In this document: positions 1 to 64,000 of the stretch, piece by piece
Layout of the letters: each line of letters opens with the position of its first letter
How positions within the stretch are numbered: the stretch's first letter is position 1
DNA from: Kutzneria kofuensis
GTDB lineage: Bacteria; Actinomycetota; Actinomycetes; Mycobacteriales; Pseudonocardiaceae
Reading direction: 5' to 3'
Length of the DNA stretch: 64,000 nucleotides
Assembly: GCF_014203355.1 (NCBI RefSeq)
Contig: NZ_JACHIR010000001.1
Coordinates: 4,218,038 to 4,282,037, forward strand
Translations under genes and position numbers: made by a program
The notes under the pieces: model-generated
What the model saw: only the letters and a program-made list of their open reading frames with translations
The model's database searches: none
What the model was told of the DNA's origin: nothing

Positions 1-617
1 CCTTCGTCAACGCGCTGCCGGTGTTCATCGCCTCCGACCCGGCCTGGGCCGCCAAGTTCACCGAGGCCGGCGTGCCCATCGTCGGCGACGACATCAAGTC
101 GCAGGTCGGGGCCACCATCACGCACCGGGTGCTGGCCAAGCTGTTCGAGGACCGCGGCGTGCTGCTCGATCGCACCATGCAGCTCAACGTCGGCGGCAAC
201 ATGGACTTCAAGAACATGTTGGAGCGGGACCGGCTGGAGTCGAAGAAGATCTCCAAGACGCAGTCGGTGACCTCCCAGGTCGACCGCGACCTCGGCGCCC
301 GCAACGTGCACATCGGCCCGTCCGACTACGTGCAGTGGCTGGACGACCGCAAGTGGGCCTATGTCCGGCTGGAGGGCCGCGCCTTCGGCGACGTGCCGCT
401 GAACCTCGAGTACAAGCTCGAGGTCTGGGACTCGCCCAACTCCGCCGGCATCATCATCGACGCCGTCCGGGCCGCCAAGATCGCCCTCGACCGCGGCATC
501 GGCGGGCCCATCCTGTCCGCCTCCTCCTATTTCATGAAGTCGCCACCGGAGCAGTACTCCGACTCCGAGGCGCGGGACGCCGTGGAGAAGTTCATCCGCG
601 GCGAGCTGGAGCGCTAG
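1..617 (+). CDS. ino1: Inositol-3-phosphate synthase, C-terminal part (5' end outside window)
   Basis: This enzyme converts glucose-6-phosphate to 1L-myo-inositol-1-phosphate with NAD+, the first step towards phosphatidylinositol and mycothiol in actinomycetes. The visible ~205 residues read in frame from base 3 and carry the conserved C-terminal half: the [11 protein letters not shown] segment, LNVGGNMDF, and the SVTSQV and [17 protein letters not shown] stretches, then the [11 protein letters not shown] helix. The stop is at 615-617. The frame is open to the window edge, so the gene is cut by the window and not truncated. The assignment is confident from conserved motifs. The start and upstream context are not visible. 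Confidence 0.95.
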
Positions 618-764
618 CGGGCACGTCCGGCCGTCCGTCGACCGGGCGGCCGGACACAGTAACTGGTGTCGCCCATTCGGGTGCTGGCAGGATGCTCGGA
701 GTGGGGATCCCGATGCGCCTGCCGGGCGCCTACCCGTTCGCGCGCCGGTTCGATCAGCCCGCAC

Positions 765-1736
765 GTGCGTGAGGTGTGGCTCGACCCGGACGACTCGCAG
801 CTGAGCTGGGACGGACTGGTCGAACTTCGACGCACGGGCGACTGGTGGCAGCCGTGGCGCCTGCCGGCGGACCGGATCCCGACCCGGAAGCTGGCGGAGT
901 TGGCCCGGATGCCGGCGGGTGTTCGGGTGGGCATGCGCACGGACGCCCGCCTGTTGTCGGTGCCGCTGTTCGGCGACCCGGACTACTCCGCGCCGGTGGA
1001 CGTGCTGGTCGACGGCCAGCTGGCGCACCGGATGGCGGTCAAGCCGGGCGAGCAGGTGCTGACGGTGGCGCTGCCGGGCCAGCCGGCGAACGTCGACGTC
1101 TGGTTGCCCAACTACGGGCGCACCAAGGTCGGCCGGTTGAGGCTGGCGGCGCACAGCATGGTCCGGGCGATGAGTCGCAGCGGCCCGCACTGGGTGGCGT
1201 ACGGCAGCGCGATCACGCAGTGCCGGCTGGTGGACGGCCCCAGCCAGACCTGGCCGGCGGAACTGGCCCGCCAGCACGGCTGGCGGCTGACCTGTCTCGG
1301 GTTCTCCGGCGAATGCCATCTCGATCCCGTTGTCGCGCGGACGATCCGTGAGCAGCGTCCGGATCTGGTGACGCTGTGCGTCGGCGTGGACATCCACCAC
1401 GCGGCGAGCTTCAGCCGGCGCACGCTCGGCCCGGCGCTGGAGGGGTTCCTGGAGGTGATCGCGGACCAGCCGGTCGTGGTGATCACGCCGCCGCTGGCGC
1501 CGGCCCGTGAGCACGAGGTCAACGCCGTCGGCCTGACCCTGGCGGACGTCCGCGACCTGGTCGCGGAGGCGGCTGGCGGCGTGAGCGTGATCGACGGGCG
1601 GGACCTGGTCTACGCGGACCTCGTGGTGGACGGCCTGCATCTCGGCCCGGACGGCTACCGGTCGCTGGCCGAGCGGATCTCGCCGCTGCTGGTGGCGGAG
1701 CTCGGTCAGAAGCCGGCGGCGGCGTATTCGGCGTAG
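765..1736 (+). CDS. SGNH/GDSL-type esterase with N-terminal beta-sandwich-like region
   Basis: Probably a cytoplasmic ester hydrolase of the SGNH family; no signal peptide is seen. Residues ~1-130 form a beta-rich region as in two-domain SGNH proteins. The hydrolase half follows: nucleophile block YGSAIT (Ser ~148), a GFSGECH block, GVDIH where the family usually has GxND, and the DGLH block near the C-terminus (Asp ~289, His ~292). The start is uncertain. GTG 765 begins where conserved sequence begins, but in-frame GTGs exist at 666 and 681 and none has a clear ribosome site. Its 3' end overlaps the convergent gene by 31 bases. The substrate cannot be deduced. Confidence 0.75.
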   Translation: MREVWLDPDDSQLSWDGLVELRRTGDWWQPWRLPADRIPTRKLAELARMPAGVRVGMRTDARLLSVPLFGDPDYSAPVDVLVDGQLAHRMAVKPGEQVLTVALPGQPANVDVWLPNYGRTKVGRLRLAAHSMVRAMSRSGPHWVAYGSAITQCRLVDGPSQTWPAELARQHGWRLTCLGFSGECHLDPVVARTIREQRPDLVTLCVGVDIHHAASFSRRTLGPALEGFLEVIADQPVVVITPPLAPAREHEVNAVGLTLADVRDLVAEAAGGVSVIDGRDLVYADLVVDGLHLGPDGYRSLAERISPLLVAELGQKPAAAYSA

Positions 1737-2683
1737 TCGGTCGGCGGGGCGACGTCGACCCGGGAGCACTCGTTGTTGCCGGCCCGCGTCTTCGGCCACT
1801 GCGTGAGGTAGTAGATCTGCCGACCGGTCGTGCGCGCGGCCTGGGCGAAGCCGGCGGCGGCCTCCTTGTCGTTGTAGTAGGACTCGCCGATGATCACCGG
1901 TTGGCTCGTGAAGCCCTGCTGTCGCAACTGGTTGTCGGTGTAGGCGAATTGTGAGGACTCGTCGCCGTAGATGTGGATGTCCATCATGGACGGTCGGGTG
2001 CCGCCGTACATCTTGCCCACGTTGAGGACCTGGCCGGGATCGTTGCCGTTGATGGAGAAGCCGACGGTGTCGGCGTGACCGAACTTCGCCGTGTACGCCT
2101 GCCACAGCTGCTGGTCGTAGCGCAGCACCAGGGATTCGTCGGTGGACGCGGTCAGTTCGCCGCCGAGGTCGAGATGGAACGGCAGCCCGGCGGCGGCGAT
2201 GATCGGGTGCACCGACTCGATCAGCTGCCAGTTCTCCTGGTACGTCGCGTCCTGCCAGGACGGCCAGTTGCGCGGGTCGTTGCCGTCGGAGGGATGCAGC
2301 ACCACGGTGATCTCGGCGAAGCCGGCCTGTTTGACGTCGGCGAGCAGGCCGGCCAGGTTCTCCTGGTCCTGCGGCGGCAGCCGGCCGCCGGTGGAGTCCA
2401 TCGCCGTGCCGTCGTCCGGGCCGTGATGGTGGTAGATGCCGATGGACAGCCGGTTCTGGCCGGCGCGCTTCATGCCGGCGAGCTGGTAGGCGATGATCGT
2501 CGGCGCCTTGTTGAACGCGTTGACCACCTGGTACGGCTGCCGGTAGCAGCCGTCGAGGTAGTAGAAGTCGTAGTTGGAGCCACCCGAGACCGCCGGCGGA
2601 GCGACCGGATCCGCGCCGGCGGGAACGGCGAGCGTCGCGGCGAGCAGGGTGACCGTCGCGACGACCAGTGTCCGAGTTCCCAT
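1706..2683 (-). CDS. Secreted protein resembling a clan GH-A glycoside hydrolase
   Basis: A 325-residue exported protein. The signal peptide covers about residues 1-25, ending near PAGA-DP. The start ATG at 2683 has a GGGAGG ribosome site and is preferred over the longer frame, which has no such site. The mature part alternates strands and helices like a TIM barrel. Glu176 in LDLGGE and Glu267 in VIIGESYY sit where clan GH-A enzymes place the acid/base and nucleophile, but no family could be assigned, so the hydrolase role is inference. Two further Cys (residue 46 and near the C-terminus) could form a disulfide. It is convergent with the SGNH gene. Confidence 0.6.
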   Translation of the reverse strand: MGTRTLVVATVTLLAATLAVPAGADPVAPPAVSGGSNYDFYYLDGCYRQPYQVVNAFNKAPTIIAYQLAGMKRAGQNRLSIGIYHHHGPDDGTAMDSTGGRLPPQDQENLAGLLADVKQAGFAEITVVLHPSDGNDPRNWPSWQDATYQENWQLIESVHPIIAAAGLPFHLDLGGELTASTDESLVLRYDQQLWQAYTAKFGHADTVGFSINGNDPGQVLNVGKMYGGTRPSMMDIHIYGDESSQFAYTDNQLRQQGFTSQPVIIGESYYNDKEAAAGFAQAARTTGRQIYYLTQWPKTRAGNNECSRVDVAPPTDYAEYAAAGF

Positions 2684-2796
2684 GACGGAATCCCTCCCGT
2701 CCGGTCGCGCCTGTGCTCTCCCGAGCGTCGCACCGCCGCCGGGATCCGACCGGCGGACGGCGGCCGATTTCACCGCTTCGGGTGGGTTTTCGCAGG

Positions 2797-3132
2797 TTAG
2801 GCGGCGTGGTTGCAGGTGGAACAAGTGCAGTCGGCGCAGGCGCAGTTGGCGCACGAGTCGGTGCAGTTACCGCACTGGCAGCTCGCGTGGTTGCACGTGG
2901 CGCAGGTGCAGTCCGCGCACCGGCAGTTCGCGCAGGAGTCCGCGCAGTTGGCGCAGGCGCACGTGGAGCACTCGTCGTAGTGCACGCCGTCGCCCGCGTT
3001 GTGCTCGCGGTGCACGTGGCCGTCGTGCAGGTAGTCCACATGGTCGGCGTGCAGCACCGCCTCGTGCCCGCACCCCGGTCCGTGGGTGTGTCTGTGCAGC
3101 TCAGCGGGCCTGTGTTCGGTCACGGCGGTCAT
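2797..3132 (-). CDS. His/Cys-rich metallothionein-like protein with two tandem 9-Cys repeats
   Basis: A 111-residue protein. The first ~53 residues hold 12 His and one Cys in short spacing (HRHTHGPGCGH, HDGHVHREH), like a small His-rich family seen in actinomycetes. The rest has 19 Cys. Residues 58-84 and 85-111 are a tandem repeat of 27 residues with 21 identities; each copy has nine Cys at repeat positions 1, 3, 6, 10, 13, 15, 18, 20 and 23 and one His, and no aromatics. This spacing fits thiolate metal clusters, so zinc, copper or cadmium binding is likely but not proven. Start ATG 3132 has only a weak ribosome site. It is divergent from the SDR gene. Confidence 0.75.
   Translation of the reverse strand: MTAVTEHRPAELHRHTHGPGCGHEAVLHADHVDYLHDGHVHREHNAGDGVHYDECSTCACANCADSCANCRCADCTCATCNHASCQCGNCTDSCANCACADCTCSTCNHAA
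2800..2961 (-). repeat. 81-base tandem repeat, two copies, inside the metallothionein-like gene
   Basis: Copy one is 2881-2961 and copy two 2800-2880. They encode the two 27-residue Cys units. The period is exactly 27 codons, which suggests duplication of a whole metal-binding module. Confidence 0.8.
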
Positions 3133-3210
3133 ATTCCGATGCTCATATGCGCACCCGTGCACGTCCATCCGAAGCGCGGCCGTTCGCTCGAACGAGTTAG
3201 CTTGGGGATC

Positions 3211-3894
3211 ATGACGTCCCGACCGACCGCCCTCATCACCGGTGCCTCCCGCGGCATCGGCGCCGCCGTCGCCGCCGCACTCGCCCCCACCCACGACCTT
3301 CTGCTCGGTGGCCGTGACGTCGAAGCCTTGAAGGCCTTCGCCACGCAGTTCCCTTCCGCCACCCCCTGGCCCGTCGAGCTCACCGACGCCGCCGCCCTGG
3401 CCTCCGCCACGTCGGCCATCGACCGCCTCGACGTCCTCGTCCACAGCGCCGGCGTCGCCACCATCGGCTCCCTCGCCGAGACCTCCGTCGACGTGTGGCG
3501 GACCACCATGGAGATCAACGTCCTCGCCGTCGCCGAACTGACCCGCCTTCTCCTTCCCGCCCTCCGCGCCGCTTCCGGCCAGGTCGTCCTCATCAACTCC
3601 GGCGCCGGCCAGCGCGCCAACCCCCAGTGGGGCGCCTACGCCGCCAGCAAGTTCGCCCTCCGCGCCTTCGCCGACGTCCTCCGGGCCGAGGAGCCCCAGT
3701 TGCGCGTCACCACCGTCTATCCGGGCCGCACCGCCACCGACATGCAGCGGTCCATCCGCGAGAGCGAAGGCAGCGACTTCCTCCCGAACGAGTACCTGAC
3801 GCCGGAGTCAGTGGCCCAGGCGGTGACGTTTGCCCTGCTGGCGCCGCCGGACGCACACGTCAACGACCTGAGCATCCGCCCCCGCCCGCACTGA
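3211..3894 (+). CDS. Short-chain dehydrogenase/reductase
   Basis: A classical SDR of 227 residues that should use NAD(P)H to oxidise or reduce an alcohol/carbonyl pair. Seen: the TGASRGIG cofactor loop (residues 10-17), HSAG at 79-82 in place of the usual NNAG, and the catalytic Ser130, Tyr143 and Lys147 (YAASK). The start is ATG 3211, just after GGGATC. The substrate is unknown. It is divergent from the metallothionein-like gene, with 78 bases between them. Confidence 0.9.
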   Translation: MTSRPTALITGASRGIGAAVAAALAPTHDLLLGGRDVEALKAFATQFPSATPWPVELTDAAALASATSAIDRLDVLVHSAGVATIGSLAETSVDVWRTTMEINVLAVAELTRLLLPALRAASGQVVLINSGAGQRANPQWGAYAASKFALRAFADVLRAEEPQLRVTTVYPGRTATDMQRSIRESEGSDFLPNEYLTPESVAQAVTFALLAPPDAHVNDLSIRPRPH

Positions 3895-3903
3895 CGCGGA
3901 CCC

Positions 3904-5241
3904 TCAGGCGTCGGCCAGCAGGCGGTGGGTGACCTTGCGGACCTCCGCCGCCGCGGCGGCGCGGTCGAGCTGGGTGGATTCGCCGGCGGCGACCACGGGG
4001 GAGCCGGCGACCCAGACGTCCTGGACGCGACGGGAGCCGGCCGCCCAGACGAGGTTGGACAGGAGTTGGGGGTCGGGGACGTCGAGGCCGGCGGCGAAGG
4101 CGGGGTCGTCGAGGTCGACGTGGACGAGGTCGGCCCAGTAGCCGGGGGCGAGGGTGCCAAGGTCGTCACGGCCGATGGCGGAGGCGCCGCCACGGGTGGC
4201 CATGAGCAGGGCCTGGGCGGCGGTGAGGGCGGCGGCGTCGGACGAGGCGAGCCGGGCGAGCATGGCGGAGAGTTGGAGTTCCTGCCACAGGTCGAGGTCG
4301 TCGTTGCTGGCGGGGCCGTCGGTGCCGAGACCGACGTGGACGCCATGGCGGCGGAGGTCCAACAGCCGGGCGGTGCCGGAGGCGAGCTTGGCGTTGGAGC
4401 CGGGGCAGTGGGCGACGCCGACGGAATTGGCGGCGTAGAGCTGGATGTCCACATCGGACAGATGGACGGAGTGGGCCGTCAGGACCCGGCCCCCGAAGAC
4501 GCCGAGGGAGTTGAGCAGCAGGGGCACGGAGCCGTGGGCTTCGCGCACATGCTGGTCCTCGGCGAGGGACTCGGCGACGTGGATGTGCAACAAGGCCCCA
4601 CGCTGCTTGGCCTCGGCGGCGACGACGGGCAGGGCCTCGGCGGGCAGGGTGTAGGCGGAATGCGGCCCGTAGCCGAGCTCGATCCGCTCGCCCGGGCCGA
4701 ACCGAAGACCGTCGGCGTCGATCCACGCGCTGATCTGGTCGGTCATGTGCAGCCAGCTGCCGAGCCGGTCCCAGCCGGGCGCGGCGATCACGGCGGGGGT
4801 GAGCACCATCCGAGAGCCGACCTCGAGCACGGCCTCGACCATCTGTTCGCCGTAGAAGTACATCTCGACGCTGGTGGTGACGCCGTGCCGAAGCATCTCC
4901 AACGCCCCGAGCCGCATACCGGTCCGCACGTCGTCGGCGCCGAGCCGACCTTCGGCGGGCCAGATGACGTCCTGCAGCCACGACATCAGCGGCAGGTCGC
5001 CGCCCATGCCCCGGAGCACGGTCATCGGGCTGTGCGCATGCGTGTTGATCAAGCCGGGCAGCAGGATGCCGGACAGCTGCCGGACGGCCACGCCCTCGGG
5101 CAGCACCGGGGCGTTGGACGCAGGCCCGACGTAGCCGAGCCGGCCGTCGGCGCCGACGTCGACCACGGCGTCGCGGACGACGGAGCAGGACGCGTCGCAG
5201 GGCAGCACGACCGGGGCGTGTAGCCGGAAAGCCTGAACCAT
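3904..5241 (-). CDS. Amidohydrolase, MtaD-like (5'-methylthioadenosine/S-adenosylhomocysteine deaminase family)
   Basis: A 445-residue metal-dependent deaminase of the amidohydrolase superfamily, probably acting on an adenosine-type nucleoside. The barrel motifs are all present: NTHAH (His68, His70), HIHVAES (His219, His221), HSVHLSD (~257-263) and GTDGPASND (Asp308). The Glu of HVAES and the GTDG..SN segment are typical of the MtaD/SAH-deaminase and chlorohydrolase group. Other substrates such as guanine derivatives cannot be excluded. It ends 9 bases from the convergent SDR gene and starts 12 bases after the upstream histidine kinase stop, so those two may be co-transcribed. Confidence 0.85.
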   Translation of the reverse strand: MVQAFRLHAPVVLPCDASCSVVRDAVVDVGADGRLGYVGPASNAPVLPEGVAVRQLSGILLPGLINTHAHSPMTVLRGMGGDLPLMSWLQDVIWPAEGRLGADDVRTGMRLGALEMLRHGVTTSVEMYFYGEQMVEAVLEVGSRMVLTPAVIAAPGWDRLGSWLHMTDQISAWIDADGLRFGPGERIELGYGPHSAYTLPAEALPVVAAEAKQRGALLHIHVAESLAEDQHVREAHGSVPLLLNSLGVFGGRVLTAHSVHLSDVDIQLYAANSVGVAHCPGSNAKLASGTARLLDLRRHGVHVGLGTDGPASNDDLDLWQELQLSAMLARLASSDAAALTAAQALLMATRGGASAIGRDDLGTLAPGYWADLVHVDLDDPAFAAGLDVPDPQLLSNLVWAAGSRRVQDVWVAGSPVVAAGESTQLDRAAAAAEVRKVTHRLLADA

Positions 5242-5253
5242 GACCGGATTCTG

Positions 5254-6423
5254 TCATCCGCCGAGCGGCAGGTCGGCGACCACCGTCCAGCCGCTGCTCC
5301 CGGTCGGACCTGCGCTGAAGCTGCCGCCGAGCAGTTCGACCCGCTCCCGCATGCCGACGAGCCCGAAGCCGCCGGACCCGCCGGCGGGATTGCTGTGCTG
5401 ACCGGTTCCGTCGTCGGCGACCCGCACCCGCACGGTGTCGTTGTCGGTGCGCACGTCCACATCGATCCGGCTGACGCCGGCGGCGTGCTTGCGGGCGTTG
5501 GTCAGCGACTCCTGCACGAGCCGGATCACGGACTGCGCCAGCTCGGGCGGCACGGGATCGGAAAGCTGCACGTCCAGCCGCACGGGCCCGCCGACCTGCT
5601 CGACGGTCCGCTTGATCTGCGCGGCCAGCTCGTCGTTGTCCCGGCTGGTCGGTGACGCCTCGGTGCCGCGCAGGGTGCCGACCAGGCGTCGCATGGCGGT
5701 CAACGCCTCGTGCCCGCTGGCGGTGATGATCGGCAGGACCGACCGGGCGGCTTCGGGGTCCTGGTCGGCGATCGCCTGCGCGGCCTGGGAATGGACGACG
5801 ATGCCGGTGACGTAGTGCGCGACGACGTCGTGCAGTTCCCGGGCCAGGGCCAGCCGCTCGGCCTGTTGGGCGGCGGCGACCGAGGCGGCCTCGGCTTGGC
5901 GGCGTTCGCGGTCGCGGGCCCGGAAGTACAGGCCGGTGCCGACGGCGACGCCGAACAGGACGGCGAAGACGATGCCGGCGTTCACCACGTCGATCGGGCG
6001 GTAGTCGTCCCAGATGTTGGTGTCCAGGCTCAGCGCGATCACGTTGGCCGCGATCAGCGCCAGCGCGCCGGCGGTGGCCCGGCCCCGCGAGGCCTGCCGG
6101 ACCACGATCGCGATCATCGCCATGCCGGCGGCGGTCGGGATGATGTCGCCGCCGATCCGTTCCCGGACCAGGAAGTGCAAGATCACGGTGCCGGAGAGGA
6201 TGGCGACGGCGGCGGCGAGCGCGGCGTCGAACGGCCGCCGTGGCGAGACCACGGCCAGCACGAGCAGGACAAGGTCGAACGGCAGCTGCCACCACAGCCC
6301 GGGATCGAGCCCACGCCACTCCACCATCTGCAACAGGATCAGCAGCACGAGAGCGGTGGCCAGCGGCCACTGCCGGCGGGCCAGCGCCCGCCAGCCGAGG
6401 TACCCGTTCTCCACGCGGGACAC
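5254..6423 (-). CDS. Membrane sensor histidine kinase (HisKA_3/NarL-partner type), orphan
   Basis: A 389-residue kinase with about five hydrophobic segments in residues 20-165, then a short coiled stretch and the dimerisation/phospho-acceptor motif ARELHDVV (His198). The C-terminal ATPase has an N-box (VQESLTNARKHA) and a G-box (GGFGLVGMRERV). It should autophosphorylate and pass phosphate to a LuxR-type regulator, but none lies beside it. The only such regulator in the window (16212-16877) has its own kinase. No periplasmic sensor domain is visible, so the signal is probably sensed in the membrane. Confidence 0.9.
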   Translation of the reverse strand: MSRVENGYLGWRALARRQWPLATALVLLILLQMVEWRGLDPGLWWQLPFDLVLLVLAVVSPRRPFDAALAAAVAILSGTVILHFLVRERIGGDIIPTAAGMAMIAIVVRQASRGRATAGALALIAANVIALSLDTNIWDDYRPIDVVNAGIVFAVLFGVAVGTGLYFRARDRERRQAEAASVAAAQQAERLALARELHDVVAHYVTGIVVHSQAAQAIADQDPEAARSVLPIITASGHEALTAMRRLVGTLRGTEASPTSRDNDELAAQIKRTVEQVGGPVRLDVQLSDPVPPELAQSVIRLVQESLTNARKHAAGVSRIDVDVRTDNDTVRVRVADDGTGQHSNPAGGSGGFGLVGMRERVELLGGSFSAGPTGSSGWTVVADLPLGG

Positions 6424-6571
6424 CGTAGGACGTAGACGGGGCCGTCGCCGTCAACCTGTGGGCGGGCGCCCTGTCAGACCTGCGGCGTAGCCGAGGTCGA
6501 TGCGCTGGGCCGACGCCCGATGACGCACCACACGACGACAGTTGAGCCAACGTCGTAGAGAGGGGTGCGAG

Positions 6572-6676
6572 ATGGTGGCAACGGTGATGACCTGGAGCGG
6601 TGCGGTCGTCGGCCTGCTGGTGCTGGCGGTCATGGTGGTGACCGGCATCCTGGTGGACAGCGAGCAGCAGCAGTAG
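6572..6676 (+). CDS. Very small single-pass membrane protein (34 residues)
   Basis: ATG 6572 follows GAGAGG at good spacing. The 34 residues form one hydrophobic helix (about 9-26) and a short polar tail ending in DSEQQQ. It sits between the divergent histidine kinase and the convergent NO synthase gene. Function is unknown; small membrane proteins of this type often modulate a kinase or transporter, which is only a guess here. The good ribosome site and clean membrane helix support expression. Confidence 0.55.
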   Translation: MVATVMTWSGAVVGLLVLAVMVVTGILVDSEQQQ

Positions 6677-6683
6677 TCGGTCG

Positions 6684-7865
6684 TCAGCTCAATCGCTTGC
6701 GCAGCAGGGCCGCCAGCCGACCGCCGTGCGGCTCGGTGTTCACGGCGCCGGCGAACCGTGCCGGAGCGCCTTCCCGGGCCCGCTGCGCCGTCGTCGAGTC
6801 GATGCGGAACGCCGGCCGGTTGCCGCCGGCCCGTTGCCGGGAACGCAGCCAGGCCAGCCGGTGCAGCGCCTCGGCGTGGTGATCGGTGATCGTGACCTGG
6901 GCCGCGTCGAAGGAGTGCAGCACGGCCCGGTTCAGTTCGACGGTCGCACGGTCCCGCCACAGCGTCCGCTCGGTGCGGGTGTCCAGCCCGAGTCGCGTGG
7001 CGACCTCCCTGGCCACGGCGTACGCGCCCTCGTCGGCCAGGCTGCGGGTGCCGATCTCGGCCCCGACGAACCAGCTGTTGAACGGCGCGGCCGGATAGGT
7101 GACGCCGCCGATGACCAGCCGCATGTTGCTGATCACGGGCACGGCGTGCCAGCGCAACCCCAGCTCGACGAACCACGACAGCTCCGGGTGTTCGAGCGGC
7201 ACCTCCTGGATCACGTCCCGTGGCACGGTGAACAGCTGCGGCCCCTCGTGCGCGGTCTCCACCACGAGCGGCAGGTGGTCGAACCGGCCCCGCTGGGTCG
7301 GCGGCCGCCAGCCCATCTTCGTCACGGCCTCGGTGAAGTCGGCGTAGCGCGGGTCGCCCATGACCCGGCCGGTGGCGTCGCGGTAGCCGGCGTAGCGCAC
7401 GAGCTGCTCGTTCCAGATGCACGGCCCGGGCGTGGACGGCGTGTCCGGCGCGAACACCGTGACCAGCGGCTGGATCTGGCCGCTGTTGGTGGACAGCCGC
7501 AGGTGCTGCACGCATTCGGCGGCGACTGCGGCCGCGTTGCGCAGCCCCCTCAGGTCACGCACCTTGAGCCGCCGCCACGGCACGCCGCTGGTGCACCAGC
7601 CGCTGTCGCGCAGCGCGACCCGCGCGCCGTAGGCGAGCTCCTGGGGCGTGTGCCGGTACGTTCCCGTGTCGGCGATCTCGGTCCGCACCTGGGTCAGCCG
7701 CTGGCCCACCGGACCGGCCTCCGGGTGCGCGTCGTGGAACATGCGGAGGAACTCCTCGGCGGCGTCGAGGTCCACGCAGTCGAGGGCAGGGAGGGTTGCC
7801 AGAGCCGTCACGGTCGGCAACCGTAACCGCCGGCCGGGCTCACTCGTCACTGCCAGAAGGGGCAC
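6684..7865 (-). CDS. nos: Bacterial nitric oxide synthase oxygenase, atypical heme loop
   Basis: Converts L-arginine to NO and citrulline using heme and tetrahydrobiopterin/folate; bacterial forms lack a reductase domain, as here. Strong family segments: IWNEQLVRYAGY, LRWHAVPVISNM, GGVTYPAAPFNSWF, GAEIGTR (the Glu that binds the arginine guanidinium) and the HSFDAAQVTITDHH end. The heme-Cys loop is unusual: it reads ALRDSGWCTSGVPW (Cys91), where the family normally has AWRNxxRCIGRxxW, so the Trp six before Cys is Leu and CIGR is CTSG. GTG 7865 has a weak site with short spacing; a start further in is possible. No reductase or pterin gene is nearby. Confidence 0.85.
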   Translation of the reverse strand: MPLLAVTSEPGRRLRLPTVTALATLPALDCVDLDAAEEFLRMFHDAHPEAGPVGQRLTQVRTEIADTGTYRHTPQELAYGARVALRDSGWCTSGVPWRRLKVRDLRGLRNAAAVAAECVQHLRLSTNSGQIQPLVTVFAPDTPSTPGPCIWNEQLVRYAGYRDATGRVMGDPRYADFTEAVTKMGWRPPTQRGRFDHLPLVVETAHEGPQLFTVPRDVIQEVPLEHPELSWFVELGLRWHAVPVISNMRLVIGGVTYPAAPFNSWFVGAEIGTRSLADEGAYAVAREVATRLGLDTRTERTLWRDRATVELNRAVLHSFDAAQVTITDHHAEALHRLAWLRSRQRAGGNRPAFRIDSTTAQRAREGAPARFAGAVNTEPHGGRLAALLRKRLS

Positions 7866-7881
7866 ACCTCGGACTAGTGGA

Positions 7882-7914
7882 TCTCCGTCCGAACGGGTGA
7901 GTGCTAGACGGAGA
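7882..7914. terminator. Stem-loop downstream of trmB
   Basis: TCTCCGTC pairs with GACGGAGA (8-base stem, 17-base loop), starting 83 bases before trmB's minus-strand stop at 7966-7968, in the gap ahead of the NOS gene. It could be a weak terminator or part of the NOS leader. Confidence 0.3.
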
Positions 7915-7965
7915 GTGGCCGACTCGACGCCGACCGCCCGCGACTTGAGTACCTGGTCGGGTGAC

Positions 7966-8682
7966 CTAGCCGACCTTGGCGAACATCAGGTCGTGGCTGA
8001 TCCGGCCCTCCTCGACGGCCCGGTTCTCGAACTTGGTGATCGGCCGCCAGTCGGGGCGCGGCGCCCACCCGCCCGGCTCATCGGCGTACACGTTGCGCAA
8101 CCGAGTCTCGCCGCTACAGACAGTCATCATCTGCTCCGCGTACTCCTCCCAGTCGGTGGCCATGTGGAACACACCGCCGGGCACCAGCCGGGACGCCACC
8201 AGCTCGACGAAGGCGGGCTGCACGATGCGCCGCTTGTGGTGGCGGGCCTTGGGCCACGGGTCCGGGAAGAACAGCCGCACGCCACTGAGCGACTCCGGCT
8301 CCAGGTGCTCGGCCAGCACGGTCACGGCGTCGCCGCGCAGCAGCCGCAGCGTGTCGACCTCCAGGGCGTCCGCCCGGAGGATCAGCTGGGCCAGACCCGG
8401 CTTGTACACCTCGACGGCGAGGTAGTTGAGCTCCGGCTGCGCGGCGGCCAGCTGCGAGGTGGTCTCCCCCATGCCGGACCCGATCTCCAGCAGCACCGGC
8501 GCCTGCCGGCCGAACCACTCGTCCAGGGCGAGCGGACCGGGCGGCAGCTCCTTCACCTCACGGCCGAGTTCCGGCCACCGGGTGTCCCAAGCTCGCTGCT
8601 GGCCGACGGTCATCCGCTCGCCGCGCTGGACGTAACTGACGATGGAACGGTGGTGCGGTGGACGCTGTTCTGACGGGGTCAC
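7966..8682 (-). CDS. trmB: tRNA (guanine-46-N7)-methyltransferase
   Basis: Methylates G46 of tRNA with S-adenosylmethionine in the cytoplasm. The 238 residues show the TrmB signature: SYVQRGERMT near the N-terminus, EIGSGMGE (SAM-binding motif I), the FFPDPWPKARHHKRR segment and the ATDWEEYAE segment. GTG 8682 is chosen because the conserved N-terminal RSIVSYVQRG part needs it; a GGAAGAG stretch lies about 10 bases upstream. The unknown gene at 8703-9248 ends 20 bases before it, so the two may share a transcript. Confidence 0.93.
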   Translation of the reverse strand: MTPSEQRPPHHRSIVSYVQRGERMTVGQQRAWDTRWPELGREVKELPPGPLALDEWFGRQAPVLLEIGSGMGETTSQLAAAQPELNYLAVEVYKPGLAQLILRADALEVDTLRLLRGDAVTVLAEHLEPESLSGVRLFFPDPWPKARHHKRRIVQPAFVELVASRLVPGGVFHMATDWEEYAEQMMTVCSGETRLRNVYADEPGGWAPRPDWRPITKFENRAVEEGRISHDLMFAKVG

Positions 8683-8702
8683 GGTTGCATGACTCTTCCA
8701 GA

Positions 8703-9248
8703 TCAGGTCGCCTCGATGTCGTCCAGCCTGGTCCGGAGGTCCTCCGGGCCGCGGACGGCGAGCCGCTTGGGCGCGGCGCCACGGTGCGCCGGCAGCACGT
8801 CGAGCCAGCCGCGATGGCGGGCGGTGAACAACACGGTGGTGGGCACGGTCGGCGCCTCGCCGGCGGCGAACGCCTCGGACGGCACGTACTCCCAGTAGCC
8901 GTCCTCCCAGGGCACGTAGACCCAGCCCGGTCGGACGGCCAGCAGCTTGCCGACCTCGTCCTCCATTCTGAAGGCGGCCTTGCGGGTGGGTAGTCCGCCC
9001 GCGGCCAGCGCCCGTAGCCACCAGGGCGCAGGCAGGTCGGGCTCGAACTGGCTGAGCACCCGGTACAGGCCGACGACCTGGCGTTCGGGGGCTCGATGGA
9101 TCCAGGCGCGGCGGATGTCGGCGGGTCCGGCTGCGTTCTGCGGCATGCCGGCCAGCTCGACCGCCTGTGACCACTCCAGCGTGGCCATCGGCTCCACTCG
9201 CACTTGCTTCTTCGCGTTCCGACGTGGGTGCGATTCGGTCACCGCCAC
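8703..9248 (-). CDS. Protein of unknown function, Trp-rich
   Basis: Not recognised. The 181 residues look soluble, with no signal peptide or membrane helix. There is a basic N-terminus (RRNAKKQVR) and a Trp-rich middle (PWWLRAL, GWVYVPWEDGYWEYVP). GTG 9248 has GGAGG seven bases upstream, a strong start. It precedes trmB by 20 bases and probably shares its transcript. A DasR-box-like palindrome lies about 140 bases upstream. Confidence 0.6.
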   Translation of the reverse strand: MAVTESHPRRNAKKQVRVEPMATLEWSQAVELAGMPQNAAGPADIRRAWIHRAPERQVVGLYRVLSQFEPDLPAPWWLRALAAGGLPTRKAAFRMEDEVGKLLAVRPGWVYVPWEDGYWEYVPSEAFAAGEAPTVPTTVLFTARHRGWLDVLPAHRGAAPKRLAVRGPEDLRTRLDDIEAT

Positions 9249-9387
9249 CGCTCACCTCCATGGGCTGCCTGACGGGATATATCGATATGATCACTTCCCG
9301 CGCCATTTCGCACGTTCCTGTGCGGGAATTCACGTAGTTGTCATGCAGTTCTTACGCCATTCGTGCGGCCGAACCACCGAACGCGAC

Positions 9388-9401
9388 TTGGTCTGGACCA
9401 A
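9388..9401. promoter_or_regulatory. DasR-box-like palindrome
   Basis: TTGGTCTGGACCAA is a 6+6 perfect dyad with two central bases. Its core differs at one of 12 positions from the TGGTCTAGACCA core of the N-acetylglucosamine regulator DasR (GntR/HutC type). It lies between the unknown gene starting at 9248 and the end of the ABC ATPase. Confidence 0.4.
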
Positions 9402-9409
9402 ACGGCTGA

Positions 9410-10309
9410 TCATCCGGCCTGGTACTCGACCGCGTCGCCAGTATGGTGGAGATACGCCTCTTCGAGGGAGCCCCGCCGGGGGCTGAGCTCGTGCAGCACG
9501 ACGCCGTGGGCGGCGGCCAGCTCACCGATCTCGGCCGCGTCGAGGCCGACGACGACAAGTGCGCCAGGCTCGTGTCGTACCGTCGCGCCTTTGTGGACCA
9601 ATGCCGTCTGCAATCGTTCCACCTGGGCGGTGCGAACTCGCACGGACGACTCGGTGGCCTCGCTGATGAATTGGGCAGTGGGACATTGCGCGATCAGCCG
9701 GCCGCGGCCGATCACGATCAACTCGTCGGCGGTCTGCGCCATTTCCGCGAGCAGATGGCTGGAGACGAGCACGGTCCGGCCGTTGTCGGCCATGGTGCGC
9801 ATCAGCTTGCGCACCCAGGCGATGCCCTGCGGGTCGAGGCCGTTGACGAGCTCGTCGAACAGCAGCACCTGCGGGTCGCCGAGCAGCGCCGCGGCGATGC
9901 CCAGCCGCTGGGACATGCCGAGCGAGAAGTCGCCGGCGGGACTGCTCGCCGCCTTGGACAGGCCGACCAGGTCGAGCACCTCGTCGACACGGGTCCTGGG
10001 CAGATCGGCGGCCCGGGCCAGCCAGCGCAGATGGTTGCGCGCGGTCCGGTGCGGATGCGCCCACTTCGCGTCCAGCAGGCCGCCGATCACGCGTAACGGC
10101 CGCCGCAGCTCGCCGAACTGCTTGCCGTCGATGAGCACGAAGCCGGTGTCCGGCCGGTCCAGGCCGAGCACCATGCGCATGGTCGTGGACTTGCCGGCGC
10201 CGTTGGGGCCCAGAAAGCCGGTGACGACGCCGGGCCGGGCGGTGAACGACAGATCGTCGACGGCGACGGTCCGGCCGTAGCGTTTGGTCAGGCCCACCGC
10301 TTCGATCAT
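9410..10309 (-). CDS. ABC transporter ATP-binding protein (ABC-2/DrrA-like), second paralogue
   Basis: A 299-residue ATPase for a drug- or lipid-type ABC exporter. Walker A GPNGAGKST (34-42), signature LGMSQ (130-134), Walker B VLLFDEL (148-154) with the catalytic Glu, and switch His in SSHLL. It is a close paralogue of the ATPase at 11233-12150. Walker B is followed by Leu in place of the usual Pro (DEL against DEP in the paralogue). It lies 198 bases downstream of the permease, past a strong hairpin, so it may be expressed separately. Start ATG 10309 has little ribosome-site support. Confidence 0.9.
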   Translation of the reverse strand: MIEAVGLTKRYGRTVAVDDLSFTARPGVVTGFLGPNGAGKSTTMRMVLGLDRPDTGFVLIDGKQFGELRRPLRVIGGLLDAKWAHPHRTARNHLRWLARAADLPRTRVDEVLDLVGLSKAASSPAGDFSLGMSQRLGIAAALLGDPQVLLFDELVNGLDPQGIAWVRKLMRTMADNGRTVLVSSHLLAEMAQTADELIVIGRGRLIAQCPTAQFISEATESSVRVRTAQVERLQTALVHKGATVRHEPGALVVVGLDAAEIGELAAAHGVVLHELSPRRGSLEEAYLHHTGDAVEYQAG

Positions 10310-10384
10310 GACCGCATGATCCCAGGAAATGGGGCGTGGGCGGGTAGCGGTGTCGGAAGGGAGATCGGTGCGTGTCCCGGGGTC

Positions 10385-10430
10385 GGCGAGGGTCCGGGCC
10401 GCCCCCCGATCGGCGGTCCGGACCCTCGCC
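10385..10430. terminator. Strong 19-base stem-loop between permease and second ATPase
   Basis: GGCGAGGGTCCGGGCCGCC (10385-10403) pairs with 10412-10430 with one mismatch and an 8-base loop. No T-run follows. It fits a terminator or an attenuator/mRNA stabiliser that sets different levels for the genes on either side. Confidence 0.6.
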
Positions 10431-10507
10431 CGAGCGGGCCCCGATTCCCACTCGTTCCCCAGCCCCTGTACCCGTGTGACGACACACGTGCGCCGTCATG
10501 ACGCGGT

Positions 10508-11236
10508 TCAGGCGTCTCTTTTCTCGACCACCACCACGGCGGCCACCAGCAGCGCCGCGGCGACCGCGGCGAAGTACGCCAGCCCACCCCACGGGCCGTA
10601 GGGCAGGCCCCGGTCCACGGTGCTGGCGAACTGGCCCGCGGCGACGAACGGCATCCAGTCGTGCAGCCGCTCACCCACCCTCGGAATGATCTCCACCAGC
10701 TGCTCGACCAGCAGCGGGAACACCAGCAGGATCGCCACCGCCGCCGCGCTCTGCCGCAGCAGCGCGCCCACGGCGACGGCCAACACCGCGGCGATCGCGT
10801 ACACCAGGCCCATGCCGGCGATCTGCCGCCACTCCGCCGCGGTGGCGATGTTGGTGGCCGGGCTGCCGGTGATCAGCCGGGCAACGCCCCACGACCCGAA
10901 CGACGACACCTCGCCGACGACGCCGGCGACCAGCGCCAGCACGGTCGCCTTGGCCAGCAGCGCGCGGGTCCGGCTGGGCACGGCCTGGAAGGTGGCCTTG
11001 ATCGTGCCGAAGCGGTACTCGGTGGTGACCGACAGCGTGGCCATCACCATCGTGACGACGAGGCCCAGGATGTACAGGGTCTGCGTGCTCTCCGGCGACA
11101 CCCCGTCGCTGTGCCGGGCGTTCAGCCACGCCAGGCCCGCGGTGACACCGATGGTCAGCGCCAGCGCGGCGGCGATGCACCAGACCGGAGCCCGTGTGGA
11201 GAACAGCTTGATCCGCTCGACGGCCAGCAGCGTCAT
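10508..11236 (-). CDS. ABC-2 type membrane permease
   Basis: A 242-residue permease with about six hydrophobic segments (residues ~17-38, 52-70, 95-120, 135-160, 165-185, 215-237). It forms the channel for the ATPase encoded just upstream: its ATG overlaps that gene's stop by four bases (ATGA), the sign of translational coupling. The SVTTEYRFGTIKATF stretch is typical of ABC-2 permeases of the gliding/antibiotic-export type. Substrate unknown. Confidence 0.88.
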   Translation of the reverse strand: MTLLAVERIKLFSTRAPVWCIAAALALTIGVTAGLAWLNARHSDGVSPESTQTLYILGLVVTMVMATLSVTTEYRFGTIKATFQAVPSRTRALLAKATVLALVAGVVGEVSSFGSWGVARLITGSPATNIATAAEWRQIAGMGLVYAIAAVLAVAVGALLRQSAAAVAILLVFPLLVEQLVEIIPRVGERLHDWMPFVAAGQFASTVDRGLPYGPWGGLAYFAAVAAALLVAAVVVVEKRDA

Positions 11237-12150
11237 GCCACGCCCGCCTCGTCCGCCTGGTACTCGACCGCGTGGCCGGTCAACCGCATGAACGCCTCCT
11301 CAAGCGAACCCTGCTGCGGGCTCAGCTCGTGCAGCACGACGCCGTGCGTCGCGGCCATCTCCCCGATCTGGTCGCTGCTGCCGCCACTGATCACCAGCGC
11401 GTCGTCGTCCGTTATACGTGCTGACATGCCCCAGTGGGTCACGACTTCGGCCAGCCGGGCCGCCTGCGGGCTGCGCACCAGCACGGTGGTCTCGGTCGCG
11501 CCGCCGATGAAGGCGGCCGTGCTGCCCTGCGAGATCAACTGACCGCGGCCGATGACGATCAGGTCCTCGGCGGTCTGCGCCATCTCCGAGAGCAGGTGGC
11601 TCGACACCAGCACGGTGCGGCCCTGCCCGGCCAGGCCCTGCATGAACCGGCGGATCCACCGGATGCCCTCCGGATCGAGGCCGTTGACCGGCTCGTCGAA
11701 CAGCAACACCTGCGGGTCGCCGAGCAGCGCGGCGGCGATGCCCAGCCGCTGCGACATGCCCAGCGAGAAGCCGCCGGCCCGCTTGTCCGCGACGGCGGTC
11801 AGCCCGACCTGCGCCAGCACCTCGTCCACGCGGGACTTCGGCAGCTTGCTGGCCCGCGCCAGCCAGCGCAGGTGGTTGCGCGCCGAACGGTTGGGGTGCA
11901 CCCATTTCGCGTCCAGCAGCGCGCCGACCGTGCGCATCGGGTGCTTGAGTTCGTGGTACGGCCTGCCGTCGATCAGCACCCGGCCCTCGGTCGGCCGGTC
12001 GAGGCCCAGGATCATGCGCATGGTGGTCGACTTGCCGGCGCCGTTCGGCCCCAGGAAGCCCGTCACCCGGCCCGGCCGGACCGTGAACGACAGGTCCCGC
12101 ACCGCCACGGTCCGCCCGTAGCGCTTGGTCAGGCCGATTGCCTCGATCAT
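11233..12150 (-). CDS. ABC transporter ATP-binding protein (ABC-2/DrrA-like), first paralogue
   Basis: A 305-residue ATPase with Walker A GPNGAGKST, signature LGMSQ, Walker B VLLFDEPVNGLD and the SSHLL switch. It is the cognate ATPase of the permease that it overlaps by four bases. It shares most of its sequence with the ATPase at 9410-10309, from MIEA.GLTKRYGRTVAV to the HGVVLHELSP..GSLEEA tail, so one arose from the other by tandem duplication. Start ATG 12150 is set by the conserved MIEA start; the ribosome site is weak. Confidence 0.92.
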   Translation of the reverse strand: MIEAIGLTKRYGRTVAVRDLSFTVRPGRVTGFLGPNGAGKSTTMRMILGLDRPTEGRVLIDGRPYHELKHPMRTVGALLDAKWVHPNRSARNHLRWLARASKLPKSRVDEVLAQVGLTAVADKRAGGFSLGMSQRLGIAAALLGDPQVLLFDEPVNGLDPEGIRWIRRFMQGLAGQGRTVLVSSHLLSEMAQTAEDLIVIGRGQLISQGSTAAFIGGATETTVLVRSPQAARLAEVVTHWGMSARITDDDALVISGGSSDQIGEMAATHGVVLHELSPQQGSLEEAFMRLTGHAVEYQADEAGVA

Positions 12151-12241
12151 GATGCAAGCATGCCGGGACGGACTGTCATCGGGCATCGGCCCCCGGTTCG
12201 ATGTCGGGTAGTCCCCTCGTCCTACCGCTACGGTCGGGTAC

Positions 12242-12670
12242 ATGGCTGAGACCGAGGACAACTGGTGGCGTGAATTCATCGCCGAGCTGCCGGCGAAGAC
12301 CGCGAAGCTGGCCGTCGTCCGCAAGGACGGCTCGCCCCACGTGGCGCCGGTCTGGGTCGCCTTGGACGGCGACACCATCGTGTTCAACACCGGCAAGGAC
12401 TCGTTGAAGGGCAAGTCGATCCTGCGGGACGGTCGAGTCGCCCTCAGCTTCGACGACGAGCGGCCGCCGTTCGCCTTCGTGCTGGTGCGGGGCCGCGCCG
12501 AGGTCATCGAGGACCCGGACCAGCTGCGGCACTGGGCGACGGTGATCGCCGGCCGGTACATGGGCGAGGACCGGGCCGAGGAGTACGGAGCCCGCAACGG
12601 CGTGCCGGGCGAGCTGCTGGTCCGCGTGGTCGACGCCAAGGTCACCGCCCAGAGGGGCGTCGCCGACTGA
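12242..12670 (+). CDS. PPOX-class (Rv1155-like) flavin/F420-dependent oxidoreductase
   Basis: A 142-residue split-barrel protein. KLAVVRKDGSPHVAPVWVALDGD is split in the way usual for the PPOX class, with the substrate/cofactor strand IVFNTGKDSLKGKSILRDGRVAL and the later GRAEVIED strand. Members bind FMN or, in actinomycetes, F420, and reduce small substrates; which cofactor applies here is not decidable by eye. Single-gene unit. It is convergent with the lipoprotein gene across a shared hairpin. Confidence 0.85.
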   Translation: MAETEDNWWREFIAELPAKTAKLAVVRKDGSPHVAPVWVALDGDTIVFNTGKDSLKGKSILRDGRVALSFDDERPPFAFVLVRGRAEVIEDPDQLRHWATVIAGRYMGEDRAEEYGARNGVPGELLVRVVDAKVTAQRGVAD

Positions 12671-12677
12671 GAACTGC

Positions 12678-12725
12678 TCGGAAGGGGGCATTCCACGCGT
12701 TCAACGCCAGGAAAGCCCCTTCCGA
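12678..12725. terminator. Bidirectional stem-loop between convergent genes
   Basis: TCGGAAGGGGGC (12678-12689) pairs with GCCCCTTCCGA (12715-12725) with one bulged G. It lies between two convergent stops (12670 and 12730). Confidence 0.6.
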
Positions 12726-12729
12726 ACGG

Positions 12730-13488
12730 TCAGTGCTTCAGCGTCGCCGCGTCCGTGACCTGGTCCGCGGGCGGGGCGGCGACGTCGACCTTGGTGCCCC
12801 AGTTCGTGTAGTGCACGGTCGACGTGAGCAGGTCGCCGACCGTGGTCACGACCTGCACCGGCAGCTGTTCCTTGTTCAGCCAGATGTCGACGTCCGCCGT
12901 CTTGGGCAGCTTGGCGGCGAGGTCGGCGGGCAGCTTGGCCGCGACGCCGGCCTTGGTCTCGTCGACGACGAGCGCGTAGTGCGTGACGGGCTGGCCGTTG
13001 AGCGTGGCCTGCCAGGTCCTGGTGATCTTGCCGGCCTTGGCCAGTTGGTCCAGCACGGCCGTCGGGCTGTTCTGCTGGGCGATCTGGGCCAGGCCGCCGG
13101 ACAGCGACTTGGACAGCGGGTCGTCGCCGCCGAGCTTGAGCCACGGCGTGCCGATGCCGGCCTTGGTCCTGGCCTCGGCGGGAAGCGACAGGTACACGGC
13201 CGGCCCGACCACACGGACCTCGGAGTCACCGCTGTCGGCACTGGATTTCAGGTCCAGCTGGGTGTTCGCGCCGTCGAGCAGCGCGGCGCCGGTCATCAGG
13301 ATCTTGTTCTGCTGGACGTTGACCACGGCGTCGATGTCGACGGTCTTGGACTTGTCGGCGCCGGCCTTGGCCAGCGACGCCAGCTGCGCGGCGTCGGCGG
13401 CGGGTTCGGGCCCGCCGGCCTGCGCTCCGGGTCCGCCGCAGGCGGCGAGCGTCACGAGCACGGCAAAGCCCACAACAGTCTTGCGCAC
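12730..13488 (-). CDS. LppX/LprAFG-like lipoprotein, copy 2
   Basis: A 252-residue lipoprotein with a type II signal peptide and lipobox LAAC (Cys17). The mature part matches the LppX_LprAFG fold (DUF1396): strand/helix alternation, a VYLSLP strand, a PW.K stretch, a threonine-rich THYALVVD segment and a VDIWLNKEQLPVQ strand. Mycobacterial relatives carry lipids or lipoglycans across the cell wall. It is a tandem paralogue of the next gene upstream (13571-14344): shared MRK.VVG start, the VTRT/ITRTW and NWGTKVDVAAPPADQV ends. GTG 13488 has AAGGGGG upstream. Confidence 0.85.
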   Translation of the reverse strand: MRKTVVGFAVLVTLAACGGPGAQAGGPEPAADAAQLASLAKAGADKSKTVDIDAVVNVQQNKILMTGAALLDGANTQLDLKSSADSGDSEVRVVGPAVYLSLPAEARTKAGIGTPWLKLGGDDPLSKSLSGGLAQIAQQNSPTAVLDQLAKAGKITRTWQATLNGQPVTHYALVVDETKAGVAAKLPADLAAKLPKTADVDIWLNKEQLPVQVVTTVGDLLTSTVHYTNWGTKVDVAAPPADQVTDAATLKH

Positions 13489-13570
13489 GATGATGAGTCC
13501 CCCTTGGTTTCGGCCGCGGGCAACGGCCTCACCGCGAGCCTAACCAAGGGGGACCAGCGATTTTTCGACC

Positions 13571-14344
13571 TCAGTGACCGGACAGGTCGGCCAGGTCGGC
13601 GACCTGGTCGGCCGGCGGGGCGGCGACGTCCACCTGGCCGCCCCAGTCGGTGTAGTGGACCTTCGCGGTGTACTTGTCCCCGGCGGCCGCGGTCATCTGC
13701 AGCGGCAGGTTGTCGTTGTCCAGCCACAGGTCGACGGTCATCGGGGCGACGGCGCCGGCCAACTGCGGCGGCAGCTCGGCCTGCGCCTTGGCGGTGTCGA
13801 CGTCGACGGTGTAGTGCGTGGCGGGCTTGCCGTCCAGGGTGGTCTTCTCGGTCCTGGTGACCTTGCCGCCCTTGGCGATCTGGTTCAGGAACGTCGCCGG
13901 GTCGTCCTGGGTGGCGAGCTGGTCGAGACCGCCGCTGATGAGCTGGGAGATCGCGTCGTTCGAGCCGCCCACCTTCACCCACGGCTTGTCGGTGCCCAGC
14001 CGGGCCTTCGCGGCGGCCGGCGGCTTGAGGTAGATGGCCTTGTCCACCAGGCGTATCTCCATCGAGCCGGCGGCGGTGCCCATCTGCATGGCCATCCCCG
14101 CGGAGTCGCCGCCGAACTTGCCCTGTCCGGTCATGGTCACGTGCTGGCCGCCGGCGTCCACGGTGGCGTCGATCTTGACGGTGCTCGTCTTGGCGGTGCT
14201 GGACTTGGCCAGCGCGGCCAGTTGCACGGCGTCGGTGGTGACGACGGGCTGGCCGCCCGCGTTCGGGGACGGCGCACCGGTGGTCTGCGCGCTGCACGCG
14301 CCGAGCGCGACTAACAGGGCCACGCCCACTACGGACTTGCGCAC
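13571..14344 (-). CDS. LppX/LprAFG-like lipoprotein, copy 1
   Basis: A 257-residue lipoprotein, lipobox LGAC (Cys16), same fold and layout as its downstream paralogue, including VDLWLDNDNLPLQ and DWGGQVDVAAPPADQV. It should sit on the outer face of the cytoplasmic membrane; lipid binding is inferred from the family. It begins 12 bases after the HAD phosphatase stop, so HAD, copy 1 and copy 2 (82 bases further) form a likely operon. Confidence 0.85.
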   Translation of the reverse strand: MRKSVVGVALLVALGACSAQTTGAPSPNAGGQPVVTTDAVQLAALAKSSTAKTSTVKIDATVDAGGQHVTMTGQGKFGGDSAGMAMQMGTAAGSMEIRLVDKAIYLKPPAAAKARLGTDKPWVKVGGSNDAISQLISGGLDQLATQDDPATFLNQIAKGGKVTRTEKTTLDGKPATHYTVDVDTAKAQAELPPQLAGAVAPMTVDLWLDNDNLPLQMTAAAGDKYTAKVHYTDWGGQVDVAAPPADQVADLADLSGH

Positions 14345-14356
14345 TTGCTCATCTCC

Positions 14357-15139
14357 TCATCGGAAAAGTCGGTCGAGCACGGTCGCCACGCCGTCCTCCG
14401 AGACACTGCCGGTCACCTCGTCCGCGGCCGCCTTCACGTCGGCCGCGGCGTTGCCCATGGCCACCCCCAGGGCGGCCCAGCGGAGCATCGCGATGTCGTT
14501 GTGTCCGTCGCCGAAAGCTGCGGTGGCGTCCGGGGACACCCCCAGCTCCGTGCGGAGCTGTTCGAGCGCACTCGCCTTGGAGATGCCTTCGGCGACGACG
14601 GTCAGCCACGCGTCGGTGTGATGGTCGTACGTCCACGTGACTCCCGCAATGCCTGAGACGTCCATCAGCTCCGCGAGTTGCGTCTTGGTGACGCCGTTCC
14701 AGTACGCGACCATGCGCGTGGTCGGCGTCGCGCCCAGTTCGATGTCGTCCACGAGGCGCCGGGTGCCGGTCGACTCGCCGGGATAGCCGTCGCTGACCCG
14801 GTTGCCGACGCCGGGTTCCTCCAGGGAGAACGTCACGCCGGGCAGCAGCGCCCGCAGCCGGGCGATCACCGGCGCCGGCTCGAAGGTGGCCAGCGGGATC
14901 ACCTCGCCGGTGGCCAGGTCGAGGCGCACGGCTCCGTTCGAGCACAGCGCGGTGCCGTCGGTGAACCCGAGCTGCGTGACGACGGTGCGGACGCCGAGCA
15001 CGGTGCGTCCGGTGGACAGCACGATGTGCGCGCCGGCGGCCTGAGCTCTGGCTATCGCCGAGCGCACGGCCGGCGAGATCGTGCCGGTCGAGTCCATGAT
15101 CGTGCCGTCGACGTCAAGGGCGATCAGGGCAGGGCGCAC
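14357..15139 (-). CDS. HAD superfamily Cof-type (IIB) phosphatase
   Basis: A 260-residue cytosolic phosphatase. Motif I LDVDGTIMD (Asp9, Asp11), motif II LSTGRT, motif III Lys in SKASALEQL and motif IV FGDGHNDIAML are all present, with a large C2B cap between II and III. Family members hydrolyse sugar phosphates or flavin precursors; the substrate is not clear. GTG start at 15139. First gene of the lipoprotein operon. Confidence 0.9.
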   Translation of the reverse strand: MRPALIALDVDGTIMDSTGTISPAVRSAIARAQAAGAHIVLSTGRTVLGVRTVVTQLGFTDGTALCSNGAVRLDLATGEVIPLATFEPAPVIARLRALLPGVTFSLEEPGVGNRVSDGYPGESTGTRRLVDDIELGATPTTRMVAYWNGVTKTQLAELMDVSGIAGVTWTYDHHTDAWLTVVAEGISKASALEQLRTELGVSPDATAAFGDGHNDIAMLRWAALGVAMGNAAADVKAAADEVTGSVSEDGVATVLDRLFR

Positions 15140-15190
15140 GACACGGAGCGTAACTAGCTCCCCGGGGTGAATCCGGTGTGACTGCCATCA

Positions 15191-15215
15191 CCGAAACGGA
15201 AACGAGTCGTTTCGG
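15191..15215. promoter_or_regulatory. Dyad in the divergent HAD/lipase promoter region
   Basis: CCGAAACG (15191-15198) and CGTTTCGG (15208-15215) form a perfect 8-base dyad with a 9-base spacer between two divergent genes. It could be an operator serving either side. Confidence 0.4.
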
Positions 15216-15263
15216 ATGATGCGCCGGCAATGAGGCCGGCCCCTGCAGAATCGGAGGGCGTCT

Positions 15264-16178
15264 GTGGGAACAGTCGCACGCGCCTTGACCGGCCTAGCCC
15301 TGGTCACGGCATCGATGATCGTCACCACCTCCGTCGCGTCGGCGAGCGAGTCCGCCGCCGGTCCGGCCCAGCCCAACATCGTGTCGGCGGCGGTCTACGC
15401 CTTGAGCCACCCGACCGCCTCGCCCCCCGGGGCGAACGACTTCTCCTGCAAACCGACCGCCGCGCACCCGCGCCCGGTCGTGCTGTCCAACGGCACCGGC
15501 GCGAACGCCTACGACGACTGGGCGGGGCTGTCCGGTGTGCTCAAGCGGGACGGCTACTGCGTGTTCGCGCCGAACCTCGGCGGCCCCGAGGGCGGTCTCT
15601 TCCAGGCCGTCGGGGACATTCCCACCACGGCCGGCCAGTTCGGCCAGTACGTCGACAAGGTGCTCGCCGCCACCGGCGCCGCGAAGGTGGACATCGTCGG
15701 GCACTCCCAGGGCGGCATGCTGCCGCGCTACTACCTGAAGTACCTCGGCGGCGCGAGCAAGGTCGGCACGCTCGTCGGCCTGGCGCCGTCCAACCACGGC
15801 ACGAACCTCGACGGGCTGGTCGACGCCGTGCGGTCCCTGCCGGGCGGCGGCGACTTCGCCGACGGCGTGATCGGCGCCGTCTGCCCGGCCTGCGTGCAAC
15901 AGGAGGTCGGCTCCACCCTGCTGGCCGGCCTCAACGACGGCGGCGACACCGTGCCCGGCGTCAACTACACCGTCGTCGCCACCCGCACCGACGAAGTCGT
16001 CACGCCCTACACCTCGGCCTACCTGTCCGGGCCGACGGTGACCAACCACCGCCTGCAGGACTACTGCATGATCGACGGCACCGAGCACATCAACATCACC
16101 TACGACCACATCGCGATCCAGCTCGTGCGCAACGCCCTTGACCCGGCGCACGCCTGGACGCCGAACTGCCTGACCTGA
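15264..16178 (+). CDS. Secreted triacylglycerol lipase/esterase (class 2, EstA/LipB-like)
   Basis: A 304-residue exported alpha/beta hydrolase. Signal peptide to about residue 27 (SVASA-SE). The start GTG 15264 has GGAGGG upstream. Nucleophile elbow GHSQGG, a PVVLSNGTG oxyanion segment and a late EHINITYDH stretch with the likely catalytic His. Cys pairs (FSCKP, YCVFAP, CPACVQQ, DYCM, PNCLT) suit an extracellular enzyme. It should cut lipid esters outside the cell. Confidence 0.9.
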   Translation: MGTVARALTGLALVTASMIVTTSVASASESAAGPAQPNIVSAAVYALSHPTASPPGANDFSCKPTAAHPRPVVLSNGTGANAYDDWAGLSGVLKRDGYCVFAPNLGGPEGGLFQAVGDIPTTAGQFGQYVDKVLAATGAAKVDIVGHSQGGMLPRYYLKYLGGASKVGTLVGLAPSNHGTNLDGLVDAVRSLPGGGDFADGVIGAVCPACVQQEVGSTLLAGLNDGGDTVPGVNYTVVATRTDEVVTPYTSAYLSGPTVTNHRLQDYCMIDGTEHINITYDHIAIQLVRNALDPAHAWTPNCLT

Positions 16179-16211
16179 TTCCGGGGATCCCTACCCTGGT
16201 CCGGCCCGGGC

Positions 16212-16877
16212 TCACACGTCGCCGGGTCGGACCAGCCCCGTCTCGTAGGCCAGCACCACCGCCTGCACGCGGTCCCGCAGCTCCAGCTTGGCCAGGATGC
16301 GGCCGACGTGCGTCTTCACCGTCGCCTCGGACAGGAACAGCTTCTGCGCCAGCTCCGTGTTGGACAGGCCCTTGGCGATCAGCACCAGCACCTCGCGCTC
16401 ACGCTCGGTGAGCACATTCAGCACGGAGGCGTCGCGCAGCTCGCCGCCGCCGGCCGGGCCGAGGAACCGGTCCAGCAGCCGCTTGGTCACGCTCGGCGAG
16501 ACCACCGCGTCGCCGCTGGCCACCGACCGCAGCGCCGACACCAGGTCGGCCGGCGGGGTGTCCTTGAGCAGGAAGCCGCTGGCCCCGTTGCGCAGCGCCG
16601 ACAGGGCGTACTCGTCCATGTCGAAGGTGGTCATCACGAGCACCTTGGCCGTGCCGGCCTCGGTGATCTGCTTGGTCGCCTCCACGCCGTCCAGCCGCGG
16701 CATGCGCACGTCCATCAGCACCACGTCGGGCCGCAGCTCCTCGGCCAGCCGCACGGCGTCCACGCCGTCCGCGGCCTCACCGATCACCTCAAGGTCTTCC
16801 TGCGCGTTGAGCACCATGCGGAAGCCCATCCGCATCAGTTCCTGGTCGTCAACCAGCAGAACTCGGATCACGGGCAT
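16212..16877 (-). CDS. NarL/FixJ-family response regulator
   Basis: 221 residues: receiver domain 1-120 with acidic pocket DD (10-11), phospho-acceptor Asp56 (LMDVRMP), Thr in MTTFD and Lys in FLLKD; then a LuxR-type HTH (about 150-210: LTEREREVLVLIAKGLSN, TVKTHVGRILAKL). It is a transcription regulator switched by the kinase encoded just upstream; ATG 16877 overlaps that gene's stop by one base (TGATG), so the pair is translationally coupled. Target genes unknown. Confidence 0.95.
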   Translation of the reverse strand: MPVIRVLLVDDQELMRMGFRMVLNAQEDLEVIGEAADGVDAVRLAEELRPDVVLMDVRMPRLDGVEATKQITEAGTAKVLVMTTFDMDEYALSALRNGASGFLLKDTPPADLVSALRSVASGDAVVSPSVTKRLLDRFLGPAGGGELRDASVLNVLTEREREVLVLIAKGLSNTELAQKLFLSEATVKTHVGRILAKLELRDRVQAVVLAYETGLVRPGDV

Positions 16878-18094
16878 CAGACTAGGGGTCCCTGCGCGGC
16901 GCCGACCGGCAGCACGGCGTGGACGCGCCAGCCGCCGCCCGGCCGGGGACCGGCCTCCAGGCTGCCGCCGAGCACGCCGGCCCGCTCCCGCATGCCGATC
17001 AGCCCGTTGCCGCCGGACATGCCGGACAGTTCCCGGGGCGTGCCGAAGCCGTCGTCGTCGACGACCACCTCGATCTTGTCGTCGGCCCTGGTCACGAACA
17101 CGTCCGCGGACGCGCTGCCGCCGGCGTGCTTGAGCGAGTTGGTCAGCGCCTCCTGCACGATCCGGTACACCGACAGGCCGACACCCGCGGGCAGGTCGTT
17201 GAGGTCGCCGCGCAGCGTCAGGGTCACCGGCAATCCGGCGGTGCGGACCTGCTCGGCCAGCTGCGGCAGCGCATTGGTGTCCGGCTGCGGCAGCCGTTCG
17301 GTCTCGCTCTGCGTCTCGTTGCGCATCAGGCCGAGCAGCCGGCGCAGCTCACCCAGCGCCTGCCGGCCGGTGTCGGAGATGGTGGTCAGCGCCATCTGCG
17401 CCATCTGCGGATCCGACTGCAGCGCGTAGCTGGCGCCGTCGGCCTGCACGACCATCACGCTGACCGCGTGCGCGACGACGTCGTGCAGTTCGCGGGCGAT
17501 CCGGCTGCGTTCCTCGGCGACGGCGATGCGGGCCTGCTGGTCGCGTTCGACCTCCAGCAGCTTCAGCCGTTCCAGCAGCTCGGCGTTGAGTTGTCGCCGT
17601 GCGCCGACGAACTCGCCGACGGCCCAGCAGAAGCCGAAGATGCAGATGATCATGAAGAAGGTGAGGACGACCTCCGGCGGATCCTGGATCCGCCACACCT
17701 CCCACAGCACGGTGCCCAGCAGCAGCCAGGCCGCGTAGATCGCGCCCTGCCGGCGGCCGACGTAGGCGACCATCGTGTAGAGCGCGATGCCCAGCGCGAA
17801 GTCCGCCGGCCGCACCGGCACGCCCTCGATCTCGCCGTACGGGCCGTGCACCACGTTGTGGGTGACCAGCTGCACGAAGCCGGCGACCAGGATGATGTTG
17901 CTGGTCAGCTTGGGCCGGGCCCGGCGGAAGATCAGCGGGCCCCACAGGAACAGCCCGACGATCAGGTACACGCCGCGCGGCGTGTCGGCCAGGTTGGCGC
18001 CGGCGGCCGCGAGGTCGGGCAGGCCGAGCAGCCCGGCGATCAGGGTGTCCCCGACCACCGGGTGAGCACGCATCCACAGGCTCAGCCGTCGCAC
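16877..18094 (-). CDS. Membrane sensor histidine kinase (HisKA_3), partner of the regulator at 16212-16877
   Basis: 405 residues: five or so membrane helices in 15-160, a coiled linker (~165-195), phospho-acceptor ARELHDVV (His204), N-box VQEALTNSLKHA and G-box GNGLIGMRERAG. It phosphorylates the coupled NarL-type regulator. No extracellular sensor domain is visible. It is divergent from the dynamin operon, with 110 bases between. Confidence 0.94.
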   Translation of the reverse strand: MRRLSLWMRAHPVVGDTLIAGLLGLPDLAAAGANLADTPRGVYLIVGLFLWGPLIFRRARPKLTSNIILVAGFVQLVTHNVVHGPYGEIEGVPVRPADFALGIALYTMVAYVGRRQGAIYAAWLLLGTVLWEVWRIQDPPEVVLTFFMIICIFGFCWAVGEFVGARRQLNAELLERLKLLEVERDQQARIAVAEERSRIARELHDVVAHAVSVMVVQADGASYALQSDPQMAQMALTTISDTGRQALGELRRLLGLMRNETQSETERLPQPDTNALPQLAEQVRTAGLPVTLTLRGDLNDLPAGVGLSVYRIVQEALTNSLKHAGGSASADVFVTRADDKIEVVVDDDGFGTPRELSGMSGGNGLIGMRERAGVLGGSLEAGPRPGGGWRVHAVLPVGAAQGPLV

Positions 18095-18204
18095 CGCACC
18101 AGCCTAGAAGCGCGGCCGGGCCGCCAGCGTCACTCTCCGGTACGACTACCCGGTGCTACCCCAGAATGAGTGATCCACTTCGCCGGCATGGCACCATCTG
18201 CCGG

Positions 18205-19701
18205 GTGACGTCCTCCCTGGCCGGACCGCTGTCCGCCGCGGTGGCGCGGCTGGTCCAGACGCTGCGGCCGCAGGTCGGCCCGGCCACCGCCGCCGGCTTC
18301 GACGAGGTGCTGCGCCGGCTGTCCGCGCCGCTGCAGGTGGCCGTCGCCGGGCGCATCAAGTCCGGCAAGTCCACGCTGGTCAACGCTCTGATCGGGCGCC
18401 GGGTGGCACCGGTCGGCGTCGGCGAGTGCACCCGCCTGGTGACCCGGTTCCAGTACGGCGCGGTGGACCGCATCGAGGTCGTCGGCGTCGACGGCTCGCG
18501 GCGGGTGCTGCCGTTCGACGCTGACGGCACGATCCCCGCCGACCTCGACGTGGACGTGGAGACCGTGTCGCACCTCGAGGCGTATCTCACGAACGAGGTG
18601 CTGCGGGAACTCACCGTGATCGACACGCCGGGTCTGGGTTCGCTGGACTCGGCGTCGGTCGCCCGCACCGAGAAGCTGTTGGACCAGGTGTCGCGGGACG
18701 CGGTCGCCGGCGCCGAGGCCGTGCTCTACGTCTTCACGCAGACGGTCCGCGCCGACGACCAGGAGACGCTGCGGGCCTTCACCGCGGCGACCGCCGGCCG
18801 CGACGCCGGCCCGGTCAACGCCATCGCCGTGCTGAACAAGGTGGACACCATCCCGCCGGAGTCGGTCGCCGGCTCGGACGGCGAGGTCTGGCGGGCGGCC
18901 GCGATCCTCGCCGGCAAGCAGGCGGCGGCGCTGCGGCCCCGGGTCGCGGGCGTGCTGCCGATGATCGGGCTGCTGGCCGAGTCCGCCGAGTCCGGGGCGT
19001 TCACCTCGGCCGACGCCGACGCCCTGCGCGCGCTGGCCGAGCTGGACGAGGCCAGCTGGCAGACGATGCTGATGTCGGCGGACCTGTTCACCACCTGGGA
19101 GTGCGCGGTGCCGTCGGCGACGCGGTCCCGCCTGCTGGCCAAGCTCGACCTGTACGGCATCGACCGCGCGGTGCGGGCGATCCACGCCGAGCCGGGCATC
19201 ACCGCCGGCGCGCTGCGCCGGGCGCTGCTCGACGCCTCCGGGCTCGACGGCGTCCGGGCGAAGCTCGACGGCGTGTTCCGGGCTCGCGCCGACGGCATCA
19301 AGGCCGCCGCCGCGCTGGCCTCCGTGACGGCGCTCGCGGCCGGCGACCCGGGCGAGCGGCAGCGGGTGCACGACGCCATCGAGCAGCTGCTCGGCCGGCC
19401 GGAGGCGCACCAGCTGCGGCTGCTCGAAGCGTTGACGTTGATCACCACGAACGCCGTTTCGATGCCCGAGGACCTGGCCGAGGAGGTGCTGCGGGTCGGC
19501 GGCTCCGGCAGCATTCCGGAGCAGCTGGGCCTGGTCGGCCGGCCGCCGCACGAGCTCGTCGCCTACGCGCTGGAGCGGGCCGGCTGGTGGCGCTCGTTCG
19601 CCTCGTTCGGGGCCACTCCCGCGCAAAGCCGGGTCGCGCACGTCGTGCACCGGGCATATTTCCTCATCTGGCAGCAACTGAGGGGGGCCAGTGGAGGCTG
19701 A
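18205..19701 (+). CDS. Bacterial dynamin-like GTPase, IniC-like
   Basis: A 498-residue large GTPase thought to remodel membranes. P-loop GRIKSGKST (49-57), switch Thr in GECTR, DTPG (~150) and NKVD (~220) complete the G domain; the rest is helical. Its size and place beside a second dynamin resemble mycobacterial IniC next to IniA, which protect the envelope under drug stress. GTG 18205 is chosen because the conserved region begins there; ATG 18166 is an alternative, and neither has a ribosome site. It overlaps the GrpE-like gene by 11 bases. Confidence 0.85.
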   Translation: MTSSLAGPLSAAVARLVQTLRPQVGPATAAGFDEVLRRLSAPLQVAVAGRIKSGKSTLVNALIGRRVAPVGVGECTRLVTRFQYGAVDRIEVVGVDGSRRVLPFDADGTIPADLDVDVETVSHLEAYLTNEVLRELTVIDTPGLGSLDSASVARTEKLLDQVSRDAVAGAEAVLYVFTQTVRADDQETLRAFTAATAGRDAGPVNAIAVLNKVDTIPPESVAGSDGEVWRAAAILAGKQAAALRPRVAGVLPMIGLLAESAESGAFTSADADALRALAELDEASWQTMLMSADLFTTWECAVPSATRSRLLAKLDLYGIDRAVRAIHAEPGITAGALRRALLDASGLDGVRAKLDGVFRARADGIKAAAALASVTALAAGDPGERQRVHDAIEQLLGRPEAHQLRLLEALTLITTNAVSMPEDLAEEVLRVGGSGSIPEQLGLVGRPPHELVAYALERAGWWRSFASFGATPAQSRVAHVVHRAYFLIWQQLRGASGG

Positions 19702-20011
19702 ACTGCTGGAGCAGGCGCTCGGCGAGCGCAAGGCGCTGATCAGGATGTGCCTGTACGCACTGGACCGGGCACGCAGCGCCGGCGTGGTGGAGCGACTGGA
19801 GGCCGGGCTGGCCGAGGTCGGGGTGCGGGCGGTGCGGCCGGACGGCGAGCGGTTCGACCCGGCCGTGCACGAGGCCGGCGGCACCGAGCCGACCGACGAC
19901 CCCGCGCGGGTCGGGTTGATCGCCGAGACCGAGGTTCCCGGGTTCGTCGACCGCGGCCAGTCGCTGCGGGCGCCGATCGTCATCGTCTACGCCGCACGGG
20001 ATTCGTCGTGA
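19691..20011 (+). CDS. Small GrpE-like nucleotide-exchange protein
   Basis: A 106-residue protein. A short helix is followed by a segment like the GrpE beta head: PDGERFDPAVHEAGG, EVPGFVDRGQSLRAP and VIVYAA. GrpE drives ADP release from Hsp70. This copy lacks most of the long dimerisation helix. It lies between two dynamin genes, overlapping both (11 and 4 bases), so the three products are likely made in fixed ratio. A link to an Hsp70-type protein is inferred; none is in the window. Confidence 0.75.
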   Translation: MEAELLEQALGERKALIRMCLYALDRARSAGVVERLEAGLAEVGVRAVRPDGERFDPAVHEAGGTEPTDDPARVGLIAETEVPGFVDRGQSLRAPIVIVYAARDSS

Positions 20012-21822
20012 CCGCGCCGACCCCGCAGCTGCCGCAGCTGGTCAAGCAGGCCCGGGAGCGCCTGTCGGCGCTGCTGCGCGAGCACGACAAGCGCGCTGCC
20101 GACCAGGTCGACAAGGCGCTAGCCGGCCGGGCTTCCACGCCGTCGATCGTGGTCGTGGGCGAGACGAATCGGGGCAAGAGTTCCCTGGTCAATGCCCTGA
20201 TCGCGACGCCAGGACTGTCCCCTGTGGACGCCGACGTGGCCACCGCCAGCTACCTCGTGCTGCGGCACGGCGAGTCGTGGGCGGCGCGCGCCTGCTACGC
20301 CGAACCGATCGACTTCCCGATCGAGGACCTGGGCCGCTGGGTCACCGGCCTTGAGCAGCAGCCCCCTCGGCACGTCGAGGTGCAGGCCCCGATCCCGCTG
20401 CTGCAGCGACTGTCCATCGTGGACACTCCTGGCGTCGGCGGCCTCAACTCGATGCACGGGGAACTGGCCGCCGAGGCCGCCGCGACGGCGACCGCGCTGC
20501 TGTTCGTTGTGGACGCTTCGTCGCCGTTCACCAAGGGAGAGCTGGACTTTCTCGCCACCGTCGGCGAACGCGTCGAGACCGTGCTGTTCGCGCTGACCAA
20601 GGTGGACCAGTTCCGGGGCTGGCGTGAGGTGCTCGACGCCGACCAGAAACTGCTGGCCGAACATGCGCCGCGGTTCGCCGGTGCGAAGTTCCACGCCGTG
20701 TCGCCGCGCATGTTCGAGATGGCCGCCAAGGCCCCGAACCCCGACGCGGCCGCGATGCTGCGGGAGAAGTCCGGCGTTGGCGACCTGCAGGTCGCCGTGC
20801 AGGAGCTGGTCGTCGGCCGGTCGCTGATGCTGGCCGAGGCCAATGCCCTACGCACGCTGACCACCGCGATCGGCGCGGTCGTGGTCCGGCTGCAGGCGTC
20901 CGCGCGGGCGTTGGAGACCGGCCACGAGGAGGCCGACGCGCTGCGGGCCCGCCGCGACAAGCTCGCCGCCGAGCGAAAGTCGTCCACCCGGAGCTGGCAG
21001 GTCAAGCTCCGCACCGAGGTCCAGCGGGCCCGGCTGGAGTCGTTGCACGAGGTCAGCCGGCAGGTCCGGGACGCGCAGTCGTGGTTCCGGCAGGCCATCG
21101 ACACCGCCGGCAAGGATGCCTTGGCCGCGCTCCCGCAGCAGTTGGACGCCGCGTTGCAGGTGATTTCGGCGCGGATCAACGCCGTGCTGGCCGACCGGCT
21201 GAGCCGGGCCGCCGACGCCGCGCTCGCCGAGCTGTTCTCCGCCGAGGAGCTGGCCGTGATCCGCGCCCAGTTCGCCCGCGGCGCCCACCCGCCGGTGATG
21301 CTGCGGGCGCCGGAGAAGCGGGCGGCGACGGCCGAGGACCGGCTGCTGGTGTTCATGGGCATCTCCGGCGGCATGGGCGCGGGCCGCATCGCCGCACTCC
21401 CGCTGGCCGGCATCGGCGTCGCCGCGCTCAACCCGATCGTGCTGCCGGTGACCATCGTGCTCGGCCTCGGCGCCGGCTACTGGATGGCCCGCACCCGCAA
21501 GCACCTCGCCGACAAGCAGCACATGCGGCAGTGGCTGTCCGACGCCCTCGCCGACGCCCGGTCCACGCTGGACCAGCTCGTGTCCGAGCAGCTCATCGAC
21601 GCCGAAGGGCAGCTGTCGCTCGCCCTCGACGAGGCCCTGACCAGCCGGATCGAGGCCATCGAGGAGGAGCTCCGCGAGGTGGACAAGGCCCTCAAGCTGG
21701 ACGCCTCCGAGCGGGCCGGCCGGCAGCAGGCCGTCGGCCGGCAGTTGGCCGAGGTGACCGCCGCCCGGGACCGCGGCGAGGCGCTGCTGACCACCATGCG
21801 GCAGCTGCGGGACCGGAGTTGA
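20008..21822 (+). CDS. Bacterial dynamin-like GTPase, IniA-like, with hydrophobic membrane segment
   Basis: A 604-residue dynamin. P-loop GETNRGKSS (51-59), DTPG(V) near residue 140, TKVDQF, then long helices (about 285-445) and a hydrophobic hairpin at about 446-500 rich in Gly/Ala, followed by a charged coiled coil. The hydrophobic part may insert in the membrane, as in other bacterial dynamins. GTG 20008 overlaps the GrpE-like stop by four bases (GTGA). With the first dynamin it probably forms a heteromeric membrane-remodelling pair, as IniA/IniC or DynA/DynB do. Confidence 0.85.
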   Translation: MTAPTPQLPQLVKQARERLSALLREHDKRAADQVDKALAGRASTPSIVVVGETNRGKSSLVNALIATPGLSPVDADVATASYLVLRHGESWAARACYAEPIDFPIEDLGRWVTGLEQQPPRHVEVQAPIPLLQRLSIVDTPGVGGLNSMHGELAAEAAATATALLFVVDASSPFTKGELDFLATVGERVETVLFALTKVDQFRGWREVLDADQKLLAEHAPRFAGAKFHAVSPRMFEMAAKAPNPDAAAMLREKSGVGDLQVAVQELVVGRSLMLAEANALRTLTTAIGAVVVRLQASARALETGHEEADALRARRDKLAAERKSSTRSWQVKLRTEVQRARLESLHEVSRQVRDAQSWFRQAIDTAGKDALAALPQQLDAALQVISARINAVLADRLSRAADAALAELFSAEELAVIRAQFARGAHPPVMLRAPEKRAATAEDRLLVFMGISGGMGAGRIAALPLAGIGVAALNPIVLPVTIVLGLGAGYWMARTRKHLADKQHMRQWLSDALADARSTLDQLVSEQLIDAEGQLSLALDEALTSRIEAIEEELREVDKALKLDASERAGRQQAVGRQLAEVTAARDRGEALLTTMRQLRDRS

Positions 21823-21893
21823 GTGGTTGCGGGAACCGATCCGCCCTACCGTGAGTCCAACCGGCAACAAGCAGCGGAGACGGGGGTAGTGCG

Positions 21894-22562
21894 GTGTACA
21901 TCGACAACAGCGGCGCCGACGGTCACGAGCTGAAGATCGAGGTCGACGGCCACGAGTACACCGAAGAGGCGTCGGAGAGCTACCACAACGACGGCACCAT
22001 GGACACCGCCGAGATCGACGGCGACGACGGCGGCCGCGTCGACTACACCGACACCGACCACGACGGCACCGCCGACCTGGCCACCCGGTACGACGCCAAC
22101 GGCCAGATGATCGGCCAGACCCACTTCGACGGCGCCACCGGCCAGTGGACCCAGGCCACCGCCGCCGGCAGCGGCTCCATGACCGTCGACACCGAGCACG
22201 GCGAGCAGAACGTCGGCCCCGCCACCGCCGACACCACCAACAGCGGGCACAACGACACCGCGGTGGTCACGGACGCCGAGGGCAACACGTTCCTGTACAC
22301 GGACACCGACGGCGACGGCAGGGCCGACTACGCGATGGAGATCGACGCCAAGGGGCAGGTCACCATCTCCGAGCACACCGGCGAGCACCAGTGGACCGAG
22401 ATCGAGCACGGCCACATCGACGGCGGCGGCAACTACCAGCGGGACAACGCCGCGAGCCTGCTCCAGTTCGGGGCCGACGACCGGTCGTGGGGCGGCGAGG
22501 AGCAGCAGGCCGACGGTCAGGGCATCGTCCGCACGGACTCCGCCACCGGCGAGTGGACCTGA
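21894..22562 (+). CDS. Acidic protein with repeated Asp-rich (DTDxDGxAD) motifs
   Basis: A 222-residue, strongly acidic, Gly/Thr/His-rich protein without signal peptide or membrane helix. It contains the loops DTDHDGTAD (~48-56) and DTDGDGRAD (~143-151), which resemble calcium-binding DxDxDG loops. GTG 21894 is preceded by GGAGACGGGGG. It lies 71 bases after the second dynamin and before two terminators, so it probably belongs to that operon. Calcium binding and a role with the dynamins are inference; the family was not firmly recognised. Confidence 0.7.
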   Translation: MYIDNSGADGHELKIEVDGHEYTEEASESYHNDGTMDTAEIDGDDGGRVDYTDTDHDGTADLATRYDANGQMIGQTHFDGATGQWTQATAAGSGSMTVDTEHGEQNVGPATADTTNSGHNDTAVVTDAEGNTFLYTDTDGDGRADYAMEIDAKGQVTISEHTGEHQWTEIEHGHIDGGGNYQRDNAASLLQFGADDRSWGGEEQQADGQGIVRTDSATGEWT

Positions 22563-22589
22563 CCGAGGGCTCCCCCTGCCGGGCCGACT

Positions 22590-22616
22590 CCAGCCGGACC
22601 GACGCCGTCCGGCTGG
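22590..22616 (+). terminator. Stem-loop after the acidic repeat gene
   Basis: CCAGCCGGAC (22590-22599) pairs perfectly with GTCCGGCTGG (22607-22616), loop of seven, 28 bases after the stop of the dynamin operon's last gene. Confidence 0.55.
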
Positions 22617-22681
22617 CGCGCCCGACCCCGTCCCCGCCGGACCGCAACCCATCGTGGCGGTGGTCGCAGGTAAGCCCGGAC

Positions 22682-22720
22682 ACATCCCCGATACCATCCG
22701 GTGTCGGGGATGTCTCTTTT
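22682..22720 (+). terminator. Rho-independent terminator of the dynamin operon
   Basis: ACATCCCCGA (22682-22691) pairs with TCGGGGATGT (22704-22713), followed by CTCTTTT. This is the clearest stem plus T-run terminator in the window. Confidence 0.8.
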
Positions 22721-22760
22721 CGTGGACGCATTTCGTGGGGTTGATCCACGTGGTCCGTGA

Positions 22761-22772
22761 TGGTCTGAACCA
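22761..22772. promoter_or_regulatory. DasR-box-like site upstream of pckG
   Basis: TGGTCTGAACCA differs from the DasR core TGGTCTAGACCA only at the two central bases. Ten bases of it recur upstream of the GH64 gene. Confidence 0.4.
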
Positions 22773-22815
22773 ATGGGTATTCAGAAACGATTCCGGAGTG
22801 ACCGCCGTTACACGG

Positions 22816-22829
22816 TGGAAGCGCTCTCA
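22816..22829. promoter_or_regulatory. LacI-family-like operator upstream of pckG
   Basis: TGGAAGCGCTCTCA matches 12 of 14 positions of the CebR-type box TGGGAGCGCTCCCA. Its 11-base core AAGCGCTCTCA also occurs upstream of the GH64 glucanase gene at 52111-52121. Confidence 0.4.
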
Positions 22830-23081
22830 TTGATCCCTTTTCGGCCCCGAAGTGTGCGCGAAAAGAGTGCTGAATCGATTCCTTGATCGCTTATGTGAGG
22901 TGGCTGACAGGTGAACGGTCGGCCACCGGTGTGTAACCCGGATACAGTTGGGCATCCCCTAAACGCCTCACACCCGGACGCCGCCGGGTGTGGTTGCGCA
23001 TTTCCACGGACGCCGTCGTCTGCAACAGGGACAGCGGCGTCCCTGTGCTTTCGTCCGGCAGACCCCAGGGCAGGAGACGAG

Positions 23082-24893
23082 ATGACCGCACTGACCATCC
23101 CCGGTCTCGACCAGGCACCGACCACCAACGAACGACTCCTGACCTGGGTGCAGGAGGTGGCGGAGCTGACCACGCCGGACCGGGTGGTCTGGGTGGACGG
23201 CTCCGAGGAGGAGTCGAAGCGCATCAACGCGGCCCTGGTCGACGCGGGCACCTTCGTGCCGCTGAAGAAGAAGCCGAACTCCTACTGGGCCGCGTCGGAT
23301 CCGACCGACGTCGCCCGCGTCGAGGAGCGCACGTTCATCTGTTCCGTCGACCCGGCCGACTCGGGCCCGACGAACAACTGGATGGACCCGGCCGAGATGA
23401 AGACCATCATGACCGAGCTCTACCGGGGCTGCATGCGTGGTCGCACGATGTATGTCATTCCGTTCTGCATGGGGCCGCTGAGCGCCGAGAAACCCATGCT
23501 GGGCGTGGAGATCACCGATTCCGAATACGTCGTCGCCTCGATGCGCATCATGACCCGCATGGGCGAGAAGGCGTTGGCCCGCTTCACCGACGGCGCCGAC
23601 TTCGTGCAGGCGCTGCATTCCGTGGGCGCGCCGCTTGAGCCGGGCCAGGACGACGTGCCGTGGCCGTGCAACGACACGAAGTACATCACCCACTTCCCGG
23701 AGGAGCGGCTGATCTGGTCGTTCGGTTCCGGTTACGGCGGCAACGCGCTGCTGGGCAAGAAGTGCTACTCGCTGCGCATCGCCTCGGCGATGGCCCGCGA
23801 CGAGGGCTGGCTGGCCGAGCACATGCTGATCCTCAAGCTGATCTCGCCGGAGAACAAGGTCCACTACATCGCGGCCGCCTTCCCGTCGGCCTGCGGCAAG
23901 ACCAACCTGGCCATGCTGGAGCCGACCATCCCGGGCTGGCGAGTGGAGACGCTCGGCGACGACATCGCCTGGATGCGTTTCGGCGAGGACGGCCGGCTGT
24001 ACGCGGTCAACCCGGAGTACGGCTTCTTCGGCGTCGCGCCGGGCACCGACTACCACACCAACCCGAACGCCATGCGCACCATCGAGCGCGGCAACTCGAT
24101 CTTCACCAACGTCGCCCTCACCGACGACGGCGACATCTGGTGGGAGGGCATGGGCGAGAAGCCCGAGCACCTCACCTCGTGGAAGAAGCAGGACTGGACG
24201 CCGGCGTCGACCGACCTCTCCTCGCACCCGAACTCCCGCTACTGCACGCCGATGCAGCAGTGCCCGATCCTGGCGCCGGAGTGGGACGATCCCAAGGGCG
24301 TGCCGATCTCGGCGATCTTCTTCGGCGGCCGCCGCGCCACCACGGTGCCGCTGATCACCGAGTCCCGCGACTGGCAGCACGGCGTGTTCATGGGCGCCAC
24401 CCTGTCCAGCGAGACCACGGCCGCGGCCGTCGGCCAGGTCGGCGTGGTGCGTCGCGACCCGATGGCGATGCTGCCGTTCATCGGCTACCACGCCGGTGAC
24501 TACTTCAACCACTGGATCCAGCTGGGCAAGAACGCCAACGCGGAGAAGCTGCCCAAGATCTTCTACGTGAACTGGTTCCGCCGCGGCGAGGACAAGCGGT
24601 TCCTGTGGCCCGGGTTCGGCGAGAACAGCCGGGTGCTGAAGTGGGCCATCGAGCGGCTGGAGGGCACGGCCGCCGCCGAGGAGACGCCGATCGGCCACGT
24701 GCCGACGCCGGCCGACCTCGACCTGTCCAACCTGGACGCGCCGGCCGAGGACGTCGCCGCCGCGCTGGCGTTCGACGCCGACGAGTGGCGGGCCGAGCTG
24801 CCGCTGATCGAGGAGTGGTTCGCCAAGATCGGCGACAAGCTGCCGACCTCGCTGCGTGACGAGTTCGAGGCCCTGAAGCAGCGCCTGGGCTGA
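23082..24893 (+). CDS. pckG: Phosphoenolpyruvate carboxykinase (GTP)
   Basis: A 603-residue cytosolic enzyme that turns oxaloacetate plus GTP into PEP and CO2, the entry to gluconeogenesis. Clear features: [12 protein letters not shown], the [17 protein letters not shown]-loop with the reactive Cys (about 264-279), the [13 protein letters not shown] metal site, and [14 protein letters not shown] 23082 has AGGAGA at ideal spacing. Its long leader carries two sugar-regulator-like sites. Three hairpins follow the gene. Confidence 0.98.
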
Positions 24894-24900
24894 GTTTTCG

Positions 24901-24992
24901 GCGCGCGTTCCGCGCGCGGCTCGGCCCCTTCGGGGGCCGATGCCTCGCACACTTCGGCCGGTGGAGTCCCGATGACGTGACTCCACCGGCCG
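24901..24992 (+). terminator. Three consecutive stem-loops after pckG
   Basis: GCGCGC..GCGCGC (24901-24917), CGGCCCC-ttcg-GGGGCCG (24922-24939), and a perfect 14-base stem CGGCCGGTGGAGTC (24955-24968) with 24979-24992. No long T-run. Together they should end pckG transcription. Confidence 0.65.
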
Positions 24993-25066
24993 CTGTATGT
25001 CCGCCGGACGAGTGAGCAACCGGGCACCGGCGTTCGGCGTCCTCCTGACGAAGGAGGAGGTGCCCC

Positions 25067-25240
25067 GTGATTTTCGCGGCGCTGGCGATGCTGGTGCTCG
25101 CGGCGATCGCCCTACCGATGGCGACCATCGCGTTGTCCAGATCCGCCCGGAAGACCACCGTCGCCGACGGGGAGCAGGCCTCCCCGCCGACGACGACAGA
25201 TCAGCTCGAGCTCGGCAGCGATCCCGCCGCCGCGCGGTAG
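25067..25240 (+). CDS. Small single-pass membrane protein (57 residues)
   Basis: GTG 25067 follows AAGGAGGAGG at six bases, the strongest ribosome site in the window. The 57 residues start with a membrane helix (about 2-24) and continue with a basic turn (SRSARK) and a polar tail. The last 40 bases overlap the convergent peptidase gene's end. Function unknown. The ribosome site and helix argue for a real gene despite its size. Confidence 0.55.
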   Translation: MIFAALAMLVLAAIALPMATIALSRSARKTTVADGEQASPPTTTDQLELGSDPAAAR

Positions 25241-26805
25241 GCCGCGGCCTTGGCCAGCGCGGACGGCGCGGCCTGGCCGGGGCCGGGCAGCGGCACGCCG
25301 TCGCAGGTGAGGTCGTGCGCCGGCACCACCCCGTCGACGATGAACGACTCGACGGTGTTGTCCACGCAGGAGTTGCCGGTCGAGGCGTAGATGCCGTGAT
25401 CGCCCTGGTTCTGCACGGTCAGCAGTCGGGAGTTGGCGAAGCCCTTGTGCGCCAGCACCGCGCCCTCGTAAGGCGTCGCGGGGTCGTGCGTGTCCTGGAC
25501 CATCAGCAGCGGCGGCACGCCACGGCCGGTGGGCGTGGGCATCCGCAGGTTCGGCCGGTTCCAGGACAGGCACGGCTGGCTGATCGTGGAGTAGCCGATC
25601 AGCGGGTACTTCCGGCCGGCCTCGCCGGACTGCCGGATCAGCGACTGCCGGTTGCCGTGCCACGGCGTGTCGTTGCACAGGATCGAGGTGAACGTGGACA
25701 GGAACGCGTCCGCCGAGATCGGCAGCAGCGCCTGCCTGGCGTGCGCCGCGAACGCGCCGCCACCGCCGACGGCCGCCTCCAGGATGCCGAAGTTCTGCGC
25801 GAGCGCCGTGAAGCTGCTCGACGAGTACATGGCGCCGACGATCATGTTGTCCAGCGCGACCCCGTTGTAGCTGGTGCCGCCGATGACGACCGGGCTGGCG
25901 GCCATCTTGGCCCGCAGCTGCTCGTACGTCTGGTTCACGGCCTCGGCCGTCGTGCCGAGGTGGAAGGTGGAGTCGTACTTCGCCGCCCACGGCTGGAAGT
26001 CCTGCTGGAACCGGCGCTGGAAGCCCAGCGGCTGCCAGTCGAACGAGTCCTGCCAGTCGGTGGTGAACTCGGTGTTGGAGTCCAGCACGAACTTGCCGAC
26101 CCGGTTGGGGAAGTAGGTGGCGTAGTAGGCGCCGAGCCAGGTGCCGCCGGAGTAGCCGACCCAGTTGATCTTGTCTCGGCCCAGCAGCGCCCGCAGCAGG
26201 TCCAGGTCCTTCACGGTCTGCTCGGTGTTCACGAACGGCCCGAACTCGCCGCCGAACTGCTGGCAGTACTGGGCGGTCAGCTTGGCCGAGTTCAGCAGCA
26301 GGTTGATGTTGCCGGGGCTGCGGTCGCGGTAGTCCAGGGTGGACCCGATGTCCAGGCCGCCGTTGCAGGTGGTGTTGCTGCTGTTGCCGGTGCCGCGCAC
26401 GTCGAAGCCGATCAGGTCCTCGGCGCCGGTCAGCTTGGTCCGGTCCAGGAAGGACAGCGGCATGGTCAGGCCCGGGCCGCCCGGGCCGCCGGGGTTGAGC
26501 AGCACCGAGCCCTTCGACGGGCCGGTGGCCGGCAGCTTGCTCACCGCGATGGAGATGTCCTGGTGCGCGGTGGGATGGCTCCAGTCCATCGGCGCCGCGA
26601 AGGTGCCGCACAGCATCCGCTCCGAGCCGGGCGGCAGGCCCGGCGGCACCGGGTTGAAGCACGGTTTCCAGGCGATCTGCTGGGCCAGGTACTTGGCCGG
26701 CACGGCCGCCGCCGGCCCGCCCGCCGCCGACGCGGCCGGCGCCGCCGCTAACAGCGTGGCGCCGGTGGCCGCCGCCAGCGCGACGGCGAGAAACGATCTA
26801 CGCAC
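25201..26805 (-). CDS. Secreted alpha/beta-hydrolase, tripeptidyl-aminopeptidase-like (peptidase family S33)
   Basis: A 534-residue exported enzyme. Signal peptide to about residue 27 (AASA-AG). Oxyanion segment LNPGGPGGPG, nucleophile elbow GYSGGTWLG (Ser ~222), D of DTHDPATPYE and H of NQGDHGIYAS complete the triad, and the C-terminal TAP-like domain has paired Cys. Family members release tripeptides from N-termini outside the cell. Start GTG 26805 has AAGGGGG upstream that lies inside a hairpin. Confidence 0.9.
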   Translation of the reverse strand: MRRSFLAVALAAATGATLLAAAPAASAAGGPAAAVPAKYLAQQIAWKPCFNPVPPGLPPGSERMLCGTFAAPMDWSHPTAHQDISIAVSKLPATGPSKGSVLLNPGGPGGPGLTMPLSFLDRTKLTGAEDLIGFDVRGTGNSSNTTCNGGLDIGSTLDYRDRSPGNINLLLNSAKLTAQYCQQFGGEFGPFVNTEQTVKDLDLLRALLGRDKINWVGYSGGTWLGAYYATYFPNRVGKFVLDSNTEFTTDWQDSFDWQPLGFQRRFQQDFQPWAAKYDSTFHLGTTAEAVNQTYEQLRAKMAASPVVIGGTSYNGVALDNMIVGAMYSSSSFTALAQNFGILEAAVGGGGAFAAHARQALLPISADAFLSTFTSILCNDTPWHGNRQSLIRQSGEAGRKYPLIGYSTISQPCLSWNRPNLRMPTPTGRGVPPLLMVQDTHDPATPYEGAVLAHKGFANSRLLTVQNQGDHGIYASTGNSCVDNTVESFIVDGVVPAHDLTCDGVPLPGPGQAAPSALAKAAAYRAAAGSLPSSS

Positions 26806-26810
26806 TCGAG

Positions 26811-26840
26811 AGCCCCCTTCAGCACGGTCAGAAGGGGCTC
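26811..26840 (-). promoter_or_regulatory. Leader hairpin covering the ribosome site of the S33 peptidase gene
   Basis: On the minus strand GAGCCCCTTC pairs with GAAGGGGGCT(C), one bulged G, around a 10-base loop. The right arm contains AAGGGGG, the likely ribosome site for GTG 26805, so the stem could block translation. Confidence 0.45.
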
Positions 26841-26960
26841 AGCTCATCGCGTCGTCGGCGGCCCGCGTCAGGGCCATTCGTCGGTTTTCCGGTGACGGCC
26901 GACCGGGTGCCGCCGCGAACGGACGGCGCCCGGTCAGCGGCTGACCGGCCGAAACGGCTG

Positions 26961-27860
26961 TCAGCCCGGAAGGGGGCGGTTTCCGATGTTCTGGAGTCGC
27001 GCGTCGACCGGTCGGGCAGCTTCGGCGTAGCAGATGAGGTTGGTGTACCCCTGGGCCCACGCCTGCCGGGTGTCCGGGGCGCGCCAGGTGTAGGTGACGT
27101 CCGATCGCGAATCGGTGCCCAAATAGCTGGTCAGCTCCTGCGAGCACCGGTTGCGGGCGATCTGGTTGATGGTGTCCGTCGCCGGCATCGGGTCGGTGGA
27201 CCGGCCCAGCGCCTGCACTCCCGGCATCGCCTCGCCCAGGTGCGGCTTGTCGCAGGCGCCGAACTTCAGGGTCTGGCTCTGTGACGGCGAGCTGACCGTG
27301 CAGGTCTGGTAGTGGGCGAAGCCGGCGCCGGCCAGGACCCGCCGCAGCGAGCCGGTGATGGTGATCGGGTTGCCGGCGGAGTCGATCTGCGTGGCGGCGC
27401 AGACCAGCCAGCGTTCGCCGTGCGTCCACGCGTCGGCCTGCGGCCAGAACGCCCACGCCTGGAGGTCGGTGGCGTCGGCGTCCTTGCTGCCCAGGTACTC
27501 GCCGAGCGCGTCCCGGCAGGACGGCAGCGCCGCCCTGGTCATCGTGGTGTCGTCGGGCAGCGCGCTGGGCAGTCCGTCCGGCAGGTCGCCGACCAGGGTC
27601 ACCTCGCCCTGGTGCGGCTCGGCGCACGTGACGGTCTGGTGGTCGGCGTCGATGCACGCGCCGACGGCCGGCAGCGCGTCCCGCCGGACCCCGCCGCTGT
27701 CCACCTGCGGCATCGGCAACGGAGCCGCGCCGGCCGCGTTGTCCGGTGAGCTCGGGGTGGGCGTGAGCGCGTCGGACAGGTCCATGGCCGGTCTGCCGCA
27801 GGCGCCCACCATGCCAACCAATGCCAGCACGATGACCGCCGTCCAGCCGCGCCGCACCAT
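26961..27860 (-). CDS. Septum-formation-family lipoprotein
   Basis: A 299-residue lipoprotein with lipobox VGAC (Cys21). Two copies of a Cys-paired unit follow: VGACIDADHQTVTCAEPHQGEV near residue 66 and a repeat with CTVSS..LKFGACDKPHLGEAM, each with the C..C.PH.GE pattern of the Septum_form family. It should be anchored outside the membrane. The cellular role of the family is poorly known. Single-gene unit. Confidence 0.75.
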   Translation of the reverse strand: MVRRGWTAVIVLALVGMVGACGRPAMDLSDALTPTPSSPDNAAGAAPLPMPQVDSGGVRRDALPAVGACIDADHQTVTCAEPHQGEVTLVGDLPDGLPSALPDDTTMTRAALPSCRDALGEYLGSKDADATDLQAWAFWPQADAWTHGERWLVCAATQIDSAGNPITITGSLRRVLAGAGFAHYQTCTVSSPSQSQTLKFGACDKPHLGEAMPGVQALGRSTDPMPATDTINQIARNRCSQELTSYLGTDSRSDVTYTWRAPDTRQAWAQGYTNLICYAEAARPVDARLQNIGNRPLPG

Positions 27861-27992
27861 CGACCTCCTCGTCCAATTCGGCTATCGGTCGTTCGACCGT
27901 ACCGGCTCAACCGGTGGTCAAGCTGGCAATGACCTGAGGGATGCTCCGACAATGCGTGGCGGGCGAACATCCCCCAGGTCGGCTACCCAGGA

Positions 27993-29294
27993 TCAGCTCA
28001 AACCATTCGCCGCGGCTGTGACCAGCGCCACCGTCTGGTTGACGATGGCGGTCCGGCGGGCCTCGAAGGCCGGATCGGTCAGCGCGGTCGTGCCGGCCGG
28101 GTCGCCCAGCACCGGCGTGTGCAGGTGGCCGCCGCGCACGGCGGTCGCGCCCAGGCCCAGCCGGACCCGGTTGGACCGGTACATGCTCTCGTTGGACAGG
28201 TAGTCACCGCCGCCGCCCTGCGCGGCGATCTCCCCCGGCTTCGGCGCGTCGGTGCGGCAGACCTGCTGGCCGGTGCCCGGGTGCGAGCTGTCCGACCACA
28301 CGCAGAACAGCAGGTCGAAGTTGACCTTGTAGCTGCCGGTCGGCGTGGCCTGCATCTGCTGGTAGGGCAGCGTGGTCTCGATGAACTGGTCGTCGGGCTG
28401 CGGCCAGCCGGCGGCGGCCGGGACCGGTCCGGTGGAGCTGGCGTCGTTGTTGTCCGGGAAGCCGCCGCGCCAGTCGCCGGCCCAGCGCTCGATGTCGAAC
28501 TGGTCGGGGCGGCCCTGGCTGATCGTGATGATCATGTCCGGCCGGTGCGCCGCGTCGGCGAGCGCCGTGCCGTACGCCGCCTCGACGATGCCCTGGTCGA
28601 AGTAGCCCCACACGACCGGGAACGTCACCGCCTGCACCACGGCCGGACCGTTCGGCGTGCTGATGGTCAGGCCGTCCAGCTGCAGCGCGGCCGCGCCGGC
28701 CGGGTTGGAGATGCGCACCCCGGCGCCGTCCAGCTCGAACGGGTCGAAGCCGCTGACCATGATCTTCTTGACTCCGGCGCCGTCCGGCAGCTTGTCCGAG
28801 TCCAGGCCGCGGGAGCCGTGGTCGAGCGCGGTGAGCAGGGCGGTGCGGGTGGCAGCCGACAGGGCGAACTTCGGCTGCCACTGCCGCAGCGCCTTGCTCA
28901 TCTGCAGCCGGGCCCAGTAGAGCGGGCGGTCGTCGTGCTGGTCGAGCGTGCCCATGCCGGGGCGGCGGCCCTGGGCGCGGTCGACGGAGGTCTGCCAGAG
29001 GTTGTCGCCCGCCGCGGTGACCAGCTGTCGTGCCGCCGTCGTGGACTTGGCGGCGCACAGCTTGGTGGTGAAGTCGCCGACCAGCGGGTCGAAGCCGGCC
29101 TGGCTGACCAGGGTGGGGCCGACGGCCGGGCCACCGGCCGGCATGGTCGCGGTCAGCCGCTGCTCCTCGACGGTGAGCTTGGCGTTCGGGCTGAAGCACT
29201 GCGCCGACGGCGCCGCGTGCGCGGCCACCGGGCTTAGCAGACACAACGCCAGGGCGGCAGGGGCCAAAATGTGAAGTTTCTTCGCAATCGCCAC
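27993..29294 (-). CDS. Secreted pyroglutamyl-peptidase-I-like (family C15) protein
   Basis: 433 residues with a signal peptide (to about residue 27, AAHA-AP). After a ~170-residue N-terminal extension comes a domain like pyroglutamyl peptidase I: VSGFDPFELDG, SNPAG, ISQGRPDQFDIERWA (Glu), NFDLLFCVWSDS (Cys) and GGHLHTPVLG (His), matching the order of the C15 catalytic Glu, Cys and His. The family is usually a ~210-residue cytosolic enzyme, so an exported form with an extra domain is unusual. GTG 29294 has no clear ribosome site. Divergent from the M4 peptidase gene. Confidence 0.75.
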   Translation of the reverse strand: MAIAKKLHILAPAALALCLLSPVAAHAAPSAQCFSPNAKLTVEEQRLTATMPAGGPAVGPTLVSQAGFDPLVGDFTTKLCAAKSTTAARQLVTAAGDNLWQTSVDRAQGRRPGMGTLDQHDDRPLYWARLQMSKALRQWQPKFALSAATRTALLTALDHGSRGLDSDKLPDGAGVKKIMVSGFDPFELDGAGVRISNPAGAAALQLDGLTISTPNGPAVVQAVTFPVVWGYFDQGIVEAAYGTALADAAHRPDMIITISQGRPDQFDIERWAGDWRGGFPDNNDASSTGPVPAAAGWPQPDDQFIETTLPYQQMQATPTGSYKVNFDLLFCVWSDSSHPGTGQQVCRTDAPKPGEIAAQGGGGDYLSNESMYRSNRVRLGLGATAVRGGHLHTPVLGDPAGTTALTDPAFEARRTAIVNQTVALVTAAANGLS

Positions 29295-29366
29295 GTGAAC
29301 GAGTGTTGTGGACGCGTGCGTAGAGCAACACGGGCAAGTGGATGGTTTCGTGCGGAGGTCACGCGA

Positions 29367-31070
29367 ATGGCACGCAGGGGCTTGGCCGGGGACGTGGCGA
29401 TCATCGGCGCGGCGGTGTTGATCGCGGCCGGTGTGCTGGTCGCCGTGGCGACCCCGAGCGCCAAGGTGCAAGCGTTTGCCAACGAGCTGACCGGCGGTGA
29501 CGACCCGCCCGCGGTGCCGCTGCCCGGCCCGCCGCCGCGCTCGTCGACGGCCGCGCCGACGCCGACCACCGCCGTGCAGGCGCAGCTCACCGTGCAGACC
29601 GACGCGACCGGACGCGTCGTCGGCATGCTGCCGCGGACCCCGCTCCCCTCGACCGGCGGCAGCTCCCCGCTGGCCGCCGCGCAGTCGCACCTGGCCGACA
29701 TCGCCCAGGTCTGGCAGGTCGACCCGGACACGCTGCGGGTCGCCGACGTGCGCCCGGTGCCGTTCGGCACGGTCGTGCGCTACCAGCAGACGATCGGCGG
29801 CGTGCCGGTGTTCGGTGGCCAGATCGTGCAGGCCCTGGCCAAGGACGGTTCCCTGGTCAGCGCGGTCGGCAAGACCGCCCGCGCCCGGTCCGGCGGCTTC
29901 CCGGCCGACACCTCGCGGACCGTGCAGGCCGCCGGCCAGAAGGCCGTGACCGCGACCGCCGACGCGAAGAAGTTGTCGGCGAAGGACCTGAGCGTGCAGT
30001 CCACCGACCAGTACTGGTGGGACCCGACGCTGGGCGGCACGACCGGGGCGGCCGTCGCCAAACCGGTCTATGTGGTGCACATCCGCGGCTCGCGGGCCGA
30101 CCAGCAGTGGTCCATGGTCGTCGGCGCCAACCGCACCGACGTGGTCCAGTCCTGGTCGGAGACCCGGGAGGCGAGCAACCGGGACGTCTGCGACGCGCGA
30201 CGGCGACTGGTCAGCGGCAGCCTGGCCTCGGTGCGCTGCGGGACGGCGTTCCCGCTGGTGCGCACCGAGCGGAGCGGCTCGACCGCCGGCGACGTCGGCT
30301 CCGTGTTCAAGTTCTTCGGCGACGCGCAGAACTTCTACGCCCGGTTCACCGGGCTCGACCTGACCACGCTGATCGGCGCCGACTACGGCGACGGCACCGG
30401 CAAGGCGATCCGCGGCACCGTGCGGGTCTGCCTGGTCGGCGAGCGCTGCCCGTTCCTCAACGCGTTCTGGGACGGCGAGCAGATGGCCTTCGGCGAGGGC
30501 GTCACCACCGAGGACATCACCGGCCACGAACTCACCCACGGCGTCACCCAGCACACCTCCGGCCTGCAGGGCGGCCAGGCCGACGCGCTCAACGAGGGCA
30601 TGTCCGACGTGTTCGGCAAGTTCATCGGCATCACCGCCGGCGACCCGAACGACGCCGGCGCGAACCGGTGGTCCATCGGCGCCGGCTCGGCCATCGGCGT
30701 CATCAGGGACATGCGCAACCCGCAGCGGTTCCAGCAGCCGGACCGGGTCAACGGCCCGTTCTGGGTCACCGACAACCCCGACCCGCACGCCAACGACGGC
30801 GTGGTGAACAAGGCGGCATTCCTGATCACCGACGGCGCCACGTTCAACGGTCGGACCGTGCGCGGACTGGGCGTGACCAAGGCCGTGCAGGTGTGGTTCG
30901 GCGTGGAGAACCTGCTCACCCCGCGGTCCACGTTCCAGGACCTGGGCAACGCGCTGGCCGTGTCGTGCCAGGCCAACCTGACCGCGGGCGTCGCCGGCAT
31001 CACGCAGGACGACTGTGCGCAGGTCGCCGACGCGGTGGCCGCCACCCAGCTGGATCAGGCGCCCCAGTGA
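29367..31070 (+). CDS. Secreted M4 (thermolysin-like) zinc metallopeptidase
   Basis: 567 residues. An N-terminal hydrophobic segment (residues ~9-30) serves as signal or anchor; ATG 29367 has GGAGG upstream. A FTP/PepSY-like propeptide (to about 250) with YQQTIGGVPVFGGQIVQ comes next. The M4 catalytic domain carries GHELTHGV (zinc His pair, ~388-393) and NEGMSDVFG with the third ligand Glu, and a late His in DPHANDGVVNKAAF. It should be made as a zymogen and cut proteins outside the cell. Confidence 0.93.
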   Translation: MARRGLAGDVAIIGAAVLIAAGVLVAVATPSAKVQAFANELTGGDDPPAVPLPGPPPRSSTAAPTPTTAVQAQLTVQTDATGRVVGMLPRTPLPSTGGSSPLAAAQSHLADIAQVWQVDPDTLRVADVRPVPFGTVVRYQQTIGGVPVFGGQIVQALAKDGSLVSAVGKTARARSGGFPADTSRTVQAAGQKAVTATADAKKLSAKDLSVQSTDQYWWDPTLGGTTGAAVAKPVYVVHIRGSRADQQWSMVVGANRTDVVQSWSETREASNRDVCDARRRLVSGSLASVRCGTAFPLVRTERSGSTAGDVGSVFKFFGDAQNFYARFTGLDLTTLIGADYGDGTGKAIRGTVRVCLVGERCPFLNAFWDGEQMAFGEGVTTEDITGHELTHGVTQHTSGLQGGQADALNEGMSDVFGKFIGITAGDPNDAGANRWSIGAGSAIGVIRDMRNPQRFQQPDRVNGPFWVTDNPDPHANDGVVNKAAFLITDGATFNGRTVRGLGVTKAVQVWFGVENLLTPRSTFQDLGNALAVSCQANLTAGVAGITQDDCAQVADAVAATQLDQAPQ

Positions 31071-31188
31071 CCGGATCCGTGGTTTCAGCACCCGAACGGT
31101 CACAATTGAGACACCTGTTCACCTGATCAGGGCGAGCTCGATCATCCCGGCTTAACATCCGCTTCATCCGCAACGCCGGGAGGATGTC

Positions 31189-31398
31189 ATGTCGAGTGAA
31201 CCGCCACCGCGGCGGTGGAACCCGTGGAACCTGTTGCTGCTGGTCCCGCTGCTGATGTTGATCACGCCGTGGTACAACTTCGACGGGCCCCGGGTCTTCG
31301 GCCTGCCGTTCTTCTACTGGTACCAGTTCCTGTTCGTGCCGGTCGGCGTCATCTGCGTCGGGATCGTCTACGCCAAGAGCCGGGGTGAGCGCAGATGA
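31189..31398 (+). CDS. DUF3311 small membrane protein, symporter partner
   Basis: 69 residues with two membrane helices (about 14-30 and 39-60). GGGAGGATGTC precedes ATG 31189. It overlaps the symporter gene by four bases (ATGA). DUF3311 proteins are typically encoded directly before MctP-type solute:sodium symporters and are thought to be a small subunit. Confidence 0.88.
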   Translation: MSSEPPPRRWNPWNLLLLVPLLMLITPWYNFDGPRVFGLPFFYWYQFLFVPVGVICVGIVYAKSRGERR

Positions 31399-33050
31399 CC
31401 ACCTCCCAGATCGTGCAGCTCGTCGTCTTCCTCGTGCTGTTCGTGCTGGTCGCCGTGATGGGCTTCATGGCGTCGCGGTGGCAGGCCGGCAGCACCCTGG
31501 ATCACCTGGACGAGTGGGGACTCGGCGGCCGCAAGTTCGGCTCCTGGATCACCTGGTTCCTGGTCGGCGGCGACCTGTACACCGCGTACACCTTTGTCGC
31601 CGTGCCCGCGCTGATCTTCGGCGCCGGCGCGCTCGGCTTCTACGCGCTGCCCTACACCGTCGTGCTGTACCCGATCGTCTTCCTGCCGCTGCAGCGGATG
31701 TGGTCGGTGTCCCGCATGCACGGCTACGTCACGCCCGCCGACTTCGTGCGCGGCCGCTACGGCTCCTCGCTGCTGGCGCTGCTGATCGCCATCACCGGCA
31801 TCGTCGCCACCATGCCGTACATCGCGCTGCAGCTGGTCGGTCTGGAGTCGGTGCTGCGGACCATGGGCGTCAACGGCAGCGGCCTGCTCGGCCACCTGCC
31901 GCTGTTCATCGCCTTCGTCATCCTGGCGGTCTACACCTACCAGTCCGGTCTGCGCGCTCCGGCGCTCATCGCGTTCGTCAAGGACGCGCTGATCTACCTG
32001 GTGATCATCGTTGCCGTGGTCTACCTGCCGTCCAAGCTCGGCGGCTGGGGCCACATCTTCGACCAGGCCTCGACGGCGCTGGCCAAGACCAACCCGACCA
32101 CCGGCAAGCCCTTCGGCTCCACGCTGCTCGGCCCGACCAACCAGCTGCAGTACGCCACCCTGGCCCTCGGCTCGGCGCTGGCGCTGTTCCTGTACCCGCA
32201 CTCGGTCACCGGCATCCTGGCGTCCAAGAGCCGGACAGTGATCAAGAAGAACATGGTGGCGCTGCCGGCGTACTCGCTGGTGCTGGGTCTGCTCGCGCTG
32301 CTGGGCTACGTCGCGCTGGTCTCCGGGGCCAAGCCGATCGTCAACCAGGCCACCGGCAAGCCGGACTCCAACACCATCGTGCCGGTGCTGTTCGGCCAGC
32401 AGTTCCCGGCCTGGTTCGCCGGCATCGCCTTCGCCGCCATCGGCATCGGCGCTCTGGTGCCCGCCGCGATCATGTCCATCGCCGCGGCCAACCTGTGGAC
32501 CCGCAACATCTACAAGGAGTACTTCCACCGCAACGCCACCGCCAAGCAGGAGGCCACCCAGGCCAAGCTCGCCTCGCTGGTGGTGAAGTTCGGCGCGGTC
32601 GCCTTCGTGCTGTTCGTCGACCCGCAGTTCTCCATCGACCTGCAGCTGATCGGCGGCGTGATCATCCTGCAGACGCTGCCCGCGGTGGCCATCGCCCTGT
32701 ACACCCGGTGGCTGCACCGCTGGGGCCTGGTCGCCGGCTGGATCGTCGGCATGGGCTGGGGCCTGTACCTGCTCTACACCATCCCCAACCCGGCCAACGG
32801 CCACGCCCACTTCGGCGGCTCGGCGCTGGCCACCGGCAACATCTCGCTGTTCGGCTGGCACCCCTTCGCCGGCTCGACCGTGCAGATCTACGTCGGCGCG
32901 GTGGCCCTGGTGGCCAACCTGGTCGTCGCGGTGATCGTGACGCTGATCGCCCGCCAGGCCAAGTGGTTCAACGGCCTCGACCAGACCAACACCGCGGACT
33001 ACGACGCCGACGAGGGCAACCCGAAGCTGAAGGAGATCGCCCTCGGGTAG
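31395..33050 (+). CDS. mctP: Sodium:solute symporter, monocarboxylate transporter MctP-like
   Basis: A 551-residue SSS-family transporter with about 13 membrane helices. Typical parts are LGGRKFGSWITWFLVGGDLYTAY, YVTPADFVRGRYGS and the GIAFAAIGIGALVPAAIMSIAAANL helix. Close relatives import lactate, pyruvate or alanine. It is coupled to the DUF3311 gene and ends four bases from the convergent ROK kinase gene with no hairpin between. Confidence 0.9.
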   Translation: MTTSQIVQLVVFLVLFVLVAVMGFMASRWQAGSTLDHLDEWGLGGRKFGSWITWFLVGGDLYTAYTFVAVPALIFGAGALGFYALPYTVVLYPIVFLPLQRMWSVSRMHGYVTPADFVRGRYGSSLLALLIAITGIVATMPYIALQLVGLESVLRTMGVNGSGLLGHLPLFIAFVILAVYTYQSGLRAPALIAFVKDALIYLVIIVAVVYLPSKLGGWGHIFDQASTALAKTNPTTGKPFGSTLLGPTNQLQYATLALGSALALFLYPHSVTGILASKSRTVIKKNMVALPAYSLVLGLLALLGYVALVSGAKPIVNQATGKPDSNTIVPVLFGQQFPAWFAGIAFAAIGIGALVPAAIMSIAAANLWTRNIYKEYFHRNATAKQEATQAKLASLVVKFGAVAFVLFVDPQFSIDLQLIGGVIILQTLPAVAIALYTRWLHRWGLVAGWIVGMGWGLYLLYTIPNPANGHAHFGGSALATGNISLFGWHPFAGSTVQIYVGAVALVANLVVAVIVTLIARQAKWFNGLDQTNTADYDADEGNPKLKEIALG

Positions 33051-33054
33051 GTCC

Positions 33055-33945
33055 TCACAGCAGCACGAGCGCGGCGGCTCCGATCAGTCCGGAGTCGTCG
33101 CGTTCTGCTTTCACGACCCGGAGCCCGCGCAGGAACGACAGGCCGGCGTGCACGTCGAGGGTGCGCCGGATGGGGTCGAACAGCAGGTTGCCGGCGCGGG
33201 CGATGCCGCCGCCGATGACCGCCAGGTCCAGGTCGCAGACGGCGGCGGCTGCGGCGATGGCCAGGCCGACGGCCCGGCCGGCGCGCTCGAATGCCGCTGC
33301 CGCAACGGAATCGCCGGCGCGGGCGGAGCGCTCCAGCTCAATGGCGTCGGCGCCGGACCAGCCCTGTTCACGGGCCCACCGCACCATGTTCGGCCCGCCG
33401 GCGACGGTCTCGACGCAGCCCCGGCCACCGCAGGTGCACGGCCAGCCGTCGGGCTCGGCGACGACGTGCCCGATGTGCCCGGCGTTGCCGGTCCGCCCGC
33501 CGAACGGCTTGCCGTCCAGCACGAGGCCGCCGCCGACGCCGGTGGACACCACCATGCCGATCATGAACCGGCTGCCCCGGCCGGCCCCGAGCCAGTGCTC
33601 GCCGAGGGCGATGCACAACCCGTCGCCGGCCAGCGCGACGGGCACGCCGGGCAGCAGGGACTGCACCCGGTCGCGCAGCGGGAAGGCCTGCCAGCCGTTG
33701 ATGTTGATCGGGCTGACGGTGCCGGCGTCGGTGTCGACGGGCCCGGCGGAGCCGATGCCGACGGCGCTCGGCGTGGTGCCGTCCAGCACCTCGGCCACCA
33801 GGTCGGCGACGGCCTGCCAGGCCAGCTCGGCGTCATGCGCGGGGGTGGGCCGGACGGCGCGGCGCAGCACGGCCCCGCGCGAGTCGACGAGCCCAGCGGC
33901 GATCTTGGTGCCGCCCACGTCGAGCGCCAGCACGTGGTCGGTCAC
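33055..33945 (-). CDS. ROK-family sugar kinase (glucokinase-like)
   Basis: 296 residues. ATP-binding DVGGTKIAAG at the N-terminus, catalytic GDG region (ALAGDGLCIALGEHW) and the ROK zinc motif CTCGGRGCVE. It should phosphorylate a hexose in the cytoplasm. It is the last gene of the sugar ABC importer operon, 12 bases after the second permease, so it likely acts on the imported sugar. No N-terminal HTH, so it is a kinase and not a ROK repressor. Confidence 0.9.
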   Translation of the reverse strand: MTDHVLALDVGGTKIAAGLVDSRGAVLRRAVRPTPAHDAELAWQAVADLVAEVLDGTTPSAVGIGSAGPVDTDAGTVSPININGWQAFPLRDRVQSLLPGVPVALAGDGLCIALGEHWLGAGRGSRFMIGMVVSTGVGGGLVLDGKPFGGRTGNAGHIGHVVAEPDGWPCTCGGRGCVETVAGGPNMVRWAREQGWSGADAIELERSARAGDSVAAAAFERAGRAVGLAIAAAAAVCDLDLAVIGGGIARAGNLLFDPIRRTLDVHAGLSFLRGLRVVKAERDDSGLIGAAALVLL

Positions 33946-33957
33946 CGGAGTTCCTCC

Positions 33958-34773
33958 CTAGGCCTTGACTGCTCCCGCCATGCTAAAGCCGCCGCCCAGC
34001 CACCGGGACACCACCAGATACAGGGCCAGCACCGGCGCGGTGTACAGGATCGAATACGCCGCCAGTTGCCCGTAGGCGACGAGCCCGTTCTGGCCGAAGA
34101 ACGAGAAGATACCCACCGAGGCCGGCATCTTGTCCGGGTCGAGCAGCAGCACGAACGGCACGAAGAAGTTGCCCCAGGCCGTGATGAACGTGAAGATCCC
34201 GACCACGGCCACGCCCGGCGCCATCAGCGGCAGCACGATCGAGCGCAGCGCCTGCAGCGACGACGCGCCGTCCACCCAGGCCGCCTCCTCCAGGCTCACC
34301 GGAATGCCGTCCATGAAGTTCTTGCACATCCAGATGGCCATCGGAAGTGCCGTGGCGGCAAGGAAGACCGTCGTCCCCCACAGCGAGTCCACCAGGGACA
34401 GCCGGACGAACAGGCCGTACACCGGCACCATGATCGCGGTCACCGGCAGGCCGGTGGTGAACAGGATCGTGTACAGGAAAGGTCGCCGGAACCGCAGCTG
34501 GAAGCGGGACAGCGGATACGCCGCCAGCACGGCCGCCACCACCGCGATGATCGCCGTGCCGGCGCTGATCAGCAGGCCGTTCACCAGCGGCCGGCCGCCC
34601 ACCTGCCAGTTCAGGATCTGGCCGAAGTTGCCCAGGGTGGCCTCCCCCGGCACCTTCGCGGCCAGCCCGCCGTGCGTGTCGAACGACGCCGTCACCAGCC
34701 ACAGCAGCGGCGCCACGAACAGCACGGCGACGACGAGCAGCACCAGGTTGACCACCAAGCGGGGCCCGCGCAT
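33958..34773 (-). CDS. Sugar ABC importer permease, MalG-type
   Basis: 271 residues, six membrane helices, with the EAA loop EEAAWVDGASSLQALRSIVLPLMAPG that docks the ATPase. Its ATG directly follows the stop of the MalF-type permease with no gap. It forms the channel with that protein. No ATPase gene is present, as is common in actinomycete sugar importers that share one MsiK-type ATPase. Confidence 0.93.
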   Translation of the reverse strand: MRGPRLVVNLVLLVVAVLFVAPLLWLVTASFDTHGGLAAKVPGEATLGNFGQILNWQVGGRPLVNGLLISAGTAIIAVVAAVLAAYPLSRFQLRFRRPFLYTILFTTGLPVTAIMVPVYGLFVRLSLVDSLWGTTVFLAATALPMAIWMCKNFMDGIPVSLEEAAWVDGASSLQALRSIVLPLMAPGVAVVGIFTFITAWGNFFVPFVLLLDPDKMPASVGIFSFFGQNGLVAYGQLAAYSILYTAPVLALYLVVSRWLGGGFSMAGAVKA

Positions 34774-35643
34774 TCAGACCTCCGCCTTCAGGCTGCGGAT
34801 GTAGACCAGGGAGAAGACCGCGCCGAGCACCAGCAGTACCAGCGCGATCGCCGTGCCGTAGCCGATCTGCCCGAACTTGAACGCCTGCTCGTACATCAGC
34901 AGCGGCAGCGTGCGGGTCTTGTTGTCCGGGCCGCCCGCGGTCAGCACGTAGATCAGCCCGAACACGCCGAGCGTCTGCAACGTGATCAGCATCAGGTTGG
35001 TGACCACGGTCCGGCGGATCACCGGCAGCACCACGTGCCAGAACCGCCGCACCGGCCCGGCGCCGTCGACCTGCGCCGCCTCGACCAGGTCGCTGGGCAC
35101 CTCGCTCAGCGCCGCCTGGTACACGAGCATCGAGAAGGCCGTGCCGCGCCAGATGTTGGCCAGCACAACGGCCAGCATCGGCGCGGTGTAGAGCCAGTTC
35201 TGGCTCAGTCCGAACCAGCCGAGCACCTCGTTCAGCGTGCCCTGCGCGTTGAGGAAGGCGTAGATGGCAAACGCCGCAACGACTTCCGGCAGCACCCAGG
35301 CCGCGACCACGACGGTGCCGACGATGCCGCGCAGCAGCTTTCCGCGATGCTGCAGGAAAACCGCCAGCAGGATGCCGAGACCGTTCTGCCCGACGACGGC
35401 CGACAGCACCACGAAGACCACCGTCAGCCACAGCGACGAGGCCACGTCCGGGCTGGTGAACGCCGTGGTGAAGTTGTCGAGGCCGACGAACTTCGGCCGC
35501 CGGGCCGCGATCCCGCTCAGCGCGGAGTTGGTGAACGCCGCGTAGAAGCACCACAGGATCGGGCCGGCGACGAACAGTCCCAACAGGACGATCGACGGGG
35601 CGAGCGGCGGCAGCCACACCCCGAGCCGGGGGGAGCGCCTCAA
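34774..35643 (-). CDS. Sugar ABC importer permease, MalF-type
   Basis: 289 residues, six membrane helices; EAA loop LVEAAQVDGAGPVRRFWHVVLPVIR. The start is taken as TTG 35643, which overlaps the binding-protein stop by four bases (TTGA) and has AAGGTG upstream; the longer frame to 35694 would overlap that gene by 55 bases. Partner of the MalG-type permease. Confidence 0.9.
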   Translation of the reverse strand: MRRSPRLGVWLPPLAPSIVLLGLFVAGPILWCFYAAFTNSALSGIAARRPKFVGLDNFTTAFTSPDVASSLWLTVVFVVLSAVVGQNGLGILLAVFLQHRGKLLRGIVGTVVVAAWVLPEVVAAFAIYAFLNAQGTLNEVLGWFGLSQNWLYTAPMLAVVLANIWRGTAFSMLVYQAALSEVPSDLVEAAQVDGAGPVRRFWHVVLPVIRRTVVTNLMLITLQTLGVFGLIYVLTAGGPDNKTRTLPLLMYEQAFKFGQIGYGTAIALVLLVLGAVFSLVYIRSLKAEV

Positions 35644-36998
35644 CCGGTCTTCACCTTGTCCGAGCCGACCGCCTTGGCCACGTCCTGGGCCCACTGCTGC
35701 GCGGCCTTGGCCGGATCGCCGCCGTTGACCACCGAGTCACCGGCCACGTCCATCGCGTTGGAGACCTGCGGGTACTCGGGCAGCGTCGGCCGGTACCGGG
35801 TGAACGACACCAGGCTGCTCCAGAACGGCTCGGTCGGGTCCTTCTCGGCCAGCCGCGGGTCGGCCTTGACGTCTTCGCGCACCGGCAGCCACGAGCAGGC
35901 CACGTCGATCGACGCCGAGTTCTCCTTGTTCAGCGCGGTCTGGATGAACTTCACGGACGCGTCGGCGTTGCCGGTGGATGCGCCGACCGCGAGGGTCCAA
36001 CCGCCGGACAGCGTCACCTTGCCGGGCGCCTGGCCGTTCTGCGTGGGGAAGGTGGTGGTGCCCAGAGTCTTGGACCACTCCGGCCACGGCGCGACGCCGC
36101 CGGGCTCCCAGTACCGGGCGTACCAGCCGCCGTCCATCATGAAGCCGATCTTGCCCTGGGACATCAGCAGCGGCATCTGGGTCTGCGCCCACTGCGTGTC
36201 CTCGGCCTGCGCCGCCGTCTGCGCCAGGTGCTCGTTCATCACCGTCCGCACGTAGCCGAGCGCGTCCTCGAAGCCCTTGCTGGGGGCGACCCACTTGCCG
36301 GCCTTCTCGTCGAACAGGTCCTTGGTCGGCGTGCCGTACAGCAGCATCTCCAGCGACTGCATGGACATCGCCTCGGCCGCGGGCTTGCCCAGCGGCATGT
36401 ACATCGGCTCGACGTCCGGCTGGGTCTGCTTGATCTTGCGGGCCGCGTCGAGGACGTCGTTCCAGGTCTTGGGCTGCCAGTCGGTCGGCAGGCCCGCCTT
36501 GGCGAAGATGTCCTTGTTGAACCACAGGCCGCGGGAGTCGGTGCCCATCGGCACGGCGTAGGTCTTGCCGTCCACCGCCTTGCCGGCCTGCTTGGTGGTG
36601 GGGATGAACTGGCTGTTCCAGTCCGGCCACTTGGCCAGGTAGTCGTCGATCGGCAGCAGGTAGCCGGCGGCGGCGTCCGCGTTGACGTTGAAGCTGTCCT
36701 CGAACAGCACGTCCGGCGCGGTCGACGGGGACCGCTGCATCAGCTGCACCTTGGCCAGGTAGTCGCTGTCCAGACTGGACACCGGGGTCAGCTGGGCGGT
36801 GATGCCGGGATTGGCCGCCTCGAACTCCTTCTTCACCGCCTTCATGAAGGTGTCCATCTGCGGGAAGTCGCTGTAGTTGCGGTAGACGATCTTGATTGTC
36901 TTGGCGTCGCCGCTCGCCGAGTCCCCGCCGCCGCAGGCGGCCAGCGGCAGGGTCAGCGCGGCGACGGCCAGTCCCGCGGCGATGGTGCGTGCCCGCAT
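35640..36998 (-). CDS. Sugar ABC importer substrate-binding lipoprotein
   Basis: 452 residues. Lipobox LAAC (Cys22), then a family-1 extracellular solute-binding fold: VYRNYSDFPQMDTFMKAVKKEFE at the start and KIGFMMDGGWY in the second lobe. ATG 36998 has GGGGAGG upstream. It captures a sugar or oligosaccharide outside the membrane for the permeases encoded next. Promoter and dyad lie just upstream. Confidence 0.93.
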   Translation of the reverse strand: MRARTIAAGLAVAALTLPLAACGGGDSASGDAKTIKIVYRNYSDFPQMDTFMKAVKKEFEAANPGITAQLTPVSSLDSDYLAKVQLMQRSPSTAPDVLFEDSFNVNADAAAGYLLPIDDYLAKWPDWNSQFIPTTKQAGKAVDGKTYAVPMGTDSRGLWFNKDIFAKAGLPTDWQPKTWNDVLDAARKIKQTQPDVEPMYMPLGKPAAEAMSMQSLEMLLYGTPTKDLFDEKAGKWVAPSKGFEDALGYVRTVMNEHLAQTAAQAEDTQWAQTQMPLLMSQGKIGFMMDGGWYARYWEPGGVAPWPEWSKTLGTTTFPTQNGQAPGKVTLSGGWTLAVGASTGNADASVKFIQTALNKENSASIDVACSWLPVREDVKADPRLAEKDPTEPFWSSLVSFTRYRPTLPEYPQVSNAMDVAGDSVVNGGDPAKAAQQWAQDVAKAVGSDKVKTG

Positions 36999-37046
36999 GG
37001 GCGCCTCCCCTTGGTCGACTGCGACGTGGACCACAACAGGGGGCGA

Positions 37047-37075
37047 CCGTAAATCCGGTGATCGAACAAAGTCAA
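37047..37075 (-). promoter_or_regulatory. Candidate promoter of the sugar ABC operon
   Basis: Minus strand: -35 TTGACT (37075-37070), 17-base spacer, weak -10 TTACGG (37052-37047), about 50 bases ahead of ATG 36998. Confidence 0.4.
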
Positions 37076-37102
37076 CGCACGGTCGCCAGTTGGCCGCCGT
37101 TC

Positions 37103-37125
37103 GTGACAAGAACGGACATTGTCAC
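37103..37125. promoter_or_regulatory. Dyad GTGACAA-N9-TTGTCAC upstream of the sugar ABC promoter
   Basis: Perfect 7-base arms at 37103-37109 and 37119-37125; a third TTGTCAC follows at 37129-37135. It sits about 30 bases upstream of the -35 element and touches the end of the neighbouring ATPase gene. Confidence 0.35.
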
Positions 37126-37871
37126 GGGTTGTCACCGGTCGGGTTGAGCACGCGGGCCAGGAACGTCCGGGTCCGCTCCTGCGTCGGCGCGCCGATGACC
37201 TGCTCCGGCGGGCCCTGCTCGACGACAACGCCGCCGTCCATGAACAGCACCGTGTCCGCGACCTCGCGGGCGAACTGCATCTCGTGCGTCACCACGAGCA
37301 TCGTCATGCCCTCATCGGCCAGCGCCCGCATCACACCCAGCACGTCGCCGACCAGCTCCGGGTCCAAGGCGGACGTCGGCTCGTCGAACAGCATCACCTG
37401 CGGATCCATGGACAGCGCCCGGGCGATCGCCGCCCGCTGCTGCTGGCCGCCGGACAGCTGCGACGGCATCGACCGCTCGCGGCCGGCCAGGCCCACCTTC
37501 TCCAGGTTCCGCTTGGCGACCCGCTCGGCCTCCTCCCGGTTGCGCCCCAACACCTTGCGCTGCGCGATGGTCAGGTTGTCCAGCACGGTGAGGTGGTTGA
37601 ACAGGTTGAAGCTCTGGAACACCATGCCCAGCCGGCGGCGGGCCTTGTCGATGTCCACGTCCGGGTCGGTCAGCTCGGTGCCGTCGACCACGACCTTGCC
37701 GGAATCGGGCTGCTCCAACAGGTTCACGCAGCGCAGCAGCGTCGACTTGCCCGAGCCGGACGGGCCGATGATGCACACCACGTCGCCGCGGTCGACGGTC
37801 AGGTCGATGCCGCGCAACACCTCAAGCGAGCCGAAGGCCTTGTGCAGCCCGGAAATCTCGATGACGCTCAT
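37122..37871 (-). CDS. Polar amino-acid ABC importer ATPase (GlnQ-like), system 1
   Basis: 249 residues. Walker [11 protein letters not shown]-loop FQSFNLF, signature LSGGQQQR, Walker [13 protein letters not shown], switch His in VTHEM. It powers the importer whose permease and binding protein are encoded upstream (37921-39591); a 49-base gap separates it from the permease gene. Substrate type (glutamate, glutamine, basic or sulfur amino acid) not decidable by eye. Confidence 0.93.
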
Positions 37872-37920
37872 GACAGAACCTCAAGCCTCGCTTCGACGCC
37901 GGCCGCGTTCACGAACCCGC

Positions 37921-38730
37921 TCACGACATGACCTCCAGGCCCTGCTTCGACTCGCCGCTCGTGCGCCGCTCCAGGTACCGCGACAGGTACGACAGCGGGA
38001 TCGTGATGATCAGGTAGCACAGGCCGGCGACGATCAGCGGCGTCATCGACTGCACGGTGTTCATCGCGTCCCGGCCGAACTTGGTCAGCTCGTACTCGGT
38101 TCCGGTCAGGCCGAGCAGGTAGATCAGCGAGGAGTCCTTGGCCAGGAGGATCAGCTCGTTGGTCAGCGGCGGCAGCACGATCCGGAACGCCTGCGGGATC
38201 ACGATCGACACCATCGCGCGGGTCTGCGACATGCCCAGTGACCGGGCCGCCTCCAGCTGCCCCTTCGGCACGGCCTGGATGCCGGCGCGGATCGTCTCCG
38301 CCATGTACGCGGCGCCGACGAGGCCGAGCGCCACGATCACCGTGCTCAGGGTGGTGAACCGGATGTGGAACGCGATCGGCACACCGAAGCCGAAGGCCAG
38401 GAACACCAGCAGCGCCGGCACGCCACGGAAGAATTCGATGTAGACGGTCGCGATCCAGCGGTACGGCGGCACCGACGACAACCGCATCAGCGCCAGGATC
38501 AGGCCGAGGACCAACCCGAACGCGAAGCCCAGCACCGTGTACTTGATGGTGTTGACCAGCGCCACGGACAGCACGTCCGGGAACAGCTGGCGGGCCGCGT
38601 CCAGGTCGAAGAAGCCGCGCTGGATGTCGCGCCAGTTCGCGGCGAAGGCGAGCACCAGGACGACGACCACCAGCACGCCGTACTGCGTGCCGCGGATCGC
38701 CGTCCGGCGCTGCCGACGGGTCAGCGCCAC
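37921..38730 (-). CDS. Polar amino-acid ABC importer permease (HisM/GlnP-like), system 1
   Basis: 269 residues with about five membrane helices and the EAA loop QLEAARSLGMSQTRAMVSIVIPQAFR. The phrase YIEFFRGVPALLVFL is typical of this family. It ends 49 bases before the ATPase gene and starts three bases after the binding-protein stop, so the three form one operon. Confidence 0.93.
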   Translation of the reverse strand: MALTRRQRRTAIRGTQYGVLVVVVLVLAFAANWRDIQRGFFDLDAARQLFPDVLSVALVNTIKYTVLGFAFGLVLGLILALMRLSSVPPYRWIATVYIEFFRGVPALLVFLAFGFGVPIAFHIRFTTLSTVIVALGLVGAAYMAETIRAGIQAVPKGQLEAARSLGMSQTRAMVSIVIPQAFRIVLPPLTNELILLAKDSSLIYLLGLTGTEYELTKFGRDAMNTVQSMTPLIVAGLCYLIITIPLSYLSRYLERRTSGESKQGLEVMS

Positions 38731-38733
38731 GGG

Positions 38734-39591
38734 TCAGCCCTTGGTCGTGGTGGTCGGGGTCGCCGACGTCGAGTCGCCCGGCTGCCACGACGGCCGCTTG
38801 CCGAACCACTTCTGGTACGCCGACGCGTAGGTGCCGTCCGTGGCCGAGGCCTTGATCGCGTCGTTGAGCACCTTCAGCAGCGCCGAGTTGCCCTTGCGCA
38901 CGCCGAATCCGTACTGCTCGTTGGTGTTGAACTCGGCGCTGACCTGCGTGTCCGGGTTCTTCTTGGCGTAGTCGTAGAGGATGCCGTTGTCGTTGATGGA
39001 CGCGTCCACCTGGCCGGTCTTGACCGCCGCTTCCAGCAGCGCCGAGTCCTCGAAGGCCACCGCGGTGATGACGCCGCCGTTCTTGGCGTTCCAGCCCTTG
39101 ATGTAGGCCTCGCCGGTGGTGTCCGACTGCACGCCGACCTTCTTGCCGGCCAGCGACTCCAGCGTCTTGTAGTCGTTGCCGGTCTTGGTCAGCAGCGCCT
39201 GCGTCGCCTGGAAGTACGGGATGGTGAAGTCGAAGTTCTTGGCCCGGGTCTCGTTGATGGTGATCGCGCCCGCGACCACGTCGCACTGGTTGGAGTTGAG
39301 GTCCGCGCCGGACTTGATGCCGTCGAACGGCGTGTCGATCACCTGCTGCGGCACGTTCAGCTTCTTGGCCGCGAAGTCGACCACGTCCACGTCGAAGCCG
39401 ACGACCTTGTCGCCGTCCTTGTACTGGAACGGCACGTACGGCAGGTGCGCGCAGGTGAGCAGCTTGCCGGACTGGACGAGCTGCACCCCGTCCGTGCCGG
39501 GGCCGGACGTGGACGTCGACTCGACGCAGCCGCCGGCGACGAGCGCGACGGCGACCGCCGGGATCACGGTCCACACCTTCAGGCGGGTCAC
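38734..39591 (-). CDS. Polar amino-acid ABC importer substrate-binding lipoprotein, system 1
   Basis: 285 residues, family-3 solute-binding fold: lipobox VAGGC, LLTCAHLPYVPFQYKDGDKVVGFDVDVV at the start, DVVAGAITINETRAKNFDF, VGVQSDTTGEAYI. GTG 39591 has GGAGAG upstream and gives a normal signal peptide, so the longer frame to 39657 was not used. First gene of the operon. Confidence 0.93.
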   Translation of the reverse strand: MTRLKVWTVIPAVAVALVAGGCVESTSTSGPGTDGVQLVQSGKLLTCAHLPYVPFQYKDGDKVVGFDVDVVDFAAKKLNVPQQVIDTPFDGIKSGADLNSNQCDVVAGAITINETRAKNFDFTIPYFQATQALLTKTGNDYKTLESLAGKKVGVQSDTTGEAYIKGWNAKNGGVITAVAFEDSALLEAAVKTGQVDASINDNGILYDYAKKNPDTQVSAEFNTNEQYGFGVRKGNSALLKVLNDAIKASATDGTYASAYQKWFGKRPSWQPGDSTSATPTTTTKG

Positions 39592-39699
39592 AGGGCTCTC
39601 CCTCGTCCGGAGTACTGGTGATCGGCAATCCTGCCACCGGACGGGCCCGCTGCCCACTTGACCGGACGCGCGACCACCATCCGGAATACCGTCGGGCCC

Positions 39700-40806
39700 A
39701 TGAGGGGACTAGCGATACTCGCCGCTGCCGGCCTGTTACTGGGCGGAGCGGCCACCGCGCAGGCAGCGCCCGCCGCCGTCGCGCACGAGCAGTTCACATT
39801 CCAGTTCGGCGACGTCGCCGGCGGCGGCCAGCTGGACTACCCGACCAACGTCGCGCACGCGCCGGTGGTGGTGCTCATCCCCGGCTCCGGCCCGGAGAAC
39901 CGCGACGCCAACGTCCTCGGCAAGTCGCACATCTTCGCCGACATCTCGAACGCGCTGACCGCCCGCGGCTTCGCCGTGATGCGCTACGACAAGCGGTACG
40001 TCAACGCCGACGGCACAGTCGACCAGAGCTTCTTCACCAAGCTGGACCTGCCGAAGATGCTCGACGACGCCGGTACCGTGCTCGCCGCCGCCGAGGCCGA
40101 CCAGCACGTCGACCCGCACCGGGTGTTCCTGTACGGCTGGAGCGAGGGCAGCACCGTCGCCGCCGCGCTGGCCGTGAAGCACCCGGAGTTGGCCGGCGTC
40201 GCGTTCCAGGGCCCGGTGACCGAGGGCTGGCGGGACCTGTTCACCGACCAGGCGACCCGGGTCGCCCGGCCGTACCTGCGGACCTTCGGCTCCCAGCTGG
40301 CGCCGGCCGACCTGCGGCGGGCCGCCACCGGTGGCGGCGGGCTGGTCGCCACGGAGTACATCGGCTTCGTGGCGCCCGGGTCGTACCAGGGCGACTTCAC
40401 CGTCAGCCCGACCTTCGACGCCAACGGCGACGGCAAGCTGGACGTGGACACCGAGTTCCTGCCCGGCCTGCAGAAGACGTTCGACGCCCAGTTCCAGCCG
40501 GGCGGTGTCTTCCAGATCTACGCCCCGGACCGGGCGCTGCCGTCCGTGCTGGACCAGGCTCGGGCGCTGGCGAAGTTCCCGACGCTGGTCCTGCAGGGCG
40601 GGCGGGACGCGAATGTGCCGCCGACCGGGGCGTTCCGGCTGAACGCTGCCCTCCACGGCGGCGACCACTCGCTGCGCTTCTACCCGACGCTGGGCCACTC
40701 GCTGGGCCGGACGCCGTCGCTGCTGGCCGACGACTTCCAGCCCATCGACCAGCAGCCGCTGAACGACCTGGCCTGCTGGCTGTCAGAGCACCTTCGCCAG
40801 AAATGA
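39700..40806 (+). CDS. Secreted alpha/beta hydrolase with an EF-hand-like loop
   Basis: 368 residues. Signal peptide to about residue 23 (AQAAPA). Serine elbow GWSEGS (Ser near 153), oxyanion segment [11 protein letters not shown], and a late GHSLGR with the likely His. Between them lies [13 protein letters not shown] (about 244-256), which fits a calcium-binding EF-hand/dockerin loop and is not usual in this hydrolase family. ATG 39700 follows CGGGCCC. Substrate unknown. Its 3' end overlaps the convergent ATPase gene by 24 bases. Confidence 0.8.
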
Positions 40807-41547
40807 CCTGGTCCGCTCGTGCTGCGGATCGGCGATCACGTCCCGTGGCGCGCCCTGCTCCACCACGACACCGCCGTCCATGAACACGAGCGAGTCGCCG
40901 ACCTCGCGCGCGAAGCCCATCTCGTGCGTGACCACCACCATGGTCATGCCGTCGGCGGCGAGCTGGCGCATCACCGCCAGCACGTCGCCGACGAGCTCCG
41001 GGTCCAGCGCCGAGGTCGGCTCGTCGAACAGCATCAACTTCGGCCGCATCGCCAGCGCCCGGGCGATCGCCACCCGCTGCTGCTGGCCGCCGGAGAGCTG
41101 GTTGGGGTAGGCGCTCGCCTTCTCCGCCAGGCCCACCTGGGCCAGCAGCTGCATCGCGTGCTCCCGGGCCTGCGCCTTCGGCTCCCGCTTGACCTGGACC
41201 GGCGCCTCCATCACGTTCTCCACCGCCGTCATGTGCGGGAACAGGTTGAAGCGCTGGAACACCATGCCGATCTCGCGGCGCTTGCGGGCCACGTCCCGGT
41301 CGTGCAGCTCGTAGAGCTTGTCGCCCTTCTGCGTGTAGCCGACCAGCTCGCCGTCCACCCACAGCCGGCCCGCGTTGATCTTCTCCAGGTGGTTGACGCA
41401 GCGCAGCAGCGTGGACTTGCCCGAGCCGGACGGGCCGATCACGCACATCACCTCGCCCGGCCGCACCTGCAGGTCGATGCCCCTGAGCACCTCGGTGCGG
41501 CCGAAGCTCTTGTGGACCCCCTCGGCCTTGACCATCAGATCGGTCAC
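40783..41547 (-). CDS. Polar amino-acid ABC importer ATPase (GlnQ-like), system 2
   Basis: 254 residues. Walker [38 protein letters not shown] 41547 has GAAGGTGG upstream and sits 10 bases after the permease stop; a start at 41571 would overlap the permease. It differs from system 1 by an insert near [22 protein letters not shown]. Partner of the next two genes upstream. Confidence 0.93.
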
Positions 41548-41557
41548 GGTGCCACCT

Positions 41558-42400
41558 TCACCTTCGGCCACTGGTCACCGTCCCCCGCGCGAAGTGCTTC
41601 TCGATCCAGCTCTGGATCACCGTCAGCACCGAGGTCAGCAGCAGGTACCAGAGCGCCGCCACGATCAGCAGCGGGATGGTCTGGAAGTTGCGCGAGTAGA
41701 TCTGCTGCACGGCCGTCATCAGCTCGAAGTACGCGATCACCACCACCAGCGACGTCGTCTTCAGCATGGAGATCGTCTCGTTGCCGGTCGGCGGGATGAT
41801 CACCCGCATCGCCTGCGGCAGCACGATCCGGCGCAGGATCTTCGCCCGGGTCATGCCCAGCGCCTCGGCCGCCTCGGTCTGCCCGTGGTCCACCGACAGC
41901 AGGCCGCCGCGCACGATCTCCGCCATGTAGGCCGCCTCGTTCAGGCCGAGGCCGAGCAGGGCCGCGGTGAACGGGGCGATCAGCGAGTTGGTGTCCACGC
42001 TGACGAACGTCGGCCCGAACGGGATGCCCAGGCCCAGCCGGGGATACAGCGCCGCGAGGTAGAACCAGAACAGCAGCTGCGTGATCACCGGCGTGCCCCG
42101 GAACAGCCAGATGTAGGCCGCCGCCGCCCACGACAGCAGCGGGTTCGCCGACAATCGCATCACCGCGAGCAGGATCCCGCCGGCCACGCCGATCGCCATC
42201 GACAACACGGTGAGGATCAGCGTGTTCTTCAGCCCGTTGAGAATGCTGGACGTGGTCAGGTACTTGCCGACCACCTCCCAGTGGAAGTTCTCGTTGGTGA
42301 CCAGGCTGTGCGCCAGCATCGCGGCGAGCACGAGGATGACCGCGCCGGCCAGCCACCGACCGGGGTGGCGGACCGGCACGGCCTGAATCGGGTTCGACAC
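41558..42400 (-). CDS. Polar amino-acid ABC importer permease, system 2
   Basis: 280 residues, about five membrane helices, EAA loop [27 protein letters not shown], and [14 protein letters not shown]. It begins 10 bases after the binding-protein stop and ends 10 bases before the ATPase start, so this is a compact three-gene operon. Confidence 0.92.
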
Positions 42401-42410
42401 CGTCGCGGCC

Positions 42411-43328
42411 TCAGCTGGAGGTCTGCGGGTTCAGCTCGGACTTGGTGATCGCGCCCGATCCGACGCCCCACTTGTCCAGGATCTTCTTGTACGTGCCGTC
42501 GTCCATCATGGCCTGCACCGCGCCCTGGACCGCCTTGGCGAAGTCGCCCTTGTTCTTGGCCACGCCGATGCCGTAGGGCGCGTTGGCGTAGGAGTTGCCG
42601 ACCTTCTCCAGCTGCCCGTTGGTCTGCTTGAGCGCGTAGTCCACCACCGGCGAGTCGGCCAGCATCGCGTCCGCGCGCTTGGAGGTCAGCGCCAGCGCCA
42701 CGTCCGTCTGCGCCTGGAACTCGGAGATGGTGATCGCCAGCTTGCCGCCCTGGGTGCAGGCGGCCGAGCGGGCCGCCAGGTCGTCGGACTGGGTGGTGCC
42801 CTTCTGCACCGCCACGGTGTGGCCGCACAGGGTGTCCAGGCTCAGGCTGCCCGGGTTGCCCTTGAGCACGGCCATCGAGGTGCCGGCGGTGAAGTAGCTG
42901 ACCATGTCCACGGTCTGCAAGCGCTCGGTGTTCACGCTGAACGAGGACATCGCCAGTTCGAACTTGCCGGCCGACAGGCCGGCGAGGATGCCGTCGAAGC
43001 TCGCCGCCTGGAACTCCGCGGTCAGGCCCAGCTCCTGGGCGATCGCGCCGCCCAGGTCGATGTCCATGCCCACGGTCTTGTTGTTGTCGTCCACGAACTC
43101 GTTCGGCGCGTACGTGGTGTCGGTGCCGATGACCAGCTTGCCGTCCTTGGCGACGTCCGCCGGCACCATCGCCGCCAGCGTCGCGTTCTTGCTCGGCCCG
43201 GTGACGGCGGTGGTCGAGGAGCCGGCGCTGCCGGTGTCACCGCTGCCGTTGCCGGTCGCGCCGCATCCGGCGGCGAGCAGCAGCACGATGGGCAGGGCCA
43301 GCACGGCTCTCGCTGCGGGTCTGGACAA
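42411..43328 (-). CDS. Polar amino-acid ABC importer substrate-binding lipoprotein, system 2
   Basis: 305 residues. Lipobox AAGC, then the family-3 fold: [52 protein letters not shown] and [10 protein letters not shown]. The start is TTG 43328, preceded by GGAGG at five bases; no ATG or GTG is better placed. First gene of the operon, 112 bases downstream of the GH63-like gene. Confidence 0.92.
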
Positions 43329-43440
43329 GGCGGCCTCCGCTCATTGTCGGTTTTGCCGCATCCTGTCACCCGATCGAGTTAGTTCCTAGAGGTTCAATGG
43401 TTACGTTTTGTCACGACCTGTCGCCCAAGTGGCGGAAAAG

Positions 43441-46116
43441 TTACCTACCGTGATGTCTGGGTGTGGCCAGCAGCCGGGCGACCAGGGCGGTCCAGCCGGT
43501 CTGGTGGGTGGCGCCGAGGCCCTCCCCGGTGTCGCCGTCGAAGTACTCGCTGAAGGTGATGTGCGGCCGCCACAGCGGTGAGTCGGTGGCCTCGATGCGC
43601 TTGCCGTCGCAGGGACGGCTGCCGTCGGCGGTGGGCAGGAAGATGCTGACCAGGCGGCGGGCCAGCTCGTCGGCGGCCTGGCCGGCGGTGACGGCGTGCC
43701 CGCTGCCGGTGGGCAGGTCCACATGGAACTGGCCGTCGTGGAAGTCGTCGACCTGGCGCAGCGCCTCCACCAGCAGCGCGTTGGTGGGGAACCAGATCGG
43801 CCCGCGCCAGTTGGAGTTGCCGCCGAACATCGGCGTCATCGACTCGCCCGGCTCGTAGCCGATCATGTGGGCCTGGCCGGCGAACTGCACGTCGACGCCG
43901 TCCCGGTGGGCCGCGGACAGCGAGCGGATGCCGTGCGGGGACAGGAACTCCGACTCGTCGAACATTCGGGACAGCACCCGGCCGAGCTTCTTGGCGTCCA
44001 GCAGCGCGAGACTGGCCCGGCGCTCGTCGCCGACCTGCTGCCAGGTGATGAACTGGGCGAACTCGGGCTGCTTGCGCAGGAGGTAGTCCAGCCGGCTGGT
44101 GAACCCGTGCAGCTCGGCGAACACCCATGGCTCCAGCACGGCCTGCGCCAGCACCGGCATCAGCCCGACCATGGACCGCACCCGGACCGGCTCGGACTCG
44201 ATGCTGCCGTCCGGCCGCCGCCGCGACACCAGGTCGTAGCAGAAGCCGTCCTCCTCGTCCCACAGTCCGCGGGTGGTCGACCCGAACTGGTTGAAGGCCC
44301 GTGCGATGTAGAGGAAGTGCTCGACGAACTTGGTGGCGACGTCCTCGTAGGACTCGTCCTCGCGGGCCAGCTCCAGCGCGATCTGTAGCAGGTGCAGGCT
44401 GAACGCGGCCATCCACGACGTGGCGTCGGACTGCTCCAGCCGCCAGTCGCCCAGCATCGGCGCGGACCGGTTGACCGGGCCGATGTTGTCCATGCCGAGG
44501 AAGCCGCCCTCGAACAGGTCGCTGCCGTCGGCGTCCTTGCGGTTGACCCACCACGCGAAGTTCAGCAGCAGCTTGTGGAAGATCTTGGACAGGAACTTGC
44601 GGTCCGGCACCGCCTCGGCCCGGTACACCTGCAGCGCCGCCCAGGCGTGCACCGGCGGGTTGGCGTCGCCGAAGTCCCATTCGTAGGCCGGCAGCTGGCC
44701 GTTGGGATGCATCATCCACTCACGGCAGAGCAACAGCAGCTGCTCCTTGGCGAAGGCCGGGTCCACCAGCGCGAACGGCACCGCCTGGAAGGCCAGGTCC
44801 CAGGCCGCGAACCAGGGGTACTCCCACTCGTCCGGCATGGAGATGACGTCGGCGACGTCGAAGTGCCGCCAGTGCACGTTGCGGGCGCCGATGCCGCGGC
44901 GCAGGTCCGGGGCCGGCGGCTGGGCCGGGTCGCCGGCCAGCCAGTCCCGCACCTTGAACCGGTAGTGCTGCTTGGTCCACATCAGACCGGCCAGCGACCG
45001 CCGCAGCACCTGCTTGCGGTCGGCGTCCAGCTCCGGCGCGATGCTCTCGTGGAACTCGTCGGCCTCGCGCTTGCGGTCCTGCACCGTGGCGTGGAAGGTC
45101 GCGCCGAACGGGTCGACGTGGCCGTTGCCGGCGATCAGCCGCAGCCGGACGATCACCGTCTCGCCGGGGGCGACGGAGTCGAAGCGGTACCAGGCGGCCG
45201 CCTTCGTGCCCGGCCGGGACGCGCTGCCGTCGTTGATCACCTGACAGGTGCCGGTCGCGCCGCGGACCACGTGCGCGTCGATGCCGCACTTGGTGTACCT
45301 GGTCTCGTTGCTCTCGCTGCCGAACAACTCCACGTCGTTGGTCTCGTTGTCCGTCACCAGAAGCGTCGGCGCGCCGTCCATGTGCAGCGTGTACCGGCCC
45401 AGCGACGAGTGCTCCGCGACCACCGCGCACCGGCCGTGCACCCGGATCGCCTCCAGCGCCGGCCGCCGGGCGTCCCGGCCCCACGCCCACGTGTTGCGAA
45501 ACCACAACTGCGGCAACAGATGCAGCGGCGCCGCCTCCGGCCCCTGGTTCGTCGCCGAGATCTCCACGCAGATGTCGTACGGGGCCGCCTTCGCGTAGGT
45601 CGTCACCACGTCGAAGAAGCGGTCCTCCGCCAGCACTCCCGTGTCCGCGAGCTCCGGCTCCCGCCCCTGCCGTCCCGCGGCCGCCGCCATCTCACGGAGC
45701 TTCTGGTACGGGTACTCCGCCTGCGGGTAGCGGTAGAGCACGCTCATCCAGGAGTGCGTCGGCGTGCCGTCCTGGATCCACCAGTGCTCCTTGACGTCCT
45801 CGCCGTGGTTGCCCTCCTCGTTGGCCAGGCCGAACCACCGTTCCTTGAGGATCGGGTCCTTGCCGTTCCACAGCGCGAGGGCCAGGTTGAGGAAGCCGTG
45901 CCGGTCGCAGATGCCGGAGATGCCGTCCTCGCCCCACCGGTAGGCGCGGGAGCGGGCGTGATCGAACGGGAAGAACGACCAGGCGTCCCCGCTGGCCGAG
46001 TAGTCCTCGCGAACCGTGCCCCACTGCCGGCCGGACAGGTACGGACCCCAGTGCCGCCAGGGGGCGTCCATCTCGTTCGACTCGGCCAGCCGCGCCCACT
46101 CGATCTGCTCGCTCAC
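43441..46116 (-). CDS. Large GH63/MGH1-like glycoside hydrolase (glucosidase)
   Basis: About 891 residues, no signal peptide, so cytoplasmic. An N-terminal beta-rich part (1-390) leads into an (alpha/alpha)6 barrel with [58 protein letters not shown] and a C-terminal [22 protein letters not shown]. These mark the GH63-related glucosidase/MGH1 group. It probably trims a glucoside or glucosylglycerate-type compound. GTG 46116 has GGAGG only one base away; GTG 46134 is the alternative. Confidence 0.88.
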
Positions 46117-46338
46117 CCCTCCAGTGTGGGGCACGCCAACTGGCACTCGGCGGGTTGTCCGCCCGGCGTCTCCGCACGTCCCGCCGATATGCCGCGCCGA
46201 CGCACGAATATTCCGCTCGACATGCGGAATCACACGCGCCGACGCTTCGTCAAGTCACCCCGAGGTCAGCCACGCGGTCCCGTCCAGCGGTAGCGCCGGT
46301 TGGGGCTCCGAAGCGCTCCCTCCTCGGCGACGAGACGG

Positions 46339-46369
46339 TCGTGGGTGCCGCACAGTGCGACACCCACGA
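46339..46369. terminator. Stem-loop after the M20 dipeptidase gene
   Basis: TCGTGGGTG (46339-46347) pairs with CACCCACGA (46361-46369); inside, after one mismatch, CGCA pairs with TGCG around a three-base loop. It lies just past the dipeptidase stop at 46376. Confidence 0.65.
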
Positions 46370-46375
46370 GTCAGG

Positions 46376-47794
46376 TCAGTGCCTTGCGTGCGCGTCGAGC
46401 ACCTTGGCGATGGCCGCGGTGATCTTCTTGGCGTAGTCGATGTGCAGCGACTCGTCCGGCACGTGGGCGTTGCTGCCCGGGCCGAGCGCGCCGGTGGCGA
46501 CGAACTGGGCGTCCGGGTAGATGCCGTTGAGCAGCCCCATGAACGGGATGGAGCCGCCGACGCCCAGGGTCCGCCACGGGCCGCCGAAGATCTCCTGGCC
46601 GGCGGCGTCCAGCGACTCCCGCAGCCACGGCGCGAGCTCGGGGGCGTTCCACCCGTCGGCGTGCTCCAGCCGGGTCAGCTCCACGTGCGCGCCGTAGGGG
46701 ACGTCGGTGGTCAGCGCCTTGGTGACGGCGTCCATGGCGGCGGCGGAGTCGGCGGTCGGCGGCAGCCGGAAGCTGAGCACGAGGGTGGTGAACGGCCGCA
46801 GCACGTTGCCGGCGTCGGCCGGCATGGGCAGCCCGTCGGCGCCGATGACGGACAGCGTGGGGCCCCAGGTGTTGTTCAGCACCTGCTCGACCTCGTCGCC
46901 GGTGACCGGGGCGACGCCGGCGGCGAACGGGATGCCGGCGCTGGCGAAGCCGGGCGCGGTGGCGACGCTCTCGCGGATCTCGGACTGCCGCCCGGCGGGC
47001 ACGTCGACGTGCATCTCGGCGATCTTGACCCGGCCGGTGGCCGAGTCCTCGATCCGGTCCAGCAGCTGCCGCATGACCCGGAACGAGCTGGGCACGATGC
47101 CGCTGGCCATGCCGGAGTGCTGGCCGAACTCCAGCACCTTGACGGTCACGGTCGCCTGCACCATGCCGCGCAGCGACGTGGTCAGCCACATCCGCTCGTA
47201 GTCGGCGGCGCCGGAGTCGAGGCACACGACGAGGGTCACCCGGCCGAGGCGGTCGGTCAGGTGCCGGACGTACGCCTCCAGGTCGGGGCTGCCGGACTCC
47301 TCGCAGGCCTCCAGCATGATCACGCACCGGCCGTGCGCACCGCCGTTGGCCCGCAGCGCCTCGATCGCGGCGATTGCGGCGTAACCGGCGTAGCCGTCGT
47401 CGGCGGCGCCCCGCCCGTACAGCCGGCCGTCCCTGATCACGGGCGTCCACGCGTCGAGGCCGTCGGCCCAGCCGCCGACCGGCGGCTGCTTGTCCAGGTG
47501 GCCGTAGAGCAGCGCGGTGCCGGCGTCCTCGTGGCCGGGCATGGCGGGGACGTCGACCAGCAGCAGCGGGGTGCGCTCGGGCAGCTGGACGATCTCGAGC
47601 TCCACGCCGGGCAGGCCGCGGTCGGCGATCCAGGCCTCGACGTGCGCGACGCCGGCGGCGAGGTGGCCGTTGGCGGCCCAGTCCGGGTCGAAAGCGGGCG
47701 ACACGGCGGGGATCGCGACGAACTCGGACAGGCTGGGCAGGACGGCGTCGTCCCACAGCCCGTTGACGGTGTTGAACAGTGCTGTTGGCTCCAC
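46376..47794 (-). CDS. M20-family zinc dipeptidase/carboxypeptidase
   Basis: 472 residues. Metal-site pieces: LLYGHLDKQPPVGGW (His, Asp), GRGAADDGYAGYAA (bridging Asp), LEACEESGSPD (catalytic Glu-Glu) and PDESLHI near the end (His is in ...NAHVPDE). A lid domain lies between 190 and 310. No signal peptide, so it should cut dipeptides taken up by the cell. Start GTG 47794 without a good ribosome site. It begins 10 bases after the small Cys protein's stop. Confidence 0.9.
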   Translation of the reverse strand: MEPTALFNTVNGLWDDAVLPSLSEFVAIPAVSPAFDPDWAANGHLAAGVAHVEAWIADRGLPGVELEIVQLPERTPLLLVDVPAMPGHEDAGTALLYGHLDKQPPVGGWADGLDAWTPVIRDGRLYGRGAADDGYAGYAAIAAIEALRANGGAHGRCVIMLEACEESGSPDLEAYVRHLTDRLGRVTLVVCLDSGAADYERMWLTTSLRGMVQATVTVKVLEFGQHSGMASGIVPSSFRVMRQLLDRIEDSATGRVKIAEMHVDVPAGRQSEIRESVATAPGFASAGIPFAAGVAPVTGDEVEQVLNNTWGPTLSVIGADGLPMPADAGNVLRPFTTLVLSFRLPPTADSAAAMDAVTKALTTDVPYGAHVELTRLEHADGWNAPELAPWLRESLDAAGQEIFGGPWRTLGVGGSIPFMGLLNGIYPDAQFVATGALGPGSNAHVPDESLHIDYAKKITAAIAKVLDAHARH

Positions 47795-47804
47795 CGGGCC
47801 GATA

Positions 47805-48095
47805 CTAGGAGGCGGAACGGCCGATCGGCTCGGAGTGGCGGCGGCCGGTGCTCGGCGCGTGCGGCATGACCCGCACCTCGTAGGTCTCGCACTCGTGGCA
47901 GCCGGAGCACACGCACTTGCGGCGCTCCAACGTGGCCGAGTCCGTCTGCGTCACCGCGATCGTGGTGTAGCTGTGTTCCCCTTGCTTGCAACCGCACTCG
48001 GTGACCGCGGAGATCAGGGTGGTCGGGAAGTCGCGCTTCTGGAACGGGTACTCACTGCCGTCGATGAGGCGCGTGAGGTTGGTGATGATCGGCAT
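47805..48095 (-). CDS. Small protein with clustered cysteines, function unknown
   Basis: 96 residues, not recognised. Six Cys in two clusters: ECGCKQGEH (about 34-42) and KCVCSGCHEC (about 60-69), which suggests one or two bound zinc ions or an iron-sulfur site. No signal peptide or membrane helix. ATG 48095 has GAAGGG upstream. The N-terminal part (ITNLTRLIDGSEYPFQKRDF) has no known motif. It likely shares a transcript with the dipeptidase gene. Confidence 0.65.
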   Translation of the reverse strand: MPIITNLTRLIDGSEYPFQKRDFPTTLISAVTECGCKQGEHSYTTIAVTQTDSATLERRKCVCSGCHECETYEVRVMPHAPSTGRRHSEPIGRSAS

Positions 48096-48499
48096 TGGCG
48101 GGCCCTTCGGCAGGTCTGGCTGCGCGGGTTGCACCCCTCGCACTCGCCGGCTGCCTCCCCAGGTTCCGACGATTCCCCCAAGATCACTATAGCGATGCCC
48201 GCCGACACGGTGGGCGACGAGTACTGGGCCGGTGTCGGCGGGTACTGCGGGACCCACTCCGGTTAGCCTGGGCCGGTCAGGTGTTTCCGCAGTTCACAGT
48301 GGTGCAGGTGGTCACGCTTGGTTGACTTTGGTGTGGTGACGCTCACCGGTTCGAGTGAGCGCGTGTCAGGATGGAAGGGAGTTCCGTCAGTGTCGACGGA
48401 CCACCGTTTCACCCCACCGGGTCGGCGGTGGCCGGCGACGAAGCCGGATCCGGTCCGCCACAAGCGGCCGGTCGGCGTCGTAGACGAGGAGAAGGCGCA
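48096..48499. other. Intergenic control region of the 2-oxoacid dehydrogenase operon
   Basis: 404 bases between divergent genes, no convincing gene. It contains a 7-base perfect dyad CGCTCAC-N8-GTGAGCG (48340-48361) about 140 bases ahead of the E1alpha start, a TTGACT at 48322-48327, and AGGAGAAGG before ATG 48500. Confidence 0.5.
48340..48361. promoter_or_regulatory. Dyad upstream of the 2-oxoacid dehydrogenase operon
   Basis: CGCTCAC (48340-48346) and GTGAGCG (48355-48361), 8-base spacer. A possible operator; regulator unknown. Confidence 0.35.
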
Positions 48500-49696
48500 A
48501 TGTCGTCCCCAGAACGATGGTCGCAACCGCAGCCGTCGGGAGCCCCGGCCGCTACCGCGGCAGCACCCACGGCGGAGCAGGTGATCGCGGGGTTGCGGGC
48601 CACCAGCGAAGGTGGCGCGGAGCTGGTCCAGCTGCTCACCCCCGAGGGTGAGCGCGTCGACCACCCGGACTTCCACATCGACATCACGCCCGACGAGCTG
48701 CGCGGCCTGTACCGGGACATGGTCCTGGTCCGCCGCGCCGACCGGGAGGCCAACGCGCTGCAGCGGCAGGGCCAGCTGGGCCTGTGGGTGCCGCTGCTGG
48801 GCCAGGAGGCCGCGCAGATCGGCGCCGGCCGGGCGCTGCGGCCGACCGACATGGCCTTCCCCAGCTACCGCGAGCACGGCGTGGCCTGGTGCCGCGGGGT
48901 GCACCCGAACGAGATCGTGGGCATGTTCCGCGGCGTCGACCACGGCGCGTGGGACCCGGTGGCCAAGCGGTTCCACCCCTACACGATCGTGATCGGCAAC
49001 CAGTGCCTCAACGCGGCCGGCTACGCCATGGGCCAGCGCTTCGACGGCAAGGTCGGCGACGACAACGGGGAGGCCACCATGGTCTTCTTCGGTGACGGCG
49101 CGACCAGCCAGGGCGACGTGCACGAGGCGTTCGTGTGGGCCTCGGTCTACGACGCGCCGCTGGTGTTCTTCTGCCAGAACAACCAGTGGGCCATCTCCGA
49201 GCCGACCGAGCGGCAGAGCCGGCTCCCGCTGTACCAGCGCGCCCGCGGCTACGGCTTCCCCGGCATCCGGGTGGACGGCAACGACGTGCTGGCCACGCTG
49301 GCGGTCGCCCGCTGGGCGCTGGACGAGTGCCGGCACGGCAACGGCCCGGTGCTGATCGAGGCCTTCACGTACCGGATGGACTCGCACACCACCTCCGACG
49401 ACGCCACCCGCTACCGCCTCTCCACCGAGGTCGAAGAGTGGAAGCTGAAGGACCCGATCGAGCGGGTCAAGGCGCACCTGAGCCGCAACGGCTTCGCCGA
49501 CCACGACTTCTTCGACGGCGTGCAGGCCGAGGCCGACGAGCTGGCCGCGGTGCTGCGCGAGCACTGCGTCTCCCTGCCGGAGCCGCCGCCGAGCCGGATG
49601 TTCGACAACGTCTACGCCGAACCCAGCCCCGCGCTGCAGGCCCAGCAGGCCGAATACGAGACCTACCTCGCCGGGTTCGCCGGAGGTGAGCACTGA
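48500..49696 (+). CDS. pdhA: 2-oxoacid dehydrogenase E1 component, alpha subunit
   Basis: 398 residues. Thiamine-diphosphate enzyme that decarboxylates pyruvate or branched-chain 2-oxoacids. The TPP motif GDGATSQGDVHEAFVWASVYDAPLVFFCQNNQWAIS (near 196-230) is intact, and the phospho-loop-like YRMDSHTTSDD follows. ATG 48500 has AGGAGAAGG upstream. It overlaps the beta-subunit gene by one base. In Mycobacterium the matching gene is called pdhA or bkdA; the substrate cannot be fixed by eye, so the symbol is tentative. Confidence 0.92.
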   Translation: MSSPERWSQPQPSGAPAATAAAPTAEQVIAGLRATSEGGAELVQLLTPEGERVDHPDFHIDITPDELRGLYRDMVLVRRADREANALQRQGQLGLWVPLLGQEAAQIGAGRALRPTDMAFPSYREHGVAWCRGVHPNEIVGMFRGVDHGAWDPVAKRFHPYTIVIGNQCLNAAGYAMGQRFDGKVGDDNGEATMVFFGDGATSQGDVHEAFVWASVYDAPLVFFCQNNQWAISEPTERQSRLPLYQRARGYGFPGIRVDGNDVLATLAVARWALDECRHGNGPVLIEAFTYRMDSHTTSDDATRYRLSTEVEEWKLKDPIERVKAHLSRNGFADHDFFDGVQAEADELAAVLREHCVSLPEPPPSRMFDNVYAEPSPALQAQQAEYETYLAGFAGGEH

Positions 49697-50718
49697 TGGC
49701 CGCGCCGACCATGCACCGCTCGACCGACACGCCGTCGGCCGCGCCGCAGACGATCACCATGATCAAGGGCCTGAACCAGGCCCTGCGCACCTCGATGGAG
49801 CGCGACCCCAAGGTCATCGTGATGGGCGAGGACGTCGGCAAGCTCGGCGGCGTCTTCCGCGTCACCGACGGCCTGCAGAAGGACTTCGGCGAGCAGCGCG
49901 TGCTGGACACGCCGCTGGCCGAGTCCGGCATCATCGGCACCGCCATCGGCCTGGCCATCCGCGGCTACCGGCCGGTCTGCGAGATCCAGTTCGACGGCTT
50001 CATCTTCCCCGGCTTCGACCAGATCGTCAGCCAGCTGGCCAAGCTGCACTACCGGACCCAGGGCCGGATCAAGCTGCCGATCGTGGTGCGGGTGCCCTTC
50101 GGCGGCGGCATCGGAGCGGTGGAACACCACTCCGAGTCGCCGGAGTCGTACTTCGCGCACACCGCCGGCCTCAAGGTGGTCGCCTGCTCCAACCCGGTCG
50201 ACGCGTACTGGATGCTGCGCCAGGCCATCGAGTGCGACGACCCGGTGCTGTTCTTCGAGCCCAAGCGCCGCTACCACGAGAAGGCCGAACTCGACCTGTC
50301 GGTCGCCCCGCAGCCGCTGTTCAGCTCGCGGGTGCTGCGCAAGGGGTCCACCGCGACCATCGCCACCTACGGGCCGATGGTCCGCACCAGCATGGACGCG
50401 GCCATCGCCGGCGCCGAGGACGGCCTCGACCTCGAGGTCATCGACATGCGCTCGCTCTCCCCGCTCGACCTGGGCCCGGTCTACGAGTCGGTGCGCCGCA
50501 CCGGCCGGCTGATCGTGGTCAGCGAGGCGCCGGGCGAGTCGTCGATCGCGGCCGAGATCGCCACCAAGGTCCAGCAGGAGTGCTTCTACTCGCTGGAGGC
50601 GCCCGTGCTGCGGGTGACCGGCTTCGACACCCCGTACCCGCCGGCCAAGCTCGAGGAGAACTTCCTCCCCGACCTGGACCGGGTGCTGGCCGCCGTCGAC
50701 CGTTCACTCGCCTGGTAA
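49696..50718 (+). CDS. 2-oxoacid dehydrogenase E1 component, beta subunit
   Basis: 340 residues. VIVMGEDVGKLGGVFRVT, ETPLAESGIIGTA-like block (DTPLAESGIIGTAIG), RVPFGGGIGAVEHHSESPE and the C-terminal GYDTPYP-like block (GFDTPYPPAKLEE). It completes the alpha2beta2 E1 with the gene before it. ATG 49696 overlaps the alpha stop by one base (TGATG). Confidence 0.94.
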   Translation: MAAPTMHRSTDTPSAAPQTITMIKGLNQALRTSMERDPKVIVMGEDVGKLGGVFRVTDGLQKDFGEQRVLDTPLAESGIIGTAIGLAIRGYRPVCEIQFDGFIFPGFDQIVSQLAKLHYRTQGRIKLPIVVRVPFGGGIGAVEHHSESPESYFAHTAGLKVVACSNPVDAYWMLRQAIECDDPVLFFEPKRRYHEKAELDLSVAPQPLFSSRVLRKGSTATIATYGPMVRTSMDAAIAGAEDGLDLEVIDMRSLSPLDLGPVYESVRRTGRLIVVSEAPGESSIAAEIATKVQQECFYSLEAPVLRVTGFDTPYPPAKLEENFLPDLDRVLAAVDRSLAW

Positions 50719-50734
50719 GGGGGACCTCACAGCC

Positions 50735-52057
50735 ATGCCGCAGTTCAAGCACTTCCCCCTGCCCGACGTCGGCGAGGGGCTGGTCGAGGCGGAGATCCTC
50801 ACCTGGCACGTCAAGCCGGGCGACACGGTCACCGTCAACCAGATCATCGTGGAGATCGAGACCGCCAAGGCCGCGGTCGAGCTGCCCTGCCCGTTCGCCG
50901 GCGTGGTCACCGAGCTGCTGGTCGAGCCGGGCAAGACGGTCGACGTCGGCACGCCGATCATCGTCATCGACACCGATCCGAACGGGGAGGCCGCACCGAC
51001 CAACGGCGCGGTCGAGCCGGAGCGGGTGCCCAACCTCGTCGGCTACGGCGTCAAGGCGGTCACCGCCAAGCGCCGCGCCCGGGTCGGAGCCCCCGCCGCT
51101 GTGCCGGCGTCGGCCGCCGTCTCAGCGGCGGTCGAGCCGACGACGGTCGTGCCGGCTCCGGTGATCGCGCCCGAGCCCGAGCCGGTGGCCCCCGCCGGCG
51201 GTTACGTGCCGCTGGCCAAGCCCCCGGTCCGCAAGCTGGCCAAGGACCTGGGCATCGACCTCGCCGCGCTGGCCGGCAGCGGTCCCGGCGGCGTGATCAC
51301 CCGCGAGGACGTGGAGCAGGCCGCCACCCCGGCGGCCGCGCCGGTTGCCGTCGCCTCTCGCGGTGAGCGCCGGGTTCCGGTCAAGGGTGTACGCAAGGCG
51401 ACCGCCCAGGCCATGGTCGAAAGCGCCTTCACGGCGCCGCACGTCACGGAGTTCCTGACCATCGACGTGACGCCGATGATGGAGCTGCGGGCGAAGCTCA
51501 AGGACAGCCCGGAGTTCCGGGGCGTCAAGCTGACCCCGCTCGCGTTCGCGGCCAAGGCGGTGTGCCTCGCGGTGCGCCGCACGCCGGACGTGAACGCGAC
51601 CTGGGACGCCGCCGCCAACGAGATCGTCTACAAGGACTACGTGCACCTGGGCATCGCGGCCGCCACGCCGCGCGGCCTGGTCGTGCCCAAGGTCCGCGAC
51701 GCCGACCAGCTGTCGCTGCGTGGCCTCGCCGAGGCGTTGGAGCAGCTCACCGCCACCGCGCGGGACGGCAAGACCACGCCGGCGGACATGCTGAACGGCA
51801 CCATCACCATCACCAACGTCGGCGTGTTCGGCGTCGACACCGGCACGCCGATCATCAACCCCGGTGAGTCCGCGATCCTGGCCTTCGGCGCGATCCGGGA
51901 CATGCCGTGGGTGGTGGACGGCCAGGTGGTGCCGCGCAAGGTGTGCCAGCTGGCGCTGAGCTTCGACCACCGGGTGGTCGACGGCCAGCAGGGCTCGCAG
52001 TTCCTGGCCGACGTCGGCGCGCTGCTGGCCGACCCGGCGGTGGCGATCACGTACTGA
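50735..52057 (+). CDS. 2-oxoacid dehydrogenase E2 (dihydrolipoamide acyltransferase)
   Basis: 440 residues in the usual order: one lipoyl domain (1-80, lipoyl-lysine 45 in ETAKA), an Ala/Pro linker, the peripheral-subunit-binding domain (KPPVRKLAKDLGIDLAAL, about 165-200) and the catalytic domain ending in SFDHRVVDG (His412, Asp416). It moves the acyl group to CoA. AAGGGGGACCTC precedes ATG 50735. No E3 gene is in the window, so a shared lipoamide dehydrogenase is expected elsewhere. Confidence 0.95.
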   Translation: MPQFKHFPLPDVGEGLVEAEILTWHVKPGDTVTVNQIIVEIETAKAAVELPCPFAGVVTELLVEPGKTVDVGTPIIVIDTDPNGEAAPTNGAVEPERVPNLVGYGVKAVTAKRRARVGAPAAVPASAAVSAAVEPTTVVPAPVIAPEPEPVAPAGGYVPLAKPPVRKLAKDLGIDLAALAGSGPGGVITREDVEQAATPAAAPVAVASRGERRVPVKGVRKATAQAMVESAFTAPHVTEFLTIDVTPMMELRAKLKDSPEFRGVKLTPLAFAAKAVCLAVRRTPDVNATWDAAANEIVYKDYVHLGIAAATPRGLVVPKVRDADQLSLRGLAEALEQLTATARDGKTTPADMLNGTITITNVGVFGVDTGTPIINPGESAILAFGAIRDMPWVVDGQVVPRKVCQLALSFDHRVVDGQQGSQFLADVGALLADPAVAITY

Positions 52058-52079
52058 TCCGAGGCCGGCTCCCGTTCAC

Positions 52080-52091
52080 AGGTCTGAACCA
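52080..52091. promoter_or_regulatory. DasR-box-like site upstream of the GH64 glucanase gene
   Basis: AGGTCTGAACCA within ACAGGTCTGAACCACT matches 13 of 16 positions of the DasR consensus ACTGGTCTAGACCACT. Confidence 0.4.
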
Positions 52092-52110
52092 CTTCCGACC
52101 TGGGCCGCGT

Positions 52111-52121
52111 AAGCGCTCTCA
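52111..52121. promoter_or_regulatory. LacI-family-like operator core upstream of the GH64 glucanase gene
   Basis: AAGCGCTCTCA, identical to the core at 22819-22829 upstream of pckG and related to CebR-type boxes. Confidence 0.4.
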
Positions 52122-52151
52122 CGAGGACGCTACGGAACGGGAGCCGGCTTC

Positions 52152-53303
52152 ATGATCAATAGGAGGATGTTCCTCGGCGGCGCGGCGGCGGTGGCCGCCG
52201 CCGTGCCGGTCGGAGTCGCGGTGTCGTCGTGGACCGGGAACGCCAGGGCGGCCGCCCCCGGCGGGCTCACCTTGTCCGCCGTGAACCGGACCGGAGTGCA
52301 CGCCGACAGCGAGTTGACGATGTACGTCGTCGGCACCGATCCGGCCGGCAACCAGGCGTTCGTCCGCCCCGACGGCAGCCTCCAGGCGGTGTCCGCCGCG
52401 CTCAACGGCCCCGACGGCTTCGCCGACCTGAGCATTCCGTTCGGCACCACGCTCACCCTGCCCAAGATGTCCGGCCGGGTGTACTTCGCCGCCGGCGCCA
52501 AGCTGCCGTTCAAGGTCGTCGACGGCGGCGGCCGGCCGGCGCTGCAGTTCCCCGCCGGCTGGGTGTCGGGCGATCCCAGCTTCGGCGTGCTGCACGACTG
52601 GATCGAGTTCACGTTCAACGACGCCGGCATGTTCTGCAACACCACGATGGTGGACATGTTCAGCATGCCGCTGGCGATCCGGCTGACCGGCAAGGCGAAC
52701 CAGACCACGGGCACCCTCGCGGCCGGCGGGCGGGCGGCGATCCTCAAGGCGCTGTCGGCCGATCCCGTGTTCGGCAAGCTGGTCGTGGCCAACGGGCAGC
52801 GGGTGATGGCCCCCGGGCACGGCATCGAGGCCGGCCTGTTCCCCGCCGACTTCTTCGACGACTTCGTCGACCAGGTGTGGACCAAGTACTCGACCACGAA
52901 CCTGGTGGTGAAGACCGACACCGCCACCTTCACCGGCCGCGTCTCCGGCGACGTGCTCCGGTTCGACAACGGCGTCGCGCCGATCAAGCGCCCGTCGACC
53001 AGAGACGTGCTGTTCTGCGACGGCGCACTGGCCGCCCCCAACGACGGCGTCACCGGCCCGGTCGCCGCCATCGTCGCCGCCGGCCTGAACCGCGGGACGC
53101 TGCTGGCCGACGCCAACCAGCCGGCGACCGACCCGAAGTCCTTCTACGCCAACGCGAAGCCGCACCTGTATGCGAAGGTGATGCACGACAACAGCGTCGA
53201 CGGGCACGCCTACGGGTTCGCCTTCGACGACGTGGCCGACTTCGCCGCGTTCGTCCAGGACCCCGCGCCCACGGCCATGACGGTGACGTTGACACCGTTC
53301 TAG
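52152..53303 (+). CDS. Secreted GH64 endo-beta-1,3-glucanase
   Basis: 383 residues. The N-terminus NRRMFLGGAAAVAAAVPVG is a twin-arginine signal, so it is probably exported folded. The mature part has the thaumatin-like GH64 layout: VNRTGVHADSELTMYVVGTD, the DWIEFTFND strand with acidic residues, and KPHLYAKVMHDNSVDGHAYGFAFDDV at the end. It should cut beta-1,3-glucan of fungal walls. ATG 52152 follows GGGAGCCGG. The leader carries two sugar-regulator-like sites. Confidence 0.9.
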   Translation: MINRRMFLGGAAAVAAAVPVGVAVSSWTGNARAAAPGGLTLSAVNRTGVHADSELTMYVVGTDPAGNQAFVRPDGSLQAVSAALNGPDGFADLSIPFGTTLTLPKMSGRVYFAAGAKLPFKVVDGGGRPALQFPAGWVSGDPSFGVLHDWIEFTFNDAGMFCNTTMVDMFSMPLAIRLTGKANQTTGTLAAGGRAAILKALSADPVFGKLVVANGQRVMAPGHGIEAGLFPADFFDDFVDQVWTKYSTTNLVVKTDTATFTGRVSGDVLRFDNGVAPIKRPSTRDVLFCDGALAAPNDGVTGPVAAIVAAGLNRGTLLADANQPATDPKSFYANAKPHLYAKVMHDNSVDGHAYGFAFDDVADFAAFVQDPAPTAMTVTLTPF

Positions 53304-53314
53304 GGCGCGTGGAG

Positions 53315-53347
53315 CCGGCAGGGGCGGAATACGGCCGCCCCTGCCGG
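53315..53347. terminator. Bidirectional terminator between GH64 and S1-domain genes
   Basis: Perfect 13-base stem CCGGCAGGGGCGG (53315-53327) with 53335-53347, loop of seven, between convergent stops at 53303 and 53354. Confidence 0.75.
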
Positions 53348-53353
53348 TCTTGG

Positions 53354-53572
53354 TCAGGCCACCTCCAGGCTGAACCGCTGCCCGGCGTCATCGATCGCCA
53401 GGATGCGGACCCGGACGCTCTCGCCGTCGGCCACGGTCTTGACCTGCGGCAGCAGGCCGTCGAAGCCGTCGACCCGCACGAACGCGCCGAACGGCAGCAC
53501 CTTGCTCACCGTGCCGTCGACAACGTCGCCGACCGCGTGGCCGGCCAGGAATTCGTTCCAGTTCTCGGACAT
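53354..53572 (-). CDS. Small S1-domain RNA-binding protein
   Basis: 72 residues that make up one S1 (OB-fold) domain: GDVVDGTVSKVLPFGAFVRV, DGFDGLLPQ, ESVRVRILAIDDAGQRFSL. ATG 53572 has GAGGAGGTGA upstream. It should bind RNA or single-stranded DNA; a stand-alone S1 protein may act in translation or RNA decay. Single-gene unit. Confidence 0.88.
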   Translation of the reverse strand: MSENWNEFLAGHAVGDVVDGTVSKVLPFGAFVRVDGFDGLLPQVKTVADGESVRVRILAIDDAGQRFSLEVA

Positions 53573-53735
53573 TCGCCACTCACCTCCTCTCCGACGCGCG
53601 TGTCCCGAAGTGGACGAATGCGCGTGGAGGCGGGCCACGGGCCCGCGAGGCGGTCAAACCGTGGCCGGGTACCCGATCCGCTCGTGGCTCAAGGCCGACC
53701 CGGCAGTCACGACGGCGAGGATAGCCGTAAATGCG

Positions 53736-53756
53736 TTGACCCTCCAGTGGGTGGAG
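53736..53756 (+). promoter_or_regulatory. Candidate MerR-type promoter/operator
   Basis: TTGACC (53736-53741) followed by the dyad CTCCA-gtggg-TGGAG (53742-53756) just ahead of a MerR gene. MerR proteins bind a dyad lying between -35 and -10, so autoregulation is plausible. Confidence 0.4.
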
Positions 53757-53767
53757 ACTTCACCGTT

Positions 53768-54721
53768 GTGGGCGTGAACGGGGACGGCGACCTCTACGGG
53801 ATCGGGGAACTGGCCAGGCTGACCGGCCTGTCCGTGCGGACCATCCGCTTCTACTCCGACTCCGGTCTGCTGCCCCCGACCGAACGCACCCACGCCGGCT
53901 ACCGGATGTACGACATCCACGCGCTGACACGGCTGAAGTTCGTTCGCACGCTGCGTGAGCTCGGCGTCGACCTGCCGACCGTGCAACGGGTGCTCGCCCG
54001 TGAGCTGAGCATTCCCGAGCTGGCGGCCGAACACGCCGAGGCGCTCGACGTCCAGATCAGGACGCTGCGGCTGCGACGGTCCGTGCTCAGGGCGGTGGCC
54101 AAGCGCGGGTCGAGCCCGAAGGAGCTGGAGATGGTGCACGAACTCGCGAAGATGACCGAGGAGGAGCGGCAGGCGATCCTGGACGACTTCTGGGCGGAGG
54201 TCGACGAGGGCCTGCCCGAGGCCGAGAACGCCGCCTGGATGCGCAGGGTGCGCGCCGACCTGCCCGACGATCCCACGCCCGAGCAGGTCGCCGCGTGGAT
54301 CGAGTTCGTCGAGCTGGTGCGGGACCCCGGCTTCCGGGCCAAGATCCGCACCATGGCCGTCGAGAACGCCCGCATGCTCGAGGAGGGCACCGACGCCAAG
54401 GTCATGTCCGACGCCTGGGGCACCGCCATGGAGCAGGCCCTGACCAAGGTCACCGCGGCCATGGCCGCCGGCGAGACCCCCGAGTCCGAGACCGGCCGGC
54501 GCATCGTCACGGAGATGCGGGCCTCGGTGGCTCAGGCCCTCGGCCGCGAGCACGACGCCGACTTCGACGAGTGGCTCGTCCGACTCAACGACACCTTCGG
54601 CGACGACCGGGCCGAGCGGTACTGGAACCTGCTCGGCACGATCAACGGCTGGCCCGAGTACCCGAGCCCCAAGCCGGCCCGGGACTGGCTGACCGCGGCG
54701 ACCCGGAACTGTCAGGGGTAG
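53768..54721 (+). CDS. MerR-family transcriptional regulator
   Basis: 317 residues. The MerR HTH is at the N-terminus: YGIGELARLTGLSVRTIRFYSDSGLLPPTERTHAGYRMY (about 8-48), then a coiled dimer helix and a ~200-residue effector part. No Cys cluster for metals is seen, so the ligand is more likely organic. GTG 53768 has GGTGGAG about 12 bases upstream. A possible binding dyad lies just before the gene. The PPOX gene starts 17 bases after its stop and may be its target. Confidence 0.87.
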   Translation: MGVNGDGDLYGIGELARLTGLSVRTIRFYSDSGLLPPTERTHAGYRMYDIHALTRLKFVRTLRELGVDLPTVQRVLARELSIPELAAEHAEALDVQIRTLRLRRSVLRAVAKRGSSPKELEMVHELAKMTEEERQAILDDFWAEVDEGLPEAENAAWMRRVRADLPDDPTPEQVAAWIEFVELVRDPGFRAKIRTMAVENARMLEEGTDAKVMSDAWGTAMEQALTKVTAAMAAGETPESETGRRIVTEMRASVAQALGREHDADFDEWLVRLNDTFGDDRAERYWNLLGTINGWPEYPSPKPARDWLTAATRNCQG

Positions 54722-54738
54722 CTGGCAGGGTCGAAGCC

Positions 54739-55158
54739 ATGGCGACATGGCAGCAGTTCGAACAGGAGGCTCCGGAGCTGGCCGCCGAGGTGCGGCGGGT
54801 GCTGACGGCGCAGGTGAGCCACGTGCTCGCCACCGTGCGCCGGGACGGTTCGCCGCGGGTCAGTGGCACCGAGGTCGCGTTCAGCGGTGCCGAGCTCACC
54901 ATCGGTTCCATGCTCGGCGCCATGAAGGCGCGGGATCTGCTGCGGGACGACAGGTTCGCGCTGCACTCGTGTCCCGGTCCCGACGGCGACGCCAAGCTGT
55001 CCGGCGTCGCCGTCGCGGATACGAACGTCGAGGACCACCACTCGTTCCGTTTGGACCTCCGCCAAGCCGTGTTCACCGGGATCGGGGACGACCGCAAGCA
55101 CCTGCTGATCCAGGTGTGGAGGCCGGGGCGGGAGGTGGAGCGAATCAAGCGCTACTGA
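54739..55158 (+). CDS. Pyridoxamine-5'-phosphate-oxidase-fold (PPOX) protein
   Basis: 139 residues. HVLATVRRDGSPRVSGTEVAFSGAELTIGSMLGAMKARDLLRDDRFALHS is split in the classic split-barrel pattern; it should bind FMN or F420. It is not a close copy of the PPOX protein at 12242. ATG 54739 lies 17 bases after the MerR gene, so co-transcription is likely. Substrate unknown. Confidence 0.8.
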   Translation: MATWQQFEQEAPELAAEVRRVLTAQVSHVLATVRRDGSPRVSGTEVAFSGAELTIGSMLGAMKARDLLRDDRFALHSCPGPDGDAKLSGVAVADTNVEDHHSFRLDLRQAVFTGIGDDRKHLLIQVWRPGREVERIKRY

Positions 55159-55186
55159 GTGCGTCGTGGTCGTGCAGAATCGTGAC

Positions 55187-55867
55187 ATGAGCGAACCGAC
55201 GCCGTCCGTGCCGGTGGTCCGGCTGCCCTCCCGCCGGGTGGTCGCCGGCGTCGTGTTGCTGCTGGCCGGCCTGCTGGCGGCCGGCGGCACCTTCGGGAGC
55301 ATCTACAACCTGACCGTGCTGGTCTCGCTCGGGCTGTCCTCGTTCGACCACACCTTCGCGGTCACGTCGTGGACGACCGAGTTCCCCTCCTACGGGCTGC
55401 CGTTCGGCGAAACCAGCCGCGCCAACTACTTCGGCGTGCCGGTGATCGTGGCCGCGGTGCTCGCGATCTACGCCGCGAACCTGCTGCTGCGCGGCAGGGA
55501 TCCGCTGCACCGCCTGGTCCGGATCCGGCTGTTCGCGGTCGCGGCGACGGCGCTGATCGCCGGCTACATCTGGTTCGCCGTCACGAATCTGATCGACTCC
55601 ATCGACACGAACGCCGGCTCCACCACGTTCACCTACGGTCCGGGCCCGGGCATGTGGCTGCTCATCGCCGCCGGGCTGGTCGGCGCCCTCGGCTGCGTGC
55701 TGCTGCTCGGCCTGGTGCCGGGCGCCGCCGCGGCCCAGCTGCCGCCGGCGGACGAGGCGATCGTCTACCAGGTCGACGTGGACACGCCACCGATGGGCTT
55801 CGAGGTGCCGGTCAACCTGCCGCCGACCGACACCTACCAGCCGCCGGAGAAGCCCGAGCAGCGCTAG
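55187..55867 (+). CDS. Membrane protein of unknown function, four helices
   Basis: 226 residues. Hydrophobic segments at about 18-42, 85-105, 115-138 and 155-180, with a loop containing SFDHTFAVTSWTTEFPS and a Pro-rich cytosolic tail. Not recognised. ATG 55187 gives MSEPTPS; GTG 55166 is possible. It ends sharing four bases (CTAG) with the convergent glutaminase gene. Confidence 0.65.
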   Translation: MSEPTPSVPVVRLPSRRVVAGVVLLLAGLLAAGGTFGSIYNLTVLVSLGLSSFDHTFAVTSWTTEFPSYGLPFGETSRANYFGVPVIVAAVLAIYAANLLLRGRDPLHRLVRIRLFAVAATALIAGYIWFAVTNLIDSIDTNAGSTTFTYGPGPGMWLLIAAGLVGALGCVLLLGLVPGAAAAQLPPADEAIVYQVDVDTPPMGFEVPVNLPPTDTYQPPEKPEQR

Positions 55868-56775
55868 AACACCGAAAGCCCGCTGGCCGTGGTGAACGCG
55901 TCCAGCGCGGCGACGGCCGCCACCGAGTTGCCGGCCGGGTCCAGCGCCGGGCTCCAGGCGCAGACCGCGCCCCGACCCGGCATGATCGCCAGCACTCCGC
56001 CGCCGACGCCGCTCTTGCCCGGCAGCCCCACCCGGTACGCGAACTCGCCGGCCGCGTCGTAGGTGCCGCACGTCAACAGCACGGCGTTGATCTGCTTGGC
56101 CTCGCTCCGTGACAACAGCCGCTCGCCGTCGGCGCGAACCCCGTGCCGGGCGAGGAATCGGCCCGCCAGCGCGAGATCACGGCAGCTGGCCTCGATCGCG
56201 CAGTGCTCGTAGTACTGCGCCAGCACGGCGTCCACGTCGTTGTCGAGGTTGCCGTGGCTGGCGATGAAGTGCGCCAGCGCCGCGTTGCGGTGCCCGTGCT
56301 CGGCTTCCGACGCGGCGATCGCCGCATTCGTTGCCAGGTTTGGGTTCTCCGACTCGGAACGGAGAAACCGCCGGACGTGCTCGGCCGCGTCACCGGTCAG
56401 GCCGAGCAGCCGGTCGGTCACCACGATCGCGCCCGCGTTGATGAACGGGTTGCGGGGGATGCCGTGCTCGGTTTCCAGCTGCACCAACGAGTTGAACGGA
56501 TTGCCGGACGGCTCGCGGCCCACCCGCCGCCACAGCGCGTCGCCGCCCTCGGCCAGCACCAGCGCCAGAGTGAACAGCTTCGAGATGCTCTGGATCGAGA
56601 ACGGCCGGTCGGCGTCACCCGCCTGGAACACCTCGCCGTCGACCGTCGCCAACGCCATGCCGATCGCGTTCGGGTCGGCGCAGGCCAGAGCGGGAATGTA
56701 GTCCGCGACCCGCCCGTGCCCGAGATGTGTCCGCGCCGCGTCCACGGCGTCGTCGATCAGCTCCTGGTAGTTCAC
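55864..56775 (-). CDS. glsA: Glutaminase (class A, serine-dependent)
   Basis: 303 residues. Hydrolyses glutamine to glutamate and ammonia in the cytoplasm. Motifs: FSIQSISKLFTLA (nucleophile Ser and Lys), EPSGNPFNS, NPFINAGAI, SENPNLATN-like block and GLPGKSGVGGGV. Length is normal. GTG 56775 has only GGCGG upstream. The amino-acid permease gene lies upstream on the same strand, past a hairpin, which suggests use of imported glutamine. Confidence 0.95.
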   Translation of the reverse strand: MNYQELIDDAVDAARTHLGHGRVADYIPALACADPNAIGMALATVDGEVFQAGDADRPFSIQSISKLFTLALVLAEGGDALWRRVGREPSGNPFNSLVQLETEHGIPRNPFINAGAIVVTDRLLGLTGDAAEHVRRFLRSESENPNLATNAAIAASEAEHGHRNAALAHFIASHGNLDNDVDAVLAQYYEHCAIEASCRDLALAGRFLARHGVRADGERLLSRSEAKQINAVLLTCGTYDAAGEFAYRVGLPGKSGVGGGVLAIMPGRGAVCAWSPALDPAGNSVAAVAALDAFTTASGLSVF

Positions 56776-56787
56776 GCCGCCATTGTG

Positions 56788-56814
56788 CTGGTCGGGGCGG
56801 ATCGCCCCGACCAG
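56788..56814. terminator. Stem-loop between permease and glutaminase
   Basis: Perfect 12-base stem CTGGTCGGGGCG (56788-56799) with CGCCCCGACCAG (56803-56814), three-base loop. It lies between the permease stop (56823) and the glutaminase start, so it may reduce read-through. Confidence 0.65.
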
Positions 56815-56822
56815 CGGCAACG

Positions 56823-58238
56823 CTATGGGGCGGCCTCGACGAGGGCCGGCGCCGGCAGCGGGTCCGGTTCCGGCCGGCGGCGGCTGACCAGCCACCATCC
56901 CAGCGCGATCACTGCGATGATGCCGGGAATCGAGTAGAAGGCGATCTCCTCGGCGCCGCCGGCGAAGCCCATCATCACCACGATCAGGCCGAGGAAGGCG
57001 AGCGCGATCCAGTTCGTCACCGGCGCTCCCGGCATCCGGTAGCTCGGCCGCACCAGTTCGCCGCGCAATGCCGCCTTGCGCATGCGCATCTGCGCGATCA
57101 GCACCATCGCCCACACCGTCACCACGCCCAGCGAGGAGATGGCCGTGACGATGTCGAACGCCTCGGACGGCACGAAGTAGTTCAGCACCACGCCGCCGAG
57201 GTAGATCAGCGAGGTGAACAGCACGCCGCCGTAGGGCACGTGGTTCGCGCTCATCTTGCCGGTGAAGGCCGGGGCCTCCTTGCGGTCGGCCAGTGAGCGC
57301 AGCACGCGGCCGGTGGAGTACAGGCCCGAGTTGCAGGACGACAGGGCCGCGGTGAGCACGATCGCGTTCATCACGTCCGCCACCCACGGCACGCCGAGGT
57401 TGCTGAACACGGTGACGAACGGGCTGACGCCATTGGCGTACAGCGAGCTCGGCAGCAGCATGGCCAGCAGTAGCACCGAACCCACGTAGAAGATGCCGAT
57501 CCGCCAGAGCACACCGTTGATCGCCTTCGGCATCACCTTCGCGGGGTCCTTCGCCTCGCCCGCGGCGATGCCGACCAGCTCGATACCGGCGTACGCGAAG
57601 ACGACGGCCTGCATGACGATCAGCGTGATGCCGAAGCCGTGCGGGAAGAAGCTGCCGCCGTCGGCGACCAGGTTGGCCGGGCCGGCCGGGTGGCCGCCGA
57701 CGCTCGTGGCGCTCACCACCAGGCCGATGCCCACCAGCAGGAACGCGATGATCGCGGTGACCTTGATGACGGAGAACCAGAACTCCAGCTCACCGAACAG
57801 CTTCACCGACACCAGGTTGACGGCCAGCAGCGCGCCCAGCGCGATCAGGGCGGTGATCCACTGCGGCAGGTCCGGCAGCCATCGGTGCACGTAGACGCCG
57901 ACCGCGGTGATCTCGGCGATGCCCGCCATCGCCCAGTTCAGCCAGTACATCCAGCCCGCCGCGAAGCCGGCCCACGGGCCGATGAACTCACGGGCGTAGG
58001 TGATGAAGCTGCCCGAGGACGGCCGGTAGAGCACCAGTTCGCCCAGGGCCCGCATGACAAAGAACGCGGCGGCGCCGCACAGCGCGTAGGACAGGATCAG
58101 GCCCGGTCCGGCGGTGTGCAGGCGGCCACCGGCGCCGAGGAAGAGGCCGACGCCGATGGCGCCGCCCATCGCGATCATCTGCACCTGGCGGTTGCCGAGG
58201 GACTTCGCGTAGCCCTCGCCGCCGTGGGAAGAATCCAC
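56823..58238 (-). CDS. Amino-acid permease, APC superfamily (AnsP/CycA-like)
   Basis: 471 residues, 12 membrane helices. GNRQVQMIAMGGAIGVGLFLGAG and the SYALCGAAAFFVMRALGEL helix match the amino-acid transporter (AAT) family, proton-driven importers of Asn, D-Ser/D-Ala/Gly or GABA. The substrate is not clear. Its neighbour glutaminase favours an amide or related amino acid. The leader (58239-58345) has mutually exclusive pairing segments. Confidence 0.92.
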   Translation of the reverse strand: MDSSHGGEGYAKSLGNRQVQMIAMGGAIGVGLFLGAGGRLHTAGPGLILSYALCGAAAFFVMRALGELVLYRPSSGSFITYAREFIGPWAGFAAGWMYWLNWAMAGIAEITAVGVYVHRWLPDLPQWITALIALGALLAVNLVSVKLFGELEFWFSVIKVTAIIAFLLVGIGLVVSATSVGGHPAGPANLVADGGSFFPHGFGITLIVMQAVVFAYAGIELVGIAAGEAKDPAKVMPKAINGVLWRIGIFYVGSVLLLAMLLPSSLYANGVSPFVTVFSNLGVPWVADVMNAIVLTAALSSCNSGLYSTGRVLRSLADRKEAPAFTGKMSANHVPYGGVLFTSLIYLGGVVLNYFVPSEAFDIVTAISSLGVVTVWAMVLIAQMRMRKAALRGELVRPSYRMPGAPVTNWIALAFLGLIVVMMGFAGGAEEIAFYSIPGIIAVIALGWWLVSRRRPEPDPLPAPALVEAAP

Positions 58239-58310
58239 GGAACGGTTTCCCTTCGGTACTGCGAAAGGCGTCGGAACCGCCCCCGGCCCCGGCGCTGGAG
58301 AACTCGACCT

Positions 58311-58345
58311 GGGTGGGCCGACTTACCCACCCGATGATTGGTGGG
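58311..58345 (-). promoter_or_regulatory. Permease leader with mutually exclusive hairpins
   Basis: On the minus strand CCCACC (58345-58340) can pair with GGTGGG in 58332-58326, which can instead pair, as GGGTGGG, with CCCACCC (58317-58311). The two stems exclude each other. A possible attenuator; no known riboswitch class was recognised. Confidence 0.3.
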
Positions 58346-58480
58346 ACTGTAGTGACGGTCTCCGGCGCTGTTCCATTCCGTTTGATATAGCCTTGACGTG
58401 ACGCATATCACTCGACCGGATCTGGCTGGTCGGAGGTCAATTCGGGCACCGTCGGGCGGCCAAAACTCCCCGGTAGCGAA

Positions 58481-58504
58481 GACGGGCAGCTTTCGCTGCC
58501 CGTC
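58481..58504. terminator. Stem-loop near the NUDIX remnant
   Basis: GACGGGCAGC (58481-58490) pairs with GCTGCCCGTC (58495-58504), four-base loop, directly after the remnant's minus-strand stop; probably its old terminator. Confidence 0.55.
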
Positions 58505-58516
58505 AATAGCTGAGCT

Positions 58517-58719
58517 TCAGGCGAAGTATGTCGGTACGCCCTTGAATCCGCGTCCGATCCGCACCTTGATCGACGGATGCACCTCCCGGTCGTCCGAGTC
58601 GGCGATGACGTGCCTCGGGATCAAGCACACCCGACCGGCCTCGTCGCCGGCCTCTGCGCCACCGCGATGCTGCCCGCCGCCGGTGCGTTCGGGTCGTTCA
58701 GGTGATCGGTGCGTGTCAT
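58517..58719 (-). pseudogene. Decayed NUDIX hydrolase gene (N- and C-terminal scraps)
   Basis: ATG 58719 opens MTRTDHLNDPNAPAA, which looks like the start of actinomycete NUDIX proteins (MTRTD..DPNAP.A). In another frame the 3' part reads REVHPSIKVRIGRGF up to a TGA at 58519-58517, like the HPSIRLRI end of the same family. The ~100 codons with the Nudix box are missing and the two scraps are out of frame, so a deletion destroyed the gene. A terminator-like stem follows. Confidence 0.45.
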
Positions 58720-58729
58720 GCTCGTCCGT

Positions 58730-59548
58730 CTACGGCTGATGAGTGGCCAGCCGTACGACGTCCGGGTTTATCAAACCGTCCAGTTCGGAGAAGGGCACTG
58801 TTGCGACTGCCCGCCCGCAGCCGTACGAGAACAGGTAGTACTCCGCGAAATCGAATTGCATGGAGTCCACCCGCATGCCGACCAGCATGGAGTCCTCGAA
58901 GCTGGTCGGCGTCGTTGGGCCGGTCGGTGACTGGCCACCGGCGAGCAGCGTGGCCGCGTCCGTGGTGCACGAGGGATCGCCGGCCGATCCCTTGATCCTG
59001 GGGGCGATGACACCAGCCAGTCTGGTCGCGCCTGCGGCGGTTCTGGCGGTCGGCAAGAACAGTTGATCCTTGGCGATCACCTGCCACGTGTCCGTGCGGA
59101 TCAGGGTCCAGTCGCTCACGGTGAGACCGTGGGCACCACCGCCGTACCAGTTCCCGGAGAACTCGACAGCGGCGATCAGGCCGATCCGCTGGACCGTCGC
59201 CTTCTCGGTGAGTTCGAGTCCGGCGCCGGCATCCTCCGGAACGGTCTGGTCGGCCGCCGTCGCGAAATCGTCGATGTTCTTCCTGGCGCGGTCCCGGAAC
59301 ATGGTGTTCACCACCCGTATCGCTTGCGTGTCGGGCCCGGAGAACTCCGGGACACCGACGCTGACCTTGTATGCCGCGCCGAAGTCGCCGGTCTCGTTGA
59401 TGTTGGTCGTCTTGACCGTATAGCTCCAGACGTTCGCCGCCGGCATCGGTGTTCCGGGATTCTTCGACGTCCAGAAACCGAAAGCGAAGGCCGCGACGAT
59501 GAGCACGAGCGCGGCGGCAACGACCACGATCTTCCGGCCGACACCCAT
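58730..59548 (-). CDS. Membrane-anchored protein with a DUF3298/RsiV-like extracellular domain
   Basis: 272 residues. One N-terminal membrane helix (about 6-26), the rest outside. AVEFSGNWYGGGAHGLT resembles the YYGGGAHG motif of DUF4163/DUF3298 proteins (RsiV, PdaC types), and the late VPFSELDGLINPDVV matches the end of that fold. The role is unknown; no sigma factor gene is adjacent. It lies 55 bases downstream of another anchored protein gene, likely one transcript. GGAAAGGG precedes ATG 59548. Confidence 0.65.
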   Translation of the reverse strand: MGVGRKIVVVAAALVLIVAAFAFGFWTSKNPGTPMPAANVWSYTVKTTNINETGDFGAAYKVSVGVPEFSGPDTQAIRVVNTMFRDRARKNIDDFATAADQTVPEDAGAGLELTEKATVQRIGLIAAVEFSGNWYGGGAHGLTVSDWTLIRTDTWQVIAKDQLFLPTARTAAGATRLAGVIAPRIKGSAGDPSCTTDAATLLAGGQSPTGPTTPTSFEDSMLVGMRVDSMQFDFAEYYLFSYGCGRAVATVPFSELDGLINPDVVRLATHQP

Positions 59549-59603
59549 CTGGCGACCCTTTCCCGGTGAACGGACAACGCGGCGATTTCGGCACGGCAGG
59601 ACG

Positions 59604-60668
59604 TCAACCGCAGGAGGCGTCAGGGGCGGCGCAGTCCTGCCAGGCCATAGGGTTGTTCGGGCCCCGGCCGAACGGACCGAACAGGATGTGCTGAAGCGGC
59701 CGGTCAGGCGCCGATTCGAGAGTCAGTGGCTTGCCGTGGTTGTCGAAGGTGAAGGTGGACTGGTCGTCCGCGGTGGCGTAGTCGGCGGTGAAGTCCCAGG
59801 AGCAGGACTGGCCGTGTTCCCCGACGGCGGTGACGAGCAGGGCCCCCGGGGTTGCCCCCGCGCCGAGATCGATCTTGTGTTTCGCGAAGTAGTCGTGATC
59901 GACGACGCCGTTCTCGTTGACCTGTGACAAGGGTTTGTCGGGAGTCCGCAGGTTGAATCCGATGCCGTCCACCGACGCGTTTCCGTGCGGTGGGTACTCG
60001 ATCAGGCTGACCGCAGTGCTGGGTGTGCACTTGACGTGCGACACCGAGATGTTCTCGATGGTCAGGGTCGTGCTTCGATCACTCAGTAGCGACAGGCGGA
60101 ATGTCTCCACGGAGCCGTCCTCCTCAAGACCGGGCGGGTGGTACGCCCTGTTGATCAGCCGACCACCGAGAGGGCGCAGGTAGTTCCACACGGCCTGACC
60201 GTCCGTCCCGTCGATCTTCTCGAGGCCGGTGAGCTCCTCGGGCGTCAGCTTGCGGTCCAGTGCGACGGTCCAGAGGTTCGGCACCTTGGTGTCGAAGAGG
60301 TACTGGGCGGTGAACGGCGGGCCCTGGCTGTCCACGACCTTCGTCGCGTTCTGTTGGGCCTCCGCGTTGGGGACCGCCGTCTGGATGCGGTACCAGTTGT
60401 CGCCCAGCATGTAGGCGACGAGCACGGCCACGACGATCACCGCGACAAGAGCCACACGCTTGGGGGTGAGCCTCAGCGTGTGCACAGTCATGTTGCCGCC
60501 GGCCGTGTAGGTCGGACTGTTCCTTATGTACTCGGCCTGCTGGACGGGCCCGGCGATGTCCCGGGCCTGCACCGCTGCGCCCTGCACGCCCCCCGAAACC
60601 TCGTTGGTGGTGTTCCCCTCCTCCCGCCGGCCCGCGCCCGCCGAGGGCTCCTGGCCCGGGTGCCCCAT
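59604..60668 (-). CDS. Single-pass membrane protein with N-terminal VQARDI-type segment
   Basis: 354 residues. The first ~60 contain VSGGVQGAAVQARDI, the kind of short segment found near the start of several actinomycete signalling or conflict proteins. A membrane helix follows (about 72-90) and then a ~260-residue extracellular part with CTPS, SCSW and a Cys near the end (DCAAPDASC). Not recognised. ATG 60668 has GGGAGGGG upstream. It probably forms an operon with the DUF3298-like gene. Confidence 0.55.
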   Translation of the reverse strand: MGHPGQEPSAGAGRREEGNTTNEVSGGVQGAAVQARDIAGPVQQAEYIRNSPTYTAGGNMTVHTLRLTPKRVALVAVIVVAVLVAYMLGDNWYRIQTAVPNAEAQQNATKVVDSQGPPFTAQYLFDTKVPNLWTVALDRKLTPEELTGLEKIDGTDGQAVWNYLRPLGGRLINRAYHPPGLEEDGSVETFRLSLLSDRSTTLTIENISVSHVKCTPSTAVSLIEYPPHGNASVDGIGFNLRTPDKPLSQVNENGVVDHDYFAKHKIDLGAGATPGALLVTAVGEHGQSCSWDFTADYATADDQSTFTFDNHGKPLTLESAPDRPLQHILFGPFGRGPNNPMAWQDCAAPDASCG

Positions 60669-60770
60669 TCACCCCACCCCTCCCGCTGGTGCTCGTGGAC
60701 ACTCCATACCGGTGGCGGGACATGATCACTACCGCAAATTCGGTACAACTCCCGTGACCAAGGGCGAAAC

Positions 60771-60810
60771 GACGAGGAGGCACCCGGCCGACGCCGGGTG
60801 CCTCCTCGTC
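60771..60810. terminator. Perfect 18-base stem-loop after the acyl-CoA dehydrogenase remnant
   Basis: GACGAGGAGGCACCCGGC (60771-60788) pairs perfectly with 60793-60810, loop of four. It is the terminator of the minus-strand acyl-CoA dehydrogenase gene whose 3' end survives next to it. Confidence 0.8.
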
Positions 60811-60826
60811 ATTGACGGCCTGCCGG

Positions 60827-60935
60827 TCAGGGGATGTGGATGCCCGAGATGGCGCGGGAGATCACCAGGCGCTGGATCTCGCTCGTGCCCTCGAAGATGG
60901 TGAAGATCTTGCGGCTGCCCAGGTCCAGGCCCTGG
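60827..60935 (-). pseudogene. 3'-terminal fragment of an acyl-CoA dehydrogenase gene
   Basis: Read on the minus strand, about 35 codons end in a TGA at 60829-60827 and give GSRKIFTIFEGTSEIQRL followed by VISRAISGIHIP, the conserved C-terminus of acyl-CoA dehydrogenases (FEGT.EIQR motif). Homology stops near 60935, with no start and no catalytic domain. The terminator is intact. Either the gene was lost by deletion or it was split when an element integrated in its 3' end; see findings. Confidence 0.75.
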
Positions 60936-61546
60936 CATGGCTTCTGACCTGGGACGGGCGTAGTTGTTGATCAGCGTCATTTTTCGTTGTCTACCGGCCC
61001 TCCACGGCCTGTAGACGGCCTGGCGGCTCGACGGGCGCCATCGAGGGCGTGCGGGCTGACCTTCTCGATACGAACGGTCGGCGACCAGGTTTCTGCTGGT
61101 CGCTCGGGGCATCGGGAAGCTGCTGACGGCCGGCAATGGTCGCTTACGGTCGCTGTACTTCACTGCTGTACGGGCCCGTCCCCCGCCGGCCTACTCGCTC
61201 AGCCCATCCAAGGGCGTCACGCGCCAGCCTTCGCCGCCGGCGGCGACTGGCGTCAGCCTCACCTGGACTTCCCGGCCACAAGGGAGTGGGCTCGCGCCAT
61301 CCCGGCGATCTGGCGTAGCCCGATCACGCGTGTCAAGGCGCACGCACCTTCGCACGTACCACCAGCTCTGGCGGGCATGGCCCCCTTGATACGCGTGACG
61401 CCCCTCTAGAGAAGTCGACGGGTGGCGCGGTCAAGGTCCACACCCGTACCCAGCGCGCGGTGTTGTCGTCAATCCTGTTGGCCTGCCCGTCCGGCGAGGA
61501 CATATCGTGTTCGGTCTAGCCGAAGGCGGAGCCCAGGGAGGTAGCA
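60936..61546. other. Gene-poor left end of a probable integrated island
   Basis: 611 bases without a supported gene; the open frames here have unlikely composition. It contains an inverted pair GGGCGTCACGCG (61212-61223) and CGCGTGACGCCC (61392-61403), and a small dyad TTCGG-tctag-CCGAA (61510-61524) in front of the HEPN gene. No tRNA or integrase was found. Confidence 0.5.
61510..61524. promoter_or_regulatory. Dyad just upstream of the HEPN gene
   Basis: TTCGG-tctag-CCGAA, 22 bases ahead of GTG 61547 and next to its ribosome site; a possible operator. Confidence 0.3.
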
Positions 61547-62293
61547 GTGGCGGTCCCGAAGCCAGCCGCGATCAAGGAACCGTGCAGTAAGGCCAGACTG
61601 ACCTTTGCTGCTAACTCTGATGATATTCGCAACTACTACCACATTCATCAAGCCTTGAAGTCGGCAAAAGCAACTCGACAACAGCTGGTAACCTTTGATA
61701 AGGCAATGTACGTCCTTGTGGCGGCCTTATGGGAATCGTATTGTGAAGACGTCATCTCGGAAGCGCTGGATCTTCTGGCAAAACACGCATATAGTCCGGC
61801 GGACTTGCCGCTAACGCTTCAAAAAGTAATTGCGAGTGATCTGCGAAGTGATAAGCATGAGCTTGCGGTCTGGAAGATTGCCGGCGATGGGTGGAAGGAT
61901 TGCCTGAGGCAGCGCCTTGACTCCTTGAGAGGGCCGCGCGAGTGGTTATTCAATTCGCCTAAGAGTTCGAGTGTTGACGATTTGTTTGCTAGATCGCTCG
62001 GCATTGAACGCATATCGGACAGTTGGCGAGTCAATGATCTGAGCGTGGAAGAGGTGCGGAAGGCTCTGGATCGGTGTATCGCTATTCGTGGTGCGATTGC
62101 TCATCGCGCAGGAACGGCGGACAGTCAGGCTTCTAAGATTGGCGTGAAACGATTTATCAATCTGGTCATTTCTCTTGTCAGATCGACGGACATGGCGATA
62201 GAAAACGTCATCAGGAGCTGTACGGAATTGTCTGGCTGGCAAAATATCGGTAATCAATCAAAGCTGGAAATGGGGTCAATCGCCGCTATTTAA
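61547..62293 (+). CDS. HEPN-domain protein (RiboL-PSP/MAE_28990-like), probable RNase
   Basis: 248 residues, helical. MYVLVAALWESYCEDVISEAL in the first third and RGAIAH (R-x4-H) in the last third are the two marks of this HEPN group; the R-x4-H motif is the RNase active site in characterised HEPN toxins. GTG 61547 has GGAGG upstream. Codon use is far more A/T-rich than in the rest of the window, so it was probably acquired. HEPN proteins serve in toxin-antitoxin and phage-defence systems; no clear antitoxin lies beside it. Confidence 0.75.
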   Translation: MAVPKPAAIKEPCSKARLTFAANSDDIRNYYHIHQALKSAKATRQQLVTFDKAMYVLVAALWESYCEDVISEALDLLAKHAYSPADLPLTLQKVIASDLRSDKHELAVWKIAGDGWKDCLRQRLDSLRGPREWLFNSPKSSSVDDLFARSLGIERISDSWRVNDLSVEEVRKALDRCIAIRGAIAHRAGTADSQASKIGVKRFINLVISLVRSTDMAIENVIRSCTELSGWQNIGNQSKLEMGSIAAI

Positions 62294-62945
62294 CGCCCTT
62301 TGGGTGCGGATCGCTCGATGATAGGTGAGCTGGCGTACCTGATTGTGTTGCGAACGATCGTCGGACCTAGTCGTGGCTTGGAACACGCCGAATTCGCGCG
62401 ATCGGCGTTCGGTCCGACTGGCGTACAGAGTTGGGCCAGTCGGCTCATGCGCCACCTGTCGCTGCTAGTGGCGCGCGTCTCAGCCCGCGAAGCTCGCAAC
62501 CTGACAGGTTCGAGGTCTGACTTGCCATTGTCTCCTGACACCTTCCGCCACTCCACATAGCCTGGGACATTCGCGAACAATAATGTCCACTGTGGACGGT
62601 TGCTAGCCGTTGTTTGCCATCGTTGATGAGGGAAAAGTGCGGATGAGATCCACATTGTCCGCACACAACCGCGCGCCGAGTGGCCTTCGGGGCAGTCGCC
62701 GTCACGACTGCCCTCACCACATCGAACACACAATCGAACCCGGGCCTTGTTACAGTTGCACGCCACCTGTTACGCTCGGTCACCAAGGTTATGGCGAGAG
62801 GGTTGCTGATACTCCATACAGGTGGTCTACCTGCCGTGCAAGCGTAACGCTATCCGCTGTTCGCCGACGGTAACTATCGGAGCAGGCTCGGCCAGAGTGC
62901 AGTTGGTTGGACCACAAGATCCGCGCAAGCGAGACGTGGGGTGTC
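62294..62945. other. Region without supported genes between HEPN gene and HicA-like gene
   Basis: 652 bases. Open frames at 62300-62560 (+) and 62290-62766 (-) lack ribosome sites and known motifs. It holds two operator-like palindromes, GTCCACTGTGGAC (62585-62597) and AGCGTAACGCT (62841-62851), and two TGTTAC words near 62750-62775. Confidence 0.5.
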
Positions 62946-63188
62946 GTGACCAGGTGGCATCAGAACAAGACGATCAACGCTGCCATCCAGGAGCTGGTTG
63001 ACGCAGGCTGGACAGTGGTTGAGCAGGGGCACCGATACCGCATGTGGTGCCCCTGCAACGAGATGTGGATCCGCGTGGACGGCACGCCAAAGAACCCTGA
63101 AGGGCACGCCAGACGCATGCTCCGGGAGGCTGCACGGTGCCCCGACCGTCACGACCTCAGCGGTCAACCGAACAGGCGTAACACCTGA
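62946..63188 (+). CDS. Small HicA-like protein, probable toxin
   Basis: 80 residues from GTG 62946 (a TTG start at 62907 is possible). The core GWTVVEQGHRYRMWCPC, then WIRVDGTPKNPEGHARRMLRE, has the strand-strand-helix shape and GxxH.....CPC pattern of HicA-type mRNA-interferase relatives. The fold assignment is inference. The next gene, 59 bases on, encodes an HTH protein, as in hicAB-like toxin-antitoxin pairs. Ribosome site weak. Confidence 0.55.
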   Translation: MTRWHQNKTINAAIQELVDAGWTVVEQGHRYRMWCPCNEMWIRVDGTPKNPEGHARRMLREAARCPDRHDLSGQPNRRNT

Positions 63189-63191
63189 TGG

Positions 63192-63211
63192 CTGTTTCGC
63201 GTTAGAAACAG
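63192..63211. promoter_or_regulatory. Dyad CTGTTTC-N6-GAAACAG before the HTH gene
   Basis: Perfect 7-base arms (63192-63198, 63205-63211) in the 59-base gap between the HicA-like and HTH genes. A likely binding site for the HTH product. Confidence 0.5.
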
Positions 63212-63247
63212 TGATGGTAACTTGGTGCCTGACGGAAGGTGGGGGTC

Positions 63248-63883
63248 ATGACTGAGTTTGAGTTGATCTTTGCCGTGGACCAGCTGACCGACGACGCCAT
63301 CGACGCGATCTACGACAGGTACGACGCGCTAGTGGCGGGTCACGGCGACATGACGCTACTTACCGTGACCGCCGAGGGTCCAACACCTGTCGCGGCCGGC
63401 AAGACGGCCGTTCGCGATCTAGAACTATTAGCAGGCGTCATAGTGCAGCGCTGTTATGAAGACTTGGTCAACCGGAAAGACATCGCCGAGCGGTGCAATG
63501 TCTCTCCCCAGGCGGTCGGCCTGTGGATACGTGGTGATCGACAGCGTAAGCATCCGTTCCCTCAGCCATTTAACCTTGTCGGCGGAGGGGTTTGGCTATG
63601 GGGAGAAGTAAACGAATGGCTCCGACGGACCTATAAGCCGCAAGATGATGTTCACTACCCATGTCGCGACGACTATGCGGAAATAAATCGTTGGATAGCA
63701 GAACATCGTGCCCAAAAGAGGATGCTCCACGTCGATTTCAGCTGGTCGTCACAGACGCAAGTAGCAGCAGGAGCCGTTGCGGCAATACCGCCTCACATTG
63801 AACGCCCTAATGAGACACCCTTTGAGCCAGGTGGCGACTGGGTGACAATTGAGCGCAGAACCGAGAGAGTGGGCTACAGGTGA
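63248..63883 (+). CDS. HTH DNA-binding protein, probable antitoxin/autoregulator
   Basis: 211 residues. N-terminal 75 residues (FELIFAVDQLTDDAIDAIYD) form a small alpha/beta part. The HTH follows: NRKDIAERCNVSPQAVGLWI (about 84-103) and then FNLVGGGVWLWGEVNEWLR, as in AlpA/excisionase-like regulators that use a winged helix. ATG 63248 has GGAAGG upstream. The next gene overlaps its stop by four bases. It probably represses the HicA-like operon through the dyad before it. Confidence 0.75.
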   Translation: MTEFELIFAVDQLTDDAIDAIYDRYDALVAGHGDMTLLTVTAEGPTPVAAGKTAVRDLELLAGVIVQRCYEDLVNRKDIAERCNVSPQAVGLWIRGDRQRKHPFPQPFNLVGGGVWLWGEVNEWLRRTYKPQDDVHYPCRDDYAEINRWIAEHRAQKRMLHVDFSWSSQTQVAAGAVAAIPPHIERPNETPFEPGGDWVTIERRTERVGYR

Positions 63884-64000
63884 GCGTGGCGCCGGCTGTC
63901 GAAGAACTACTTAAGTCAGCAGCGCTCGACAAGGTCGAATACTATCAGATTTCGGCCCGGGCGCTAGACAAGACAACACCCAGCCGTGCGGAGCCATCGG
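63880..64000 (+). CDS. Partial gene at the window end, third member of the HTH operon
   Basis: GTG 63880 overlaps the HTH gene's stop by four bases (GTGA), so it is probably translationally coupled. The 40 visible residues (MSVAPAVEELLKSAALDKVE...) are helical and polar and match no family known to me. The frame is open to the window edge. Confidence 0.55.
   Translation, partial: MSVAPAVEELLKSAALDKVEYYQISARALDKTTPSRAEPS

Follow-up and report, generated by a model that had tools for sequence, protein, structure and literature searches.

A His- and Cys-rich actinobacterial metallothionein-like protein and its candidate control by SmtB-type zinc sensors

We describe a His/Cys-rich, metallothionein-like protein of 111 amino acids encoded on the reverse strand, at positions 2797–3132 (stop codon at 2797–2799), of a 64,000-nucleotide stretch of Kutzneria kofuensis DNA, hereafter referred to as the window. 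The open reading frame is a real, conserved gene for which homologues were found, and the family to which it belongs is spread across the Pseudonocardiaceae and other actinobacterial groups. As best explained by the sequence and by the gene neighbourhoods of its relatives, the product would be a zinc metallothionein switched by an SmtB-type zinc-sensing repressor, a reading to which we assign a probability of roughly 0.64. To our knowledge, few families of bacterial metallothioneins are known.

Architecture, conservation and distribution of the protein

The coordinates, strand and length of the reading frame are those given by the sequence-only reading, and a recount returned the same 20 Cys and 14 His per 111 residues. 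The Cys occupy positions 21, 55, 58, 60, 63, 67, 70, 72, 75, 77, 80, 85, 87, 90, 94, 97, 99, 102, 104 and 107. Residues 1–55 (positions 2968–3132, reverse strand) form a His-rich head of the pattern HxHTHGPxCGH...H..HVDY.H..H.H..H...HYDEC, which is homologous to single and tandem actinobacterial His modules; C21 and C55 were assigned to this head because the related modules retain the first Cys and terminate in YDEC or YDEH. Two nine-Cys units follow on the same strand, defined by their Cys spacing and comprising residues 58–84 (2881–2961) and residues 85–111 (2800–2880). The spacing is identical in the two units (2-3-4-3-2-3-2-3, Cys 58–80 versus Cys 85–107), 21 of 27 positions are identical between them, and residues 55–111 are devoid of F, W and Y. 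The Cys map thereby confirms what had been read from the letters alone, namely two 27-residue units with nine Cys each, equally spaced, in a tail free of aromatic residues. The protein shows the characteristics by which metallothioneins are classed, being small and Cys-rich, with CxC/CxxC motifs and few aromatics. Its AlphaFold model, with a mean pLDDT of 49.5, was unusable, also for judging the presence of a GATA-type zinc-finger fold. Elsewhere in the window, the GC content drops from about 70% to 57% at positions 62001–64000.

Full-length homologues at 64–95% identity were found in eight of the 59 other genomes covered by the search among relatives. A scan of a peptide catalogue added further members from Pseudonocardia and the Dermabacteraceae and identified a relative at 91% identity as Kutzneria sp. 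CA-103260, and no second copy was detected in the own genome (next best match, E 0.287). All 20 Cys are invariant across an alignment of 14 sequences (A1; the window protein and 13 others at 64–95% identity), in which the tail Cys are as invariant as the His of the head; a second alignment (A2) holds 12 of these 14 tails, and a third (A3) 32 of 35 proteins. The Cys tail, for which the sequence-only reading had allowed that homologues might expose a frame artefact, is retained by these homologues, all 20 Cys of the protein being kept in the alignment. Comparison of the window gene with its 95% relative L044 gave dN/dS values of 0.008/0.189 for the head and 0.050/0.288 for the tail, and comparison with L045 gave 0.036/0.485 and 0.060/0.370, respectively. 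The pair L110–L117 showed a high tail ratio (0.061/0.091), which counts against purifying selection between the Cys, and the constraint at these positions is therefore regarded as loose.

A model of the tail matched 44 of 390 Pseudonocardiaceae genomes (own genome included), 14 of 394 genomes of the class (13 of them new, the remaining one being the own genome) and 3 of 296 genomes of the phylum (two already counted, one new), the class and phylum searches being even samples. Together, these searches amount to 58 actinobacterial genomes with a single match per genome (44 + 13 + 1), to which two Dermabacteraceae catalogue records are additional. The proteins of 57 of these 58 genomes, the exception being that of G265, were read or matched by script: 55 consist of the head and two Cys units, and two of the head and a single unit, which settles for the actinobacteria how many copies of the 27-residue unit are carried, a count that the earlier reading had proposed. 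The one-unit forms are L107, whose genome is 73% complete, and L164, which belongs to a different class of the phylum. In the latter (G836:C2, plus strand, frame from 1288), the head and one nine-Cys unit are encoded behind an ArsR gene, and this form, situated outside the window's class, is possibly the ancestral one. Minor variation was seen in L112 and L134, which have an extra Cys in the second unit, and in L103 and L104, which have 21 Cys. No tail devoid of a head was encountered among the 57 proteins, one of the pattern-matching scripts itself requiring the head. Beyond the actinobacteria, coverage was restricted to the peptide catalogue scan and to plasmid and phage searches. Carriage by such elements was considered and rejected, as the 14 plasmid and two phage records retrieved match the head part alone and none covers 80% of the query.

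The head itself is not new, since single and tandem His modules are present in many actinobacteria. These small His-rich proteins share the head module with the window protein, whereas they have a second His module, or nothing, where the window protein has its Cys tail. Four of the 14 plasmid records label the His module 'zinc transporter permease', a name that is implausible because the proteins have 51–52 residues (two annotated short His-rich proteins, of 51 and 52 amino acids); the very short His-rich proteins so named (H3, H5, H7 and H8) look like a propagated misannotation. Among L017–L030, the 14 loci of head type in the search among relatives, ArsR-like matches occur in L026, L027 and L029, Zur-like matches in L025 and L026, L31B-like matches in L023 and L030, and a ZnuB-like match in L025; given these neighbours, the entire head family appears to be connected with zinc. 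A Zur box was detected upstream of head-only genes in none of 11 loci, using a pattern that had no positive control.

Metal-sensor and zinc-uptake genes in the neighbourhood

An ArsR/SmtB homologue is encoded within the stretch read at 33 of 54 loci. In 13 of them (12 plus L164), arsR is located directly upstream on the same strand, and nine of the 12 such loci (L164 standing outside this count) show an ATGA-type stop/start overlap between arsR and the metallothionein gene; at four loci (L039, L041, L122 and L132), the ArsR gene is adjacent and convergent. In addition, an smtB–zur pair lies near the gene at 16 Pseudonocardiaceae loci, and 15 loci have, close to the gene, a class II tRNA synthetase that was judged by eye to be of glycyl type, one copy matching Pfam tRNA-synt_2b. 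An ArsR gene is absent from the 3–16 kb read at 21 of the 54 loci, including the window and the same-genus loci L044–L046, and the smtB–zur pair of the own genome is found at C1:2052780, away from the window locus. All five ArsR proteins that were tested match Pfam HTH_5 above cut-off. Moreover, both sensors that were set against solved structures show an ungapped alignment to SmtB (1r1t) in which the D, H, H and E residues of alpha5 (D-x-H...H-x-x-E), the zinc ligands of SmtB, are conserved. At L051 and five more loci (six in total), the gene has a neighbour encoding a DUF1980 membrane protein that contains a His-rich stretch.

The zinc linkage in the relatives is strong. The designation of the window protein as metallothionein-like, already put forward from the letters alone, is supported at the sequence level by the invariant Cys and His and, in the relatives, by the linkage to zinc-sensor and zinc-uptake genes.

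These observations are consistent with a model in which, at low cytosolic zinc, a dimeric SmtB-type repressor would occupy an element upstream of the gene and block transcription, the conserved core within the spacer and −10 region of the promoter being its presumed seat. Excess zinc, and perhaps also Cd, Co or Ni, would fill the alpha5 site of the sensor, upon which the repressor would leave and the protein would be made. Each nine-Cys unit may fold round a cluster of about 3–4 Zn(II), and the His-rich head may contribute weaker, faster-exchanging sites through which these clusters are loaded and unloaded. Among Micrococcales-type relatives, one operon would usually encode both the sensor and the metallothionein; in the window genome, where the gene lies apart from smtB–zur, the regulator would act in trans. 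AzuR, an alpha5 SmtB-type sensor of Anabaena, controls the metallothionein NmtA in trans from a distant locus (PMC8790569), which provides a precedent for such control, and SmtB governs zinc export in mycobacteria (PMC7174638).

Two loci point to a different use of zinc. At L101, the gene order is znuA-type, ABC ATPase-like, ABC-3 permease, arsR, metallothionein gene and, 10 nt on, a FUR-type gene; an L31-like gene is located nearby. At L105, the order is znuA-type, ABC ATPase-like, ABC-3 permease, metallothionein gene and FUR-type gene, ArsR being absent and the ABC-3 permease gene stopping approximately 20 nt before the metallothionein gene; the ABC ATPase was recognised by eye in both cases. 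The arrangement at L105 suggests that the gene is expressed alongside zinc uptake and not in response to surplus zinc, and the protein could then be a zinc reserve or handling protein, controlled by Zur and made with the uptake system during zinc shortage, a possibility with which L101 and the L31-like genes found at L041 and L042 also agree. However, ZnuA-/ZnuB-like genes were seen within the stretch read at only two of the 54 loci, namely L101 and L105, as opposed to ArsR genes in 33 of 54, and at L101 arsR stands directly in front of the gene. We consider this explanation unlikely, though better placed than any other alternative; because of these two zinc-uptake loci, we place the zinc-excess reading at 0.64 instead of 0.70.

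The protein might also serve chiefly against thiophilic toxic metals (Cd, Pb, Hg, Cu) instead of in zinc homeostasis, which we judge to be somewhat less likely still. Cys clusters bind Cd, Pb, Hg and Cu tightly. The sensor AzuR responds not to zinc alone but also to Cd, Pb and Cu, its release being described for Zn, Cd, Cu, Co, Ni, Pb and Mn (PMC8790569); alpha5 sensors can thus answer other metals, which counts against a zinc-only reading. The linkage observed here is nevertheless to SmtB-type alpha5 sensors and zur, and no exporter or reductase for toxic metals was recognised among the recurring neighbour clusters, which were mostly judged by eye.

The occurrence of the His head without a Cys tail, single or in tandem, would fit a donor of nickel/cobalt or zinc whose working part is the head, the tail serving only as a metal reserve, and NmtR-like sensors detect Ni/Co through alpha5. 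Such a role appears improbable to us, as the tail Cys are no less invariant than the head His and no Ni enzyme or Ni transporter was recognised among the same, mostly eye-judged, recurring neighbour clusters. Still further down, a role as a thiol redox buffer, with zinc set free upon oxidative or nitrosative stress, would draw on the twenty Cys and on the known reaction of metallothioneins with oxidants, yet the genes to which the family is linked encode metal sensors, which makes this role very improbable. Finally, a frame artefact of high-GC DNA, to which the open frame upstream of the start codon might have pointed, has a negligible chance of being correct and was ruled out by homologues from several families, invariant Cys and dN values far below dS.

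A conserved element upstream of the gene

A candidate composite promoter-operator is located at positions 3139–3167 on the reverse strand of the window, with two mismatches to the pattern TTGACAT-N11-YATATNANNAT. It comprises a −35-like hexamer (3167–3162), a 17-bp spacer and a −10-like GAGCAT (3144–3139). A gap of 6 nt separates the element from the start codon, which makes a leaderless or near-leaderless transcript likely.

The core of the element, TGCGCATATGAGCAT (3139–3153, reverse strand), is conserved in relatives. Its pattern, TGCGCATATNANNAT, was searched in 35 of the 58 genomes and has a single occurrence in each of 18 and none in the remaining 17, with zero reversed controls; by coordinates, no copy is situated more than about 250 nt upstream of the metallothionein gene. 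Allowing one mismatch, the own genome contains five sites versus five reversed controls, which is no excess, so that no wider regulon is visible; the core is also absent before the own-genome smtB–zur pair. By eye, conservation reaches the −35-like TTGACAT, the 17-bp spacer and the −10-like NANNAT.

Using the composite pattern, which was derived partly from the same sequences on which it was scored, an element with at most three mismatches was detected upstream of 24 of 52 loci, while every other 603-nt same-strand window of those loci has at least four mismatches. In 19 loci, the element begins 27–78 nt before the metallothionein gene, the start codon being taken as the nearest ATG by script, such that the distances may err by a few codons. 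In five operon loci (L042, L095, L097, L100 and L102), it is instead found 325–349 nt before the metallothionein gene, in front of arsR. The element thus tracks the transcription unit, which is the behaviour expected of an operator-promoter. The remaining 28 of the 52 upstream regions have at least four mismatches (11 with four, 17 with five or more), and seven of the 12 arsR-operon loci have no element at three mismatches or fewer. L131, a pattern failure, was read separately and stands outside the 52-locus counts.

The sequence-only reading had drawn attention to a CATAT-N10-ATATG dyad at the start codon and had likened it to ArsR/SmtB operators. This dyad is present at positions 3130–3149 and is the sole match in the window (zero in 100 shuffles), and its left arm falls inside the conserved element; the arm containing the start codon, however, is not retained in the two closest homologues, L044 and L045 reading ACATG there. 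From an operator of the alpha5 group, an imperfect inverted repeat of the 12-2-12 type would be expected. The proposal of ArsR/SmtB-type control appears good in substance, the candidate composite promoter-operator taking the place of the dyad, although the conserved site differs from it and overlaps its left arm only. For comparison, SmtB of Mycobacterium smegmatis binds the zitA promoter, at a site described as not yet identified (PMC7174638).

Relation to known metallothioneins and implications

Neither Pfam nor NCBIfam contains a model that matches any of 32 members, PHROGs returned no known family for the window protein, and the best PDB match was not significant (E 0.27). The PF02069 model (BmtA/SmtA) gave no match in the 32 members at E 0.1 and none above cut-off in any of 43 of the 58 member genomes, four of the 43 having sub-cut-off matches; the Synechococcus elongatus control was positive. 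Four small Cys-rich proteins whose PF02069 matches fall below cut-off (L168, L169, L170 and L171), all of the same bacterial family, are perhaps distantly SmtA-like. With no hit to Pfam or NCBIfam among 32 members and none above cut-off to PF02069 in 43 genomes, the earlier description of the protein as a new type is supported, within a limit set by one in silico survey from 2010. In this survey, Schmidt et al. (J Basic Microbiol 50:562) reportedly predicted actinobacterial metallothioneins and metallohistins, and its title shares the phylum and both residue classes with the present family. As the survey could include it, we do not call the family categorically new. In the open-licence literature, no title or abstract among the matches listed dealt with the His-head/Cys9 family.

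Similar to SmtA/BmtA with SmtB, the window protein is small and rich in Cys and His, and its kind is linked, here in the relatives, to an alpha5-type SmtB/ArsR sensor; SmtA has nine Cys, as does each unit here. In contrast to SmtA/BmtA, the window protein has two tandem Cys units, a separate His head and a tail devoid of aromatics. MymT, the copper metallothionein of mycobacteria, is likewise a small Cys-rich protein of actinobacteria, but is set apart by its description (copper, own motif). The bacterial metallothioneins examined in one report have a GATA-type zinc-finger fold, and the mycobacterial copper metallothionein is described there with a motif of its own (PMC10612145). A possible metallothionein of Frankia, described as having three to four CXXC motifs together with histidines and as linked to chromate resistance (PMC4531530), likewise combines His and Cys in an actinobacterium; compared by description, it differs by the chromate link.

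Taken together, we tentatively propose, at somewhat less than even odds, a new actinobacterial metallothionein family in which a His-rich loading head is combined with duplicated Cys9 clusters, independent of SmtA/BmtA in sequence and governed by the same kind of sensor, and for which TTGACAT-N11-YATATNANNAT may be an SmtB-type operator. The graded anatomy found among actinobacteria, ranging from the His module alone to the module with one and with two Cys9 units, makes the gain of a metal-cluster domain traceable, and the conserved element provides a concrete, testable candidate operator for actinobacterial SmtB-type zinc sensors.
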